Shown: positions 1 to 64,000 of the stretch, piece after piece
Numbering within the stretch: the stretch's first letter is position 1
Layout of the letters: each line of letters begins with the position of its first letter
Assembly: GCA_003151515.1 (NCBI GenBank)
Contig: PLXS01000001.1
Coordinates: 1 to 64,000, forward strand
Source: Opitutaceae bacterium
Lineage (GTDB): Bacteria; Verrucomicrobiota; Verrucomicrobiia; Opitutales; Opitutaceae
DNA: 64,000 bases
Reading direction: 5' to 3'
The notes under the pieces: generated by a model
Database searches by the model: none
What the model saw: only the letters and a program-made list of their open reading frames with translations
Told to the model about the DNA's origin: nothing
Made by a program: the position numbers and the translations under genes

Positions 1-573
1 CGCCGCAGGCAAACAATCGAGTGCATCGCCAGGCTTCGGCGCCATCTGGCCAATCGCCGCCGCGATGCAGCCCACAAGCTCTCAACCAGGCTGGCAACGA
101 CCCACGGAGCGATCGTGATTGAGGACCTCAGTGTGAGGCGCATGACGGCCTCGGCCGCCGGCACAATCGAGGAGCCTGGTCGCAACGTGCGAAGGAAGTC
201 GCAGCTCAACCGCCGCATGCTGGCCCAGGGCCTGAGCGATTTCCGAAGGATGCTTGCCTACAAGTGCGGGCGATCCGGCGCACGCCTCGTGGCCGTGGAC
301 CCTGCCTTCACCTCCCAGACATGCTCGCAGTGCAAGCACTGCGCACAGGGCAACCGCAAGAGCCAAGCGGTATTCCAGTGCGCAGCCTGCGGGTATCACA
401 CCAACGCCGACCTCAATGCGGCGCTCAACATCCTGGCGGCCGGACAGGCCGTGACTGCGCAGGGAGGCTCGGGGGTCACCCCGGCCGACGAACTGCGAAC
501 CCATCCGAGGAAGCGGCTGCAAGCGCGGCCAGCTCCGACGGGAATCCCGATCAAAGCGGCAGCAGCCGCTTAG
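1..573 (+). CDS. tnpB: TnpB (IS200/IS605 OrfB), C-terminal part, cut by window start
   Basis: The reading frame is open from base 1, so the N-terminus lies outside the window. The visible 190 residues carry the C-terminal RuvC half of TnpB, the RNA-guided nuclease of IS200/IS605-type elements: the RuvC-II glutamate in IEDLSV (near residue 41), a four-cysteine zinc finger (CSQC then CAAC, about residues 110-130), and the RuvC-III aspartate in NADLNAALNI. The tail after the last RuvC motif is Ala/Pro-rich, as is usual. No frameshift or stop is seen in this part, so the protein may be intact. It is followed directly by a right-end hairpin and then, convergently, by gyrA. Whether a TnpA transposase lies upstream cannot be seen. 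Confidence 0.9.
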   Translation, partial: RRRQTIECIARLRRHLANRRRDAAHKLSTRLATTHGAIVIEDLSVRRMTASAAGTIEEPGRNVRRKSQLNRRMLAQGLSDFRRMLAYKCGRSGARLVAVDPAFTSQTCSQCKHCAQGNRKSQAVFQCAACGYHTNADLNAALNILAAGQAVTAQGGSGVTPADELRTHPRKRLQARPAPTGIPIKAAAAA

Positions 574-589
574 ATCGGGAGGATGTCAA
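545..589 (+). ncRNA. TnpB right-end hairpin / 3' end of putative omega RNA
   Basis: A long two-part hairpin overlaps the end of tnpB. Bases 545-552 pair perfectly with 573-580, and inside them 554-560 pair perfectly with 565-571 around the loop AGCA. It is followed by GGATGTCAA (581-589). IS200/IS605-type right ends characteristically have a hairpin then TCAA, and in TnpB systems the omega RNA covers this end and takes its guide from the flanking DNA. By that rule the element ends at 589 and the guide starts at 590. The hairpin is seen directly; the RNA is inferred. Confidence 0.7.
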
Positions 590-639
590 GGTCGGGAATT
601 CGCGAAATACATGAAAAAGGGCCTAAGTCCGACAAGCTG

Positions 640-3114
<2,475 letters not shown>

Positions 3115-3160
3115 GGGGGGTGCGGGACGGGTGTTCCTTTAGGGGGGGACCGGGGCGCGA

Positions 3161-5728
<2,568 letters not shown>

Positions 5729-5838
5729 TCAGAACCCGCGAACACGCGAGGGTTTTTTTGGGGAAAATTAGGGCCTAAATGCCTCGGAAACAGCCCTTTT
5801 AGGGCCGCTCGGCCTCCCCCCGCTATCCCCCTGCCTGC

Positions 5839-6927
5839 CTAGGAGCCCGCCGCGGGCGGATTTTCGCCGTTGTAGACCATCGGAACCCGCACGAAAACGT
5901 CGACCGGCCTGCCGCCCTTCAGGGGCTGGGTGTACTGCCAGCGGGCCACGGCCGTGGCCGCCGCCCAGCCAAATTCGGGGCTCGAGGCCGACACGATCCG
6001 AGGGAGCTGGGCGTGTCCCGCATGGTCGATGATGAACTCGATGACGGCCTGGCACGGCTGCCTCGCCTTGCGGATCGAGTCGGGGACATCGGGCTCGGGC
6101 TGGAATCTACCCTGCAGCTTCTCATCCAAGGCATTGGAATCCAATACGATGGGGCAACGGTTCTTCTTGAGGGGACTGAGGAGGCGGTCGGCCGAGTCGT
6201 TCAGCGGGAAATCGGCGGCGTCCCGGTCAAACTCCTGCTCCTTGGAGAGGAGCGCCCAGCAGGGCGCCCCGCCCTTGGTCGCAGGCTCGAACCTCCACGA
6301 GGCGATCATCGCCTCGGCGGCGGCTGCGAACTCCGGATGCGAGGCGCCGGACACCTTCGTCACATGCGTCTTACCTCTTGGGTCGACCGCGAAGCTTACC
6401 TCGGCCTTGCCCGTCACCTTCGCTTTCAGCAGCTCGAGGGGATAGACCGGCGCACTCGTGAGGATCGGCTTGGGTGGGCTGTCATACTGGAACTCGGCGG
6501 GCAGCTTCTTCGACGCGGTGCCCGGAATGGTCCAGATGTCGACGCCGTGACCCGGGTGATAGGGCGTGCTGTTCAGCTGGAAGAGCATCGGCACACGCAT
6601 GTGCGTGTACACGGGATGCCCGTCCACCATGCCCGGCTTGAACTTCCACTTCAGGAGCGCCTCTACGGCGGGCGCCTCAAAGTCGGGATGCGAGGACTTG
6701 AGGACGGCGACCTTGGATACGCTGCCCTCCTTATCGACGATGAAATCGAGCAGAACTTCGCCCTTCTTGCCGTCGAGGCGAAGGGACCAGGGGTATTCGG
6801 GCGCCTGCTGGCTTATCGCCTTGGGCTGAGTGAATGCGGCTGGCGCGTCCGCCGCCGGAAGCGCGCCCCATGGCGCGAGGGCGGCCGCCAGGATGGCTGC
6901 AAGGCTCCTAAACGTCGGCGGCTTCAT
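5839..6927 (-). CDS. Secreted protein with three TonB C-terminal-like domains
   Basis: The start at 6927 is chosen because it gives a signal peptide (MKPPTFRSLAAILAAALAPW, cleavage near ADA); a start 66 bp upstream would add an Arg-rich stretch. The mature protein consists of three TonB_C-like units at roughly residues 40-120, 165-245 and 285-355. Each has the pattern of a beta hairpin with D..G.V..V, then S.(H/S)P(D/E)F..AA..A...W.(F/Y).P. Canonical TonB has one such domain after an N-terminal transmembrane anchor and a proline-rich linker; both are absent here. It is therefore probably a periplasmic or surface TonB_C-fold protein rather than an energy transducer. Function unknown. Confidence 0.7.
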   Translation of the reverse strand: MKPPTFRSLAAILAAALAPWGALPAADAPAAFTQPKAISQQAPEYPWSLRLDGKKGEVLLDFIVDKEGSVSKVAVLKSSHPDFEAPAVEALLKWKFKPGMVDGHPVYTHMRVPMLFQLNSTPYHPGHGVDIWTIPGTASKKLPAEFQYDSPPKPILTSAPVYPLELLKAKVTGKAEVSFAVDPRGKTHVTKVSGASHPEFAAAAEAMIASWRFEPATKGGAPCWALLSKEQEFDRDAADFPLNDSADRLLSPLKKNRCPIVLDSNALDEKLQGRFQPEPDVPDSIRKARQPCQAVIEFIIDHAGHAQLPRIVSASSPEFGWAAATAVARWQYTQPLKGGRPVDVFVRVPMVYNGENPPAAGS

Positions 6928-7052
6928 GAGATCGACACAGGGTCTGCGCAGGCTGGCGCCTCGCCTGCGGCCAAGCAAACGCAAACGGCCCATCGCTCCC
7001 GCTTCGAGGATGGGATTGACCCCCGTTTTCGCAGGTTCACAGTGGCTCGCCC

Positions 7053-7766
7053 ATGCCGAGCCCTACCATCGAACTGCTCCTCATCCTACAGGACCGCGAC
7101 ATGAGGAGGCTTTCGATCGAGGCGCAGCAGAAGGCCGTCCCCAGGGAGATAGCCGCTGTCGAGCAGCGGATCGCAGCCGAGAAGGCGGCCATAGACGCCG
7201 CCAAGGGGGAGCTTAGGGAGCTCGAATCCAAGAAGAAGCTCCTGGAGACGGAGATAGGCTCCGCCGAGGAGCTCAGGGCGAAGTACCGCACGCAACAGCT
7301 CGCCGTGAAGAAGAACGACGAGTACCAGGCGCTGGGCAACGAGATCGATCACGCGCAGGCGCAGATCGACGAGCTGGAGGGCAGGGAGCTGGAGACCCTC
7401 TACGCGATCGACGAGGCGAGGAAGCGCTTCGCGGCCGCAGAGGCCACCCTTAAGCAGAACATCGTGGGCCACGAGGCCCGCATCCGCTCCCTGCAGGAGA
7501 AGGGCGTCAGCCTCGCCGAGGAGCACAAGGCGGCCGTGGCGGCCGTGGCGCAGGCCCGCGTCCCGATGCCGCGGGCCGCAGTGGAGGCCTACGATGTCGC
7601 GGCCGGCCGGCGGATGCCCGCCGTCGTTCCGATACGCGGCGGAAAGTGCGGGGGCTGCCACCTCAAGGTTTCGAGCGAGGTCGAGTCCGCTGTGCGTGGA
7701 AAGACGAGCAACAGCGAGTTCACGCACTGCGACCAGTGCGGGCAGCTGGTCTATTGGGAGTCCTGA
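7053..7766 (+). CDS. Coiled-coil protein with C4 zinc ribbon (CdsZ/DUF164-type)
   Basis: A 237-residue protein. Residues 10-165 are almost entirely helical and rich in Glu, Ala, Lys and Arg, forming a long antiparallel coiled coil. Residues about 190-237 form a zinc ribbon with GGKCGGCH and CDQCGQ as the two cysteine knuckles. This is the conserved C4-type zinc ribbon family (zf-RING_7). The chlamydial member CdsZ is linked to type III secretion, while in most bacteria the role is unsettled. It sits 43 bp before the RNase P RNA; a zinc-ribbon gene close to rnpB is a recurrent bacterial neighbourhood. No secretion system lies next to it. Confidence 0.85.
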   Translation: MPSPTIELLLILQDRDMRRLSIEAQQKAVPREIAAVEQRIAAEKAAIDAAKGELRELESKKKLLETEIGSAEELRAKYRTQQLAVKKNDEYQALGNEIDHAQAQIDELEGRELETLYAIDEARKRFAAAEATLKQNIVGHEARIRSLQEKGVSLAEEHKAAVAAVAQARVPMPRAAVEAYDVAAGRRMPAVVPIRGGKCGGCHLKVSSEVESAVRGKTSNSEFTHCDQCGQLVYWES

Positions 7767-7808
7767 TCGGGCTTGCCGGCGGCCGCGGGAGCGGGCATGG
7801 TGGCCCCC

Positions 7809-8280
7809 CTTAGCTTTGGGGCCTGGTCGTCGCTCCAAGTTCTTTGATCCCAAGGCGCGGGTAACGCCGCGCCCGATAGAAGTTTGGAGAGGAAAGTCCG
7901 GACACCGCAGGGCAGGATGCTGTCCGAGCCGAAAGGCAAGGGCAGGAGCCGCGGGTCAAGCCGCTGCTACGGAGAGTGTCACAGAAAACAAACCGCCCGG
8001 CGGCCCCCTCGGGGGCCGGCAGGCAAGGGTGAAAAGGTGGGGCAAGAGCCCACCGCGCCCGCCGCGAGGCGGGCGGCACGAAAAACCCCGTCCGGTGCAA
8101 GACAAAATAGGAGACTGGGCGGCCCGCCCGACAGTCTCGGGTATGTCGCATCCGTCCGAATCCGCCCGGTTCGCCGGACGGAGGTCGGACAGGCGCGCCC
8201 CGCAAGGGGGGCGAGAGAAATGACGGCCGAAGCCCCGCAAGGGGCGGAACAGAATCCGGCTTACCGGCCCCGAAGCTAAG
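7809..8280 (+). ncRNA. rnpB: RNase P RNA, class A
   Basis: This is the catalytic RNA that matures tRNA 5' ends. The ends are fixed by helix P1: 7809-7823 pair with 8266-8280, with a single G-U. Conserved blocks appear in order: GAGGAAAGTCCGGAC (from about 7891), ACAAACCGCC (from about 7987), AGGGTGAAAAGGTG, GTGCAAGACAAAATAGG (8096-8112) and AGAATCCGGCTTACCGG (8251-8267). At about 470 nt it is longer than the E. coli RNA (377 nt); the extra length is in GC-rich stems between 8115 and 8245. A short T-run (8284-8288) and then a 6-bp hairpin (8289-8303) follow. The order is wrong for a classical intrinsic terminator. Confidence 0.95.
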
Positions 8281-8372
8281 CAATTTTTCCCGTTCTTAAC
8301 GGGACAGAGAGACAATCGTCGGCTCCCGGCCGCAGCGTCGGCCAAGGCGACCGGCGGGTTGCCAACCCCAGC

Positions 8373-9944
8373 TTGAAAAACACCAGCATCATTCTTCTTG
8401 GGGCGGCGCTTTGCGCCGCCGCCGGGCCCGCGCTCCGAGCCGACGCGGGAGCGGGGCGCCACGTCGTCGTGATCGTCTTCGACGGCATGAGGCCCGACTT
8501 CATATCGGCCGACGCAACGCCCAACCTCTGGGGGCTCGCCTCCCGCGGCGTATTCTTCGCGCACCACCACGCGGTCTACCTGAGCTCGACGGAGGTAAAC
8601 GGCACGGCGATCGCAACCGGCGCGTACCCCGCGCGCAGCACGGTCGTCGCAAACTACGACTTCCGCCCCGCGATCGACCCCCAGAAGCCCGTCGGGATCG
8701 CGGTCCCCGCGGCGGTGCGCCGCGGCGACGAGGTGAGCGGCGGCCGCTACCTGGGCGCCCCGACCGTGGCCGAGGTCCTGCACTCGCACGGGCGGCGCAC
8801 CGTGGTCGCGGGCACGAAGCAGGTGGCGCTCCTGCACGACCGGGCGGAGCGGAAGCAATCCGCGGGCGTCTCGCCGGTCCTCTTCGAGGGCGCGTTCCTT
8901 CCGGCGTCGCTCGGCGACCCCGTGATCCGCGCCCTGGGGCAGTTTCCCCCGATCTCCGAGAGCCGGGACAAGATGAGCCGCGACGCCTGGACGACATCGG
9001 CCGTCATCGGGCCCCTGTGGAGTGACGGCGTGCCCGACTACACCCTGCTCTGGCTCGCGGAGCCGGACTTCTCGCAGCACGCGACGGGCCCCGGCTCGGC
9101 GCAGTCCCTCGTCGTGATCAGGAACAGCGACGCGCAGCTCGGCCGCGTCCTTGCCGACCTGGAACGGCGCGGCCTGGGCGGCAAGACCGACGTCTTCGTT
9201 GTCTCCGACCACGGAATCTCAACGATCGCGTGGAAGGTGGACGTCGCGGCAGAGCTTTCCGCGGCCGGCTTCAGGACGGGGAGGGCCGCCCTCGGCGGCC
9301 TGGGGCCCGGAGACGTGCTCGTCGTAAGCAACGGCGGCAGCTCGCTCCTGTACGTCGGCGGGCACGACCCGGACGTCTGCAGGCGCCTGGCCGCGTACCT
9401 GCAGGTCCAGCAGTGGGCCGGCGTCGTCCTATCGAGGCGTCCCCTCGAGGGGACATTCCCCCTTGGCGAGGCGCACATCGATTCGCCGGGCGCCCCGGAC
9501 CTGGTCGTCTCTCTCCACTGGACGGCCGGACGAAGCGCGACCGGCGCCCCGGGCCTGCAGACCTCCGACGCGGCCGCGGCCTCGAAGACGGTGGGCAACC
9601 ACGCGAGCCTGAGCCCATTCGACATGCACAACACGCTTGTGGCCGCGGGGCCGGACCTGCGGCGCGGCGTCGTCGACACGCTGCCCACGGGCAACGTGGA
9701 CGTCGCCCCGACCGTGCTCTGGATCCTGGGCTTCAAGCAGGACGCGGCGCGCATGGACGGGCGCGTCCTTGGCGAGGCCCTGGCGGCGGACGCGCAGCCG
9801 CTGAACGGCTACGAGATCCGCCGGCTGACTGCGTCGCGGGCGGCCGCCGGAGGGGTCTGGAGCCAGTACCTGCAGGTGAGCGAGGTGAACGGGGTGCGCT
9901 ACCTCGACGAGGGCAACGGCGCCTTCGAGGCGGGCTCCAGGTAG
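8373..9944 (+). CDS. Secreted alkaline-phosphatase-superfamily phosphodiesterase
   Basis: A 523-residue protein starting with TTG at 8373, which gives a clean signal peptide (cleavage near ALRADA). It belongs to the type I phosphodiesterase/nucleotide pyrophosphatase branch. The first metal aspartate is in VIVFDGMRPDF, the likely nucleophile Thr is in SSTEVNGT, metal ligands are in VVSDHGIS, and the C-terminal metal site is around SLSPFDMHNT to GNVDVAPTVL. It should hydrolyse phosphodiester or phosphate-ester bonds in the periplasm; the substrate cannot be read from sequence. It stands alone between rnpB and a GNAT gene. Confidence 0.85.
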   Translation: MKNTSIILLGAALCAAAGPALRADAGAGRHVVVIVFDGMRPDFISADATPNLWGLASRGVFFAHHHAVYLSSTEVNGTAIATGAYPARSTVVANYDFRPAIDPQKPVGIAVPAAVRRGDEVSGGRYLGAPTVAEVLHSHGRRTVVAGTKQVALLHDRAERKQSAGVSPVLFEGAFLPASLGDPVIRALGQFPPISESRDKMSRDAWTTSAVIGPLWSDGVPDYTLLWLAEPDFSQHATGPGSAQSLVVIRNSDAQLGRVLADLERRGLGGKTDVFVVSDHGISTIAWKVDVAAELSAAGFRTGRAALGGLGPGDVLVVSNGGSSLLYVGGHDPDVCRRLAAYLQVQQWAGVVLSRRPLEGTFPLGEAHIDSPGAPDLVVSLHWTAGRSATGAPGLQTSDAAAASKTVGNHASLSPFDMHNTLVAAGPDLRRGVVDTLPTGNVDVAPTVLWILGFKQDAARMDGRVLGEALAADAQPLNGYEIRRLTASRAAAGGVWSQYLQVSEVNGVRYLDEGNGAFEAGSR

Positions 9945-10036
9945 GCGCCAGCCGGGCCGGGCGGTTCCTGCATGGACAGGGCGCCCGGGATCCTCGATCT
10001 CTGTGCCGCAAAAAGCGTCGTGAAAAACGAGACGTG

Positions 10037-10501
10037 ATGCCGATCACCCCAGGCGACCTGAACGACCCGCGTGTGGTCGATCTGCTGCGCATCCACCTGG
10101 CAAGCGCACGGGCGCAGACGGCGCCGGGAAGCGCGCATGCCCTGGACTTGGACGGACTGCGATTGCCCGACATCAGCTTCTGGACGATCTGGGAGGACGG
10201 GGAGCTGCTCGGGACCGGCGCGCTCAAGCGGCTCTCGCCCGACCATGGCGAGGTCAAGGCGATGCACACCGCGCAGGCCGGGCGGCGAAGGGGGGTGGGG
10301 ACGGCGATGCTTCGCCACATCATTGCGAGCGCGCGAAACAGCGGGATGTCGCGCCTGAGCCTTGAGACGGGCTCCTGGGCGTATTTCCGGCCCGCGCTGG
10401 CGCTCTACAGGAGCCACGGCTTCACGGAGTGCCCGCCCTTCGCCGACTATGCGCCGGACCCGAACAGCGTCTTCCTCTCGCTCGACCTGCAGACAGCCTA
10501 A
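10037..10501 (+). CDS. GNAT-family N-acetyltransferase
   Basis: A 154-residue protein. The start at 10037 (MPITPGDLND) gives a typical GNAT N-terminus. The acetyl-CoA loop is QAGRRRGVGTAML (the R/Q-x-x-G-x-G/A motif) near residues 85-95, and YRSHGFTECPPF is the usual C-terminal acceptor-side strand. The closest general type is the YsnE/PsiO-like group of small-molecule GNATs. The substrate is unknown. It lies 92 bp after the phosphodiesterase gene on the same strand. Confidence 0.8.
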   Translation: MPITPGDLNDPRVVDLLRIHLASARAQTAPGSAHALDLDGLRLPDISFWTIWEDGELLGTGALKRLSPDHGEVKAMHTAQAGRRRGVGTAMLRHIIASARNSGMSRLSLETGSWAYFRPALALYRSHGFTECPPFADYAPDPNSVFLSLDLQTA

Positions 10502-10633
10502 TCCAATCACCTCGTGAGAGTGCCGGCCGCGCCGAGCGCCAATTCGAGCCGATCCGCTGGACCCGGGCAACAATACCCTTGACTCCCCCCCCCGCGTTTG
10601 AGTCCTTGGCCGACTCCGAGGACACCAACGACC

Positions 10634-10894
10634 ATGGCCAACACGAAATCCGCCATCAAAGCCGCCCGCAAGGCGGTGCGCCTGACCACCCGCAACCGGG
10701 GCACCAAGACCCTGATCAAGACCCTGCACAAGGCGTTTGAGGCGGCCGTGGCGTCCGCCGACGCGAAGGCGGCGAAGGATGCGGGCGTCAAGTACGCCTC
10801 GGCGATGGACAAGGCCGTGAAATCGGGCGTCGTCCACAGGAACGCCGCGTCGCGCGCGAAGGCGCACGTCGCAAAGTACGTGCTCGCGAAGTGA
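10634..10894 (+). CDS. rpsT: 30S ribosomal protein bS20
   Basis: An 86-residue, Lys/Ala-rich three-helix protein beginning MANTKSAIKAARK, with the family's NRGTKTLIKT, KAFEAA and VHRNAASRAKAHV segments. bS20 binds 16S rRNA at the bottom of the 30S subunit and helps early assembly. The length is normal. A GC-rich 132-bp leader precedes it. A perfect 10-bp hairpin begins 9 bp after its stop codon. Confidence 0.97.
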   Translation: MANTKSAIKAARKAVRLTTRNRGTKTLIKTLHKAFEAAVASADAKAAKDAGVKYASAMDKAVKSGVVHRNAASRAKAHVAKYVLAK

Positions 10895-10902
10895 CCGTGA
10901 AT

Positions 10903-10927
10903 TTGGGATGGCTGCGTGCCATCCCAA
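10903..10927 (+). terminator. Hairpin between rpsT and addB-like gene
   Basis: Bases 10903-10912 (TTGGGATGGC) and 10918-10927 (GCCATCCCAA) are a perfect inverted repeat with loop TGCGT. It begins 9 bp after the rpsT stop. No T-run follows, so it is either a non-canonical terminator/attenuator or an RNA-stability hairpin. It contains the ATG at 10908 that gives the longest addB-like reading frame. Confidence 0.5.
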
Positions 10928-13805
10928 GTTGAGCACGGAACGCAGCGCAGATCTCCTCCTGTCGCGCTTCGCCGAAGGCGAATGGCAGGGAATCGTGCGC
11001 CCGTGGCTTGAGGGGCCCCGGGGGAGGCTGGAGCGCTCGCTCGTCGTCGCGCCGACCCGCGGACAGACCCACGCGCTCAAGCGCCGCTGCCTCGCCGAGG
11101 GCGTCCCCCTGCTCGGTGTCGAGTTCCTGACACCGGGGCTTGCGAGGAGGAGGAGGGGTGCCGATCCGGGTCTGGCTCGCAGCCTGCAGATTCTCATCCT
11201 TCGCGCCGCGATCGAGGCCCGCTCTGGCGCCCTCGGCGCCGACGACCCCGCGCGGCCCTTCTGGAGGAGCCTGGCGAGCGACCTCGAGGCGGCCCTGGAC
11301 GACTTCGAGGAGCTCCTGGCCGCCGGATTCCGCGCCGAGCACTTCCCGAGGCCCGAGCTCAGGGAGGTTTTCGGCTCCCTGGGGTCGTGGATGGAGCGGC
11401 ACGGCTACGCGCTCGCGCCACTTGGGGACGAGGCCGCGGGCCTCGCCGAGCCGGGCCCGGGCGAGGGACCGGTGGCGGACAGGCTTCTCCTCCTTGCCGG
11501 CGGCGCCGAGTGCCGCCGGGAATTCTTCAGCATGGCGGCCCTGGCGCGCCGCTGCCCCTCGGTGACGGTCGTCGTGCCGGAGCCGGAGCACAGGGGCCGG
11601 AGCGCCGAGGACGAGTCGTGGGTCACGATGTGGGGCGCCCTCCTCGGCGTCGAGCACCGCGTTGTCGACGTGCCGGACCCGGTGCATTCGGGCTCGGCGG
11701 TCGCCGACCTGTGGAGCGGCGCGAGGGGCCCCGGCGCGAGGGCGAAGGTGCTCGTCGGCCAGTCGAGGCCCGACGAGATGGAGCGCGTCGCCGGCGAGGT
11801 GGCGGCGCTCCTTGCCGCGGGCTCGGACAACGTGGCGGTGGTGCTGCCGGGGGCGGGCGCCGCCCACGCGCGCCTCGCCCGCAGCCTCGACTCGCGCGGC
11901 ATCGCGTTCGCCGACCTGATCGGCGCCTGCGGCGCGGCCCCCATCGAGACGGGGATCCAGGTCGCGATCGCCGACTTCTATGCGGGCGGCTGCCGGCTCG
12001 AGGAGCTGCTGGCGCTCTGGCCCCTGCTCGCGGCTCTGAACCTCGTGCGCATACCGCACGGCGCGGCGCGGGAGGTTTGCCGGGCGCTCTTCGACGACTC
12101 CCAGTGCCACTCGGTGGAGCCCCATGCCGCCGCGCTCGCGGCCTCCGAGCGCGCGGACCGGCGCGAGGTCGGGCGGGTCGCAGCGCTCCTGCTGCCGGCG
12201 TGGCCGGCCGCGCTCACGCTGCGCGACGCACTGGACCGCTTCGAGGCCGCGAGGGACCGGTTCGGCGCCGGCCCGCCCACGGGCTGGGCGGCCCTGACGG
12301 AGTTCGCGCGAAGGGCCTCCGAGCCCCTCCCGGCCGGGGCGATCCTCGAGGCGATCCGCTCCTTCCTGCCCGCGAAGGCGCCGCTCGAGGCGGCGCGCCC
12401 GGGCAGCGGGTTCGCGCACGTCACGCTCACCACGGCGCGCCGCGCCGTGGGTATCGCGTGGTCCGACGTCATCTTCGCGGCGTCGAACAACGGGGTCTGG
12501 CCGGTGCGGCGCGAGGCGAGCTGCTGGCTCGACGACGAGGCCCGGAGCGGGCTGAACGCCTCCTCGAGGTTCTCGGTGGGGCTGGCCACGGCCGAGGCGC
12601 GCGAGGCGCTCGAGCGGCGCATGTACTCCTCGATAGCCCGCGACACCCTGGGGCAGGTAGCCTTCAGCGCGTCGCTCTATGACGAGGAGGACCCCGAGGC
12701 GCGGCTCGAGCCCAACACTTGGCTTGAGCGCGTGATCTGGGACGCGGGCGACCTTGCGCCGGAGGGCGAGGCCGCAGGCGGATTCGGAAGCCTGGCCGCC
12801 GGGCGTCGTCGGGACCGGGCGCAGCAGGAGCCAGCGCCGGGCGCGCTTGCGTCGTGGGCCGGGACCTGGCGGCGCAGGCGCGACCCCCTGGCCCCGTTCG
12901 ACGAGTGGTTCCTCGCGCACGGTCCGGGGCTTCGCCCCGAGCGGCTCTCCGCGCGCCTGATCGAGGACGGCCTCGAGGATCCGGCGAGGCTCTGGTTCGG
13001 CGCGGTCCTCGAGCTCGAGCGCGCCGACTGGAGGCCGTTCGCCCGGTCCAGGGACAAGCTTGTCGGGACGGCCGTGCACCGGGTGCTCGCGCAGTGCCTG
13101 CGGGGCACGCCCGAGGGGGGGGCGTTCTTCCGGATGCCCCCGAGGGGCGAGGCCGAGGCGAGGCTCGAGGCCGCCCTGCGGGCGCTTCGCGCGCGCTGGC
13201 CCGCCAACCGCTACTGGGACTCGTTCCACATGGACGTGGCCGGAAGCGCCCGCGACCTGCTCGCGCAGGTGTTTCGCCTGCCTGCCGCGCCCTTTGCGGC
13301 GGTCGAGGCGCAGATCCCGGACGGCGCGTCGGTTGCGGCGGGCCAGGCCGGGAGCGTTCCGGTTCGGGGGCGAATGGACCTCGTCCTCTCGGACCGTCCA
13401 TCGTGGGAGGGGGCCGAGGTGCGCATCGTGGACTATAAGACCGGAGGCGACGAGCGCCTGTCGGCCACGAGGATGGCCTCGAAGGGCGCGTCGCTGCAGC
13501 TCGGCGTCTATCTGGAGGCCGCCAGGTCCCTGGGCGCGAGCGGCTCGGTCTGGATGCTCAAGCCGGCGCAGGAGCCGTCGGGAATCGGCTCGGGGGAGCT
13601 TGCGGGGGCGCTAGCGAGACTCGAGCTCCTAGGCCGCATCCTAGCGGGCGGGGTCTACGGGGCCCTCACCCCGGACCGCGACGAGTACGCTGTGCGCTTT
13701 GAGTGGCCGCTTGCGTGCGCGCCGATCAGCAATGCCGTCCTGCGGAGCAAGTTCGAGCGTACCTTCGGCGAGCATGCGGGCCTGGGAGACCCCGGCGATG
13801 AGTGA
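10908..13805 (+). CDS. addB: AddB-like PD-(D/E)XK nuclease subunit
   Basis: A protein of up to 965 residues, the partner of the helicase-nuclease encoded next. The C-terminal PD-(D/E)XK nuclease is clear: GTAVHRVL (about residue 720), GRMDLVL (about 821) and IVDYKTG (about 840), the RecB-nuclease signature. The N-terminal part is a degenerate helicase fold: the Walker A region reads APTRGQTHA, without GKT/S. The Fe-S cysteine cluster that surrounds the nuclease in Bacillus AddB is absent. The ATG at 10908 is inside a hairpin; a TTG at 10929 in the same frame would start MSTERSADLL and may be the true start. The stop overlaps the addA-like start by 8 bp, so the two are coupled. Role: double-strand break end processing. 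Confidence 0.82.
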   Translation: MAACHPKLSTERSADLLLSRFAEGEWQGIVRPWLEGPRGRLERSLVVAPTRGQTHALKRRCLAEGVPLLGVEFLTPGLARRRRGADPGLARSLQILILRAAIEARSGALGADDPARPFWRSLASDLEAALDDFEELLAAGFRAEHFPRPELREVFGSLGSWMERHGYALAPLGDEAAGLAEPGPGEGPVADRLLLLAGGAECRREFFSMAALARRCPSVTVVVPEPEHRGRSAEDESWVTMWGALLGVEHRVVDVPDPVHSGSAVADLWSGARGPGARAKVLVGQSRPDEMERVAGEVAALLAAGSDNVAVVLPGAGAAHARLARSLDSRGIAFADLIGACGAAPIETGIQVAIADFYAGGCRLEELLALWPLLAALNLVRIPHGAAREVCRALFDDSQCHSVEPHAAALAASERADRREVGRVAALLLPAWPAALTLRDALDRFEAARDRFGAGPPTGWAALTEFARRASEPLPAGAILEAIRSFLPAKAPLEAARPGSGFAHVTLTTARRAVGIAWSDVIFAASNNGVWPVRREASCWLDDEARSGLNASSRFSVGLATAEAREALERRMYSSIARDTLGQVAFSASLYDEEDPEARLEPNTWLERVIWDAGDLAPEGEAAGGFGSLAAGRRRDRAQQEPAPGALASWAGTWRRRRDPLAPFDEWFLAHGPGLRPERLSARLIEDGLEDPARLWFGAVLELERADWRPFARSRDKLVGTAVHRVLAQCLRGTPEGGAFFRMPPRGEAEARLEAALRALRARWPANRYWDSFHMDVAGSARDLLAQVFRLPAAPFAAVEAQIPDGASVAAGQAGSVPVRGRMDLVLSDRPSWEGAEVRIVDYKTGGDERLSATRMASKGASLQLGVYLEAARSLGASGSVWMLKPAQEPSGIGSGELAGALARLELLGRILAGGVYGALTPDRDEYAVRFEWPLACAPISNAVLRSKFERTFGEHAGLGDPGDE

Positions 13806-16800
13806 CCTTCCCTCCGACCAGTCCGCCCGGGACCGCTTCGCCAACGACTGGGGCACCAACCTCGCCGTGGTTGCCAACGCGGGCTCCGGGAAGACGACGG
13901 CCATCGCCCAACGCCTGGCGGCGATCGCGATGTCCCCCGACGGTGCGGACCGGCTCGGGCGCACGGCGGTCGTCACCTACACGAACAAGGCGGCCGGCCA
14001 GATACGCCAGACCGCCCGGCGCGTCCTCCTGCGCGGCCTCTCGCGCGCGGACGGCGCGGGCATGGGCCCGCTTTCCCGCCTGGACCAGGCATTCTTCGGT
14101 ACCATCCACAGCTTCTGCATCCTTCTCGCGCGCCGCCACGGGAGCGACCTGGGCATCCACCTGAACCCGGACATCGTCGAGGAGGACGACGAGCCGTGGG
14201 AGGAGTTCATCGAGCAGGACCCGATGCAGTTCGAGTCGCTCGGGCCCGCGCAGGTCGACGCGTTCCTGAGGCATGCCTCGATTGACGACCTGTTCGAGCT
14301 CGCCAGGAAGATGGACCTCGCGGCCTGCGAGAGGCTTCTGGGCGCCCGCGTCGCGCCGAGGCCCCCGGCGCCCGCCGCGGATGCGCTTGAGGCCATCCTT
14401 TCGGCGGTGCCGCCTAGGAAGGGGGCATCCGCCCAGGCCCTCGAGCGCAACAAGGAGCGGGCCAGGGAATGGGTGCGGCGGTTCGGATCCGAGTCGGGGT
14501 GGCTGCCGGTTGCCGAGCCCGTGGGAAAAGCGGCCGGGATCGGGGACCTCTACCAGGCCCTCTTCGCGCCGCTCAAGAGGTGGCTGGCCGGCGCCGGAGG
14601 GGTTCTCGCGGCCGAGCTCTCGGGCCGGTACCGGGCGTGGAGGCGCGAGCGCGGGATCCAGACCTACGCGGACCAGGTCGACACGGCCCTGGCGGTGCTG
14701 CGCGACGAGCAGCTGCTCGAGCGCATCAGGGCGAAGGAGTGGAGGATCATCCTCGACGAGGCGCAGGACACCGACGCCACCCAGTTTTCGGTCCTCGTGG
14801 AGATCACGCGCCCTCCCGGCTCGGCGCTGGGCGAATGGCCGGGGAGGGGAGGGGCTGGCCCGCGGCCCGGGCACTTCTGCATGGTGGGCGACCCCCAGCA
14901 GGGGATCTACTCGTCGCGGGCCGACCTGCGCAACTTCCAGGAGCATGTGAGGGCCTTCGCAAGGGACGACCGCTGCGAGTGCCTGACCTTTGGGGTCACC
15001 TTCCGAGCGCCGCGCCGGGTTGTCGGGCTCCTCAACGGTTCGCTTCCTGCCGCCTTCGGGGCCGGCCGGGACTACAACTACGGCCTGCCGCCGGCCGGCG
15101 CCGAGAGGGGGGCCTTCCTGCAGGCCGACTACGAGCCCTTGGTGCCGGGCCCGTCGAACGCCGAGGGGGGCGCCTGGGTCCTGCCGCTCGAGCCGGCCAA
15201 GGTGGCGGGCACGCAGCAGGTGGGCGACCGCAAGGTCGCCGACGAGGCGCGCCAGCTGGCGCGCAGGCTCGCGGATGGGGGACCGGCCGCGGTCGGGGCC
15301 CGCAACTGGGGCGAGGTCTGCGTGCTCGCCCCGCGCAGGGCCTGGCTTCCCATCATCAGGGGCGAGCTCGAGGCAGCGCGGATCAAGACGGCGCTGCAGA
15401 TGCGCCGCAACCGCAACGGCGACAATCCGGTCTTTGCGTGGCTCTGCGGGCTCCTGGCCGTCCTCTGCGACCCCGACAACACCTTCGAGTGGGTCGGCGT
15501 GCTCCGGGAGGTCTTCGGCGTAAGCGACGCCGTGATCGCGCAGGCGCTGCGCGGCCCGGTCCCCCTGCGCTGGGATGAGCCGGGCGACTACCCGGGGCCC
15601 ATTCGGCAGGCCCTGGAGACCCTGGGGCCGCTGATCGGCAGGGTCGACTCCGAGGGGGCGGACCTCGGGAGCTTCGCGTCCGACCTTGCGCGGGCCTGCG
15701 CGCTGGGCGAGAAGGCGCGCCTCGCCGACCCCGACGGGGGCCTTGAGGACGAGCTGGCCCGCCTTCTCTCCCATGCCGAGGAGCTGGGCTCCTCGGGCGC
15801 AGGCCCGCGCTCCTGGCGGCGCGGCCTCCTCGACTCGATCGACGAGCTCAGGGCCTCGGGCCGGCCGGCGGACGACGCCGTCAACCTCATCACGGCGCAC
15901 TCCGCGAAGGGCCTCGAGTGGCCGGTCGTGATCCCGATCGGCGTGTGGCGCAGGATCAAGCGGCGGGACCCGCACGGCCTGAGGCTGATTTCCGAGCGCG
16001 GCGGCGCCCAGCGCGTCGTCTTTGACAACGCCGACATGGGGCCCGAGGCGCGCGAGTCCAGGGACCGGGAGTGGCGGCGCGAGCAGGTCCGCCTGCTCTA
16101 CGTGGTGCTCACGCGCGCGAAGCAGGCTCTCGTCGTGCCGTGGCCCAATGGCCAAGTCGCTGAACACGAGAGCTTTGCAGAGTTCTGGGGATTGGACCCG
16201 GCGGGGATGGAGCCGCTTCCCGCCTCCCCCGTCCGGGCGGAGGCTCCGGTCGCCGCGCAGCCGGAGCGGGCAGGGGCGGGGCCGGACGCGGCCGGGGAGG
16301 CGCCGGCGCGGGGGGCCGCCGCCCCGGCGGCCGCCTTTCCCGAGAGGATCCTTCCGCACCAGCTTGCCCGGGCGCCCGACCTGGCGCGCTCCGCGATGCA
16401 CGAGTCGTCGGCCGATGAACCGGGTCCCGCCAGGGACGGCGCGGATCCCCTCGACTACGGCATCTGGTGGCATGAGATGCTGCAGTTCGTGCCCTGGAAG
16501 GGCAGCGACGCCTCGGTGGCCGCGCACGGCGCCTCCTGCGTGGGCGCGGCGGCCGACCGGGTCTTCCAGGCCCGCGGAGCCGAGGAATGGGGGAGGCTCC
16601 TGGGGAGCGCCGCCTGGGCCCGCATGCGCGATCCCCGGTGGACCGCCCTGTCCGAGGTGGGCATATTCGCGCCGCTCGATCCGCAGAGGTGGATCGACGG
16701 CGTCATGGACCTCGTTCTGCATGACCCCCGCTCAGGCGAGGTCTGGATCGTCGACTGGAAGACCAACCAGAGGAGGGCGGGTGAGGACGAGGCGCAGCTT

Positions 16801-16944
16801 CTCGGGAGGCTCGCCCGGGAGTACGAGGGCCAGCTCAGGGCGTACGGCTCCTGCGCGTCCGCCTTCTTCCCGGGCTGCGCCGTGCGGCTGTGGGTCTATT
16901 CGACGGTGGCGGGCGAATGGGCCGAGGTATCCGCCGCGGACTGA
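13798..16944 (+). CDS. addA: AddA-like UvrD-family helicase/nuclease
   Basis: A 1048-residue protein; the start at 13798 places the Walker A motif NAGSGKTTAI at residues 26-35. Superfamily 1A helicase motifs follow: TYTNKAAGQI (Ia), LDEAQDTD (II, about residue 319), GDPQQGIYSSRAD (III, about 363), TAHSAKGLEWPVVI (V, about 700) and LYVVLTRAKQAL (VI, about 766). The C-terminal RecB-type nuclease has GVMDLVL (about 967) and VDWKTNQ (about 985). Two nuclease domains in the pair (here and in AddB) define an AddAB-type rather than RecBCD-type complex. It would resect double-strand breaks and load recombinase. An Ala/Pro-rich linker (residues about 815-870) joins helicase and nuclease. Confidence 0.88.
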   Translation: MSDLPSDQSARDRFANDWGTNLAVVANAGSGKTTAIAQRLAAIAMSPDGADRLGRTAVVTYTNKAAGQIRQTARRVLLRGLSRADGAGMGPLSRLDQAFFGTIHSFCILLARRHGSDLGIHLNPDIVEEDDEPWEEFIEQDPMQFESLGPAQVDAFLRHASIDDLFELARKMDLAACERLLGARVAPRPPAPAADALEAILSAVPPRKGASAQALERNKERAREWVRRFGSESGWLPVAEPVGKAAGIGDLYQALFAPLKRWLAGAGGVLAAELSGRYRAWRRERGIQTYADQVDTALAVLRDEQLLERIRAKEWRIILDEAQDTDATQFSVLVEITRPPGSALGEWPGRGGAGPRPGHFCMVGDPQQGIYSSRADLRNFQEHVRAFARDDRCECLTFGVTFRAPRRVVGLLNGSLPAAFGAGRDYNYGLPPAGAERGAFLQADYEPLVPGPSNAEGGAWVLPLEPAKVAGTQQVGDRKVADEARQLARRLADGGPAAVGARNWGEVCVLAPRRAWLPIIRGELEAARIKTALQMRRNRNGDNPVFAWLCGLLAVLCDPDNTFEWVGVLREVFGVSDAVIAQALRGPVPLRWDEPGDYPGPIRQALETLGPLIGRVDSEGADLGSFASDLARACALGEKARLADPDGGLEDELARLLSHAEELGSSGAGPRSWRRGLLDSIDELRASGRPADDAVNLITAHSAKGLEWPVVIPIGVWRRIKRRDPHGLRLISERGGAQRVVFDNADMGPEARESRDREWRREQVRLLYVVLTRAKQALVVPWPNGQVAEHESFAEFWGLDPAGMEPLPASPVRAEAPVAAQPERAGAGPDAAGEAPARGAAAPAAAFPERILPHQLARAPDLARSAMHESSADEPGPARDGADPLDYGIWWHEMLQFVPWKGSDASVAAHGASCVGAAADRVFQARGAEEWGRLLGSAAWARMRDPRWTALSEVGIFAPLDPQRWIDGVMDLVLHDPRSGEVWIVDWKTNQRRAGEDEAQLLGRLAREYEGQLRAYGSCASAFFPGCAVRLWVYSTVAGEWAEVSAAD

Positions 16945-17022
16945 CGCCGCCGGGCGTCCCCCGGGGAAGAATTCACTCGACAGGGCATCCGCGCGACCGC
17001 ACCTTACGCCCACCTACATCCT

Positions 17023-17124
17023 ATGGGAAATCTCAAGAAGAAGCGCCGCCTTAAGATGAACAAGCACAAGCGCCGCAAACGCTTGAAGGCCAATCGCCAT
17101 AAGAAGCGCACATGGCAGAAGTGA
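17023..17124 (+). CDS. bS22/mS38-type (AURKAIP1/COX24 domain) small ribosomal protein
   Basis: A 33-residue, very basic protein, [20 protein letters not shown] followed by [13 protein letters not shown]. The K-x-R-x-x-K-M-x-K-H-K-x-R-K core is that of the AURKAIP1/COX24 domain, which is mS38 in mitochondrial ribosomes and bS22 in mycobacterial ones. It probably sits in the 30S decoding region near 16S helix 44. It is followed 6 bp after the stop by a strong terminator, so it is the last gene of its transcript. It is easily missed by gene callers because of its size. Confidence 0.85.
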
Positions 17125-17130
17125 GCAAGA

Positions 17131-17156
17131 CCCGCCGCATTCGCGGCGGGTTTTTT
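17131..17156 (+). terminator. Rho-independent terminator
   Basis: CCCGCCGC (17131-17138) pairs perfectly with GCGGCGGG (17143-17150) around the loop ATTC, followed by six T. It terminates the bS22-like transcript and isolates it from the pilM-like operon. Confidence 0.93.
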
Positions 17157-17317
17157 GTTTCAATAAATGGTAAATGGCTACAGGCGCGATAGTAATGCCG
17201 GGATTCGCCTTGTAAGGCCCTATGAAATCTGCTGTCCTTTCGCTCCCTCACACGCCGGCCGGTCCCGGGGCCAGCCGGTGAGCATCGATACGAACCTGAT
17301 ACTACCCTAGCACCCTC

Positions 17318-18370
17318 ATGCTCTTTTCAAGAAAGACAAAGGGTTTCTTTGTCGAATTTAACGAGAATTCGGTGCTTTTGGCGCGCACGACATCGACGGT
17401 GCCGCCGATGGAGGTCGAGGAGTTCAGGGAGTGCCCGCTCGGCGACGAGGCGGCGATCACCAACGCGCTTAAGCATCTCCAGACCAAGAAGCCGCCGAGC
17501 GGCTACATGCACGCCGTCGTCGGCGTCTACCCGCCCAGGCGCCTGGTTCGCCGCCACACCCTGGAGCTGAAGAAGATGAAGGAGGCGGGCTACATGGCCG
17601 ACGTCTTCTCGCAGCAGCTGCGCGTCGAGCAGGACAAGTACACGCTAGCGATGCTCAACGCCGGGGACGGAGCCGACTACGACCTGTCGAAGGCGACCCA
17701 GAAGGAGGTCATCTTCTGCGGCGCCCCGAACGAGGAGATAGCCGCGGTCCAGGAGACCCTGCTCAACTTCGGGATCTACCCGGAGCGCCTCGAGCTCGGC
17801 AGCGTGGCGACGCTCGGGGCCCTGGTCGACTACTTCGCCTTCGAGAAGTCGAAGACCCCCACGCTCGTCCTGGACGTGGGCAACGATACCACCCACAGCT
17901 TCATCCTGTCGTCTGCTGGGGTCGAGGCCTCGCGGCCGATCCCCCAGGGCCTCGAGGCCATGGTTCCCGTGGTGCAGAAGGAGCTCGGACTCAAGGACGA
18001 GGAGTCGGCCCGGAAGCTCTTTCGCTCGAACACGTTTGATTTCACCGGGATGGGGCCGCTCCTGATCAAGCGCCTCCTCAAGGAGCTCCAGTCATCGATC
18101 GGGTTCTACGAGGTGCAGACAGGCCAGTCGGTGGGCCAGGTCGTCTGCATCCAGCTCTCGCCGAAGCTCTCGTGGCTCGAGGGGGCCTTGGCCTCGTCGC
18201 TGGGAATCTCCACCCCGAAGGTGAACACGGTTCCGTGGCTGCGCACGCGCAATGTCGTCGTCCCCGACGCCCTGGCGCCCACGGTCGGAGACTTCCGCTG
18301 GTTTGGCCTGACGGGCCTGATGGTGAGGTACGAAACGCACAATGGCTCCCCCCGCGACGAAAAAAAGTGA
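17318..18370 (+). CDS. PilM-like actin-fold platform protein
   Basis: A 350-residue cytoplasmic protein with the actin-like ATPase fold of PilM/GspL: an N-terminal strand pair (GFFVEFNENSVLLAR) and the second-lobe phosphate loop LVLDVGNDTTHSFIL at about residue 184. It is divergent, and the assignment rests mainly on being first in a five-gene series ending in a secretin. PilM normally binds the N-terminal tail of PilN at the inner membrane. The 3' end overlaps the next gene by 29 bp. Confidence 0.72.
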   Translation: MLFSRKTKGFFVEFNENSVLLARTTSTVPPMEVEEFRECPLGDEAAITNALKHLQTKKPPSGYMHAVVGVYPPRRLVRRHTLELKKMKEAGYMADVFSQQLRVEQDKYTLAMLNAGDGADYDLSKATQKEVIFCGAPNEEIAAVQETLLNFGIYPERLELGSVATLGALVDYFAFEKSKTPTLVLDVGNDTTHSFILSSAGVEASRPIPQGLEAMVPVVQKELGLKDEESARKLFRSNTFDFTGMGPLLIKRLLKELQSSIGFYEVQTGQSVGQVVCIQLSPKLSWLEGALASSLGISTPKVNTVPWLRTRNVVVPDALAPTVGDFRWFGLTGLMVRYETHNGSPRDEKK

Positions 18371-18965
18371 GGCGAGTGCGCCTGAGGCGCCCGCGTGGCA
18401 CCCGAACCTTCGGATCGCTTCGAGCCTTCCCGACACGAAGGTCGTGCGCACGGCGTTCTTCGTCAACGGCGCCACCATGCTGGTCGCGATCGCCCTCCTC
18501 CTCGTGCTAGGCCACCAGGAGTGGTCCCTGCACGAGGTGCACAAGCAGATCGCCGACCTGCAGCGCGACATCGACAGGGACACCAAGGCGAGCGCGGCGG
18601 CGGTGGCGCTCTACGGCGACTTCAAGGTCGAGGAGTCCAAGACGCTCGAGGTCGCGGATTTCATGACCTCGAAGCCGATCCTCTCGGAGATCATCTTGAG
18701 GCTCGGGGCGATCACCCCGAAGAAGATCGCGTTCGACGCCCTGGACTTCAGGACCAACGGCCTGACGATCCGCGCGACGGTCAAGGGCGCCCCGGACCGG
18801 GCCAGCGGCGACGCCTCGGCCTACGAGAAGCAGCTGCGGGCCGACAAGGTCCTCGGGCCGATGTTCAGCGACGTGAACCTGCTCACGATGAAGAAGAACG
18901 CCCTCAACGGGCGCCTCGTCATCGACATACTCTGCGAGTTCAACCGTGGGGCGAAGAAGAAATGA
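18342..18965 (+). CDS. PilN-like inner-membrane protein
   Basis: A 207-residue bitopic protein. An N-terminal cytoplasmic stretch of about 35 residues is followed by one transmembrane helix (about residues 38-60, FFVNGATMLVAIALLLVLG), a coiled coil (about 65-95) and a ferredoxin-like periplasmic domain (about 110-200). This is the PilN/GspL-C architecture. It overlaps the pilM-like gene by 29 bp and the pilO-like gene by 4 bp (ATGA), which indicates translational coupling. Sequence identity with classic PilN looks low; topology and order carry the call. Confidence 0.68.
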   Translation: MAPPATKKSEASAPEAPAWHPNLRIASSLPDTKVVRTAFFVNGATMLVAIALLLVLGHQEWSLHEVHKQIADLQRDIDRDTKASAAAVALYGDFKVEESKTLEVADFMTSKPILSEIILRLGAITPKKIAFDALDFRTNGLTIRATVKGAPDRASGDASAYEKQLRADKVLGPMFSDVNLLTMKKNALNGRLVIDILCEFNRGAKKK

Positions 18966-19525
18966 GCAACGAGGAGCTCATCGCTTTCCTGAAGAAGAAC
19001 CTGGTCGCCGTCGGCTGCGTCGTCGCGAGCCTCGCGATCGGCGTCACAGTCTACCTGCGAAGCGACCTGCTCCCGGAGGCGGAGAAGGTCTTCGCGCAGA
19101 ATTCCCAGAAGGCCGCGCTCCTGGCCGCGAACATCGAGGACTCCGAGCAGCTCAAGGACCAGCATGCGGCGCTCGCCGCATCCAACCAGACGATCACGGA
19201 CCGCATGATCCGCGTGGGCCAGCTTGCCGAGAACCTCCAGTACTTCTACAGGCTCGAGAGCGACACGGGGGCCAAGCTGACGGACCTGCGCCAGGTGCCC
19301 CAGCCGGTCGCGCTCACTAAGAACGCTCCCAAGACGGCGTTCATCCCCGTGGGATTCGCGGTGACGGCCCAGGGGAGCTACGCGCAGCTGATGGACATGC
19401 TGCGCCGGCTTGAGGGCGGCGAGCACTACTGCCGCGTGCTCACCTGCAGCCTGCGCCCCGTGGCGGAGCAGCGCGGCGGCGCGATCCAGATGGCGATCTC
19501 GCTGGAGCTCCTCGGAATCCAATGA
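18962..19525 (+). CDS. PilO-like inner-membrane protein
   Basis: A 187-residue bitopic protein with one transmembrane helix near the N-terminus (about residues 13-32), a coiled coil (about 40-85) and a C-terminal ferredoxin-like domain (about 110-187). The last contains FIPVGFAVTAQGSYAQLMDM, typical of the PilO periplasmic fold. It starts in the ATGA overlap with the pilN-like gene and ends in another 4-bp overlap with the next gene. PilO and PilN form the heterodimeric alignment platform. Confidence 0.7.
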   Translation: MSNEELIAFLKKNLVAVGCVVASLAIGVTVYLRSDLLPEAEKVFAQNSQKAALLAANIEDSEQLKDQHAALAASNQTITDRMIRVGQLAENLQYFYRLESDTGAKLTDLRQVPQPVALTKNAPKTAFIPVGFAVTAQGSYAQLMDMLRRLEGGEHYCRVLTCSLRPVAEQRGGAIQMAISLELLGIQ

Positions 19526-20070
19526 GCCCGGCAAAGCGAAATATCCCCCTGGGCCTTTGGGTGCTCGCCGTCCTTTGCGGGCTGCTCGCGCCCGCGGCGC
19601 GGGCGCGAATCGAGTCCGAGCTCGCCCCGCCCGACAAGCGCAAGGCGTCCGTCGAGAAGGCCACAGCCCTCGCCAAGCGCGTGAGGGTCGCGCCCCTTCC
19701 CGCGGACCTGCAGGATCCCTACGCCCCGCCCGGCTTCGACCGGACGGACGCCGAGGAGGCGGCCGCGGCGGCCGCGGCGGCCAGGCAGGCCGCCCTTCTC
19801 AACCCCGGCGCGACCGGCCCGGTGGCCCCCCCGACCGACCGCCAGCTCCTCGAATCGATCGTTGCGAAGATCGTCCCGTCGGGCAGCCTCAACGTCGGCG
19901 GGAATCCCATGCTGATGTTTGGCAAAAGATTCGTGAAAATTGGGTCTCACTTCACCGTAACGTATAAGGGAACTGACTACGACCTTGTGTTAACTGACAT
20001 AGACGGCTCAAACTACACTCTCCGCTACAATCGCGAAGAGATCACCCGACCCATCAAACCAGGAAAGTAA
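19522..20070 (+). CDS. PilP-position periplasmic protein
   Basis: A 182-residue protein with a signal peptide or N-terminal anchor (residues 1-29), a low-complexity linker with an Ala run (about 78-88), and a small C-terminal beta domain (about 120-180). DPYAPPGF near residue 65 resembles the DPF motif region of PilP-type proteins. By position it would link the PilN/PilO platform to the secretin. It has no lipobox, unlike classical PilP. The last 160 bp are clearly poorer in GC than the first part of the gene. It stops 2 bp before the secretin starts. Confidence 0.55.
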   Translation: MSPAKRNIPLGLWVLAVLCGLLAPAARARIESELAPPDKRKASVEKATALAKRVRVAPLPADLQDPYAPPGFDRTDAEEAAAAAAAARQAALLNPGATGPVAPPTDRQLLESIVAKIVPSGSLNVGGNPMLMFGKRFVKIGSHFTVTYKGTDYDLVLTDIDGSNYTLRYNREEITRPIKPGK

Positions 20071-20072
20071 CC

Positions 20073-21815
20073 ATGAGATCCCGCCTTTTCATCCTGACAG
20101 CCACGTCGGTACTTCTTGCAGCGTCGGCCCGTGCGCAGACCAAGGCGGCGGCGAAGCCGACGCCCCCGCCGGACACGGCGGCATCGGTGGCCCCTGCCGC
20201 GACGCCCCAGGCCCCCGAGGTCGAGGTCAAGGACGCCGCGGCGGCCGCGCCCACCGCGACCAAGGGCAAGGACACCCTCTCAGTCGACTTCCCCGACGAG
20301 GAGATCCGCAACATCCTGCGGAACGTCGCGGAGCTTTTCGACCTCAACCTCGTCATTCCGGACACGCTCCAGGGCAAGACCTCCGTCAAGCTGCACGACG
20401 TCACCTGGCGCCAGATCTTCCAGGTCGTGCTGACGCCCGTGGGCTACACCTTCATCGAGGACGGCAACATCATCAAGGTGGTGAGCAACGAGAGCCTCAC
20501 CCAGGAGCCGGTCTCGACCGAGATCTTCGTCATCAACTACGCCAAGGCGGCCGACATCAAGCCGGTGATCGTCCCCCTGGTGGACAAGGCGGTCGGCGGC
20601 AACATCATCGAGGATCCGCGCACGAACAGCCTCATCATCACCGAACGCCCGACGCGCATGAAGCGCATCCGCCCGGTCATCGATCAGCTCGACCGCCCGA
20701 CCGACCAGGTGATGATCGAGTCGAAGTTCGTCGAGATCACGAACAACGACGTCCGCAACCTCGGTGTCAACTGGAGCTCGCTGAGCAGCTACAGCCTGAC
20801 GGCGACGCCCGGCAGCGGCGGCATCTACACCTACACGAACACGTACGGCTCAGGGTTGAGCAATTCGAACTCGGTGCAGAACGGCACGAACAGCAGCAAC
20901 GGAACCAACGCCAACAACACGACGACCACCAACCCGGGGTCCACGTCCATCTCGAACACGTCGACGATCACGTCGGGCAGCGCGCCCACGACGACCACGA
21001 CCATCGGGAGCAACTCGGGAACCACGATCTCGAACGTCATGGGGCAGGTGGTCAGCAACCAGCTGACGGGCGTCACGAGCGCCCTTGCGAGCTCCAGCGC
21101 CACGGGGGCGTCGCAGAACGTCCTCTCCGCGGTGTTCTCGGCCGACCAGTTCAAGCTCGTCCTCGCGGCCCTCACGCAGCTCAACAACACGAAGATCGTC
21201 TCCAACCCGACGGTCGTGACGCTCAACAACACGGAGGCCCAGATCAACGTCGGCCAGCAGTACCCGATCCCGAGCTACTCGTTCAACCAGCAGACGGGCA
21301 CGTTCCAGGTCGACGGATTCATCTACAAGGACATCGGCATCATCCTGAAGGTGACGCCGCAGGTCAACGCGCGCGGGTTCATCAAGCTGACGCTCGCCCC
21401 AGAGGTGAGCGAGAACCAGGGCACGACGACGTTCGGCGGCGCGAGCGGCGCGTCAATCCCGATCATCGGGACGCGCAAGGCGACCACCCAGGTCTCGATC
21501 AAGGACGGCTACACGATGGGCATCGGCGGCCTGATCAGCACGAACTTCAACAAGGGCGTCACCAAGGTGCCGTTCCTCGGGGACATCCCGCTCATCGGCT
21601 ACCTCTTCAAGCAGGACTCGACGAACAACACGGTGGACAACCTGGTCATCTTCATAACGGCGAAGACGATCAGCGCCGAGGGCGCCCCGACCGAGCAAAT
21701 CTACGATTCCAGGGAGGTGCGCAAGTTCGGAATGAAGCGCAGCGACCTTCCGGGCTACCGCGACGGCACCGATCCGTTCGTCGACGAAAACGCGAAGAAG
21801 AAAGGCGACCAGTGA
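20073..21815 (+). CDS. Secretin (PilQ/GspD family)
   Basis: A 580-residue outer-membrane channel protein. It has a signal peptide (1-22), a Pro/Ala linker, an STN/N0 domain (about 68-135: VDFPDEEIRNILRNVAELFD), an N1 domain (about 145-215) and the secretin core (about 340-545) with VTPQVNARGFIKLTLAPEVS and the C-terminal gate region GGLISTNFNKGVTKVPFLGD. Between N1 and the core there is an insert of about 90 residues made mostly of Ser, Thr, Asn and Gly (about 245-335). It is the last member of the pilM-N-O-P-Q-like operon. Substrates may be pilin, or exoproteins as in type II secretion. Confidence 0.9.
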   Translation: MRSRLFILTATSVLLAASARAQTKAAAKPTPPPDTAASVAPAATPQAPEVEVKDAAAAAPTATKGKDTLSVDFPDEEIRNILRNVAELFDLNLVIPDTLQGKTSVKLHDVTWRQIFQVVLTPVGYTFIEDGNIIKVVSNESLTQEPVSTEIFVINYAKAADIKPVIVPLVDKAVGGNIIEDPRTNSLIITERPTRMKRIRPVIDQLDRPTDQVMIESKFVEITNNDVRNLGVNWSSLSSYSLTATPGSGGIYTYTNTYGSGLSNSNSVQNGTNSSNGTNANNTTTTNPGSTSISNTSTITSGSAPTTTTTIGSNSGTTISNVMGQVVSNQLTGVTSALASSSATGASQNVLSAVFSADQFKLVLAALTQLNNTKIVSNPTVVTLNNTEAQINVGQQYPIPSYSFNQQTGTFQVDGFIYKDIGIILKVTPQVNARGFIKLTLAPEVSENQGTTTFGGASGASIPIIGTRKATTQVSIKDGYTMGIGGLISTNFNKGVTKVPFLGDIPLIGYLFKQDSTNNTVDNLVIFITAKTISAEGAPTEQIYDSREVRKFGMKRSDLPGYRDGTDPFVDENAKKKGDQ

Positions 21816-21855
21816 GCCGCCTACGCCGAATGGCAGGAATTAACGAGGTGAAATC

Positions 21856-24800
21856 ATGAAAATGAGATTAGCATCCCTCTTAGCGGTGGCGCTCGCGGCG
21901 GCGGCCCCGGCCGTGCTCGCACAGCAGCAGCCCATCCTCTCGGTCAGCATGACCGAGATCGACGTGGCCGGCGGATTCACCTACGGAGAAAACCCGATCT
22001 ATAGCACGGGCGGCGTACTGCCGCTCAACGGCGGCAACGGCCCTTACACGGATCAGGTCACGATGTGGGCCCTGGCGACGGGAACCTCTCCCGAGAGCGG
22101 CTTCACCTACACGTTCTACGTGAACGGCAATGTCATCGGCAACGCGACAACGACCGTGCCCACGGTTGTGTCGCCTGCCACGCCGCCACCGTCGTACCCG
22201 TACCCGCAGGCCGTCTCGTGGACGCCGCCGCAGCCGGGCACGTACTACTTCTCGGTGGTGGCCACCGACGGCTCGCACACGGCGACCTCCCTCGCCGTCG
22301 AGTACTTCGCGACAGGCATAACGATCGTCAGCCCCGTCCAGAACGCCATACTTCCCCTGGGCTCCTCCGTCGTCATCCAGGCCGCCGCGGCGGTCCCCTC
22401 CGGCGCTGTGTCCCATGTGGCCTTTTACGCCGATGGTGTGCTTCTCGGCACGGCCAACAACTACCCGTACTCCATAATCTACACTCCCGACCCGACTCTG
22501 CCTGCCGGAACCGTGCATTTCATCAAGGCGGTCTCGTACCTGGCGGACGGGGTGACGGTGGCGTCCACCTCGCCGCTGCAGGGCATAGTCTCGGTGGCCG
22601 CGGTTCAGCCGCTCCCTGCCTGCTCGATTGGTTCGCCCGCACAGACCTATCCGCCGACAACTGTACCTATTCCTGACTACAATGCGGGCGCCGACGCGTA
22701 CGTCCCGGTGACGGTTAATGCCTCGAGTTCCGGCACTATCGAGAAGGTGGAGCTGTACATCAACGGAGTGCTCTATGGCACGCAAACAGCGCTTCCTTAC
22801 AATTTCGAATGGACGCCGTCAGTCGCTGGAACCTACTACCTAACAGCCCTCGCCTACGACGCGAAGAACAACGTGATCGCTTCGACGACCAGCACGGCGG
22901 CCAGTCTCACACCTGCGCCCACTACGGTCGTCATCGGTTCGCTTCCATCCTGCGTAATTACCTCTCCCACGAACGGGTCTCAGATAAGCGGCGGATCCAC
23001 CAGTGCGATTACTGCTAGCGCAACGGACAACAACGTGTATTCAGCCGGCTCTCTGAATCCCAAAGACGCAAGCGGTAATCCTCTTCCGGATGGCACCCCG
23101 GTACCGATTCATCAGGTGCAATTCTACCAGGACGGCAGCATTGTAGGCACGGCCCTGGGTGTCGTCGGGGTGAGCGTCTACACGATCAGTTTTACGCCCG
23201 TCCAAAAGGTCAACGCCTCGACCGGGGCTGCGGAGGACAGCGTACTCACTGCCGTCGCAACAGACGCGCTAGGCTTCCAGGGCGTGTCGCCCACCGTGTC
23301 AGTGTCAGTGACCGCGGGCGGCTCCAGCGGAAGCGTGATCACCGGGGTGCCCCCGACGGTCTCCCTCACTTCGCCGGCCAACTCGGCGAACGTCTACGTG
23401 AACACCAACGTGACGCTTTCCGCGTCCGCGATCGCCCCGAACGGCAACGTGGCCTCGGTCTCCTTCCTGGTGGACAGCGTGGTCCTCGAGACGGCGTCCA
23501 AGTACCCGTACTCCGTCGTCTGGACGCCGACGAACCTCGGCTTCTACACGATCACGGCCCAGGTGATCGACAACGACGGCGACAAGTCGAACAGCACGCC
23601 GGTCACGGTCTACGTCGTCGCGCCCCCGGCGCCCACCGTGAGCGTCACCTCGCCGAGCCCCGGCGGCATCCTGACCGTGGGCTCGCCGGTCACGATAACG
23701 GCAAGCGCCGCGTCGCCGACGGGCACGATCGCGCAGGTCCAGTTCTACGAGAACGGCGTGTCGATCGGCACGGTCACATCCTCGCCCTATTCGATCTCGT
23801 TCACGCCGACGTCGACGGGCCTTTACACCCTGACCGCGGTGACCACCGACAACTCGGGCTTGGTGACGAACTCCAATTCCGTTGTCGTCGAGGCGGCGCC
23901 CTCGACGGGCGGCGTCAACACGTCGGTGTACTTCGGAAACTACGTGGGCGTGTCGAGCACCGACGAGGGTATCTTCGCATTCGTTGTGTCGGACGGAGTC
24001 TCAGGGACGTACATAAGCTTCCCGACCTTGGGCACGTCGAGGACCGCCACGTTCATACCCGACATCAAGATCAGCTCCGAGGGCTCGTTCACGACGACAA
24101 GCATCTACGGAACCGCCGCGGCGCAGGGCGTTAGCGGAAGTCTCCTGCCCGGCAACGAGGACTTCATAGGTGGTGTTTCGATACCGGCTACCTGGGCCGT
24201 TGCGTCTGGCTACTACATGGGAGATATCGCCGGCCAGGCGAACACCGAAGTGGCCGCCATTGTTGGCGTAGACGGCAGGATCATGGTCTACGTCGCCAAC
24301 GGCTCCTTCACCGACGCCGGATTCGGCGATGTCGGCACGGTCGGATCAGATGGGTCATTCACCATCGGCACGGCTGGCAACAACACGATCACGGGCACCG
24401 TCGACCCCACGAGGGCCCTCATCAACGCGACGATGTCTGGCTCCGCGGGCGGCACGATCCTCGCCGGCAAGGTCTCGGGCGGGGTGTTCAGCGACGGCAC
24501 GCTCAGGAACATCTCCACGCGAGGCGACGTCGGCGCGGGGGCCGACGAGATGATCGCGGGCTTCGTCGTCGGCGGCACGGCGTCAAAGAACCTGCTCATC
24601 CGCGCCATTGGGTCGGGCCTGACTGCCTTCGGGGTTTCGGGCGCGCTCGCGACAACGCAGCTCTCGATCTACCAGGGCTCGTCGCTCATCGCCACGAACA
24701 CCGGCTGGAGCTCGACGACGGCGAACGCCTATGCCGTCGCGTCAGCCGAGATCTCCTCCGGCGCATTCGCGCTGGGCAACGGGAGCGGGGACTCGGCGAT

Positions 24801-25317
24801 CGTGGCATCGTTCGCGCCTGGCGCCTACACCGCGACGGTCAACGGGACGGGCGGCAACACGGGCATAGCGCTCGTCGAGGCGTACGACCTCGACACGTAC
24901 ATGCCATTCACCGCCAACAAGCTCATCAACGTGTCGACGCGCGGCAACGTCGGCCCGGGGGGCGACGTTCTCATAGGGGGGCTCATCATCAACGGGAGCA
25001 CGCCCAAGAAGCTGCTCATCCGCGGCGCGGGCCCGAGCCTGGGGCCCCTGGGAGTGGCGAACTTCCTCGCCACGCCGCGCCTGCAGCTGTTCGACAGCAC
25101 CGCGACCGTGATACGCGAGAACTTCGAGTGGCAGACGGGCAACGACCCGGGCCTCATCTCGGCGGCCGAGAAGGCCACCGGGGCGTTCCCATTCGCCTCG
25201 GGAAGCGCCGACTCGGCGATCCTCATCGTGCTCAACCCCGGCGCGTACACTGTGCAGGTGTCGGGCCCCGGCAGCGCCACGGGCATCGCCCTGGTCGAGG
25301 TCTACGAGGTCCCCTGA
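21856..25317 (+). CDS. Large Ig-like repeat surface/secreted protein
   Basis: A 1153-residue protein with a signal peptide (MKMRLASLLAVALAAAAPAV, cleavage after LAQ). Five to six bacterial Ig-like domains (about 30-690) repeat the pattern TSP..G..(V/L)......A.SP.G.(I/V)..V.F..(N/D)GV..GT....PY...(F/W)TP...G.Y.LTA. A spacer beta domain (about 700-885) follows, then two copies of a C-terminal module, N(I/V)STRG(D/N)VG.G.D through (I/L)VE.Y (about 888-1010 and 1018-1153). That module ends many large secreted proteins of Verrucomicrobia. It starts 40 bp after the secretin and may be its export substrate. The stop codon lies inside the target duplication of the element inserted next. Confidence 0.8.
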   Translation: MKMRLASLLAVALAAAAPAVLAQQQPILSVSMTEIDVAGGFTYGENPIYSTGGVLPLNGGNGPYTDQVTMWALATGTSPESGFTYTFYVNGNVIGNATTTVPTVVSPATPPPSYPYPQAVSWTPPQPGTYYFSVVATDGSHTATSLAVEYFATGITIVSPVQNAILPLGSSVVIQAAAAVPSGAVSHVAFYADGVLLGTANNYPYSIIYTPDPTLPAGTVHFIKAVSYLADGVTVASTSPLQGIVSVAAVQPLPACSIGSPAQTYPPTTVPIPDYNAGADAYVPVTVNASSSGTIEKVELYINGVLYGTQTALPYNFEWTPSVAGTYYLTALAYDAKNNVIASTTSTAASLTPAPTTVVIGSLPSCVITSPTNGSQISGGSTSAITASATDNNVYSAGSLNPKDASGNPLPDGTPVPIHQVQFYQDGSIVGTALGVVGVSVYTISFTPVQKVNASTGAAEDSVLTAVATDALGFQGVSPTVSVSVTAGGSSGSVITGVPPTVSLTSPANSANVYVNTNVTLSASAIAPNGNVASVSFLVDSVVLETASKYPYSVVWTPTNLGFYTITAQVIDNDGDKSNSTPVTVYVVAPPAPTVSVTSPSPGGILTVGSPVTITASAASPTGTIAQVQFYENGVSIGTVTSSPYSISFTPTSTGLYTLTAVTTDNSGLVTNSNSVVVEAAPSTGGVNTSVYFGNYVGVSSTDEGIFAFVVSDGVSGTYISFPTLGTSRTATFIPDIKISSEGSFTTTSIYGTAAAQGVSGSLLPGNEDFIGGVSIPATWAVASGYYMGDIAGQANTEVAAIVGVDGRIMVYVANGSFTDAGFGDVGTVGSDGSFTIGTAGNNTITGTVDPTRALINATMSGSAGGTILAGKVSGGVFSDGTLRNISTRGDVGAGADEMIAGFVVGGTASKNLLIRAIGSGLTAFGVSGALATTQLSIYQGSSLIATNTGWSSTTANAYAVASAEISSGAFALGNGSGDSAIVASFAPGAYTATVNGTGGNTGIALVEAYDLDTYMPFTANKLINVSTRGNVGPGGDVLIGGLIINGSTPKKLLIRGAGPSLGPLGVANFLATPRLQLFDSTATVIRENFEWQTGNDPGLISAAEKATGAFPFASGSADSAILIVLNPGAYTVQVSGPGSATGIALVEVYEVP

Positions 25318-25320
25318 CCC
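25313..25320 (+). repeat. 8-bp target-site duplication, left copy
   Basis: CCTGACCC immediately precedes the IS66-type end starting at 25321. An identical 8-mer directly follows the opposite end, at 28205-28212. It overlaps the stop codon of the Ig-repeat gene (TGA at 25315-25317). Confidence 0.8.
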
Positions 25321-25740
25321 GTACGTGTTCATTTCGGACAGGGTGACGTCGCTCAAGTTGGCTGATACGCTGTCGGGATGAATCCGACAATCAGCACGAG
25401 AACGACCAAGAAAGCAGGTGGCCCGAAAGGGCCACCGCGGAGCAAGGAGTAGAAGACGGAGTACCTGGCGCAATTCGAGAGGAGCGGGAAGCCCGTGGCG
25501 GCGTTTTGCCGGGAGCATGGGCTGTGCGAGCAGACTTTTCACTATTGGCGCAACCGGTTGCAAATGGCCGCCAGTTCCTTCGGCCCTCAGGATATCTTGC
25601 CGCGCCAACATTCATTCCGGCAGTCCATCTCGAACGGGGCGTCACAATCGACCGCACAGCGCAAGCCGATCAGCCACTGTGCGCTTGAGGCCCGTCCCCG
25701 GAGGCCACATGAATCCGCAATCCGAAACTTGAACACATAC
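25321..25740 (+). mobile_element. Left non-autonomous mini-IS66 element
   Basis: The left end, GTACGTGTTCATTTCGGA (25321-25338), is matched in inverse by TCCGAAACTTGAACACATAC (25721-25740), with one mismatch and a 2-base gap. The 420 bp between them hold only a tnpA-like relic with an in-frame stop; tnpB and tnpC of a full IS66 are missing. No duplication flanks this unit on its right side, which fits its being the left arm of the larger element. Confidence 0.65.
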
Positions 25741-25770
25741 GGCGGAGTCACATCAGCCAAAGCAAATTGA
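25378..25770 (+). pseudogene. IS66 TnpA-like accessory gene, broken by TAG
   Basis: From ATG at 25378 the frame reads MNPTISTRTTKKAGGPKGPP and then RSKE before a TAG at 25450. The same frame continues with KTEYLAQFERSGKPVAAF and CREHGLCEQTFHYWRNRLQ, the helix-turn-helix pattern of IS66 TnpA accessory proteins. Past residue 65 the frame has no family resemblance and runs through the inverted end to a stop at 25770. The nonsense codon and the missing tnpB/tnpC mark it as a relic. Confidence 0.75.
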
Positions 25771-25842
25771 GCAGACCGTTGAGCCGCAAAAAGCAGAACT
25801 TGGCATCAGATGAAATGGGATGTGAGATGATTCGGGAATTCT

Positions 25843-28110
25843 ATGGAGGCCCTTAGTCAACTTCCAAAGAAGATCCCGGCTGCGCTAGCTCAGCCGGCAG
25901 TTTCCATGTCCCGTTGGATGAGAGTGCTAGCTGAGGTTGTCGTTGTGGCGGCCGCAGTGGCCGCGTATCATAATAGCCTGTCTGGGCCGTTCATTTTGGA
26001 CGACCTTAAGTCGATAGCTGAAAACCCAACAATTCGGCATTTTGGGAGTGCGTTTTCCCCGCCCAACAACCTCGGAGTCGGCGGCCGGCCGGTAATCAAT
26101 CTCTCTTTTGCTCTGAACTACGCCCTTGGAGGGCCAAACGTGTGGGGCTACCACGCCTTCAATCTGCTCATTCACATGTTGGCCGGCCTGACTCTTCTTG
26201 GCATTTTGAGGCGGACGTTGCAGAGCCCAGCCCTCAACAGTCGTTTCGGTGCTTCCGCGCTGTCGCTTTCGCTCGCCGTGGCCGTCATTTGGATCGTGCA
26301 TCCGCTTCAAACCGAGGCAGTGACATACATCACGCAACGGTGCGAGTCCCTCATGGGTTTGTTCTATTTGCTAACGCTATACAGCTTCATTCGGAGTGCC
26401 GAATCCAATATGCCAGGAGGGTGGCGGACGCTTTCGGTCCTAGCATGCCTGCTGGGTGTGTTGTGCAAGGAGATTATCGTAAGCGCGCCGGTGATGATCC
26501 TGCTTTATGATCGGACCTTTGTCGCTGGATCATTTCTCCAAGCGTGGCGCCTGCGTTGGCGCTACTATCTTGGACTGGCGTGCACGTGGCTGGTGCTTGT
26601 GCCTGTTTTGGCAAGCTCAAGTCAGCGAGCCGCGGGATTCGACGTAGGCGTAACGTCATGGACCTATGCATTGACCTCTCTCCGGTCAGTTGTGCTGTAC
26701 CTAAGGCTGGCAATTTGGCCGCACCCACTCGTATTCGACTACGGCCAGCTTTTTATTCGTCACGCCAGCGACGTCATCCTACCTGCAATAATTCTCGCTG
26801 TGCTTGTATCGGGGACAATAGTTGCTTTGTGGCGTTGGCCGGCAGTTGGATTTGTAGGTGCATGGTTTTTCGGGATTCTGGCCCCGGCATCAAGTGTGGT
26901 GCCTCTAGTTGGCCAGCCGATGGCCGAGCATCGTATGTACCTGCCGCTGGTTTCCATGATCGTATTGATAGTGATCGGGATCCACCGATGGTTGGGCCGC
27001 GGAGCGCTGTTGTTCTGCTTGGTGCTGATTGCGGCGCTGTCAGGGGTCACATGGCAGCGAAACGAGGTCTATCATAGTGCCCTAAACCTCTGGAGCGACA
27101 CGGTTGCCAAGCGCCCGGACAATCCTCGGGCACATAACAACCTCGGGAGTGCCTTGGACAAGATACCGGGCCGATTGAACGAGGCGATTGCTCAATATCA
27201 GGAGGCGCTGCGCCTGAATCCCAATTACGTTGAGGCGCACTACAACCTGGGGCGAGCGCTGGCCATGTTGGACCGAACACCCGAGGCGATCGCCCAGTAT
27301 GAGGAGGCGCTGCGCCTGAATCCCGGCTATGTCAACGCGCATTACAACCTGGGGCTTACCCTGGAAAAGATGCCCGGCCGGATGAATGAGGCGATCGCCC
27401 AGTACGAGGAGACGCTGCGATTGAAGCCCGATTTCGCCGAGGCCCATTTTGCCCTGGGCAGTGACCTGCAGGCGATGCCCGGCCGGTTGAACGACGCGAT
27501 CGTCCAATATAGGGAAGGGCTGCTGCTGAAACCCGACTACGCCGATGCGCATTACAATCTGGCCTGCGCCCTGCAGGCGGATCCAAGCCGGTTGGGAGAG
27601 GCAGCCACCCAGTATGAGGAGGCGCTGCGCCTCAAGCCTGATTTTCCCGATGCTCACTACAACCTGGGCTGCATCCTGCAGATGAATCCTGGCCGCCTGG
27701 ACGAGGCGATCGCCCAGTATAAGGAGGCCCTGCGCCTCAGGCCCGATTTCCCGGAGGCGCACGATTCCTTGGGCAGCGCCCTTGTGGCAAAACCGGACCG
27801 CATGAATGAAGCTATTGCCGAGTTTGAGGAGGCTCTGCGCCTGAAACCCGATTTTGCGGAGGCGCACAGCAACCTCGGGAATGCCCTTAGCTCCCTGGGC
27901 CAGACACCGGAGGCGATCGTAGAATACCAGGAGGCGCTGCGCCTGAAGCCGGACGATGCTTTGGCCCATTTTAACCTCGCAATCGCATTGCTCAAGACGC
28001 CCGACCGGGACAACGATGCGATCGCCCAACTCCGAGAAACATTGCGCCTCCAGCCCGAAAACGACATCGCCCGGCAGATCCTGGCCAAGATTCATGAATC
28101 CCAACCATGA
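25843..28110 (+). CDS. TMTC-like polytopic membrane protein with C-terminal TPRs
   Basis: A 755-residue protein. The N-terminal 420 residues hold about 9-11 transmembrane helices with a GT-C glycosyltransferase-like start: the acidic pair in FILDDLKSI (Asp53/Asp54), NPTIRHFG, GGRPVINLSFALNY and YHAFNLLIHM, and later QTEAVTYITQRCESLMGLFY. This matches the TMTC family (membrane plus TPR O-mannosyltransferases in animals). From about residue 425 there are eight TPR units, most of 35 rather than 34 residues. A paralogue lies at 61540-63372. GC content and codon use are unlike neighbouring genes, and the gene is the cargo of the 25321-28204 element. It probably modifies or glycosylates envelope proteins; the substrate is unknown. 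Confidence 0.75.
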   Translation: MEALSQLPKKIPAALAQPAVSMSRWMRVLAEVVVVAAAVAAYHNSLSGPFILDDLKSIAENPTIRHFGSAFSPPNNLGVGGRPVINLSFALNYALGGPNVWGYHAFNLLIHMLAGLTLLGILRRTLQSPALNSRFGASALSLSLAVAVIWIVHPLQTEAVTYITQRCESLMGLFYLLTLYSFIRSAESNMPGGWRTLSVLACLLGVLCKEIIVSAPVMILLYDRTFVAGSFLQAWRLRWRYYLGLACTWLVLVPVLASSSQRAAGFDVGVTSWTYALTSLRSVVLYLRLAIWPHPLVFDYGQLFIRHASDVILPAIILAVLVSGTIVALWRWPAVGFVGAWFFGILAPASSVVPLVGQPMAEHRMYLPLVSMIVLIVIGIHRWLGRGALLFCLVLIAALSGVTWQRNEVYHSALNLWSDTVAKRPDNPRAHNNLGSALDKIPGRLNEAIAQYQEALRLNPNYVEAHYNLGRALAMLDRTPEAIAQYEEALRLNPGYVNAHYNLGLTLEKMPGRMNEAIAQYEETLRLKPDFAEAHFALGSDLQAMPGRLNDAIVQYREGLLLKPDYADAHYNLACALQADPSRLGEAATQYEEALRLKPDFPDAHYNLGCILQMNPGRLDEAIAQYKEALRLRPDFPEAHDSLGSALVAKPDRMNEAIAEFEEALRLKPDFAEAHSNLGNALSSLGQTPEAIVEYQEALRLKPDDALAHFNLAIALLKTPDRDNDAIAQLRETLRLQPENDIARQILAKIHESQP

Positions 28111-28157
28111 ATATGCTGGGATCGGTTTCACCTGGTAAACTCACCTGCCGCTAGAGT

Positions 28158-28204
28158 GTAAGCGTTCTATTCCCGCATCGACCCCCCCCAAATTGAACGC
28201 TTAC
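28158..28204 (+). mobile_element. Right end unit of the composite element (47 bp)
   Basis: GTAAGCGTTC (28158-28167) and GAACGCTTAC (28195-28204) are perfect 10-bp inverted repeats around 27 bp. GTAAGCG is the typical IS66-family terminus. The unit closes the element and is followed at once by the second CCTGACCC. It looks like an IS66 relative deleted to little more than its two ends. Confidence 0.7.
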
Positions 28205-28212
28205 CCTGACCC
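28205..28212 (+). repeat. 8-bp target-site duplication, right copy
   Basis: CCTGACCC is identical to 25313-25320 and abuts the outer inverted end at 28204. Confidence 0.8.
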
Positions 28213-28283
28213 AGAGCAGGTGCCTCGCGGGCCGCGACAAGTGATTGCCGAATTGGCCATTTGCGGGTAGGTTCCACTCGTCC

Positions 28284-29318
28284 ATGGCTAGGACCCAATC
28301 CCCCGCCGCCCCCGTTGCCGGGACGACGCACGCGTTTGCGGGCGTCTTCGTCATGCTGGGCCCGCACATGGCGGCGCTCGACCGCTACCTCCAGGCGCAG
28401 CTCGAGGCGTTCGAGCCCGAGATCAGGGCCATGGTCAACTACTGCATCGACACCTCTGGCAAGAGGATCCGGCCGGCCCTTGTCTTCCTGAGCGGATGGA
28501 GCGGCGAGGGGGCCGTCAGCGACGACTTGGTCCGCGTGGCGGCGGTCGTGGAGCTCGTGCACCTTGCGACTCTGGTCCACGACGACATCATGGACTCCGC
28601 GGACGTGCGCCGGGGCCGCAGGACGGCCGTGCTCGAGTACGGGCCCACGGCCGCGGTGCTCCTTGGCGACGCCCTCTTCGCGCACGCCCTGCACCTGGCG
28701 ACCGAGTTCCCCACGACGGAGGTGTGCGCGGCGGTGTCGGAGTCGACCCGGCGCGTCTGCGCGGGCGAGATCGTCCAGACGCTCAGGAGGCGATCGGTCG
28801 ACCTCACGCCTGCGGACTACCGGCGGATCATCGACCTGAAGACGGCGGAGCTCTTCCGCGTCTCGTGCCACCTGGGCGCAAGGCTTGCCGGCTCGCAGCC
28901 CGGCTACGTGGAGGCGTGCGGCCGGTACGGGCGCCACCTGGGCGTCGCCTACCAAATCTACGACGACCTGGCAGACTTCTTCGGGCGCGAGGACAGGATC
29001 GGCAAGACCCTGGGCACGGACCTCGCGAGCGGCAAGCTGACGCTGCCGCTGTTCGCCCTCATGGACCGGCTCCCGCAGAACGAGCGCGAGGCGCTTGCCG
29101 AGGAGATCGCCGGGCGCCAGCCGCCGAGGCCCTCCCTGCACCTCAAGCAGATGCTCGAGTCGGGGGTCTTTGACGCCGTGGAACAGGCCGTCCATCGGGA
29201 GCTTGCGGCGGCCCGCCTGGAGCTCGGCGAATGGCCGGGCCAGCCGCCGACCAGGCACCTTCTCTCCCTGGGCGACGTCCTCCTGGCGCAAGTGGCGGCG
29301 CTCCGCCCGACGGCGTGA
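28284..29318 (+). CDS. Polyprenyl diphosphate synthase (octaprenyl-type)
   Basis: A 344-residue trans-isoprenyl diphosphate synthase. The first Asp-rich motif is HDDIMDSADVRRG (about residues 98-110) and the second is YDDLADFFGRED (about 227-238); GKRIRPALV and the FQ-equivalent YQIYDD are also present. It condenses isopentenyl diphosphate units to the side chain of the respiratory quinone, as IspB/HepT do; chain length cannot be fixed from sequence. The start at 28284 is preferred, although the N-terminal 25 residues are weakly conserved. It is transcribed just downstream of the composite element. Confidence 0.9.
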   Translation: MARTQSPAAPVAGTTHAFAGVFVMLGPHMAALDRYLQAQLEAFEPEIRAMVNYCIDTSGKRIRPALVFLSGWSGEGAVSDDLVRVAAVVELVHLATLVHDDIMDSADVRRGRRTAVLEYGPTAAVLLGDALFAHALHLATEFPTTEVCAAVSESTRRVCAGEIVQTLRRRSVDLTPADYRRIIDLKTAELFRVSCHLGARLAGSQPGYVEACGRYGRHLGVAYQIYDDLADFFGREDRIGKTLGTDLASGKLTLPLFALMDRLPQNEREALAEEIAGRQPPRPSLHLKQMLESGVFDAVEQAVHRELAAARLELGEWPGQPPTRHLLSLGDVLLAQVAALRPTA

Positions 29319-29391
29319 GGGCGTCCGCGTCGCCCCATCCGATGATTGGATTTGCCATGCAACAGGGCGTGGACTTGCCTGTCCTCGCGCC

Positions 29392-30027
29392 ATGAACGCC
29401 AGCCGAGCCCTCGATAAGTCCCTGGTCGCGTCGCCCGAGCGCAAGCTCGAGGCGGATGCGGACCTGGAGGTCGTCAGGCGGATCCAGGGAGGCGACGTGG
29501 CGGCTTACGACATCCTTGTGCGCAAGTACCGCGAGCGGGTCCTGGGGATCATCTACAACATGACGTCCAACCGGGAGGACGCCGCGGACCTCGCCCAGGA
29601 CGCGTTCATCAAGGCCTTCCAGTCCATCCAGCGTTTCCAGGGGCAGGCCTCGTTTTTCACGTGGCTGTACCGCATCGCTGTCAATTCCGCGCTGAGCCAC
29701 CTGAGGAAGAACAGGCTCAGGTCCTTCTTCAGCCTTGAGGCCATCCGGGAGGAGGACCCCATGTCGAGGGAAGTGATTGATGCGCTTACCGATAAGACAG
29801 GTGTGAACCGCGATGCCTTCGTTCGTGAACTTCAGGAAAAATTGAACGATGCGATGCAAAAACTGTCTATCAATCATCGCACTGTGGTGACTTTATTCGA
29901 GATAGATGGGCTCAGCCATCAGGAGATAGCTGAAGTTGTCGGCTGTTCGGTCGGCACCGTCCGCTCGAGGCTTCATTATGCAAAGCAGTTGCTTCAATCC
30001 GAGCTGCAGGCGTATTTGCCAAGATGA
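29392..30027 (+). CDS. ECF RNA polymerase sigma factor (RpoE-like)
   Basis: A 211-residue sigma-70 family member with only regions 2 and 4. Region 2 has YRERVLGIIYNMTSNREDA, DLAQDAFIKAFQ and FFTWLYRIAVNSALSHLRK (about residues 42-105). Region 4 has LFEIDGLSHQEIAEVVGC and VGTVRSRLHYAKQLL (about 165-205). The upstream MNASRALDKS start is normal for RpoE-like ECFs. The stop overlaps the next gene's start by 4 bp (ATGA), the usual arrangement for a sigma/anti-sigma pair. Base composition falls sharply after about 29760: 24 of 60 GC at 29821-29880, against 39 of 60 at 29581-29640. Confidence 0.92.
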   Translation: MNASRALDKSLVASPERKLEADADLEVVRRIQGGDVAAYDILVRKYRERVLGIIYNMTSNREDAADLAQDAFIKAFQSIQRFQGQASFFTWLYRIAVNSALSHLRKNRLRSFFSLEAIREEDPMSREVIDALTDKTGVNRDAFVRELQEKLNDAMQKLSINHRTVVTLFEIDGLSHQEIAEVVGCSVGTVRSRLHYAKQLLQSELQAYLPR

Positions 30028-30813
30028 ACCGGGACCCAGAGCGAAAGATCACCGTAGAGGACCTGATCCGGCTTAAGAGGGCCGAGCGTCCCCCCGTGGA
30101 GTATTGGTCGGGATTCGAGACTCAGATGCGCGCGAAGCAGCTTGCCGCGATCGTTGTGAAGAGGCCGTGGTGGGACGGCCCCGCGAGAATCCTTTCGGCC
30201 GTGTGGCGCCATCCGATGCCCATCGGGGCGGCCGCCGCTCTCGCCCTTGCCTTTGTCGGGGTGCGCTACGTGGGCGGCGCGGGACACGTGAGCACTCAGG
30301 CCGTTGTACGCGAGGCGGGTGGGGCGCCGGCTCCTGCCGTCTCGGCTCAGCTCGCCCGCCAGGAGGCCGTCTCCAGGGCGCAGCCCGTCGTCGTGGCGGC
30401 CGCCGAGGCGCCGCGCGCGATGCCGGTTGCGGAAACCGCGTCTGTCGGCGCGGCCCACGCCGAGCAGGTCGCCGTGTCCGGGGCCTCCGACAGGACGCCC
30501 ATTGCCGAGGGTATATACGTGACTCTCGCGGACCTTCGCGACACGACTCCGGTGCTTCCGCAGCGCGATGTCTTCGGCTCGGACAGGGACTTTGAGGCGA
30601 CGTTCTCCCCGCGCCAGCAGGTCCCGGAGCCCCTCGCGCGCATGGATCCCGCGGCCGAACGCCGCGCCAGGCTCCTCGCCCCGGCGCTGCCGGCCTACGC
30701 CTCGTCGAGTCCGCGGCCGGTGTCGGGATCGCTCATTAGGGAGCGCCTGAACGACGACCGGATATACGAGTCGATGGACCTGTACGGCTCGAGCGAGCGC
30801 ACGATGGTCGGCT

Positions 30814-30824
<11 letters not shown>
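30024..30824 (+). CDS. Putative anti-sigma / membrane protein coupled to ECF sigma
   Basis: A 266-residue protein with a cytoplasmic N-terminus of about 65 residues (including [20 protein letters not shown]), one transmembrane helix (about 70-90, [20 protein letters not shown]) and a low-complexity Ala/Val/Pro-rich periplasmic part. It ends in [12 protein letters not shown] recognise no named domain, and no zinc anti-sigma HxxxCxxC motif is present. The 4-bp overlap with the sigma gene and the topology suggest it is the cognate anti-sigma factor. The 3' end overlaps the convergent fumarase gene by 11 bp. Confidence 0.5.
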
Positions 30825-32475
<1,651 letters not shown>

Positions 32476-32523
32476 GCGCAAAGCATGCCCCAAAAGCGCC
32501 GGCAAGTAAAGCTGCCGAGGCGC

Positions 32524-33756
32524 CTACGGCGCCGCGGCGGCCTCCTCGGCCATGGCGCGCACCGTCGGCTGGAAGCGGTCCAGGTCGGACGGGGCGAGCA
32601 CCTCGCCGTTGTCGCGGCGCCAGCCCTCGTAGCCGGGCCAGACGCCCCGGCACAGGAACCTCTCGACGACCTTGGCCATCCCGGCGACGCTCAGGTATTC
32701 CTTCTGCTCCTTCTCGTCCCGCGAGCGGGATACCAGGCGCGCGGGAATGGGCAGGATCCTTCCGCTCGAGACGTGGGCCAGGTCGTTGAGGACGACGAGC
32801 GGCCGCGAATCCTCGAGGGTCGTCGCCGGCCTCGGGACGTCGCCTCGCAGGTACCGGCAGTACTCGATGTGGTTCTCCTTGAGGCCGTCAAAGGGGCTGC
32901 TCGGGATGCGCTCGCTCGTGCCATCCTTCCATGAGACCTCGACCTGGCCGCCCACGGCGTACCTGAGGATGGCCTTCTCGCAGATCACAATCTCGGAGCT
33001 GGTGCTCGCCCCGGCGCAGGCGTGCGAGAGGGCGAACCTGAGCATGCAACCCGTGGCCAGGTCGGCCTCCACGAAGAAGGTGTCCGCGCCCTCGATCGCA
33101 TGGGCCCTGTAGAGCTCGGCCCGAACCGCAGCGATTTCGGCCCAGCTGAAGAGCCCCTTCGTCCCCGTCCAGAAGAGCATGTTGTGGACGAAGTGGGCCA
33201 TCGCGTTTCCGAAGCAGGAGTCGAGGACCACATGGCCGTCGATGATCAGCCGGCCCGACCACCCGTTGCGCGCGAAGTAGCCCGAGGGCCGGGGCCAGAG
33301 GGCGCTCAGGGTGCCCCCGCGGATCGCGCCGAACTCGCCCGAGAGGAGCCGCCCCTTCGGCCGCAGCCGGCTCTTCTCCACGATGAAATTGAATCCGACC
33401 ACCGAGGAGAGCCGCGCGCGGGCGTCCGCGGCGATCATCCTGTCGAGCTCCCCGTGGTCGAGGGTGGGGGGTTTCTCCACGTAGGCGGGAAGGCCGTGGG
33501 CCGTGATGGCGTCGTGGGTCTCGGCGTGCATCCGGATCGGCGTCGGGGTGGCGACGTAGTCAAGGTCGCGGTGGCAGGCGTCGAGCATCTCGCGGTAGTC
33601 CGAGAACACCCTCACGCCGCGCTGCGCGAACCTCCAGGCCTGCCGCTCGTCGGCGAAGTCGACCATGCGCGGGTCGCAGGCGCACACGAGCCTCACGATC
33701 CCCCTCTCCTCGAGCCGCGCCACCGTGTTGCGGTGAGAGCCGGCGAATCCCCCCAT
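32524..33756 (-). CDS. Gfo/Idh/MocA-family oxidoreductase, possibly 5'-truncated
   Basis: A 410-residue frame from the first ATG. It has the NAD(P)-binding glycine turn GMGGFAGSH right at the start, then YVATPTPIRMHAE, AYVEKPPTLDH (the EKP motif, about residue 93) and GGTL in the substrate domain. The first beta strand of the Rossmann fold, usually RVGIIG, is missing from the ATG-initiated protein. In frame just upstream the DNA reads GTC TGA ATC ATA GGG ATG (V-stop-I-I-G-M), as if a GGA codon had become TGA. Either the gene is damaged or it starts at ATC/ATA. It follows the arabinose-5-phosphate isomerase gene by 29 bp. Confidence 0.75.
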   Translation of the reverse strand: MGGFAGSHRNTVARLEERGIVRLVCACDPRMVDFADERQAWRFAQRGVRVFSDYREMLDACHRDLDYVATPTPIRMHAETHDAITAHGLPAYVEKPPTLDHGELDRMIAADARARLSSVVGFNFIVEKSRLRPKGRLLSGEFGAIRGGTLSALWPRPSGYFARNGWSGRLIIDGHVVLDSCFGNAMAHFVHNMLFWTGTKGLFSWAEIAAVRAELYRAHAIEGADTFFVEADLATGCMLRFALSHACAGASTSSEIVICEKAILRYAVGGQVEVSWKDGTSERIPSSPFDGLKENHIEYCRYLRGDVPRPATTLEDSRPLVVLNDLAHVSSGRILPIPARLVSRSRDEKEQKEYLSVAGMAKVVERFLCRGVWPGYEGWRRDNGEVLAPSDLDRFQPTVRAMAEEAAAAP

Positions 33757-33785
33757 CCCTATGATTCAGACTCTAACCGGTGCGC

Positions 33786-34775
33786 TCACACGATCTTGAA
33801 CTTCGGAAGGTCCTGCCCGTCGATGAGCCCGACAGGCCTGCCCGACGAGTCCACCACGATCAGGTCGTCAATCTTGTGCGCCTCGAAGACCCGCAGCGCG
33901 TCCACGGCGAGGGCGTCGTCGCGGATGACCTTGGGCCGGCGAGTCATGAACGCCGAAACGGGCCTCCACAGGAAGCCCGGCCCGGAGAGGGCCGAGCGCC
34001 GGAAGTCCCCGTCGGTCAGGATGCCCGAGAGCTTGCCGCCCCGGCCCCGCACCAGCGCTATGCTCCCGCTCTTGGCCTTGGTCATGGCGAGAATGGCCTC
34101 CTGGAGGCTCACGGTGTCCCTGGCCACCGGGAGGCGGTCTCCGCTGCGCATGATGTCGCGCGCGCGCAGCAGGAGCACGCGGCCGAGGTTGCCCGCCGGG
34201 TGGTACTTCGCGAAGTCGTCCCTCGTCAGGCCGCGCGACTCCAAGAGCACCATGGCAAGGGCGTCGCCCAGGGCGAGCGCTGCCGTCGTGCTCGCCGTCG
34301 GGGCGAGCTTGAGCGGGCACGCCTCCCTGCGCACCCTGTAGAAGAGCCCGTAGTCCGCGTCCCTGGCGAGGTCCGAGCGCGGGTTGCCCGTGAAGGCGAC
34401 GATCTTGAGGCCGAAGCGCTTGAGCAGGGGCACGAGCCGCAGGATCTCGTCGGACTGGCCGCTGTTGCTCAGGAGTATCGCGAGGTCGCCCTCGTCGCAC
34501 AGGCCCAGGTCGCCGTGGAGCGCCTGCGTCGGATCCAGGAAGCACGACGAGACGCCCGTGCTGTTGAAGGTTGCCGCTATCTTGCCCGCGACGTGCGCGG
34601 ACTTGCCGACGCCGCTGAAGACGAGCTTTCCCCCGGCCCCGATCACGGACTCGACGGCGCGGGCCGTGCTCACGAATTCGCCTCCGAGCCCTCGCGAGGT
34701 GTCCTGCAGGGCGTCGCGCTCGATGCGGATGCAGTGCCTGGCGCGGGCGAGCGCGGATTTCGGTGAGATAGGCAT
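33786..34775 (-). CDS. kdsD: D-arabinose-5-phosphate isomerase (KdsD/KpsF)
   Basis: A 329-residue protein: an SIS domain (about 25-190) with SGVGKSAHVAGKIAAT, SNSGQSDEIL, the TASTTAALALGDALA catalytic helix and FAKYHPAGNLGR, then two CBS domains (about 205-325). It converts ribulose-5-phosphate to arabinose-5-phosphate, the first step toward Kdo for lipopolysaccharide, which fits a Gram-negative envelope. The start at 34775 gives MPISPKSALARARH. It is divergent from the LysM lipoprotein gene across about 100 bp. Confidence 0.92.
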   Translation of the reverse strand: MPISPKSALARARHCIRIERDALQDTSRGLGGEFVSTARAVESVIGAGGKLVFSGVGKSAHVAGKIAATFNSTGVSSCFLDPTQALHGDLGLCDEGDLAILLSNSGQSDEILRLVPLLKRFGLKIVAFTGNPRSDLARDADYGLFYRVRREACPLKLAPTASTTAALALGDALAMVLLESRGLTRDDFAKYHPAGNLGRVLLLRARDIMRSGDRLPVARDTVSLQEAILAMTKAKSGSIALVRGRGGKLSGILTDGDFRRSALSGPGFLWRPVSAFMTRRPKVIRDDALAVDALRVFEAHKIDDLIVVDSSGRPVGLIDGQDLPKFKIV

Positions 34776-34816
34776 CAACGCGTGTTGTTGTCGGTTCGGA
34801 TTTAGGTTTGAGTCGG

Positions 34817-34844
34817 GGGCGGAGAAGGGGAAATTTATCCGCCC
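34817..34844. promoter_or_regulatory. Inverted repeat in divergent kdsD/LysM promoter region
   Basis: GGGCGGA (34817-34823) and TCCGCCC (34838-34844) are a perfect 7-bp inverted repeat, 14 bp apart, with an A/T-rich centre (AAATTTAT). It lies between the divergent starts at 34775 and 34876 and could be an operator or a leader hairpin. No known regulator site is recognised. Confidence 0.35.
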
Positions 34845-34875
34845 ACTCCGCTCATTCAATCCCTTTCGCCGCAAG

Positions 34876-35751
34876 ATGCACACGCGCTCCATCGTCATCG
34901 CCGCCCTGGCGCTCGCCGTCCTTGCCGCCGGCCCCGGGTGCGGCGGCGACAACCCGGCGCTCACCGCCGAGGTTGACGACTCAAGCTACAGGCTGGGCCA
35001 GCAGCTCGAGCGCGAGGGAAGGTGGGACGAGGCGCTTGCCGCGTATCTGAGGGTGATCAGCCGCCGCGGCGACGCCGCGCCAGAGTCGAACCTCGACGCG
35101 GGCCTGATATGCCTCAACCACACGCAGAACCCGATATTCGCGATCTACCACTTCAGCAAGTACCTCGAGCTCGAGCCCAACTCCAAGAAGGCGGGGATGG
35201 TGCGCGGGATGATCGACTCGGCGAAGCGGGAGTTCGCCCGCACGCTTCCGGGCCAGCCCATGGAGAGCGTGACGGCGCACCTGGGCCTGGAGGACCAGGT
35301 CTCGCGCCTGCAGCGCGAGAACGACGAGCTGCGGGCGGAGAACGCGGCGCTTCGCGCCGGGGTCACGGTGCCGGTCACCCACTCAAGCACGATAACCCTC
35401 GGCGCGATCCCGAAGGAGGAGAGCGCGGCGGAGGCGCCCCAGGCGGCTCAGCCGCAGGACGCGTCCTCGGCGATATCGCTCGCGCCGGTCGCGCCGGGCG
35501 AGGGCGCGGCGGCCTCCGCGATCACGGACGCCCCGCAGGAGGAGCCTCCCTCGCAGCAGCCGGCGCCCAAGGCGGCTTCGCCCGCGGCTGGGCGCCACCA
35601 CACGGTCATGCGGGGCGACACCCTCTTCAGCCTGTCGCTCAGGTATTACGGGACGCGCTCCAAGTGGCGCGACATCTTCGCCGCCAACAGGGGCGTCCTC
35701 GCGAGCGAGAACTCGCCCCTGAAGATCGGCGTCGAGCTGAAGATCCCCTAG
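34876..35751 (+). CDS. LysM-domain lipoprotein with TPR and coiled coil
   Basis: A 291-residue protein. The signal peptide ends in AAGPGC, a lipobox-like site with Cys near residue 22. Residues about 33-110 are TPR-like (YRLGQQLEREGRWDEALAAY), about 130-155 a coiled coil (QVSRLQRENDELRAENAALR), about 160-235 an Ala/Pro linker, and the C-terminus (about 240-291) a LysM domain (HTVMRGDTLFSLSLRYYGTR). LysM binds peptidoglycan, so the protein probably anchors or scaffolds at the cell wall. Its stop codon shares CTAG with the stop of the convergent aminotransferase gene. Confidence 0.85.
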   Translation: MHTRSIVIAALALAVLAAGPGCGGDNPALTAEVDDSSYRLGQQLEREGRWDEALAAYLRVISRRGDAAPESNLDAGLICLNHTQNPIFAIYHFSKYLELEPNSKKAGMVRGMIDSAKREFARTLPGQPMESVTAHLGLEDQVSRLQRENDELRAENAALRAGVTVPVTHSSTITLGAIPKEESAAEAPQAAQPQDASSAISLAPVAPGEGAAASAITDAPQEEPPSQQPAPKAASPAAGRHHTVMRGDTLFSLSLRYYGTRSKWRDIFAANRGVLASENSPLKIGVELKIP

Positions 35752-37088
35752 ACCGAGGCGAGGGCCTCGTCGAGGACCGCGAGCAGGAAGTCCGCGTCGC
35801 TCGCCGAGAAGATCATCGGCGGCTTGATCCGCAGCGTGTTCCCCATGAACCCGCCCTTGCCGACCAGCAGTCCCATGTCCTTGCACGCCTCGAACACGGC
35901 CGCGCACTCCTCCTTGGCGGGCTCCTTGGTCCTGCGGTCCCTGACGAGCTCAACGCCCAGCATGAGCCCCAGGCCCCGGATGTCGCCGATCAGGCTGTGC
36001 TTGGCGGCCAGCCGCTCGAAGCCCGCCTTGAGGTAGTTGCCGACCCTTAGCGAGTTGGCCTGCAGGTGCTCCCGCTCGATCACCTCGAGGACTGCCCGGC
36101 CCTGGGCGCAGACGACCGGGTTTCCGCCGAAGGTGTTGAAGTGGATGCGCTGCGCGAGCGCCTGGGCAACCGTCGGCGTCGTCACCACCGCGGCCAGGGC
36201 GCAACCGTTTCCGATTCCCTTCGCCATCGTGACGATGTCGGGGATCACCCCCTGCGTCTCGAAGCCCCAGAAGTGGGTGCCCGTCCTGCCGAAGCCGGTC
36301 TGGACCTCGTCGGCGACGCAAAGGCCCCCGGCCGCGCGCACGTGGGCGTAGGCGTGCTTCAGGTAGCCGTCGGGGTACACGACCGTCCCTCCGACCCCCT
36401 GGATCGACTCGGCGATGAACCCGGCAATCTTCCCCGACGTTCCGAACTGCACGAGGTCCTTGACGTCGTCCGCGTACTTGCGGCCGGCCTCGGGGTCGTC
36501 CTTGCCGTGGGGGCCGCGGTACAAGTCGGGGAACAATGCGTGCTGGACTCCGAAGCTGTGCGGCACATTGAACTTCCAGGTCGAGTGCGACGTGAGGCCC
36601 ATCGTGGACTGGCTGCCCCCGTGATAGCCGTTTCTAAGGGCGATGAAATCGTAGCAGCCCGTGTACGCCCTGGCCATCAGCAGGGCGAGGTCGTTGGCCT
36701 CGGAGCCCGAGTTGACGAGGTAGACGACCCTGAGCTCCCCCGGCATGCGGTCCGCCAGCTCCTGCGCGTACAGGGCGATGTTGGGGTTGAGGTAGATGGT
36801 AGTCGTGTGCTGGAGCGTCTCGTTCTGCAGGTTCGCCGCGGCGACGACATGGGGGTGGCAGTGCCCGCAGCTGACGGTGACAATCCCACCGATGGCGTCT
36901 AGGTAGCGCCTGCCCTTCTCGTCAAAGAGCCACTGCGCCTTGCCCTCGACGATCATCAGCGGCTTCTTGTAGTAGTGGAAGATCGCCGGGTTGAGGTACT
37001 TCTTGCGAAGCGAGAGGACCTCCTCGGCCGAGGGCCCGCGGTAGGGCTTCGGCAGGTGGGTGGACGGCGGCAGGGGGATGTTTTTCAT
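35748..37088 (-). CDS. Class III PLP aminotransferase (AGXT2 / beta-alanine:pyruvate type)
   Basis: A 446-residue fold-type I, class III omega-aminotransferase. It shows VNSGSEANDLAL (phosphate-binding), GYHGGSQSTMGLT, ADEVQTGFGRTG (PLP-ring aspartate) and the Schiff-base lysine in TMAKGIGNG (about residue 290). The sequence style is that of AGXT2 and plant PYD4, which transaminate beta-alanine and beta-aminoisobutyrate with pyruvate or glyoxylate. With dihydropyrimidinase and PreA genes in the same region, the natural role is the transamination step of reductive pyrimidine breakdown. It starts 3 bp after the NCS1 permease stop. Confidence 0.88.
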   Translation of the reverse strand: MKNIPLPPSTHLPKPYRGPSAEEVLSLRKKYLNPAIFHYYKKPLMIVEGKAQWLFDEKGRRYLDAIGGIVTVSCGHCHPHVVAAANLQNETLQHTTTIYLNPNIALYAQELADRMPGELRVVYLVNSGSEANDLALLMARAYTGCYDFIALRNGYHGGSQSTMGLTSHSTWKFNVPHSFGVQHALFPDLYRGPHGKDDPEAGRKYADDVKDLVQFGTSGKIAGFIAESIQGVGGTVVYPDGYLKHAYAHVRAAGGLCVADEVQTGFGRTGTHFWGFETQGVIPDIVTMAKGIGNGCALAAVVTTPTVAQALAQRIHFNTFGGNPVVCAQGRAVLEVIEREHLQANSLRVGNYLKAGFERLAAKHSLIGDIRGLGLMLGVELVRDRRTKEPAKEECAAVFEACKDMGLLVGKGGFMGNTLRIKPPMIFSASDADFLLAVLDEALASV

Positions 37089-37091
37089 GGG

Positions 37092-38540
37092 CTAGGTCTT
37101 GGGAGCCAGTTTGCGCAGAATCAGGTACACGACAAACGCTATCGCAAAGCCCGAGAACCACGCGTAGCTGTACACGCCCAGCAGGAGGGGCGGGACACGC
37201 CCGGCCGCGAGCCACTTCGACTGCACGAGGAACCCCGGCAGGCTGGGGAGGACGGCGAGGACGAAGGCCAGGATGGCCACGAGGCTCCAGCCGCCCGTGT
37301 AGCGGTAGCGCCCGTTCGGGTCGTAGAGGGCGGGGACGTCGAGCTTGGTCCCGTGGACGACGAAGTAGTCGGCAATCATGATGCCGCCCACGGGCCCTAG
37401 CAGCGCGCTGTAGCCCACGAGCCACGAGAAGATGTAGCCCGTCGGGTCGGCCACGAGCTTCCAGGGCATCATGACGATCCCGATCAGCCCGGTGATGAGT
37501 CCCCCGGTGCGGAACGAGATCCTGCGGGGAGCGAGGTGGGAGAAGTCGTTCGCCGGGGAGACCACGTTCGCCGCGATGTTCGTCGCCAGGGTCGCGATGC
37601 AGAGGGCCACCATCGACAGGATGAGGACGGCCGGGCTCTTGAAGCGCACGAGCACCTCCAGGGGATCCCAGATGGTCTCTCCGAAGATGACCGAGGTGGC
37701 GGAGGTCACCGCGACGCCTATGAACGAGTAGAAAGCCATCGCCAGAGGAAGGCCCAGGGCCTGGCCCACGATCTGGTCGCGCTGGGAGGCTGCGTACCTC
37801 GAGAAGTCGGGTATGTTCAGGGAGAGCGTCGCCCAGAACCCGATCATCCCCGTGAGCCCCGGCACGAAGAAGGCCCAGAACTCTCCGGCCCTGGGCTGGC
37901 CCGGGTCGAAGGCCGAGGGGCGCGCGAGCATCGGCCCGAACCCTCCCGCGCTCCTGTAGGCCCACGCGAGCAGGAGGACGCCCAGGATGATCAGGAGGGG
38001 GGCCTTGATGCTCAGCAGCACCCTGATCGAGTCTATCCCCTTGTAGACGACCCACATGTTTATGGCCCAGAAGGCCATGAAGCAGGCGAACTGCAAGGGG
38101 GTTATCCCCAGGAAGTTGTGCGCGACGCCCTCTGCGAGCGACGGCCACAGGACGTCCGCAATCTTGTGGATCGCCTCGCCGCCGATCCAAGCCTGGATCC
38201 CGAACCAGCCGCAGGCGACCAGGGCGCGCATGAGCGCGGGAATGTTCGCGCCCACCGTCCCGAAGGACGCCCGGCAGAACACGGGGAAGGGTATCCCGTA
38301 GCGCGTGCCGGCGTGCGCGTTGAGCAATATCGGCACGAGCACGATCGAGTTCCCGAGGAATATCGTGAGGATCGCCTCCCACCAGTTCATGCCCCCCCCG
38401 ACCAGCGACGAGGCGAGCATGTAGGTCGGGACGCACGCCGCCATGGAGACCCACAGGGCCGCATAGCTTGCCACGCGCCAGTTGCGCCGCGCCTTCGGAA
38501 CCGGGAGCAGGTCGGGGTTCTCGAGCGGTCCCTGGGTCAT
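37092..38540 (-). CDS. NCS1-family nucleobase/hydantoin/allantoin permease
   Basis: A 482-residue membrane protein with about 12 helices of the LeuT fold. Family marks are NWWEAILTIFLGNSIVLVPI (helix 1-2), GIPFPVFCRASFG, ACGWFGIQAWIGG, and SLNIPDFSRYA at the helix 5-6 region, followed by PANDFSHLAP. The start at 38540 is chosen because it lies 1 bp past the preceding stop and gives the usual short N-terminus. In this context uracil, thymine or the dihydro forms are the likely substrates. It is co-transcribed with the aminotransferase gene. Confidence 0.9.
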   Translation of the reverse strand: MTQGPLENPDLLPVPKARRNWRVASYAALWVSMAACVPTYMLASSLVGGGMNWWEAILTIFLGNSIVLVPILLNAHAGTRYGIPFPVFCRASFGTVGANIPALMRALVACGWFGIQAWIGGEAIHKIADVLWPSLAEGVAHNFLGITPLQFACFMAFWAINMWVVYKGIDSIRVLLSIKAPLLIILGVLLLAWAYRSAGGFGPMLARPSAFDPGQPRAGEFWAFFVPGLTGMIGFWATLSLNIPDFSRYAASQRDQIVGQALGLPLAMAFYSFIGVAVTSATSVIFGETIWDPLEVLVRFKSPAVLILSMVALCIATLATNIAANVVSPANDFSHLAPRRISFRTGGLITGLIGIVMMPWKLVADPTGYIFSWLVGYSALLGPVGGIMIADYFVVHGTKLDVPALYDPNGRYRYTGGWSLVAILAFVLAVLPSLPGFLVQSKWLAAGRVPPLLLGVYSYAWFSGFAIAFVVYLILRKLAPKT

Positions 38541-38541
38541 G

Positions 38542-39501
38542 TCACGAGGATCCGATGAGCATCCCTGCCGCGAACACCAGCAGCCCCCCAACGATGACCT
38601 GGAAGGCCGCCGAGAGGAAGCGCGTGTCCATGTAGTGGTGCCTTATCCAGGAGATGATCACGAGCTCCACGAGGACGACCGCGACCGCGATGGTGAAGGC
38701 GATGTGGAAGTCGCCGACGATGAACGGAAGCGTGTGGCCGAGGCCTCCCAGGGCCGTCATCAGGCCGCAGACGGCGCCTCGGATTAGCGGGTGGCCGCGC
38801 CCGCTCAGGGCGCCGTCGTCGGAGAGGGCCTCGGCGAAGCCCATGCTGATCCCGGCGCCCACCGACGAGGCGAGGCCCACGAGGAGGGCGTCGCGGCTGC
38901 TGTGCGTCGCGAACGCTGCGGCGAAGAGCGGCGCCAGCGTGGACACCGAGCCGTCCATGAGGCCCGCGAGGCCGGGCTGGACCACCTGCAGCACGAACAT
39001 GCGCTGCTGGCTGCGGTCCTCCTCGGCGCGCGCGCCGCTCGCGACCTGCTCGGACTCGAGCCTGTTGGCGACCGCGGAGTGCTCGATCTCGGCGTGGGCC
39101 AGGTCGCCCAGGAGCCGGCGGGTCTCGGCGTCGGCCGTTCGCGCGGCCGCGGCCTCGTAGAACGTCCTCGACTCGAGTTCCATGACGCCGATCTGGCGGC
39201 GGGCCTGGGCGACCGAGAGGGCCTTCATGAGCCACACCGGCTTCCTGCGTATGAAGCCCGTGACGTCGGAGCGCTGGATCAGCGGGATGTGCTCGCCAAA
39301 GCGCGCCCGGAACCGGTCGATGAGCCTCTGGCGGTGCTCGGACTCCTCGCGCTCCATCTTGAGGATCGCCTGCGCGCTCGCGGGGAAGTCGACCTTGAAC
39401 CGCTCGGCGAGGTCGGCGTAGATCCGCGCATCCTCCTCCTCGAGGGCGATCGCCAGGGCGAGTATCTCTTTCTCGGTGAGGTCTGAGAAGGGCTTGGCCA
39501 T
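38542..39501 (-). CDS. Membrane-bound ferritin (MbfA-like: rubrerythrin plus VIT1/CCC1)
   Basis: A 319-residue protein. The N-terminal ferritin-like diiron domain (about 1-150) has ligand candidates in [30 protein letters not shown] and LAHAEIEHS. The C-terminal half (about 165-319) is a five-helix VIT1/CCC1 transporter domain with [15 protein letters not shown] and [20 protein letters not shown]. This is the MbfA architecture, an iron or manganese exporter protecting against peroxide stress in alpha-proteobacteria. It is first in a run with the permease and aminotransferase genes, although it has no obvious link to pyrimidine breakdown. Confidence 0.88.
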
Positions 39502-39684
39502 CTTCTTGTCGGGGACGGCGCGGATGCTAAACGCGGCGTTTGCCGTGCGCCAGCAGCAAATTGGTGCGGAAGCCGTTGGAAGGAAGATTTTTAGGTGCGT
39601 TCGCGGCTGCGGCGCGCCCGCGCGAATTGCGTGTAACTTTTGGGCGGCCGGCGTGTTATAGGTGCTATCACCCCCAAATACACC

Positions 39685-40629
39685 ATGCGCTGCCTAAACA
39701 GTGTACTCATCGCCTGCGCGCTCGTCTCGGGCGCCTGCAACTCCGCCTGCGCGAAGGTCGACCGCGTCGTCGAAAAATCGTTCCAGGTTCAGCCCGGCTC
39801 CCACCTGACGGTGTCGACCTCCGGCGGCGACATCCGGGTGGACCCCTCCGACGGCTCCACCGTGAAGGTGGTCGCAAAGGAGCACATCCACGCGTCGAGC
39901 GACGAGGAGGCGGACACGATCCTCAAGGACCTTGAGCTCACGATCGAGCTGCGCGGCAACGAGGTCGTGGCGACCGCGCACTACGCCAAGTCGTCCGGGT
40001 TTCATTTCGGATCCTGGCCCCCGGTGCAGGTCGACTTCGTGGTGACGGCGCCCAGGGACGCCTCGGGCGACCTGAAGACCTCGGGGGGTGACATTGTGGT
40101 CGGCGACCTTGGCGGGCGCCTCAGGGCCCGCACCTCGGGCGGCGGGATCAAGCTTGGCAAGATGGGCTCCGAAGTCGACGCGTCGACCTCCGGCGGGGAC
40201 GTCTCCCTGGAGGAGGCGGCCGGCGCCACGCGGCTGGGAACCTCGGGCGGAAACGTCTACGTGGGCCGCGTCGCGGGACCCGCGGAGCTGAGGACGTCGG
40301 GCGGCGACATCAAGGTCGAGGCCGTCGAGAACACCCTTAGCGCCGACACGAGCGGAGGCAACGTGCGGGCCGGCTTCAAGGGCCCGCTGAAGGGCGACTG
40401 CTCGCTCTCGACCTCCGGCGGGGAGGTCAAGGCCACGATAGGCCGCGCCGTGGGCCTGCACCTGGACGCAAGGACCAGCGGGGGCGATGTGAACGCCGAA
40501 GGCCTCACCATCACGATTGACCACGGAGGGGTGGGCAAGAGCTCGCTCTCCGGGGACGTGAACGGGGGCGGCCCCCTCCTGAAGCTGAGGACGAGCGGCG
40601 GCAACATCGAAATCGCCGAGAAGAGCTAG
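39685..40629 (+). CDS. DUF4097-type secreted beta-repeat protein
   Basis: A 314-residue protein with a signal peptide ([17 protein letters not shown], then two Cys). From about residue 30 it repeats short strands capped by (T/S)SGG(D/N/E)(V/I) roughly every 18-22 residues (at least nine copies), giving a beta-solenoid as in the DUF4097/putative adhesin family. The start at 39685 is preferred over one 45 bp upstream, as it opens the signal peptide. Function unknown; such proteins often sit at the envelope. It converges with the polytopic membrane protein gene. Confidence 0.8.
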
Positions 40630-40655
40630 CCGCGGCCGCCCCGAATCGGGGCCGG

Positions 40656-42296
40656 CTACTCCGGGACCATCCGCACGAATGGCCTCGGGTGGATGCTGGG
40701 AACCACCTGGTCCTCGAACCGGTCGTCGGGGTTGGACTTGATGTAGGAGAAGACCCAGTTGCCGGGCTTCCTCTCCCCGCTGGGGGGACGGGCCCGCACG
40801 ACGACGACCTTCGGCTCGAAGTACTGCAGGCCGGACTCCAGGTCGATGTCCAGGGGAGGGACGAGATAGATGTGGTCGATGGGAGGGGCGGCCGGGTCGT
40901 GCACGATCTGGTTAATCTTGGCGAACGCCTCGTCATAGTCGTCAATCACCGCCAGGCCGAAGAAGCTGCGAACCAGAACGGTCGTGAAGATGCTCGTGAA
41001 GACCAAGTACGTCATGGACGCCGCGGCGAAGAGCCTGACGACGCGCACGGTCGCCTCGGGGTTCGGGGACTGGGACAAGTGCCGCCAGAGCAGGTACACC
41101 ATCGAGACCACCAGGGGAGGGATAATTATCATCGCGCGGTGGATGTCGTGGTTCGGGAAGTTGAGGTTCGAGCCCACGAGCGTCAGGCTCACGTATCCGA
41201 TGGCGACGGACCACGCGCAGATCGCCGCAAACCTGAGGTCACGCTGGCGCCAGGCAAGGTAGGCGGCGGCGAAGACGCCCAGGGCCAGCGGCGCCGGCAG
41301 GAGCGCGAAGTCGGAGCCCACGACCGAGCGGACGCCGTGGGCGTAGCGGAAGATCCAGTCGGAGGTCGTGAACCTGTCGATGCCGAACCTGAACTTCACG
41401 CCGAGCGTTCCCTTGTCCTCGGTGTTGACGACCAGGTACGCCACCCACACGGCCAGGGCCCCGTAGAAGAGCACCGGGATCAGGAAGAGCCTGCGGTAGC
41501 GGACGATGACGTACAGTAACGCCGCGAGCGCCAGACCCCACGCGCCCATCGCGGGTGTGTAGGCCTCGGGAAAGAAACCGAAGCCCCAGGCCACCCAGAG
41601 GAAGTTGAGGGGGTTCGGGCGGGTGACGTAGAGAAGGATGGCGGCGGTGAAGAAGAGGGTGATCGCTATCGGCATGGTGGTCTGCTCGAACTTGCGAGCG
41701 TTGATCAGCACGTAGTGGCCGAGCGCGATAGACATCCCGCAGAACCCGGCGAACAGCATGGGGTCCGGCATCCGGATGCGCCGCAGCCAGGTGAGGATCG
41801 CGGCCAAGAAGAAGAGGTACGATCCCGTGAAGAACATGGTCGTGCCGACGCGCGACGCCCAGATGCTTGGCCCCAGGAAGATCGAGGGGAGGGCCATGAG
41901 GACGTACTGGCGGGCCAGGTAAGTGAAGTAGCCCATCCTGTAGACGCCGTAGGACGGGTCGTGCGTCGCCAGGTACGTGCCGGTGGCGAGCTGCTGCAGG
42001 CCCTCGGAGTCGATGTGCGAGAAGCGGATCCCGCCGCCGTCAAAGAGGATGAGCGCCGGCGGAAGGAAGAAGGCGGCCAGGTACCAGGCCTTCCCGGGGA
42101 GTTTCCAGAAGCCCGGTTCCAGGAAGGCGGCGAAGGCGTATATCCACGTGGAGACGACGACGGCGACCGAGCAGACGATCCAGAAAAGGGCCGCATAGCG
42201 CCTGAGCGGCGAAAACTCATCAAGGTAGAACGCCGCCTCGACCAGGACAAGCGCGGCGAATATCGCCGCGGTGGTGATCCATCCGAGCCTTCGCAT
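40656..42296 (-). CDS. Polytopic membrane protein, GT-C-like, unknown
   Basis: A 546-residue protein with about 11-12 predicted transmembrane helices and a soluble C-terminal tail of about 90 residues. An extracytoplasmic loop after helix 3 contains FSHIDSEGLQQLATGTY. The layout resembles GT-C glycosyltransferase-like or O-antigen-type membrane proteins, but I recognise no diagnostic motif, so the function is open. It lies 87 bp downstream of dihydropyrimidinase on the same strand and could be co-transcribed. Confidence 0.5.
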   Translation of the reverse strand: MRRLGWITTAAIFAALVLVEAAFYLDEFSPLRRYAALFWIVCSVAVVVSTWIYAFAAFLEPGFWKLPGKAWYLAAFFLPPALILFDGGGIRFSHIDSEGLQQLATGTYLATHDPSYGVYRMGYFTYLARQYVLMALPSIFLGPSIWASRVGTTMFFTGSYLFFLAAILTWLRRIRMPDPMLFAGFCGMSIALGHYVLINARKFEQTTMPIAITLFFTAAILLYVTRPNPLNFLWVAWGFGFFPEAYTPAMGAWGLALAALLYVIVRYRRLFLIPVLFYGALAVWVAYLVVNTEDKGTLGVKFRFGIDRFTTSDWIFRYAHGVRSVVGSDFALLPAPLALGVFAAAYLAWRQRDLRFAAICAWSVAIGYVSLTLVGSNLNFPNHDIHRAMIIIPPLVVSMVYLLWRHLSQSPNPEATVRVVRLFAAASMTYLVFTSIFTTVLVRSFFGLAVIDDYDEAFAKINQIVHDPAAPPIDHIYLVPPLDIDLESGLQYFEPKVVVVRARPPSGERKPGNWVFSYIKSNPDDRFEDQVVPSIHPRPFVRMVPE

Positions 42297-42383
42297 GTTC
42301 CGTGTGGGTTGTCTTCTTCGGTTGAGGTGCTGGGGGCCCGCCGGGACGGGCGCCCTGGCGCGGTTCGCTTGCTCTCGGCGTGC

Positions 42384-43769
42384 CTAGCCGGCCCGGCTCG
42401 GCGCGCGCTTCAGGAAACGGCCCCTGGCCGGGTCCCCGACGAACGCCCCGTCGCGCACGGCGACCTGGCCCCGGACGGTGACGGCGCTCGGGCGCCCCTC
42501 GATCTTCCAGCCCTCGAACGCGCTGTAGTCGAGGTTCATGTGCTGCGTGGCTTGGGAGATCACGCCGCGGTAGCCCGGGTCGTAGACGACTAGGTCGGCG
42601 TCGGCCCCCGGCTGGATCGAGCCCTTGCGCGGGAACAGGTCGAACGTCTTCGCGACCTGGGTGCTCGCGGCGTTCACGAGCGTGTGCAGGTCGATCCTGC
42701 CGGCCTTCACGCCGCGCGTGTACAGGAGGTTGATGCGCTCCTCGAGCGACGGGATACCGTTCGGGATCTTCGTGAAGTCGGCGCGACCCATATCCTTCTG
42801 GCCCTTGAAGTCGAACGGCGCGTGGTCCGTCGCTACGGTCTGGATGAGGCCGTCGCGGATCCCGTTCCAGAGGTGCTCCTGGTTCGACGCGTCCCGCAGC
42901 GGCGGGGACATCACATACTTCGCGCCCTCGAATCCGGGCAGCTCGGCCCATGTCTTGTCGAGGACGAGGTACTGGATCAGGGTCTCGATGCCGACGCGAA
43001 CGCCCCTGCGCCGGGCGGCCAGCGCCTCGTCAAGCGCGCGCTTGCAGCTCAGGTGCACGATGTAGGTGTGGGCTCCCGTGAGCTCCGCGAAGGTCATCAG
43101 GTGATGGACGCCCTCCGCCTCGACCGCGGGCGGCCTGCTCTCATGGTGCTGTCCGGGGTCCGTCTTGCCGGCCGCAAGGAGGCGCCTCTGCAGCTCGTAG
43201 ACCAGGGTCTCATTCTCGCAGTGGGCCGTGACGACGACGCCCAGCTCCCGGGCGAGGCCCAGGATGCCGAAGAGCTCGGTGTCATCGACCCCGAAGGCTC
43301 CCTTGTAGGCCAGGAACACCTTGAACGAGCTTATCCCCCGGCTGACGATCTCGCGCAGCTGCGACTGGGTCTTGGCGTCGAACTTGGCCGCCCCCATGTG
43401 GAACGTGAAGTCGCACGCCGAGCGGCCCTGCGCCTGGGCCATCCAGTGCTCGAAGCCGCCGAGCGCGTCCTCGTTTTTCGCCGGGCAGCACATCTCGATC
43501 AGGGTCGTCGTGCCGCCGACCAGGGCCGCCTTGCTCGCCGTGTCGTAGGTGTCCTTGGCGAACGTCCCCATGAACGGGAGCGTGATGTGGACGTGCGGAT
43601 CGATGAACCCCGGGAAGACGTACTTGCCGGTGGCGTCGATTACCTGGGCGCCCGCTGGGGCCTCGAGCCCCGCGCCGATTCGCGTGACGGTCTCCCCCTC
43701 GCAGTAGATGTCGGCCCGCGATCTCGAGTCGGCCGTGATGATTTCCCCGTTCCTTATGAGCAGTGGCAT
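42384..43769 (-). CDS. hydA: Dihydropyrimidinase
   Basis: A 461-residue cyclic amidohydrolase that opens the ring of dihydrouracil/dihydrothymine. The metal centre is visible: FIDPHVHI (residues about 57-63), the carboxylated lysine in SSFKVFLAYKG (about 150), TAHCEN (about 183), IVHLSC (about 240) and ATDHAPF (about 315). NAASTQVAKTF is the standard post-active-site block. Hydantoinases share the fold; the surrounding preA, beta-ureidopropionase and aminotransferase genes favour dihydropyrimidinase. It starts 7 bp after the mmsA stop. Confidence 0.93.
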   Translation of the reverse strand: MPLLIRNGEIITADSRSRADIYCEGETVTRIGAGLEAPAGAQVIDATGKYVFPGFIDPHVHITLPFMGTFAKDTYDTASKAALVGGTTTLIEMCCPAKNEDALGGFEHWMAQAQGRSACDFTFHMGAAKFDAKTQSQLREIVSRGISSFKVFLAYKGAFGVDDTELFGILGLARELGVVVTAHCENETLVYELQRRLLAAGKTDPGQHHESRPPAVEAEGVHHLMTFAELTGAHTYIVHLSCKRALDEALAARRRGVRVGIETLIQYLVLDKTWAELPGFEGAKYVMSPPLRDASNQEHLWNGIRDGLIQTVATDHAPFDFKGQKDMGRADFTKIPNGIPSLEERINLLYTRGVKAGRIDLHTLVNAASTQVAKTFDLFPRKGSIQPGADADLVVYDPGYRGVISQATQHMNLDYSAFEGWKIEGRPSAVTVRGQVAVRDGAFVGDPARGRFLKRAPSRAG

Positions 43770-43776
43770 GGTAGAT

Positions 43777-45273
43777 TCATTTCTTCCAGACGTCGTCGAC
43801 CGTGCCGCCGAACCATCGCGTGGTGACGACCTTCTGCTGGGTGTAGAACTGCACGGCCTCGCGCCCCTGGATGTGCAGGTCGCCGTAGAAGGAGGCGTCC
43901 CATCCCGTGAACGGGAACATGGCCATCGTGGCGGGCACGCCCACGTTGATCCCGACCATGCCGGCCTTCACCCGGTGCTTGAACTCGCGCGCGGCGGGGC
44001 CCGAGGAGGTGAAGATGGAGGCTCCGTTTCCGTAGGACGAGCGGTTGGCGGCGTCGATGGCCTGGTCCAGGTCGTCCATCCGCATGACATTGAGCACCGG
44101 GCCGAAGACCTCCTCGCGCGCGATATTCATGCTCTCGCGCACGCCGTCGACGATGGTCGCCCCGAGATAGAAGCCGTTGGGGGCGTCGGGCACCGATACG
44201 CCGCGTCCGTCGCACGCGACCGTGGCGCCTTCCTTCTCACCGCTCGCCACGAGGCCCGCGACGCGGTCGCGGTGGGCGCCCGTTATGAGCGGGCCCATGT
44301 CCGGCTGCGACATCGGGGTGTCCGTCCGGCCGACCTTGATCGACCGGGCGGCGTCCACGAGCTGCGGGAGGATCCTCTCGGCGGCGCTGCCCACCGCGAT
44401 CGCGGTCGAGCCCGCCATGCAGCGCTCGCCCGCGCAGCCGAAGGCCGCCGTCGCGAGGGCCTCGACCGAGCGCGCCGGATCGGCGTCCGGCATGACGACC
44501 ACGTAGTTCTTCGCGCCGCCGTTCGCCTGCACCCGCTTGCCGTTCCGAGTCGCCGTGTCGTAGATGTGCTTCGCCACGGGTGAGGAGCCCACGAACGAGA
44601 CGGCCCTCACCTTGGGGTGGGCGAGGAGGGCGTCGACGCACTCGCGCCCGCCGTGGACGACGTTTAGCACGCCCTTCGGCAGGCCCGCCTTCTCGAGGAG
44701 CTCGACCAGGATGAGCGACGTGAGGGGCACCTTCTCGCTGGGCTTCAGGACGAAGGTGTTCCCGCAGGCTATGGCCAGCGGGTACATCCAGAGCGGCACC
44801 ATCGCGGGGAAGTTGAAGGGGGTTATCCCGACGCAGACCCCGAGCGGCTGCAGGACGGACTCGCAGTCGACGTTGCGGGCGATGTTCTCCAGGGTGTCGC
44901 CGAAAAGGTGCGACGGGGTGCCGCAGGCGTACTCGATGTTCTCTATCCCCCGGTAGATGCTCCCGCGCGACTCGACGAGCGTCTTGCCGTGCTCGCGCGA
45001 TACGCTCGCGCAGAGCCTGTCGAAATCCTCCTCCACCAGGTGGCGGTAGCGGAAGAGCAGGCGCGCGCGCTCCACGACGGGAGTGTCCCTCCACGCGGGG
45101 AAGGCCGCCGCGGCGGCCTCGACGGCGGCGTCGACCTCCGCGGCGCCGCCCACCGGGCATTCTGCGATCACGTCGCCCGTCGACGGGTTGTAGACCGGCG
45201 ACCCGTAGCCCGACGGGCGAATCCATTCGCCGCCGATGAAAAGCGGGCAGGGGGTTAGGTTTGCCGATTTCAT
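43777..45273 (-). CDS. mmsA: Methylmalonate-semialdehyde dehydrogenase (CoA-acylating)
   Basis: A 498-residue aldehyde dehydrogenase. Family features are ITPFNFPAMVPLWMYPLAIA, LKPSEKVPLTS, FVGSSPVAKHIY and the catalytic cysteine in AGERCMAGSTAI (about residue 288). The MmsA type converts methylmalonate semialdehyde (from thymine or valine) to propionyl-CoA, and malonate semialdehyde (from uracil or beta-alanine) to acetyl-CoA. That is the final step after the aminotransferase. The start overlaps the preceding GNAT gene's stop (TTATGA), which indicates coupling. Confidence 0.93.
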   Translation of the reverse strand: MKSANLTPCPLFIGGEWIRPSGYGSPVYNPSTGDVIAECPVGGAAEVDAAVEAAAAAFPAWRDTPVVERARLLFRYRHLVEEDFDRLCASVSREHGKTLVESRGSIYRGIENIEYACGTPSHLFGDTLENIARNVDCESVLQPLGVCVGITPFNFPAMVPLWMYPLAIACGNTFVLKPSEKVPLTSLILVELLEKAGLPKGVLNVVHGGRECVDALLAHPKVRAVSFVGSSPVAKHIYDTATRNGKRVQANGGAKNYVVVMPDADPARSVEALATAAFGCAGERCMAGSTAIAVGSAAERILPQLVDAARSIKVGRTDTPMSQPDMGPLITGAHRDRVAGLVASGEKEGATVACDGRGVSVPDAPNGFYLGATIVDGVRESMNIAREEVFGPVLNVMRMDDLDQAIDAANRSSYGNGASIFTSSGPAAREFKHRVKAGMVGINVGVPATMAMFPFTGWDASFYGDLHIQGREAVQFYTQQKVVTTRWFGGTVDDVWKK

Positions 45274-45815
45274 AAGCTCATTTGCGCCAGGTGGGCGGGA
45301 GGCCCCGGCTCCAGGGGGGCGCCGTCCTCGGGCCGGAGAGCAAGCTGCCACCATCCGACGTCCCGCCACGCCCCGAGCTTGTACCCAATCTTCTTGTAGA
45401 TGCCGACGAGGGTGAAGCCCATCGACTCGTGGAAGGCCTGGCTCGCCGGGTTGGGCACCAGGATCCCCGCGTTGGCCCTGTAGAGCCCCTGCTCGCGCAG
45501 CCTGCCGAACAGGTCGGCGTAGAGCGCGCGGCCGACGCCCTCCCCGCGGTGGCTCTCGTGCACGTAGACGGTCACCTCGACGGCCCACCGGTACGCGGCC
45601 CGCTCGCGGTGCGGCGACGCGTAGGCGTAGCCCCTGATGATCCCGCCCGCGTCGTCCACGAGCCAGGCGTACCTGCGGTTGATCCTGCCGACTCTCGCCG
45701 CCATCTCCGCGGCGTCCGGGGCCCCGGTCTCGAACGAGACGCAGTTGTCCAGGCAGAAGGGACGGTAGATGGCCGCAATCTGCGGGGCGTCGTCGGCGTT
45801 GGCCAGGCGTATCAT
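45270..45815 (-). CDS. GNAT N-acetyltransferase, phosphinothricin-acetyltransferase-like
   Basis: A 181-residue protein beginning MIRLANADDAPQIAAIYRPF. The acetyl-CoA loop is HRGEGVGRALYADL (about residues 92-105), and the family's C-terminal NPASQAFHESMGFTLVGIYK and YKLGAWRDVGWWQL are present. PAT-like enzymes acetylate small amines such as methionine sulfone and phosphinothricin. Here it lies between preA and mmsA, overlapping the latter by 4 bp, so it is probably co-expressed with pyrimidine degradation. An amine intermediate such as beta-alanine is a possible substrate, by inference only. Confidence 0.85.
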   Translation of the reverse strand: MIRLANADDAPQIAAIYRPFCLDNCVSFETGAPDAAEMAARVGRINRRYAWLVDDAGGIIRGYAYASPHRERAAYRWAVEVTVYVHESHRGEGVGRALYADLFGRLREQGLYRANAGILVPNPASQAFHESMGFTLVGIYKKIGYKLGAWRDVGWWQLALRPEDGAPLEPGPPAHLAQMSL

Positions 45816-45828
45816 TCGCGCGCAGCGC

Positions 45829-46950
45829 CTACTGCTTCGAGAGCGCGTCGGACTGTTTTACGAATTCGTCGCCACTCCATTCGCCGTCGGACTTCACGAC
45901 CTTGCTGGCCGCCTTCTGCGCGGCCTTCCTGTCCGCCTGGCGCCGGACGAGGTCCGCGTGCGTGGTGAAGTACTCCAGGCTCTTGCCCTTGAAGTCGGAG
46001 AGCGTCTCGAATTTGTGCTTCTCCATGAAGGCGAGGAGCTCGTCGCACATGGGTTTCACGCACTCGTACCCGAACTTCATGACACCCGTGCAGACCTGCA
46101 CGGTGTCGGCTCCCAGAAGGATGAACTGCGCCGCGTCACCCCCGGTCTCGATGCCCCCGAGGCCCGAGAGCGTGCGCCCCGGGAACTCCTTGCGGATCAT
46201 CGTGGCGATTTCCATCACCATGCGCAGGGCTATCGGCTTCACCGCCTTGGACGAGTACCCTCCCGGTGTCGTCCATCCCTCGACGGTGGGCTCCGGGCGT
46301 AGCGTGTCCAGGTTAACACCCATGACGCTGCGGATCGTGTTTATCGCGCTCAGTCCGTTGCATCCGGCGCGCAGCGCGGCCCGGCTCGGGTCCTCGATGT
46401 GCGTCACGTTCGGGGTCATCTTGGCCCAGACGGGGAGCTTCGCGGCGCCCATCACCCATCCGCATACCTCGCCGAGGATCTCGGGGTCCTGGCCCATCGC
46501 CGCACCCATCTTGCGCTCGGGCAGCCCGTGCGGGCACGAGAAGTTGAGCTCAAAGGCGTCGACGCCGACGCCCTGGCAGCGCTCGATGATCTCGACCCAC
46601 GCGTCCTTGCGGTACTCCTCCATGACGGACGCGATCAGGACGCCGTTCGGGTTCGTGTCCTTGCACCTCTTGAACTCGTCGAGCCAGATGTTGAAGGGCC
46701 TGTCGCTGATCAGCTCGATATTCTCCCAGCCGAGGACCTCGCTCCCGTCGCGGGAGTGCAGCTTGGCATAGCGCGGCGTGACATTAACGACCTTGGAGGA
46801 GTCCAGGCTTATCGTCTTGGCAATGACGGCGCCCCAGCCCTCGCGGAACGCCCTGTTTATGACGCTCAGATTCGTTCCGGGCGGCCCTGATCCTATGATG
46901 AACGGATTCGGAAGCCTCAGGCCATCGACGATGGTTGCGAGTGTCGGCAT
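45829..46950 (-). CDS. preA: Dihydropyrimidine dehydrogenase catalytic subunit, short PreA
   Basis: A 373-residue FMN TIM-barrel of the class 1B dihydroorotate/dihydropyrimidine dehydrogenase type, starting MPTLATIVDGLRLPNPF. Diagnostic blocks are GSGPPGTN, NFSCPHGLPERKMGAAMGQD (about residues 147-166), WAKMTPNVTHIEDP, and GLGGIETGGDAAQF near the FMN phosphate site. E. coli PreA is longer and ends in a two-[4Fe-4S] ferredoxin domain; here the protein ends without any CxxC motif. The residue aligned with the catalytic Cys of mammalian enzyme (ACGQDPE) is Met. It reduces uracil/thymine in principle, but its electron partner is not evident and no preT is in the window. It heads the preA-GNAT-mmsA-hydA operon. 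Confidence 0.88.
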   Translation of the reverse strand: MPTLATIVDGLRLPNPFIIGSGPPGTNLSVINRAFREGWGAVIAKTISLDSSKVVNVTPRYAKLHSRDGSEVLGWENIELISDRPFNIWLDEFKRCKDTNPNGVLIASVMEEYRKDAWVEIIERCQGVGVDAFELNFSCPHGLPERKMGAAMGQDPEILGEVCGWVMGAAKLPVWAKMTPNVTHIEDPSRAALRAGCNGLSAINTIRSVMGVNLDTLRPEPTVEGWTTPGGYSSKAVKPIALRMVMEIATMIRKEFPGRTLSGLGGIETGGDAAQFILLGADTVQVCTGVMKFGYECVKPMCDELLAFMEKHKFETLSDFKGKSLEYFTTHADLVRRQADRKAAQKAASKVVKSDGEWSGDEFVKQSDALSKQ

Positions 46951-47038
46951 AGGCGTTTCGGGGCTGCGCGGATAGTCGTCCAGAATTCGCTCGTTTCCAA
47001 GCAGGAATTGAACCATGGTGCCGGCTTGCGGTAGCCCA
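46951..47038. promoter_or_regulatory. Divergent promoter region, preA and amidohydrolase
   Basis: Only about 88 bp separate the divergent starts of preA (46950) and the N-carbamoyl amidohydrolase gene (47039, or 47015 if the upstream ATG is used). Both transcripts of the pathway must start here. I see no confident -35/-10 pair or palindrome. Confidence 0.4.
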
Positions 47039-48283
47039 ATGAACGCAAGCGTCGACCCGAAGCGAACGATCGCAGAATTGAAGGATCTGCGCCAGCTGAC
47101 TGCGGATGACAACGGGGCCCAGCGGGTCGCCTTCACGCCCATGTGGCTCGCGACGCGGGCGTGGCTGCGAAAGAAGCTCGAGGCGCTCCCGGTGGAGGTC
47201 CACGCCGACGAGGCCGGCAACCTCTGGTCGACCCTCGCCGGCCAAGGCGAGCGGGCGCTGCTCATCGGCGGGCACATGGACTCCGTTCCCAACGGCGGAT
47301 GGCTTGACGGGTGCCTAAACGTGCTCGCCGGGCTGGAGGTCCTGCGCCGCATAAGCGCGCAGCACGGCGGCCGGCCGCCGGTGACCGTGCGCCTTGTCGA
47401 CTGGGCGGACGAGGAGGGGGCGCGCTTCGGCAAGAGCCTCTTCGGCTCCTCGGCGTGCGCCGGCACGCTCGACATGGCGGAGGCGCGCGGGCTCAGGGAC
47501 CGTGAGGGGGTCTCGCTCCCCGACGCGCTCGCAAAGGTCGGCATCGACTTCGAGAGGGTAAAGGAGAGCGGCCGCGAGCTCGCCAAGGCGGCCGCGTACC
47601 TCGAACTGCACATCGAGCAGGGGCCCGTGCTGCTCGACTTGGGCCTACCGCTGGGCGCCGTCCTGGGCACCTTCGGCGTCGAGAGGCACGCGATCACGTT
47701 CCGGGGCCAGGCGGCGCATTCGGGAAGCACGCCCATGAACCGGCGCAGGGACGCATTTCTCGCGGCGGGCCGGATGGCCTCGGAGATCTACGGGATCGCC
47801 GCGCGAAACGGGGGCGTCTGCACGATCGGCTCCTGCACGACCAAGCCCGGGATCGTAACGAGCGTCGTCGAGGAGTGCCGGATCACCCTCGACCAGCGCC
47901 ACCTCGACCCGGCCGCGCTTGCCAGGATGCTCGAGGAGGCGAGAGGCGCCGCGGAGCGCTTCGCCGCCGAGGGCGGTGTGGGCGTTTCCTGGGAGCGCCT
48001 GTGGAGGATCGAGCCCATCGCTTTCAACGCCGACCTGATCGGCATGTGCAACGAGGCGATACGGGAGACGTGCGGCAGGTCGCACCGGCTGCCGTCAGGG
48101 CCGCTTCACGACGCGGCCGAGGTCTCAAGGTCGGGCGTTCCCACCGTGATGATGTTCGTCCAGAGCCTTCGGGGCATAAGCCACAACAAGATCGAGGACA
48201 CGCTCGAGGAGCACCTCGAACTCTGCGTCAGGGCGTTCGACCGCCTCGCCGACAAGGCGATGGCGTGGGTGGGCTCCCGGTGA
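47039..48283 (+). CDS. N-carbamoyl-beta-alanine amidohydrolase (M20 Zn-hydrolase)
   Basis: A 414-residue M20-family dinuclear metal hydrolase of the beta-ureidopropionase/allantoate amidohydrolase/N-carbamoyl-L-amino acid hydrolase group. Metal and catalytic motifs are GGHMDSVPNGGWLDG (about residue 75), DEEGARFGKSLFGS (about 120), ELHIEQGP (about 185), and the lid-domain GQAAHSGSTPMNRRRDA (about 225). ISHNKIEDT lies near the end. It removes the carbamoyl group to give beta-alanine or beta-aminoisobutyrate. An ATG at 47015 would add eight residues. It is divergently transcribed from preA, completing the pathway. Confidence 0.85.
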   Translation: MNASVDPKRTIAELKDLRQLTADDNGAQRVAFTPMWLATRAWLRKKLEALPVEVHADEAGNLWSTLAGQGERALLIGGHMDSVPNGGWLDGCLNVLAGLEVLRRISAQHGGRPPVTVRLVDWADEEGARFGKSLFGSSACAGTLDMAEARGLRDREGVSLPDALAKVGIDFERVKESGRELAKAAAYLELHIEQGPVLLDLGLPLGAVLGTFGVERHAITFRGQAAHSGSTPMNRRRDAFLAAGRMASEIYGIAARNGGVCTIGSCTTKPGIVTSVVEECRITLDQRHLDPAALARMLEEARGAAERFAAEGGVGVSWERLWRIEPIAFNADLIGMCNEAIRETCGRSHRLPSGPLHDAAEVSRSGVPTVMMFVQSLRGISHNKIEDTLEEHLELCVRAFDRLADKAMAWVGSR

Positions 48284-48301
48284 GGGGGCCAGGCGCGGGC
48301 G

Positions 48302-49534
48302 TCAGCCCTGCAGCCCGAAGAACTTGAGCGTGCGCCGAAGCGAGGCCACGAGCGCGTCGACCTCCCGCTCCTCGTTGTACACGTAGAAGCTCGCGCGGGC
48401 CGTGCTGGTGAGGCCCAGCCTCCGCATAAGGGGCTGGTTGCAGTGGTGGCCCCCGCGCAGGGCGATCCCGTCTTCGTCGGCGAAGGTGACGACATCGTGG
48501 GCGTGGAGGGACTCAAACGCGAAGCTCACGAGCCCGCCGCGCTCGCCCTTCGGGCCCAGGACCCGGATGCCCGGGAGCGCCGAGAGCCGCTCATACGCCA
48601 GGCGCGCGAGCGCGCCGTCGTGCCTGCGGATCTCCTCGCGACCGAGCGTGTCGAGGAAGTCGCACGCGGCCCCGAGCGCCACCGCGTCGCCGAAGTTTGG
48701 GGTGCCGGCCTCGAAGCGCTCGGGCGTCGGCTTCCAGCGGCTCTCGAAGAAGTCCACGTTCGAAATCATCCCCCCGCCCCCCTGCCACGGCGGCATCGCG
48801 TCCAGGAGCGCCTTGCGCCCGTAAAGGGCGCCGATTCCCGTGACGCTCGCCATCTTGTGGCCCGAGAAGGCGAGGAAGTCGCACCCGATCGCCCGGACGT
48901 CGACTGGCATGTGGCCGATGGATTGCGCGGCGTCGATGACGGTGACGGCCCCGACCCTGCGCGCCCGGGCGCAGAGATCGGCGACCGGGTTGATTGTGCC
49001 CAGGGTGTTAGAGACGTGGGTAAAGGCGAAGACCCGCACCTCCGGCGTGAGGACGCGGTCGAGCTGGGAAAGGTCGAGGAGACCGTCGTCGCCGGTCACG
49101 GGCAGGTACCGCAGGGTGGCGCCCGTCCTCTGGGCGACGAGCTGCCAGGGCACGAGGTTGCTATGGTGCTCCATCTCGGTCAGCAGGATGACGTCGCCCT
49201 TCCTCAGGTTGGCGCCGCCCCAGCTCGACGCGACCAGGTTGATCGACTCCGTCGTTCCTCGCGTGAAGACGATCTCCTCGGGCGCCTCGGCGTTCACGAA
49301 CGTGGCGACCCGGGACCGGGCGCCCTCGTAGGCGTCGGTGGCGCGCATTGAAAGCGCGTGCAGGCCGCGGTGCACGTTGGCGTTGTCCCGCTCGTAGAAC
49401 CGGTCCAGCGCGGCCATGACCGCGCGGGGCTTCTGGGTGGTTGCCGCGTTGTCCAGGTAGACGAGCGGATGCCCGTTCACTTCCTGGTGGAGGATGGGGA
49501 ACTCGTCCCTGATGCGCAGCCAGGGTGAGGGCAT
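48302..49534 (-). CDS. sufS: Cysteine desulfurase SufS
   Basis: A 410-residue group II cysteine desulfurase. It starts MPSPWLRIRDEFPIL, with YLDNAATTQKP, NVHRGLHALS, TEMEHHSNLVPW, the PLP lysine in FSGHKMASVTGIG (about residue 228), and the active-site cysteine expected in RGGHHCNQPLM (about 364). It mobilises sulfur from cysteine for Fe-S assembly. The sufU start lies upstream; its stop is 5 bp before this start, so both are one operon. Normal length, no anomalies. Confidence 0.95.
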   Translation of the reverse strand: MPSPWLRIRDEFPILHQEVNGHPLVYLDNAATTQKPRAVMAALDRFYERDNANVHRGLHALSMRATDAYEGARSRVATFVNAEAPEEIVFTRGTTESINLVASSWGGANLRKGDVILLTEMEHHSNLVPWQLVAQRTGATLRYLPVTGDDGLLDLSQLDRVLTPEVRVFAFTHVSNTLGTINPVADLCARARRVGAVTVIDAAQSIGHMPVDVRAIGCDFLAFSGHKMASVTGIGALYGRKALLDAMPPWQGGGGMISNVDFFESRWKPTPERFEAGTPNFGDAVALGAACDFLDTLGREEIRRHDGALARLAYERLSALPGIRVLGPKGERGGLVSFAFESLHAHDVVTFADEDGIALRGGHHCNQPLMRRLGLTSTARASFYVYNEEREVDALVASLRRTLKFFGLQG

Positions 49535-49539
49535 CGCGC

Positions 49540-49995
49540 TCAATCCTTGTGGCTCTCCGTGGTGGCGGCCACGGTGTCGCCGCGCAGCGCGTTGAGCGCC
49601 GCGTGCCACGACAGGGTCGCGCACTTGATCCGGGCCGGAAAGGCGTGCACGCCGGCGAATGCCGCGAGGTCGCTTATCACCTCGGGCTCCTTGCCCGTGG
49701 TCACGATCTCGTGGAACTCCTTGAAGAGCTTCTGGGCCTCGGCCGAGGTCTTGCCCTTGAGCTGCGTCGTCATGAGGGAAGCGCTCGCCTGGGAGATCGC
49801 GCAGCCGGAGCCCTCGAACGAGATCTCGGCGATCCTGTCGCCCTCGAGGCGAAGGAAGACGTCGCATTGGTCGCCGCACGACGGGTTGTCTCCGTGCGCC
49901 GAACGGTTGGCCGTCGGCAGCCGGCCGCGGTTGCGCGGCCTTCTGTTGTGGTCAAGGATGACCTGCTGGTAGAGATCGCTTAGTTCCGCCGACAT
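49540..49995 (-). CDS. sufU: SufU-type Fe-S/zinc sulfurtransferase scaffold
   Basis: A 151-residue IscU-fold protein. The three conserved Cys are in NPSCGDQCD (about residue 40), EGSGCAISQASASLM (about 65) and RIKCATLSWHAAL (about 127). The insertion between the second and third Cys marks SufU rather than IscU. SufU accepts persulfide from SufS, which is encoded immediately downstream. Confidence 0.93.
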   Translation of the reverse strand: MSAELSDLYQQVILDHNRRPRNRGRLPTANRSAHGDNPSCGDQCDVFLRLEGDRIAEISFEGSGCAISQASASLMTTQLKGKTSAEAQKLFKEFHEIVTTGKEPEVISDLAAFAGVHAFPARIKCATLSWHAALNALRGDTVAATTESHKD

Positions 49996-50328
49996 GGTGA
50001 AAGGTAACAGGTATCCACCGGTGAACGCGCGTCAAGGGTGCGGCTTGGGGGAGGGCCGCGCGGACGGCGCGCGGCATGCTCTCGGCGCGGGATTCGAACA
50101 CCGGCCTCAATTTGGAGGTCGCCGAGCCGCCCGTCGGCGGCGATAGTCGAATGGTGGAGCGCTGGCGACACACGACTCTGAACGGGATGGCGTGGCGGCC
50201 CGGCAAGGGATCCGCCGGCGGCCGGCCCGTTTATTTGAAGGGCGCAGTGGCGGTTTTTGGGGCGCCGGGTGTCACGGATGCCAGGAGTGAAACTGAGTCC
50301 TGTCTCCATATCTCGATTTGTGAGCCCG
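49996..50328. other. Intergenic region between sufU and fecI-like gene
   Basis: About 330 bp between divergent genes. It is GC-rich and holds the promoters of both. A GATTCGAAC at about 50091 resembles a tRNA T-loop, but the flanking bases do not pair. No gene, riboswitch or confident promoter is seen. In-frame upstream starts for the sigma gene exist at 50257 (TTG) and 50278 (ATG), so part of it could be coding. Confidence 0.4.
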
Positions 50329-50850
50329 ATGCCTGAGGAACCCACTGGCCAACGGGACTTTGCGGAACTGTACCGGGCGACGATTGCGCCCCTGAGGCGC
50401 TACCTGACCCGGCTCTTGGGCAGCTCCACCGAGGCGCAGGACGTGGCCCACGACGCCTACATGCGGGTGTATCCGGTGATGAAGGAGAAGCCCGCCAGGT
50501 ACCCGGCAGCGCTGCTTTACACGGCCGCACGCAGGCTCGCCATCAACCGCCTCCGGCGCCGCAGCATTTCGCCGGTTGTGCGGGAACCCTTTAGCCCTGA
50601 GCTCTCGGCGTCCCAGGCGCCCGGGGTCGAGCAGCAGGTCATCGCGCGCCAGGAGCTCGAGCTCCTGGAGCAGGCGATCGCCGACCTGCCTGACGGGTGC
50701 CGCACCGTGCTCCTGCTGCGCAAGGTCGAGTGCCTTTCGCACCGCGAGATCTCGGAGCGGCTAGGGATCGCGGTCAGCACCGTGGAAAAACAGCATGCGC
50801 GCGCGCTTAGGCTGCTGCGCAGCGCGCTCGAAGGGAGGCTTGACCCATGA
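50329..50850 (+). CDS. FecI-type ECF sigma factor
   Basis: A 173-residue ECF sigma factor. Region 2 contains FAELYRATIAPLRRYLTRLL, EAQDVAHDAYMRVY and YPAALLYTAARRLAINRLR; region 4 contains LPDGCRTVLLLRKVECLSHR and VSTVEKQHARALRLL. The start at 50329 (MPEEPTGQRD) gives the usual FecI N-terminus. Its stop overlaps the start of the FecR-like gene by 4 bp (ATGA), and a TonB-dependent receptor gene with an STN domain follows. This is the classic cell-surface signalling arrangement. Confidence 0.92.
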   Translation: MPEEPTGQRDFAELYRATIAPLRRYLTRLLGSSTEAQDVAHDAYMRVYPVMKEKPARYPAALLYTAARRLAINRLRRRSISPVVREPFSPELSASQAPGVEQQVIARQELELLEQAIADLPDGCRTVLLLRKVECLSHREISERLGIAVSTVEKQHARALRLLRSALEGRLDP

Positions 50851-51851
50851 GCCCTGCAGACAAGTTTTCGATTCCGGCCGAGGATGAGGCGTCCCTGTGG
50901 GCGGCCCGCCTCGACGGGGGGGAGCTGAGCGAATCCGACAGGGCTGACCTCGAGGGATGGCTGGCCGGCGACCCCGGCCGGCGCGAACTCCTCGATAATT
51001 TCCGGAGGCTTTCGGCGGGCCTTGACCGCCTGCTGCCCGCGCTTGCCGCACAGGGCCGCGTCGAGATGCCAGCTCAGCGGGCGCCGGCCCGCCCGAGCTG
51101 GCGGCCCAGCTGGATCACCGCCGGCGCGTTCGCCGTGGCGGCCGTCGTCGCGGGAACCGTCTGGATCGAGTGGTCGGGCCGGCCCGAGCGGATGACCGCC
51201 CCGGTGGCCCAGAGAAGGTCCTTCACGCTATCCGATGGCACGCGTGTGGAGCTGAACGCCAACACGAGCATCTCCGTCAAGAGCAGCCGGGGGGAGCGCC
51301 GTGTCGGCCTTGCCGACGGCGAAGCCTACTTCGAGGTGACCAAGGACAGGTCGCGCCCGTTCATCGTGGAGACGCCGATGGGATCCGTGCGCGTCACGGG
51401 GACGCAGTTCAACGTGAGGGAGCTGGGGAAGTCGGAACTCGTCGTCACGGTCGTCGAGGGCTCGGTGCAGGTGCGCAGCGACGATTCCGCGGCGGCCCAC
51501 GCCGCGGGGCCCGTGGCGCTCGGCGCCGGCGACCGCCTGGTTGCCGACGAGACCGGTGTCACGGTGACCGCCCTGCCCAAGGCCTCCCTCGACGACGCCC
51601 TCGCGTGGCGCGACGGCTGGATCGTGTTTAGGGGCACGCCGCTGTCGAAGGCCCTGGCCGAGCTCACCCGCTACTACGGCCGCACGATCGCGGTGACGGA
51701 CAGCGCCGCCGGCGTTAAGCTCAACACGCGCTTCCACCTCGAGGACGACCTCGACGGGGTCCTGGCCTCTCTGGAGGTTTCGCTGCCCGAGGTGCGGGTC
51801 GAGCGTGAGGCGGACGGTGGAGCAAAGGTAAGCCTGCGCGCCGAGAGGTAA
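50847..51851 (+). CDS. FecR-type anti-sigma/sigma regulator
   Basis: A 334-residue inner-membrane regulator. The N-terminal DUF4880-type segment (WAARLDGGELSESDRADLEG, about residues 18-60) would bind the sigma factor. One transmembrane helix follows (about 90-108). The periplasmic FecR domain contains SFTLSDGTRVELNANTSI, DGEAYFEVTKD and VTGTQFNVRE (about 125-205), and the C-terminal STN-like domain (about 250-330) LSKALAELTRYYGRTI. It transmits receptor occupancy to the sigma factor. It lies 13 bp before the receptor's TTG start. Confidence 0.92.
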   Translation: MSPADKFSIPAEDEASLWAARLDGGELSESDRADLEGWLAGDPGRRELLDNFRRLSAGLDRLLPALAAQGRVEMPAQRAPARPSWRPSWITAGAFAVAAVVAGTVWIEWSGRPERMTAPVAQRRSFTLSDGTRVELNANTSISVKSSRGERRVGLADGEAYFEVTKDRSRPFIVETPMGSVRVTGTQFNVRELGKSELVVTVVEGSVQVRSDDSAAAHAAGPVALGAGDRLVADETGVTVTALPKASLDDALAWRDGWIVFRGTPLSKALAELTRYYGRTIAVTDSAAGVKLNTRFHLEDDLDGVLASLEVSLPEVRVEREADGGAKVSLRAER

Positions 51852-51864
51852 GAAGCGCCTTTCG

Positions 51865-54800
51865 TTGAAGAGAGCTCACCCTTCAAGCAACCTAGGATCC
51901 TTACTCATCAATCGTCTGGCGCTGGCGGCGGCCCTGTTCATGGCCCCCGCCGCGGCACTGGCTGAGCCGGTCGAGTTCAACCTCCCGGCCCAGTCGGCGG
52001 ACGACGCGTTGATGGCTTTCTCGCGCCAGGCCGGAGTCGAGATCTTCTTCTCGTTCGACCGCCTGCACGCCAAGCAGTCGACGGAGGTGAAGGGCCTCAT
52101 GGAGCCCGAGGAGGCGCTCGGACTGCTCCTCAAGGGCACCGGTTTCGAGGCCCAGCCCAGCGGGAAGGGGCGCTTTGTCGTCACGGCGATCCGGCAGAGG
52201 ACGGGCTCCGTCAGGGGCCGCCTGCTCACGCCCCGCGGCACGGCCGCGGGCGGCATCCATGTCATGGTTCCCGACACGCGTATCAAGTCGGTTACCGACA
52301 AGCTTGGAGGGTTCTACCTGGATTCGGTGCCGACGGGCACGCGCCAGATCGTCGCCACCGGGGGCGGCTTCCAGCCGCTGATCATAGAGAACGTCGAGAT
52401 CGTGGCGGACGAGGTCCTGACGCTCGAGACGCAGTCGATGAACGCGGTGCGCGACCCGACGCTCCTTGAGCCCTTCATCGTCGAGGCGAAGGCGGCCATA
52501 CCGGGCCCTCTGGGCGACGATGGGGCGCCGCCGGCGCCCCGCACCGCCGCTGGCAACGTGGACATGCCTAGGACCGAAAACGACGCCCTCGACTACGAGA
52601 TTTTCACGCGAGACCAGATACAGAGAAGCGGGCTGATCGACCTGAATAGGTTCCTCCAGAGGGAGCTGCTGAACAGCGACGCCACGACGCTGCCGCCCGA
52701 GATGAACTCGACAACCCCCGCCTTCGCGTCCGCGAGCACCAACCTGAACCTGGGCGGGTATGCCCCTCAGGACGACGCCACCGTCGTCCTGATCAACGGC
52801 AGGAGGCTGCCCGAGACCGTGACGGCGCTCCCTCCGAACTTCATGCAGCCCTCAGCTCCGCAGCCGGACGTGAACGTGGTTCCACTTAACCTGATCGACC
52901 GGATCGAGGTGCTTCCGGTCTCGGCATCCGCGCTCTACAGCGACAGCCCCGTGGGGGGGGTGATCAACATCGTCCTTCGGCCCAACGTCAACACGACGGA
53001 GATCACGACAACCTACTCAAACGCGACGGCCGGGTACCACGCGCCGCAGTCGACGACGTCGCTGCTAAACGGCGAGACGCTCCTGGGCGGGCGCCTCCAG
53101 CTGAGGCTCAACCTGACGCTGACCGAGGTCATCCCGCCGACGGAGGCGGACCTGGGGTACATCCGAGCGAACCTGCCTTTCCTCTCGGTGCCTCAGGACG
53201 AGCTGTACCGGGCGACCCCCAACGTCAGCAGCGCCAACGGCGCGCCGCTCTTCGGCCCAGGGACGCCCTCGTTCACGTCGGTGGCCCCGGGTTCGGATGG
53301 CTCGGGCGGGATCGGGGCGTTTGGCGGCCGCCAGGGAGTGCAGAGCCTGTCGCTCTTCCAGCCCCCCGGGGGCGGCCTCGCGGACTCGCCCAACAGCATC
53401 GACTTCGCCTACGGCAGGAAGGAGCAGGACACCTCCATATACGGCTCTGTGACCTTCGACATGTTTCCATGGCTTCAGTTCGGGGTGGACGCCACGGCGA
53501 GGCGCACGATCAACAACACCGGATACGGGGTCTTCACGGGCAACCTGGTCCTGCCGGCGAGCTCGGCGTTCAACCCCTTCGGCCAGGATGTGAATGTCTC
53601 GCTGAACGAGACGGCGCCGGCGCTCGGCGCCGACTACGACGAGGCGCGCATCGACTACTACTCCGTCGTGGGCGGAATCCTCCTCAAGCTCGGGGGCGGC
53701 TGGGAGGTGTCGGGGGACGCCCAATACGGGCTGAACATAACGAAGTTTCGCGGGATCGAGGGCGTCGACAGCGGGCGCTGGCAGCAGCTTGTCGACGAGG
53801 GGATCTACAATCCGCTGCGCGACACCCAGGTCTACGGGCCGCCGCAGCAGTTCTACGACCAGGTCCTTGTCTTCTTCGGGCCCAAGGACCAGTTCGCAAC
53901 GCTTGGCGACTACGACACGCTCGACATGTCGCTGCGCATAGCGAACGCGTCGCTTGCGCTGCCGACGGGCAGGGGCGCAGCAACCATCGGAGCCGACTAC
54001 CAGTATGGCCGCCTCTCGACGTACACCGAGTCCCTGAGATACGGCGACGACACCCTTGTCGCCTCCCCCGACATCTGGGTCGGGCGCTCGCTCGTCAGGT
54101 ACAGCGGCTTCGGCGAGGTTCAGGCGCCCCTTCTGCCGTCCAAGTGGCTCCCCGCATGGCTGCTCAAGGTCGAGGCCGACGTGTCGGCCCGGTACACGGC
54201 GTCGGACCTGGCAAACGAGGCGAACCTGGCGCCCACGGGCGCCCTCAAGGTCGACTTCGCCGGCGGGCTCACTCTCAGGGCGACATACGCCACCTCGAAC
54301 CGCTTCCCGCCGGACTTCTTCAGCCACCTGGTGGTGGGCGCGGGGGCGCAGATCGGGGGAATAGGCCAGTCGACCGGCGCAATCGTCTACGACCCGCTGC
54401 GGGGAAACGAACCCGAGACCATCCAGGCGAGCGATGTCGTGAATCCCAACCTGCAGCCCGAGGCGGCGGTGACGCAGACCTTCGGGTTCATCTACCAGCG
54501 GGGTAGCGTGCATCGGTTCCGCCTCTCGGTGGACTTCATAAACGCCAACACATCCGGGGAGGAGCAGTACTTCGGCCCGCAGCAGATCGTGGACCTCGAG
54601 GCGCTCCTGCCCCAGCGGATCATCCGGGCGCCCGCCGCGCCCGGCGACCCGTACGGCGTGGGCGAGATCACTTCCGTGCTCGCGGGAGACTTCAACTCCG
54701 CATGGCGCCACTCGCAGAATTGGAACGCCTCGTTCGACTACGCCTGGACGGATTGCGCGGGCGGCACGCTGGAGGCGTACTGCCGCTGCGTCTACTACCA

Positions 54801-55227
54801 GCTCTACGAGCTAGAGATCCTGCCCGGCACGCCGCCTGTCGACGAGCTCTCGCACCCCGACGGCGCCACCCCGGGCCTGCTCAGGCAGCGGATGAACTTT
54901 GGGGCAAGCTGGTCAGGGAAGCACTACGGGTTCGGCCTGGATGGGCACTATTTCCACTCGCGGATCCTGCCAGAGACCTATTGGGCGAACCAGGGCAGCG
55001 ACCAGATCGACCCCTTCTGGCAGTTCGACGGGTTCGTGCAGGCGGACATCGGAAGGTGGCTTCCATGGAATAGCAAACACTACAGCCTTCGCGGCCAGGT
55101 GCGCGTCGACAACCTGCTCGACAAGGGGCCTCCGCGCAACGCCGAGGATCCCACGGGCGCAGGAGTCCAGCCCTACGGGGACTGGCGCGGGCGCGTGTAC
55201 TCGGTGTCCGCCACGCTGACTTTTTGA
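51865..55227 (+). CDS. TonB-dependent receptor with N-terminal STN signalling domain
   Basis: A 1120-residue outer-membrane transporter starting with TTG, which gives a signal peptide cleaved near ALA-EP (about residue 33). The STN domain spans about 36-108 (FNLPAQSADDALMAFSRQAG), followed by a carboxypeptidase-regulatory-like beta domain (about 112-195). The plug (about 240-375) has DDATVVLINGRRLPE and IDRIEVLPVSASALY with GGVINIVLRP. The 22-stranded barrel ends with the C-terminal Phe (SATLTF). The STN domain lets it signal through the FecR/FecI pair just upstream. The ligand could be an iron chelate or a glycan; nothing here decides it. Confidence 0.93.
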   Translation: MKRAHPSSNLGSLLINRLALAAALFMAPAAALAEPVEFNLPAQSADDALMAFSRQAGVEIFFSFDRLHAKQSTEVKGLMEPEEALGLLLKGTGFEAQPSGKGRFVVTAIRQRTGSVRGRLLTPRGTAAGGIHVMVPDTRIKSVTDKLGGFYLDSVPTGTRQIVATGGGFQPLIIENVEIVADEVLTLETQSMNAVRDPTLLEPFIVEAKAAIPGPLGDDGAPPAPRTAAGNVDMPRTENDALDYEIFTRDQIQRSGLIDLNRFLQRELLNSDATTLPPEMNSTTPAFASASTNLNLGGYAPQDDATVVLINGRRLPETVTALPPNFMQPSAPQPDVNVVPLNLIDRIEVLPVSASALYSDSPVGGVINIVLRPNVNTTEITTTYSNATAGYHAPQSTTSLLNGETLLGGRLQLRLNLTLTEVIPPTEADLGYIRANLPFLSVPQDELYRATPNVSSANGAPLFGPGTPSFTSVAPGSDGSGGIGAFGGRQGVQSLSLFQPPGGGLADSPNSIDFAYGRKEQDTSIYGSVTFDMFPWLQFGVDATARRTINNTGYGVFTGNLVLPASSAFNPFGQDVNVSLNETAPALGADYDEARIDYYSVVGGILLKLGGGWEVSGDAQYGLNITKFRGIEGVDSGRWQQLVDEGIYNPLRDTQVYGPPQQFYDQVLVFFGPKDQFATLGDYDTLDMSLRIANASLALPTGRGAATIGADYQYGRLSTYTESLRYGDDTLVASPDIWVGRSLVRYSGFGEVQAPLLPSKWLPAWLLKVEADVSARYTASDLANEANLAPTGALKVDFAGGLTLRATYATSNRFPPDFFSHLVVGAGAQIGGIGQSTGAIVYDPLRGNEPETIQASDVVNPNLQPEAAVTQTFGFIYQRGSVHRFRLSVDFINANTSGEEQYFGPQQIVDLEALLPQRIIRAPAAPGDPYGVGEITSVLAGDFNSAWRHSQNWNASFDYAWTDCAGGTLEAYCRCVYYQLYELEILPGTPPVDELSHPDGATPGLLRQRMNFGASWSGKHYGFGLDGHYFHSRILPETYWANQGSDQIDPFWQFDGFVQADIGRWLPWNSKHYSLRGQVRVDNLLDKGPPRNAEDPTGAGVQPYGDWRGRVYSVSATLTF

Positions 55228-55546
55228 AATCTGGGTGCGGACCCGCGTAGCGGATTTGACGGGTCCGGCTGTCATACAGGATGGTCCCGGCGCATGCCAA
55301 AGGGGCCTAAACGGAAACCCAATTAAGCTCCCGTGCGTCAATTAAGCGTGACACCAACCCTGCCCAATCGATGCCCCGGCGGGATTTCCCTAGGGCAGCG
55401 GGAACTGACATGGGCTACGGGGAGTCAGTGATGTGCCGCAGAGACATGATCCATTGTAAAAAAATCTTTGAAATTGAATCCGCTCGATTTGCTGCTCCCC
55501 AAAAGAACCGGGAGCCGTTAAACGGGTCAGTCTTCGGAGGCAAACC
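55228..55546. other. Intergenic region before acyl carrier protein gene
   Basis: About 320 bp, less GC-rich near its end. It contains an A-run followed by CTTTGAAATTGAATCCG (55465-55481), similar to CTTTGAATTGCAATGCG upstream of the lipoprotein gene at 63533. A strong ribosome-binding site, GGAGG, lies just before the ATG at 55547. No gene is seen. Confidence 0.4.
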
Positions 55547-55999
55547 ATGAGAGAGGCAGCTCAGACACGGCTGGCAGGCCACGGCTTCGAGCTCGGCCAG
55601 GGCGCTGGCATTAGCCAGGGCGAAGACCCGATTGTGCGCGACGTTCTGCGTCGCTGCTCGCCCGAGACGCGCCTCGCGGCCAGGGAGTTCCGCAGGACCG
55701 GGTGCGTCGATCATCTTCCCGCCATCATCGACGGGGTGATTGAGCACTACGCGGACCCGGACGTTCGCGCGAAGCTCAAGGGCGGCGACGGGACGCTGCG
55801 GCTGGTCGAGGACCTGGCGATCGACTCGCTGACGCTCCTGGAGATCATCTTCATCGCGGAGGAGGTGCTCGGGATCACGATCGACAACGATGAGGTGCGG
55901 CCTTTCAGGACGGTCGACGACGTGAGGGGCTTCATTATCGCCAAGGTTCAGGCGGCGCGGGAGAGGGAGATGCCGCGGGCGCCGGCCGGGAGCCGCTAG
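55547..55999 (+). CDS. Acyl carrier protein-like, with N-terminal extension
   Basis: A 150-residue protein whose residues about 55-135 form an ACP four-helix bundle. The phosphopantetheine site is Ser94 in DLAIDSLTLLEIIF, a variant of the usual DSL motif, followed by FIAEEVLGITIDNDEV and FRTVDDVRGFI as in AcpP helix 3. The N-terminal 50 residues and the Arg-rich tail are extra relative to the roughly 78-residue housekeeping AcpP. It has a good Shine-Dalgarno sequence (GGAGG) and stands alone, without ketosynthase or ligase genes nearby, so it is probably a specialised ACP for lipid or secondary metabolism. Confidence 0.75.
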   Translation: MREAAQTRLAGHGFELGQGAGISQGEDPIVRDVLRRCSPETRLAAREFRRTGCVDHLPAIIDGVIEHYADPDVRAKLKGGDGTLRLVEDLAIDSLTLLEIIFIAEEVLGITIDNDEVRPFRTVDDVRGFIIAKVQAAREREMPRAPAGSR

Positions 56000-56133
56000 G
56001 GGGCGGCAAGACGAACGCTTTCAGCGGGTTGCCGAATTCCGCCGCCGAACCCAGGGGCCCCAAACCCGGCCCGCGAGCGATTTCCACTGACAAGGTCGCG
56101 TAACGGCGTGTTGAGTCGTCGGCTATCACTCCG

Positions 56134-59010
56134 ATGCCGCCGCCGATGAGACCAACGATCGCGACACTGCTGCTGGTCGCGTTCCTTATCCCTTCGTTCG
56201 CATCAGCCGGGCCGGCATTCCGCCAGGAGCGGGTCGTGGTCTTCGGCACCGGGCACACCACGACGCGCAAGGAGGGGAATGCGAACGGGGTCGACGAACA
56301 GGCCTACTCGAGGGACCTGATCGATATCGTGGCGAAGGCGGCCAACATCAGGTACCGGACGGTCGAACTGGGCTCCTGGAACGAGATGGTGGCCGCGCTG
56401 GCGAACGGCCAGATCGACGTGATACCGACGGTCGCCCGGCTCCCGGAGCGAGCGAGCACGATGCTCTTCACGGTCCCCCATGTCCGGGGCGCCCTGGTCC
56501 TCGTCGTCCGCTCCGACTCCCCGTTGCCGGCGACGATCGCGGACCTGGCGGGCAAGCGCCTCGTCGTCAGGAAGGATTCGGTCAACTACGACTACGCCGA
56601 GAGGCACGGGCTGCTCAGGAACGCTCTCATCTTCGAATCGGGGCCGGCGAGCGAGGAACTTCTGCGCGTCGCCGACGGAAGCGCTGACGCCACCATCCTC
56701 AATGAGTTCTCCGCGCTCGGCCAGATGGAGCGCCTGGGCCTGGGCGGCAAACTGTCGGTTGCGATGACCCTTCCCGAATCGATCAGCGACTTCTGCATGG
56801 CCGTTCGCCCGAACGACGGCGAGCTTCTGGCCCAGCTGAACGAGGGGCTCTTCCTCGCCGAGCAGCGCGGCGAGCTTCGCCGCAACTATGAGAAGTGGTT
56901 CCGTGGCTTTGAGTCGTCCGGCGCCCTTCAGGCCAGCATCAAGCGATGGATACTGTTCGGCAGCGAGGCCGCCCTGCTTGTCGCGATCGCGGCATGGGGC
57001 TGGTTCCGCTATCACCTGCGCAACGCCAGGCTGCGCACCGCCGAGATCGCGCGCCTCGTAGAGGCGCGCACGGCGGAGCTTGCCGCCGCGAACGGCCAGC
57101 TGCGCAACTCGGAGGAGAAGTTCTCGAAGGCGTTTCTTGCGAGCCCCGACGGCATATGCATTACGCGGACCTCGGACGACACGTTCATCGACGTGAACGG
57201 CGGCTTCACCGGGTTGTTCGGGTACGGCCGCGAGGAGATCCTGGGAAAGACTGCGATCGGCCTTGGAATGTGGATCTCGAGCAAGGAGCGGCTGAGGCTG
57301 ATGGACGTGCTGCGCAGGGGCGAGAGCGTGCGCAACACCCCGCACCTCTTCCGCAGGAAGGACGGCGAGGTGCGCACCGGGTCCGTTTCGATGGACCGCA
57401 TCAGGGTGGGCGACGAGGACTGCACGGTGTCCATAATCAGGGACATCACCGACAGCGAGAGGGCCAGCGCGGCCCTGCGCGAGAGCGAGGTCCGCTTCCG
57501 AACGCTCGTCGAGTCGGCGCCCGAGGCGATCGTCGTGTTCGACGGCGACACCCGGCAGGTCACCGACGCCAATGAGAACGCCCTTCAGATGTTCGAGGCC
57601 ACGAGGGAGGAGCTCCTCGCGTCGGACATCGAGAGGCTGGCCCCCACACTGCAGCCGGACGGGCGGCCGACGGACGCGGTCATCCGCGAGCTGACGCACC
57701 GCACCCTCGTCGGGGACGCCCCCACCGTCGAGTGGGCGATCCAGGGCATGAAGGGCAAGCGCATGACCGTTGAGCTGCGGCTGGTCAGGCTGCCCTCGGC
57801 CAGCCGAAACCTGCTCAGGGGCTCCCTGATAGACATCAGCGAGCGCAGGCGCCTCGAGGAGCAGCTGCGCCAGGCCCAGCGCATGGAGGCGATAGGGCAC
57901 CTCGCCGGGGGGATCGCCCACGACTTCAACAACATCCTGACCGTGATCCAGTGCAACACCTCGCTGCTGCTGAGCGACGACGCGTTCCCGAAGGAGTTCC
58001 GAGACGCGATCGAGCAGATCGAGCAGAGCAGCACCTTTGCCGCGGGGCTGACGCGCCAGCTCCTCGTCTTCAGCCGCAAGCAGGTGATCCAGAGGACGAG
58101 CGTCGACGTGAAGTCCGTGATCCAGCAGACCACGCGCCTGCTCGGTCGCGTGATAGGCGAGAACATCGCCCTGAGCGTCCAGGTCCCGGGCGACCTGCCG
58201 CCCGCGTTTGCGGACACCGGCATGATCGAGCAGGTGCTGCTTAACCTTGCGATTAACTCCCGCGACGCGATGCCCTCCGGCGGCCGCCTCACCATCGCCG
58301 CCGGCGTGGTGGACCGCGACGCCGCCTACATCAAGAGGGTTCCCCAGGCCCTGCCCGGGCGCCACATCTGCATCGCCGTTACCGACACCGGGACCGGCAT
58401 CGCCCCGGAGATACGCAACCGGATATTCGATCCGTTCTTCACCACCAAGGAATTGGGAAAGGGCACGGGCCTGGGCCTGGCCACAGTCTACGGGATCGTG
58501 CAGCAGCACAAGGGATGGATCGAGGTCGACTCGACGCCTGGCGTGGGCACGGAGTTCAGGATCCATTTCCCGTGCGTCGTCGAGTCGGCGCGGGACTCGA
58601 GCCTGGCGAGCTCCCCGAGCCGCCACCCCTGGTCCACCACGGGGACAATCCTCGTCGTCGAGGACGAGGCGCTGGTGCGCCTCACGGCGTGCTCGATCCT
58701 GCAGAACAGCGGGTACAGGGTGCTGGACGCGCCCTCGCCCCAGGCGGCGCTCACGCTCTGGAAGACGGAGAAGGACTCTATCAACCTTGTCCTGTCCGAC
58801 GTCGTCATGCCCGGCGGCATGTCCGGGCGCGACATGGTCGATAGGCTGAGGCGCGACCGGCCCGACCTGAAGGTGGTGTACACCAGCGGCTACAGCTCGG
58901 ATTTCCTCGGAAGGGACTTCAACCGCTCTTCCTCGGATCACTTCCTGCAGAAGCCGTTCGGCGCGGCCGAACTGAGGCGCGCCATCGTCGACTGCCTCAG
59001 GGCGGTCTAG
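56134..59010 (+). CDS. Hybrid sensor histidine kinase with periplasmic SBP domain
   Basis: A 958-residue protein: a signal peptide (about 1-26), a family-3 solute-binding domain (about 30-255), one transmembrane helix (about 270-290), a short coiled coil, and two PAS domains (about 325-440 and 450-570). The histidine kinase follows, with H-box [11 protein letters not shown] (His about 595), N-box [11 protein letters not shown] (about 704), DTGTGI and [13 protein letters not shown]. The C-terminal receiver (about 839-955) has VEDEALV, phospho-Asp in LSDVVMPG (about 890), TSGYS and KPF. Its periplasmic domain probably senses an amino acid or similar small ligand. No separate output regulator lies beside it. 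Confidence 0.93.
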
Positions 59011-59067
59011 CGCCCGCGCCGACGATAACGGTTGAAACGCTGCCGGGGTCTTTGCCACCCTGCAGCC

Positions 59068-60375
59068 ATGCGCGCAAACCCCATGCTGCTCCTTCGCACG
59101 CTCGTCATAGCCGGAACCTTCGCGCTCCTTGCGGCCCCCGTGCCCGCCGAGCCCGCGGCCACGCCGCAGTCGCCGGCGAAGGCCCCGGAGAACCCCCTCG
59201 CAATCCCCGCGACCGACGACGGCCTCCCGGGCGCGGGCCCGATCCGGCGCTTTGACTGGTTCAGGAACCTGTGGCTTGAGCGACGCACGGCATGGGCCGC
59301 CGAGGTCGGAAAGGACCAGGGGGCGCTCGTCTTCCTGGGCGACTCGATCACCCAGGGCTGGGGCGACGTCGGGAGCAGCTTTCCGGGCATCAAGGTGGCC
59401 AACCGGGGCATTAGCGGGGACACGACGCGCGGCGTGCTCATCCGCCTCGAGGGCGACGTCCTGGCGCTCAATCCCGCCGGGGTCGTGCTGCTGATCGGCA
59501 CCAACGACCTGGAGGAGAAGGCCGAGCCGGAGGTGGTGGCCTCGAACATGCGCCTCATCATAGCGGCGCTGCGCAAGCGCAGCCCCACGATGCCCGTCGT
59601 GCTATGCCTCGTCTTCCCAAGCTCGGACGCAAAGTCCAGGCCGGCGGCCAAGATCCGCCAGGTGAACGCCCTCTACAGGGAGGCGGTCGCCGACGACCCG
59701 CAGGTAACGGTCCTCGACACCTGGTCGCTTTTTGCCGACGTGCATGGCGACGCCAAGGAGGCCGAGATGCCCGACCTCCTGCACCCGGACATCCTAGGCT
59801 ACGCCAGGTGGGCCGCGGCGCTTCGGCCCGTGCTTGAGACCGCCGGGCTCGCGCCCGCGTGGCCCGACGACTTTGTTCCCGAGCCTGGATTCGAGAGCCT
59901 GTTCAACGGCAGGGACCTGACAGGGTGGGGGTACGAGGCAGGCGCCCCCATGGACGGCAAGACGGCGAGTGGCGACGGCCGCTACATCGTTCGCAACGGC
60001 CGGCTGGTCGTCACCGTCTCCCGTGCCGGCCAGCGATACGTGAAGCTTTGGACGACGAGGCGGTTCCCGAAAGACTTCACCCTGAAGCTCGAGTTCCGGG
60101 CGAGCCCGAACGCCGACAGCGGCATCTTCGTGCGTGAGCCCCAGCTTCAGTGCCGCGACTTCACGATCGCCGGGCCGTTCGCCCTGCTGCGCCACTACCG
60201 GCCGCTCGACTGGAACGAGATCGTCGTGACGGTCAGGGGAGGCCTGGCCCACTGCACATGCAACGGCGAGGTGCTTGTCGACGCGATGCCTGTTCCGGCC
60301 ACCGGGTCGATTGGCCTCGAAAGCGACCGTGGGCAGATGGAGTACCGCAGGATCCGCGTCCAGGAGGCGCCCTGA
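59068..60375 (+). CDS. GDSL hydrolase fused to DUF1080 (3-keto-disaccharide hydrolase-like)
   Basis: A 435-residue secreted protein. After the signal peptide (about 1-28), residues about 75-265 are an SGNH/GDSL hydrolase with FLGDSITQGW (Ser), GISGDT (Gly), GTNDL (Asn) and LLHPDILGY (His). Residues about 272-435 are a DUF1080 concanavalin-like domain (FESLFNGRDLTGWG), the family of 3-keto-disaccharide hydrolases. The fusion suggests deacylation plus glycan cleavage or binding. A Gfo/Idh/MocA oxidoreductase gene starts 34 bp later, the usual partner for 3-keto-sugar formation. Confidence 0.87.
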   Translation: MRANPMLLLRTLVIAGTFALLAAPVPAEPAATPQSPAKAPENPLAIPATDDGLPGAGPIRRFDWFRNLWLERRTAWAAEVGKDQGALVFLGDSITQGWGDVGSSFPGIKVANRGISGDTTRGVLIRLEGDVLALNPAGVVLLIGTNDLEEKAEPEVVASNMRLIIAALRKRSPTMPVVLCLVFPSSDAKSRPAAKIRQVNALYREAVADDPQVTVLDTWSLFADVHGDAKEAEMPDLLHPDILGYARWAAALRPVLETAGLAPAWPDDFVPEPGFESLFNGRDLTGWGYEAGAPMDGKTASGDGRYIVRNGRLVVTVSRAGQRYVKLWTTRRFPKDFTLKLEFRASPNADSGIFVREPQLQCRDFTIAGPFALLRHYRPLDWNEIVVTVRGGLAHCTCNGEVLVDAMPVPATGSIGLESDRGQMEYRRIRVQEAP

Positions 60376-60408
60376 CGGGCGGACCCCGTTGTCGCGCCGC
60401 GGTCGTGC

Positions 60409-61455
60409 ATGAGCGTCCAGGGACACCTTAGGGGCCGCGGAACCGTCAGGTGGGGCATCATCGGCTGCGGCGATGTCACCGAGGTGAAGAGCGGGCCCGG
60501 CTTGCGCAAGGCGGCGGGCTCGCGGCTCGTGGCGGTCATGCGGCGAAACGGGGCGCTCGCTGCGGACTACGCGAGGCGCCACGGCGTCCCGCGCTGGTAC
60601 GACAGGGCCGACGCCCTGATCTCCGACCCGGAGGTCGACGCGGTCTACATCGCGACGCCCCCGGACGCGCACGAGCAGTATGCCCTGGCGGTGGCCGCCG
60701 CGGGCAAGCCCGCGTACGTGGAGAAGCCGATGGCGCGGTGCGCGGTCGAGTGCGACCGGATGGTCGCCGCGTTCGCGGCCGCCCGTCTGCCTCTCTTCGT
60801 GGCCTACTACAGGCGGCGCCTTCCCGGCTTCGTCAGGGTGAAGGAGCTAATCGACTCGGGCGCCCTGGGCCGCTTGACCGGCGCGACCTGGCGCCTGGCG
60901 GAACCTTTCCACAGGAAAGGGCCCACGTGGCGGGTCGACGCCCGGATCGCGGGCGCCGGGCACTTCCTGGACCTGGGTTCGCATGCCCTGGACCTGCTGG
61001 ACCACTTCCTGGGGCCGCTCTCGGAGGTCCGGGGGGCGGCTTCCAACGTGGCGTCGGATTACGCGGTCGAGGACCTGGTCTCGATGGGCTTTCGCGCCGC
61101 AGGCGGCCTCTTGGGGACGGTCTCCTGCAACTTCGCGAGCGCGACAAGGGACGACATGATGCAGATCACGGGAACAGACGGGGAGGTTTCCTTTCCCGTC
61201 TTCAGGTCGGAGCCGATCCGCTGCGAGGGTCCCGCGGGGGTCCAGCTGATGGACCTGCCTTACCCGGCCCATGTGGCACAGCCGCTCATCCAAACCGTGG
61301 TCGACGACCTGCTCGGCCTCGGCACGTGCCCGAGCACGGGCGAGTCCGCGCGAAGGACCTCCAGAGTAATGGACCAGGTCCTCGAGGATTACTACGGCGG
61401 CCGGTCCGATGCCTTCTGGGAGCGTCCCGAGACCTGGCCGGGCCGCCGGGCCTAG
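60409..61455 (+). CDS. Gfo/Idh/MocA-family oxidoreductase
   Basis: A 348-residue NAD(P)-dependent sugar oxidoreductase. The Rossmann start WGIIGCGDVTE (about residues 15-25), AVYIATPPDAHEQYAL, AYVEKPMARC (EKP, about 108), and a substrate domain with AGAGHFLDLGSHALDLLDH carrying the usual Asp/His pair are all present. Unlike the oxidoreductase at 32524-33756, the N-terminus is complete. It has no signal peptide, so it acts in the cytoplasm. It is probably co-transcribed with the GDSL-DUF1080 gene 34 bp upstream. Confidence 0.9.
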   Translation: MSVQGHLRGRGTVRWGIIGCGDVTEVKSGPGLRKAAGSRLVAVMRRNGALAADYARRHGVPRWYDRADALISDPEVDAVYIATPPDAHEQYALAVAAAGKPAYVEKPMARCAVECDRMVAAFAAARLPLFVAYYRRRLPGFVRVKELIDSGALGRLTGATWRLAEPFHRKGPTWRVDARIAGAGHFLDLGSHALDLLDHFLGPLSEVRGAASNVASDYAVEDLVSMGFRAAGGLLGTVSCNFASATRDDMMQITGTDGEVSFPVFRSEPIRCEGPAGVQLMDLPYPAHVAQPLIQTVVDDLLGLGTCPSTGESARRTSRVMDQVLEDYYGGRSDAFWERPETWPGRRA

Positions 61456-61539
61456 GGCCCCGCAGGGGGACGCGCCCATCCTGCCGCCGCGTTGCCGCGG
61501 TTGCCTGCGCTCCCGGAATCGCGCAATGTCCCCGTCCGC

Positions 61540-63372
61540 ATGACCTCAAGGGCGGCTGCCGCATCCGGCCCGATGGAACCGGCGCGCGCAGGGCGCTCCG
61601 GCCGCTGGACCACGCTGGCATGCGCCGCGACCCTTGCCGCAGCGCCGGCCTTGGCCTACTGGCGGACCTTCGGGGTCCCTCTGGTCTTCGACGACATCCC
61701 CTCGATCGCGTCTAATCCCACGATCCGCCACCTGGGCACCTCCCTTTTTCCCCCGGCCGGCTCAACCGTGGGGGGCCGGCCCGTCCTCAACCTTTCCCTG
61801 GCCGTCAACTACGCGATAAGCGGCACGGCGGTGTGGAGCTACCACGCCCTGAACCTGCTGATCCACATCCTCTCTGGGCTCGCGCTCTTCGGCATCGTGA
61901 GGCGAACGCCGTCGCCGCGCCTGGCCGGGGCGCCCACGCTTGCCGCGCTTTCGGTCGCCCTCCTTTGGGTCCTGCATCCCCTGGACACCGAGTCGGTCAC
62001 CTACATCGCGCAGAGGGCCGAGTCGCTCATGGGCCTCTTCTACCTCGTGACGCTTTACAGCTTTATCCGCGGTTCAGGCGATGGCGGGTGGCGGGGGTGC
62101 GCATGGCAATTCGTCGCTGTGGCGGCCTGCGCCCTAGGGATGGCGACCAAGGAGGTGATGGTGACGGCGCCGGTCATTGTCCTTCTTTACGACCGCGCCT
62201 TTCTCTCTGGCAGCTTCCGCGATGCGCTTCGGCTGCGCAGCTGGGCCTACGCCGGGCTTGCGGCCTCGTGGCTCGTCCTGGTCCTGCTGGTTCTGCCGGC
62301 GCACGGCCGCGCCAACACGGCCGGATTCGGAAGCGCCGTGCCTTGGCACGGCTACGCCCTGACCCAGCTGGCCGCCGTCTCGAGGTACCTCGGCCTTTGT
62401 TTCTGGCCAAGCCCCCTTGTCTTCGACTACGGCACGGATGTCGTCGCGCTGTCGCAGGGGCTGCTCCCTTGCGGCCTGCTCGTTTCGTCCCTGCTCGCCC
62501 TGACGGCATGGGCCCTCGTTCGGCGGCCGGCGCTGGGCTTCCTCGGCGCATGCTTCTTTCTGATTCTCGCGCCAAGCTCCAGCATCGTCCCGGTCGCGAC
62601 CCAGACGATGGCCGAGCACCGGATGTATCTTCCGCTGATTCCGCTCGTGGTCCTTGCTGTGGTCGGGATCCGCGGCGCCTTCGGCAGGGCCGCGTGGGCC
62701 GCCGTCTCCGCCATTGCTCTCGCCCTGCTTGGGGCGACCTGGCAGCGCAACGAAACCTACCGGAGCGCGGAGAGCCTCTGGAGCGACACGGTGAGAAAGC
62801 GGCCGGGCAACGAGCGGGCGCACCTCAACCTCGCCCTCGAGCTGCAGAAATCCCCCGGGCACCAGCACGAAGCAATCGCCCAGCTCGAGGAGGCCGTGCG
62901 CCTGAACCCGGGCTACGCCGAGGCCCACAACGACCTCGGCTGCGTCCTTGAGGCTATCCCCGGCCGCGCGAACGAGGCGGTCAACCAATGCGAACAGGCC
63001 CTTCGGCTGGATCCGGAGTACGCCGACGCCCATTACAACCTGGGCAACGCGCTTTGCGACCAGGGCCGCACCCAGGAGGCGACCGCGCATTACAGGGAGG
63101 CCCTGAGAATCAGGCCGGATTTTCCGGAGGCCCATTGCAATCTGGCGAGCGCCCTGGGCTCGCTGGGCCGGAGGGCGGACGCCATCGCGCAGTATGAGGA
63201 GGCGCTGCGGCTGCTGCCGGACGACCCCACGATCCACTATGACCTCGCCCTGGAGCTCCTCAGGGACCCGGGCCGAAAGGGCGAGGCGATGTGGCACCTT
63301 GCGAAGGTCGTGCGGCTGCAGCCTGACAACGCCTCGGCGCGCCGGTTGCTCGAGCAGGCGAAAGCGCAGTGA
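61540..63372 (+). CDS. TMTC-like polytopic membrane protein with C-terminal TPRs (resident copy)
   Basis: A 610-residue paralogue of the gene at 25843-28110. It shares LVFDDIPSI (Asp51/Asp52), NPTIRHLG, GGRPVLNLSLAVNY, YHALNLLIHI, ESVTYIAQRAESLMGLFYLV and TMAEHRMYLPLI. About 9-11 transmembrane helices fill the first 420 residues, with about five TPR units after that, three fewer than the other copy. GC content and codon use match the surrounding chromosome, so this is likely the resident gene. The GT-C-like acidic pair suggests a lipid-linked sugar transferase; the acceptor is unknown. The start at 61540 is the first ATG; a TTG at 61492 would add 16 residues. Confidence 0.78.
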   Translation: MTSRAAAASGPMEPARAGRSGRWTTLACAATLAAAPALAYWRTFGVPLVFDDIPSIASNPTIRHLGTSLFPPAGSTVGGRPVLNLSLAVNYAISGTAVWSYHALNLLIHILSGLALFGIVRRTPSPRLAGAPTLAALSVALLWVLHPLDTESVTYIAQRAESLMGLFYLVTLYSFIRGSGDGGWRGCAWQFVAVAACALGMATKEVMVTAPVIVLLYDRAFLSGSFRDALRLRSWAYAGLAASWLVLVLLVLPAHGRANTAGFGSAVPWHGYALTQLAAVSRYLGLCFWPSPLVFDYGTDVVALSQGLLPCGLLVSSLLALTAWALVRRPALGFLGACFFLILAPSSSIVPVATQTMAEHRMYLPLIPLVVLAVVGIRGAFGRAAWAAVSAIALALLGATWQRNETYRSAESLWSDTVRKRPGNERAHLNLALELQKSPGHQHEAIAQLEEAVRLNPGYAEAHNDLGCVLEAIPGRANEAVNQCEQALRLDPEYADAHYNLGNALCDQGRTQEATAHYREALRIRPDFPEAHCNLASALGSLGRRADAIAQYEEALRLLPDDPTIHYDLALELLRDPGRKGEAMWHLAKVVRLQPDNASARRLLEQAKAQ

Positions 63373-63532
63373 CCGCCCCCGGATGCGGCGCAGCCGGTTG
63401 GGGCGACGGTGTCTGTCGTGTTACAAAAGACTTTGAATTGCAATGCGTTGGCTGCAATTGACACCCGGTGGCTGGTGTTTCAGCCTTACAGCATACCCAG
63501 TTCCGGCGATGGCCGTCGCCGGCATGACCAAC

Positions 63533-63949
63533 ATGAAACTCACGAGAATCCTCATTGGCTTATTCCTTGCGGGCGCGGCGGGCCTTTTCACCCAGGGCTG
63601 CGCGGGCGACATGCGCGCGACCAACAGCGGCGTCACGACCCTTGAGAACTACATGGAAGGGCGTTTTGTCCCGATGCAGGTGTTCACGACACAGGACGTC
63701 ATCTGCTTCTACGTCAGCGTCACCTGGCAGGATGTCACGCAGGAGGCGGGCTACCGGTACGTGGTGTGGAACTGGTACAAGGGCGGGAATCTCGTCGTTC
63801 ACCAGGAAAACGATCGCGCCTACTTCAAGGGCGCCCCGAACACGCGCGTGCTCAAGCGGCCCGCTTCGGCCCTGGGCACCGGGCACTTCAGGGCCGAATG
63901 CCTGATCGGCGGCGAGAAGATGGCCGAGGCCGAGTTCGACATCAGGTGA
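63533..63949 (+). CDS. Small putative lipoprotein
   Basis: A 138-residue protein. MKLTRILIGLFLAGAAGLF followed by TQGC gives a type II signal peptide with lipobox Cys near residue 23. The mature part (LENYMEGRFVPMQVFTTQDV onward) looks like one beta-sandwich domain of about 110 residues with VVWNWYKGG and GHFRAEC strands. An ATG at 63524 would add three residues. No family is recognised. An A/T-richer upstream region (63415-63460) shares a motif with that before the ACP gene. Confidence 0.6.
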   Translation: MKLTRILIGLFLAGAAGLFTQGCAGDMRATNSGVTTLENYMEGRFVPMQVFTTQDVICFYVSVTWQDVTQEAGYRYVVWNWYKGGNLVVHQENDRAYFKGAPNTRVLKRPASALGTGHFRAECLIGGEKMAEAEFDIR

Positions 63950-64000
63950 CGCCGGCCCACGGCGGCCGCACGGGGTCCAATTGGAAAAGGCCAGGGGCGG

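Follow-up and report, generated by a model that had tools for sequence, protein, structure and literature searches.

A short dihydropyrimidine dehydrogenase of the plant PYD1 type, lacking an iron–sulfur domain, in a uracil-degradation operon of Verrucomicrobiota

The window analyzed here, a 64,000-nucleotide stretch of an Opitutaceae bacterium genome, encodes on its minus strand a short dihydropyrimidine dehydrogenase (DPD) of the plant PYD1 type, recognized from its open reading frame and from family models. The 373-codon frame occupies all of 45829–46950, reading from 46950 to 45829, and its 373-aa product consists of an FMN/uracil barrel (about residues 4–320) followed by a conserved C-terminal tail (about residues 321–373) with no Fe–S domain. 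By the coordinates, a gap of 13 bases separates it from a GNAT acetyltransferase gene resembling ArsN1b (45270..45815, minus strand; 204.7 bits against a cut-off of 210), 11 bases separate that gene from a (methyl)malonate-semialdehyde dehydrogenase (43777..45258, minus; TIGR01722, 641 bits, cut-off 448.5) and 7 bases lie before a dihydropyrimidinase (42384..43769, minus; TIGR02033, 531 bits, cut-off 393). Divergently oriented at 47015..48283 on the plus strand is a hydantoinase/carbamoylase-family amidase (TIGR01879, 282 bits, cut-off 204), which from its context is probably beta-ureidopropionase. Two further minus-strand genes complete the neighborhood: an NCS1 nucleobase:cation symporter (37092..38591; TIGR00800, 382 bits, cut-off 353; start codon uncertain, scanned from 38537) that probably serves uracil uptake, and a class III aminotransferase (35748..37088; none of the listed models passes its cut-off) that by context is probably a beta-alanine aminotransferase. 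The gene set around the short enzyme is the reductive uracil pathway, and the short gene heads the operon.

The same company recurs elsewhere. Across 88 short-form loci, some of which are two records of one organism and many of which end early, homologues with at least 80% coverage were found for the semialdehyde dehydrogenase at 64, the dihydropyrimidinase at 64, the amidase at 55, the aminotransferase at 48 and the permease at 42. The ArsN1-like GNAT gene between the short gene and the semialdehyde dehydrogenase is also present in 7 of 80 related loci, all titled Opitutaceae. At 8 of the 81 loci (for example, L057:14140-14580) the operon has a gene close by that we read as cytosine-deaminase-like, which is consistent with cytosine being fed into uracil breakdown.

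The NCBIfam PreA model NF006183 matches the 373-aa protein above its cut-off (381.1 bits, cut-off 335), and the match spans model positions 4–332 of 422, leaving the C-terminal 2×[4Fe–4S] part (333–422) unmatched. Pfam reports DHO_dh alone on this protein and no Fer4 domain. The extent of the NF006183 match and the Pfam result thus bear out the original prediction that the protein ends after the FMN barrel and lacks the two [4Fe–4S] clusters; judged by its sequence, the short enzyme is the FMN/uracil barrel of DPD without the [4Fe–4S] domain. Truncation or an assembly error can be ruled out because the length is typical of the family (368–384 aa among 28 short forms including the window protein) and the start is conserved among all 28; they also share the tail, in which D355, W358, F363, V364, Q366, S367 and L370 are invariant after a variable linker. 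In one assembly the short gene is broken by two TAG stops (L062/L100, G011:C168), possibly through sequence errors or decay. The nearest solved relatives by sequence are pig DPD structures (residues 537–853, E = 2.5e-66), and pig DPD also ranks first in a fold search with a structure model of moderate quality (mean pLDDT 74, the tail being poor with block means of 57 or less from residue 331).

Nine FMN- and uracil-contacting residues of pig DPD, whose roles apart from that of C671 we take from the pig structures, were mapped onto the short enzyme: K574, N609, E611, N668, S670, C671, K709, N736 and T737 correspond to K45, N77, E79, N136, S138, C139, K177, N204 and T205. Counted along the alignment, 9 of 9 are identical, and all nine are invariant in the 28 short forms. 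The original prediction had aligned a methionine with the mammalian catalytic cysteine and suggested that the active-site acid may differ. This alignment was mistaken: pig Cys671 (in NLSCPHG) lies opposite Cys139 (in NFSCPHG), which is kept and invariant, and the methionine, Met152, lies opposite pig residue 684, where E. coli PreA has a valine (lined up by eye). Met152 is itself invariant in the 28 short forms. Three pig sequences in the alignment differ at the Cys of NLSCPHG; the PDB titles name 1h7x as C671A and 7m31 as C671S. The calculated codon positions, all on the minus strand, are 46816..46818 for Lys45, 46534..46536 for Cys139 and 46495..46497 for Met152.

The short forms make up a clade of their own. 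Named genomes yielded 251 related loci, of which we kept the 80 best; these are 75–89% identical, and all but two have titles naming Verrucomicrobiota groups, the exceptions being one Magnetospirillum and one PVC group bacterium. The short genes of the records titled Magnetospirillum sp. (L030) and Akkermansia muciniphila (L039) nest among other Verrucomicrobiota, and L030 also carries an Opitutae-type operon, suggesting a mislabeled or mixed bin. Among 288 genomes sampled from the window's phylum, the short form occurs in 10 (661–857 bits) and the long, Fe–S-bearing form in 21 (193–282 bits), with no scores between the two ranges. In a phylogenetic tree the 28 short forms make up one group (support 95/92) apart from 25 long forms, with a long-branch warning at a neighboring branch. 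Cultivated members include Haloferula, Luteolibacter and Roseibacillus strains. A plasmid search for the short enzyme returned 171 records, every one below 60% identity.

A barrel-only architecture is already known from plants, and what is new here is the bacterial member; no bacterial form without the Fe–S domain is described in the literature searched, which comprised titles and the beginnings of abstracts, with most subscription journals lying outside the search. OsDHPD of rice (414 aa) and AtDHPD/PYD1 of Arabidopsis (AT3G17810, 426 aa) are barrel-only according to the sequence comparison in PMC9930899, in which OsDHPD lacks Fe/S, FAD and NADPH sites. We follow that comparison for the plant architecture rather than PMC9585004, which contrarily groups plant PYD1 with the FAD- and Fe–S-bearing DPYD. 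From the residues after N256/T257 of PYD1 (position from PMC2713857) to the C-terminus there are 169 residues, compared with 168 in the window protein and 209 in E. coli PreA. An approximate Arabidopsis PYD1 sequence, matching the published length and five of seven published residue positions (the other two are off by one), is 61% identical to the window protein over 374 residues including the tail and 42% identical to E. coli PreA over 325, and it provisionally groups with the short clade (100/99). The plant enzyme differs by an added plastid transit peptide, whereas the window gene shares its operon with the other pathway genes. The original prediction would have lost its point if the short form were standard among characterized enzymes. 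This holds in part: the plant form has the same architecture, but the recombinant plant enzymes described in PMC9930899 and PMC2713857 were inactive.

Other known systems differ more. E. coli PreA shares the barrel and the active-site Cys (38% identity over query residues 4–336) but has a C-terminal 2×[4Fe–4S] domain and an adjacent PreT, and the short enzyme has neither. Pig DPD (1gte, 1h7w) is the best sequence and structural match and keeps the catalytic Cys and the uracil-binding residues, but it is a multi-domain protein (1,025 aa) that also carries NADPH, FAD and four clusters. PydAc of Clostridium chromiireducens also lacks the FAD/NADPH module and reduces uracil without PreT, taking its electrons from reduced ferredoxin; unlike the short enzyme, it has two ferredoxin domains of its own, the clusters of which are required (PMC7332683). 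The survey by the PydAc authors required a ferredoxin domain and would therefore miss the short form. Class 1B dihydroorotate dehydrogenase (DHODH) differs in that all DHODH models stay under their cut-offs on the short enzyme (the best, for PyrD, at 168.8 against 270 bits) and in its PyrK partner, the marker of which (PF10418) was not found in the window's genome.

The original prediction had also noted the absence of PreT, and this stands at every scale that we searched. Neither the 64-kb window nor any of the 80 related loci contains an open reading frame of at least 80 aa that matches a PreT profile; counted within 10 kb on each side, these loci extend over 15.5 kb on average and 3.8 kb at the least. 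At genome level, we ran the PreT profile on 22 short-form genomes, all of the window's phylum, and on 17 of the 26 known long-form genomes. All 17 long-form genomes gave scores of 563–737 bits and no short-form genome exceeded 363 bits, so that none of the 22 reached a PreT-level score; the predicted use of a different electron donor is supported by this gap. In 10 of the 22 there is no PreT/GltD-family match at E ≤ 1e-20, and seven of these ten genomes (G052, G154, G241, G251, G283, G313 and G316) are at least 97% complete. Judged by locus, long forms have PreT adjacent or fused in 24 of 26 cases (in G039 the PreT end lies at the contig edge). In G208 and G237, an Fe–S-bearing PreA (L200:8914-10185 and L201:9160-10461, respectively) has no PreT within about 9 kb; these two PreA homologues are possibly ferredoxin-dependent like PydAc, and their closest neighbor in the tree is the short clade, a placement that is weak and involves long branches (91/78).

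The window's own genome (G000, 92% complete) encodes three PreT-family proteins. The first is a GltD (TIGR01317, 778 bits), whose neighbor we read as GltB; the second is GltD-like (TIGR01318, 518 bits); and the third, encoded beside carbamate kinase and YgeY, is an 828-aa fusion that has FMN and Fe–S domains of its own. The fusion (G000:C26:53077-55563; L109:3078-5564, minus strand) joins a PreT-like half, a DHODH-like barrel and a C-terminal Fe–S motif in a DPD-like layout. It resembles YgfK/UacX of reductive uric-acid degradation, although its YgfK-model score of 145 is far below the cut-off of 835. The gene neighborhood, with carbamate kinase and YgeY, is similar to that of the reductive uric-acid clusters presented in PMC12507026, and the fusion is possibly a distinct reductase of a cluster of this type. 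As a general donor for the short enzyme it was rejected: a PreT-like and a DHODH-like match share one frame in only 3 of the 22 short-form genomes (G000, G002 and G005).

In four genomes (G033, G060, G054 and G230) the operon order is the same, with PreT+PreA filling the slot of the short gene. Within a single genus, G201 carries the short form and G230 the long one, and the two have their flanks in common out to SufS-SufU, as in the window. A dihydropyrimidinase tree, made by a quick method from the loci in which the gene is at least 80% covered (64 of the 88 short-form and 7 of the 10 long-form loci, some being two records of one organism), shows at least four changes of type, three of them forced by starred branches, and gives no direction of change. 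The long-type dihydropyrimidinase of G230 (L169) is 94% identical to a short-type one from another record (L046). We read this swap as natural complementation, in which the short enzyme by itself fulfills the role of PreT+PreA. Because the same operon slot holds PreT+PreA in relatives, the substrate of the short enzyme is very probably uracil, its direction very probably unchanged, and its electron donor, on these comparative grounds, must differ from PreT. A changed direction or substrate, as originally proposed, finds no support: the uracil and FMN residues are kept, the operon is an ordinary reductive uracil operon, and the two enzyme types interchange.

Several candidate donors were searched for. 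PyrK was rejected: of the 22 short-form genomes, a single one has a PF10418 match above the cut-off, and this match lies in a 177-aa frame. Flavodoxin does not qualify as a universal donor either, with matches at E ≤ 0.001 in only 9 of 22 genomes (8 over the cut-off), nor does a stand-alone [2Fe–2S] ferredoxin: PF00111 is present in 22 of 22, but in five genomes (G052, G283, G288, G313 and G316) the only two matches each lie in large open frames of at least 261 codons. A small Fer4_13 ferredoxin was found in 9 of 10 and 12 of 12, that is, 21 of 22 short-form genomes; the sole exception, G283, has flavodoxin-sized frames of 147 and 155 codons. The window genome's copy has 79 aa and a net charge of −11 (G000:C13, around 8206–8373). 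This ferredoxin is just as frequent elsewhere, occurring in 16 of 17 long-form and 20 of 21 neither-form genomes (36 of 38 together), so its co-occurrence with the short form is unspecific: it is available, not linked to the short form, and the co-occurrence is permissive evidence only. Among the matches listed, those to PF12838 and PF00037 lie mostly in larger frames.

At the loci themselves, no ferredoxin gene sits conservedly with the short form. A rescan of 81 loci down to 40 codons for the Fe–S domain as a separate small frame gave 19 motif matches, mostly in random-looking frames; the plausible ones (L044, L045 and L084) are 3.7–9.3 kb away and not common to the loci. Nor is a conserved unlabeled neighbor a candidate, given that every family of open reading frames (at least 80 aa, within 9 kb) is confined to 10 or fewer of the 81 loci; as we read them, the larger families include four-helix proteins, the cytosine-deaminase-like proteins (8 loci) and xanthine-dehydrogenase-like proteins (5 loci). 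Elsewhere in the window's genome (G000:C40), a DHODH-like protein (NF005741, 415 bits) directly follows an open reading frame that we read as pyruvate:ferredoxin oxidoreductase-like (L112:2530-3543 and 3540-5999, minus strand).

The best explanation, and one to which we give somewhat better than even chances, is a short PYD1-type DPD whose FMN takes electrons directly from a small acidic ferredoxin; activity, direction and above all donor are here what we infer from the genomes. The enzyme would reduce uracil, and probably also thymine, to the dihydro form at the FMN in its DHODH-like barrel, with Cys139 as the putative general acid, and this would be the first reaction of the reductive pyrimidine pathway whose genes lie beside it. 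Electrons would not come from PreT through iron–sulfur clusters of the enzyme's own, unlike in E. coli PreA. Instead a diffusible low-potential carrier, most likely a small acidic [4Fe–4S] ferredoxin, would dock on the barrel, perhaps, as a speculation, at the conserved tail, and reduce the FMN directly. We prefer direct reduction by ferredoxin because PydAc of Clostridium gives a precedent. Against it stand the equal frequency of the ferredoxin in long-form and neither-form genomes, its absence from G283 and the lack of a conserved ferredoxin gene at the locus; moreover, PydAc has Fe–S domains of its own and loses activity when these are not reconstituted (PMC7332683), and the recombinant rice enzyme was inactive, though the paper does not mention ferredoxin (PMC9930899). 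Docking at the tail is countered by the net charge of the tail helix, which varies from 0 to +4 in 25 of 28 rows (in the other 3 the script chose the wrong stretch), and by the poor structure model there. A fuller version, with the soluble ferredoxin docking on the barrel without any Fe–S relay, the tail replacing the ferredoxin domain, the mechanism common to plastid PYD1 and its verrucomicrobial relatives and the module exchanged in situ for PreT+PreA, is plausible, and we rate it slightly below an even chance.

Some readings dispense with ferredoxin altogether. A reductase dedicated to the short enzyme that belongs to neither the PreT/GltD nor the PyrK family and escaped recognition, for example a directly acting TrxR-like flavoprotein, encoded elsewhere, would fit the lack of a conserved donor gene at the locus, and the plant work postulates a chloroplast partner (PMC9930899, PMC2713857); repeated in-situ swaps without a partner gene better suit a carrier present in every host, and we regard such a reductase as unlikely. 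Class 1A DHODHs are lone FMN barrels that use a small-molecule co-substrate in ping-pong chemistry. By this parallel, and with no partner gene found, the FMN could be reduced directly, without any protein partner, by NAD(P)H, by reduced flavin or by a bound organic reductant. The rice enzyme was unreactive with NADH, NADPH and in a dihydroorotate/fumarate/DCIP assay, a single negative from a preparation that was possibly inactive according to the authors (PMC9930899), and we consider a small-molecule reductant rather less likely still.

The remaining readings leave the donor as PreT or alter the reaction. An enzyme that runs the other way, oxidizing dihydrouracil, or that acts as a DHODH would account for the missing donor and recall fungal members of the wider family that oxidize dihydrouracil (PMC9585004). 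With the DHODH models under their cut-offs, the uracil-site residues invariant and the short gene both sitting in and swapping into a uracil-degrading operon, we find this very improbable. An ordinary PreA served by a PreT elsewhere in the genome might be suspected from the three PreT-family proteins in a genome assembly only 92% complete. These three are the GltD, the GltD-like protein and the 828-aa fusion, 10 of 22 short-form genomes have no family member at E ≤ 1e-20, and the short enzyme has no Fe–S relay; none of the 22 genomes gives a PreT-level score, so a PreT encoded at a distance fails to account for the short form. This largely refutes the reading, and we accord it almost no probability.

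The direct-ferredoxin reading bears on plants as well. In 2009, and again in 2023, no electron donor of plant PYD1 had been identified (PMC2713857, PMC9930899): its compulsory partner is reported as unidentified in PMC2713857, the plant databases yielded no PreT-like partner and a truncated rice DHPD was soluble yet inactive with NAD(P)H (both in PMC9930899). Uracil catabolism falls by only 40% in pyd1 mutants of Arabidopsis, which counts against the direct-ferredoxin reading; the authors suspect another activity (PMC2713857), and plants may therefore have a second route. The short bacterial enzyme, built like plant PYD1, gives a simple setting, in bacteria, in which to look for the plant donor. 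With a pathway operon, cultivated members, genomes without any PreT/GltD match and natural swaps at hand, the donor question should hence be answerable by ordinary bacterial genetics and biochemistry.
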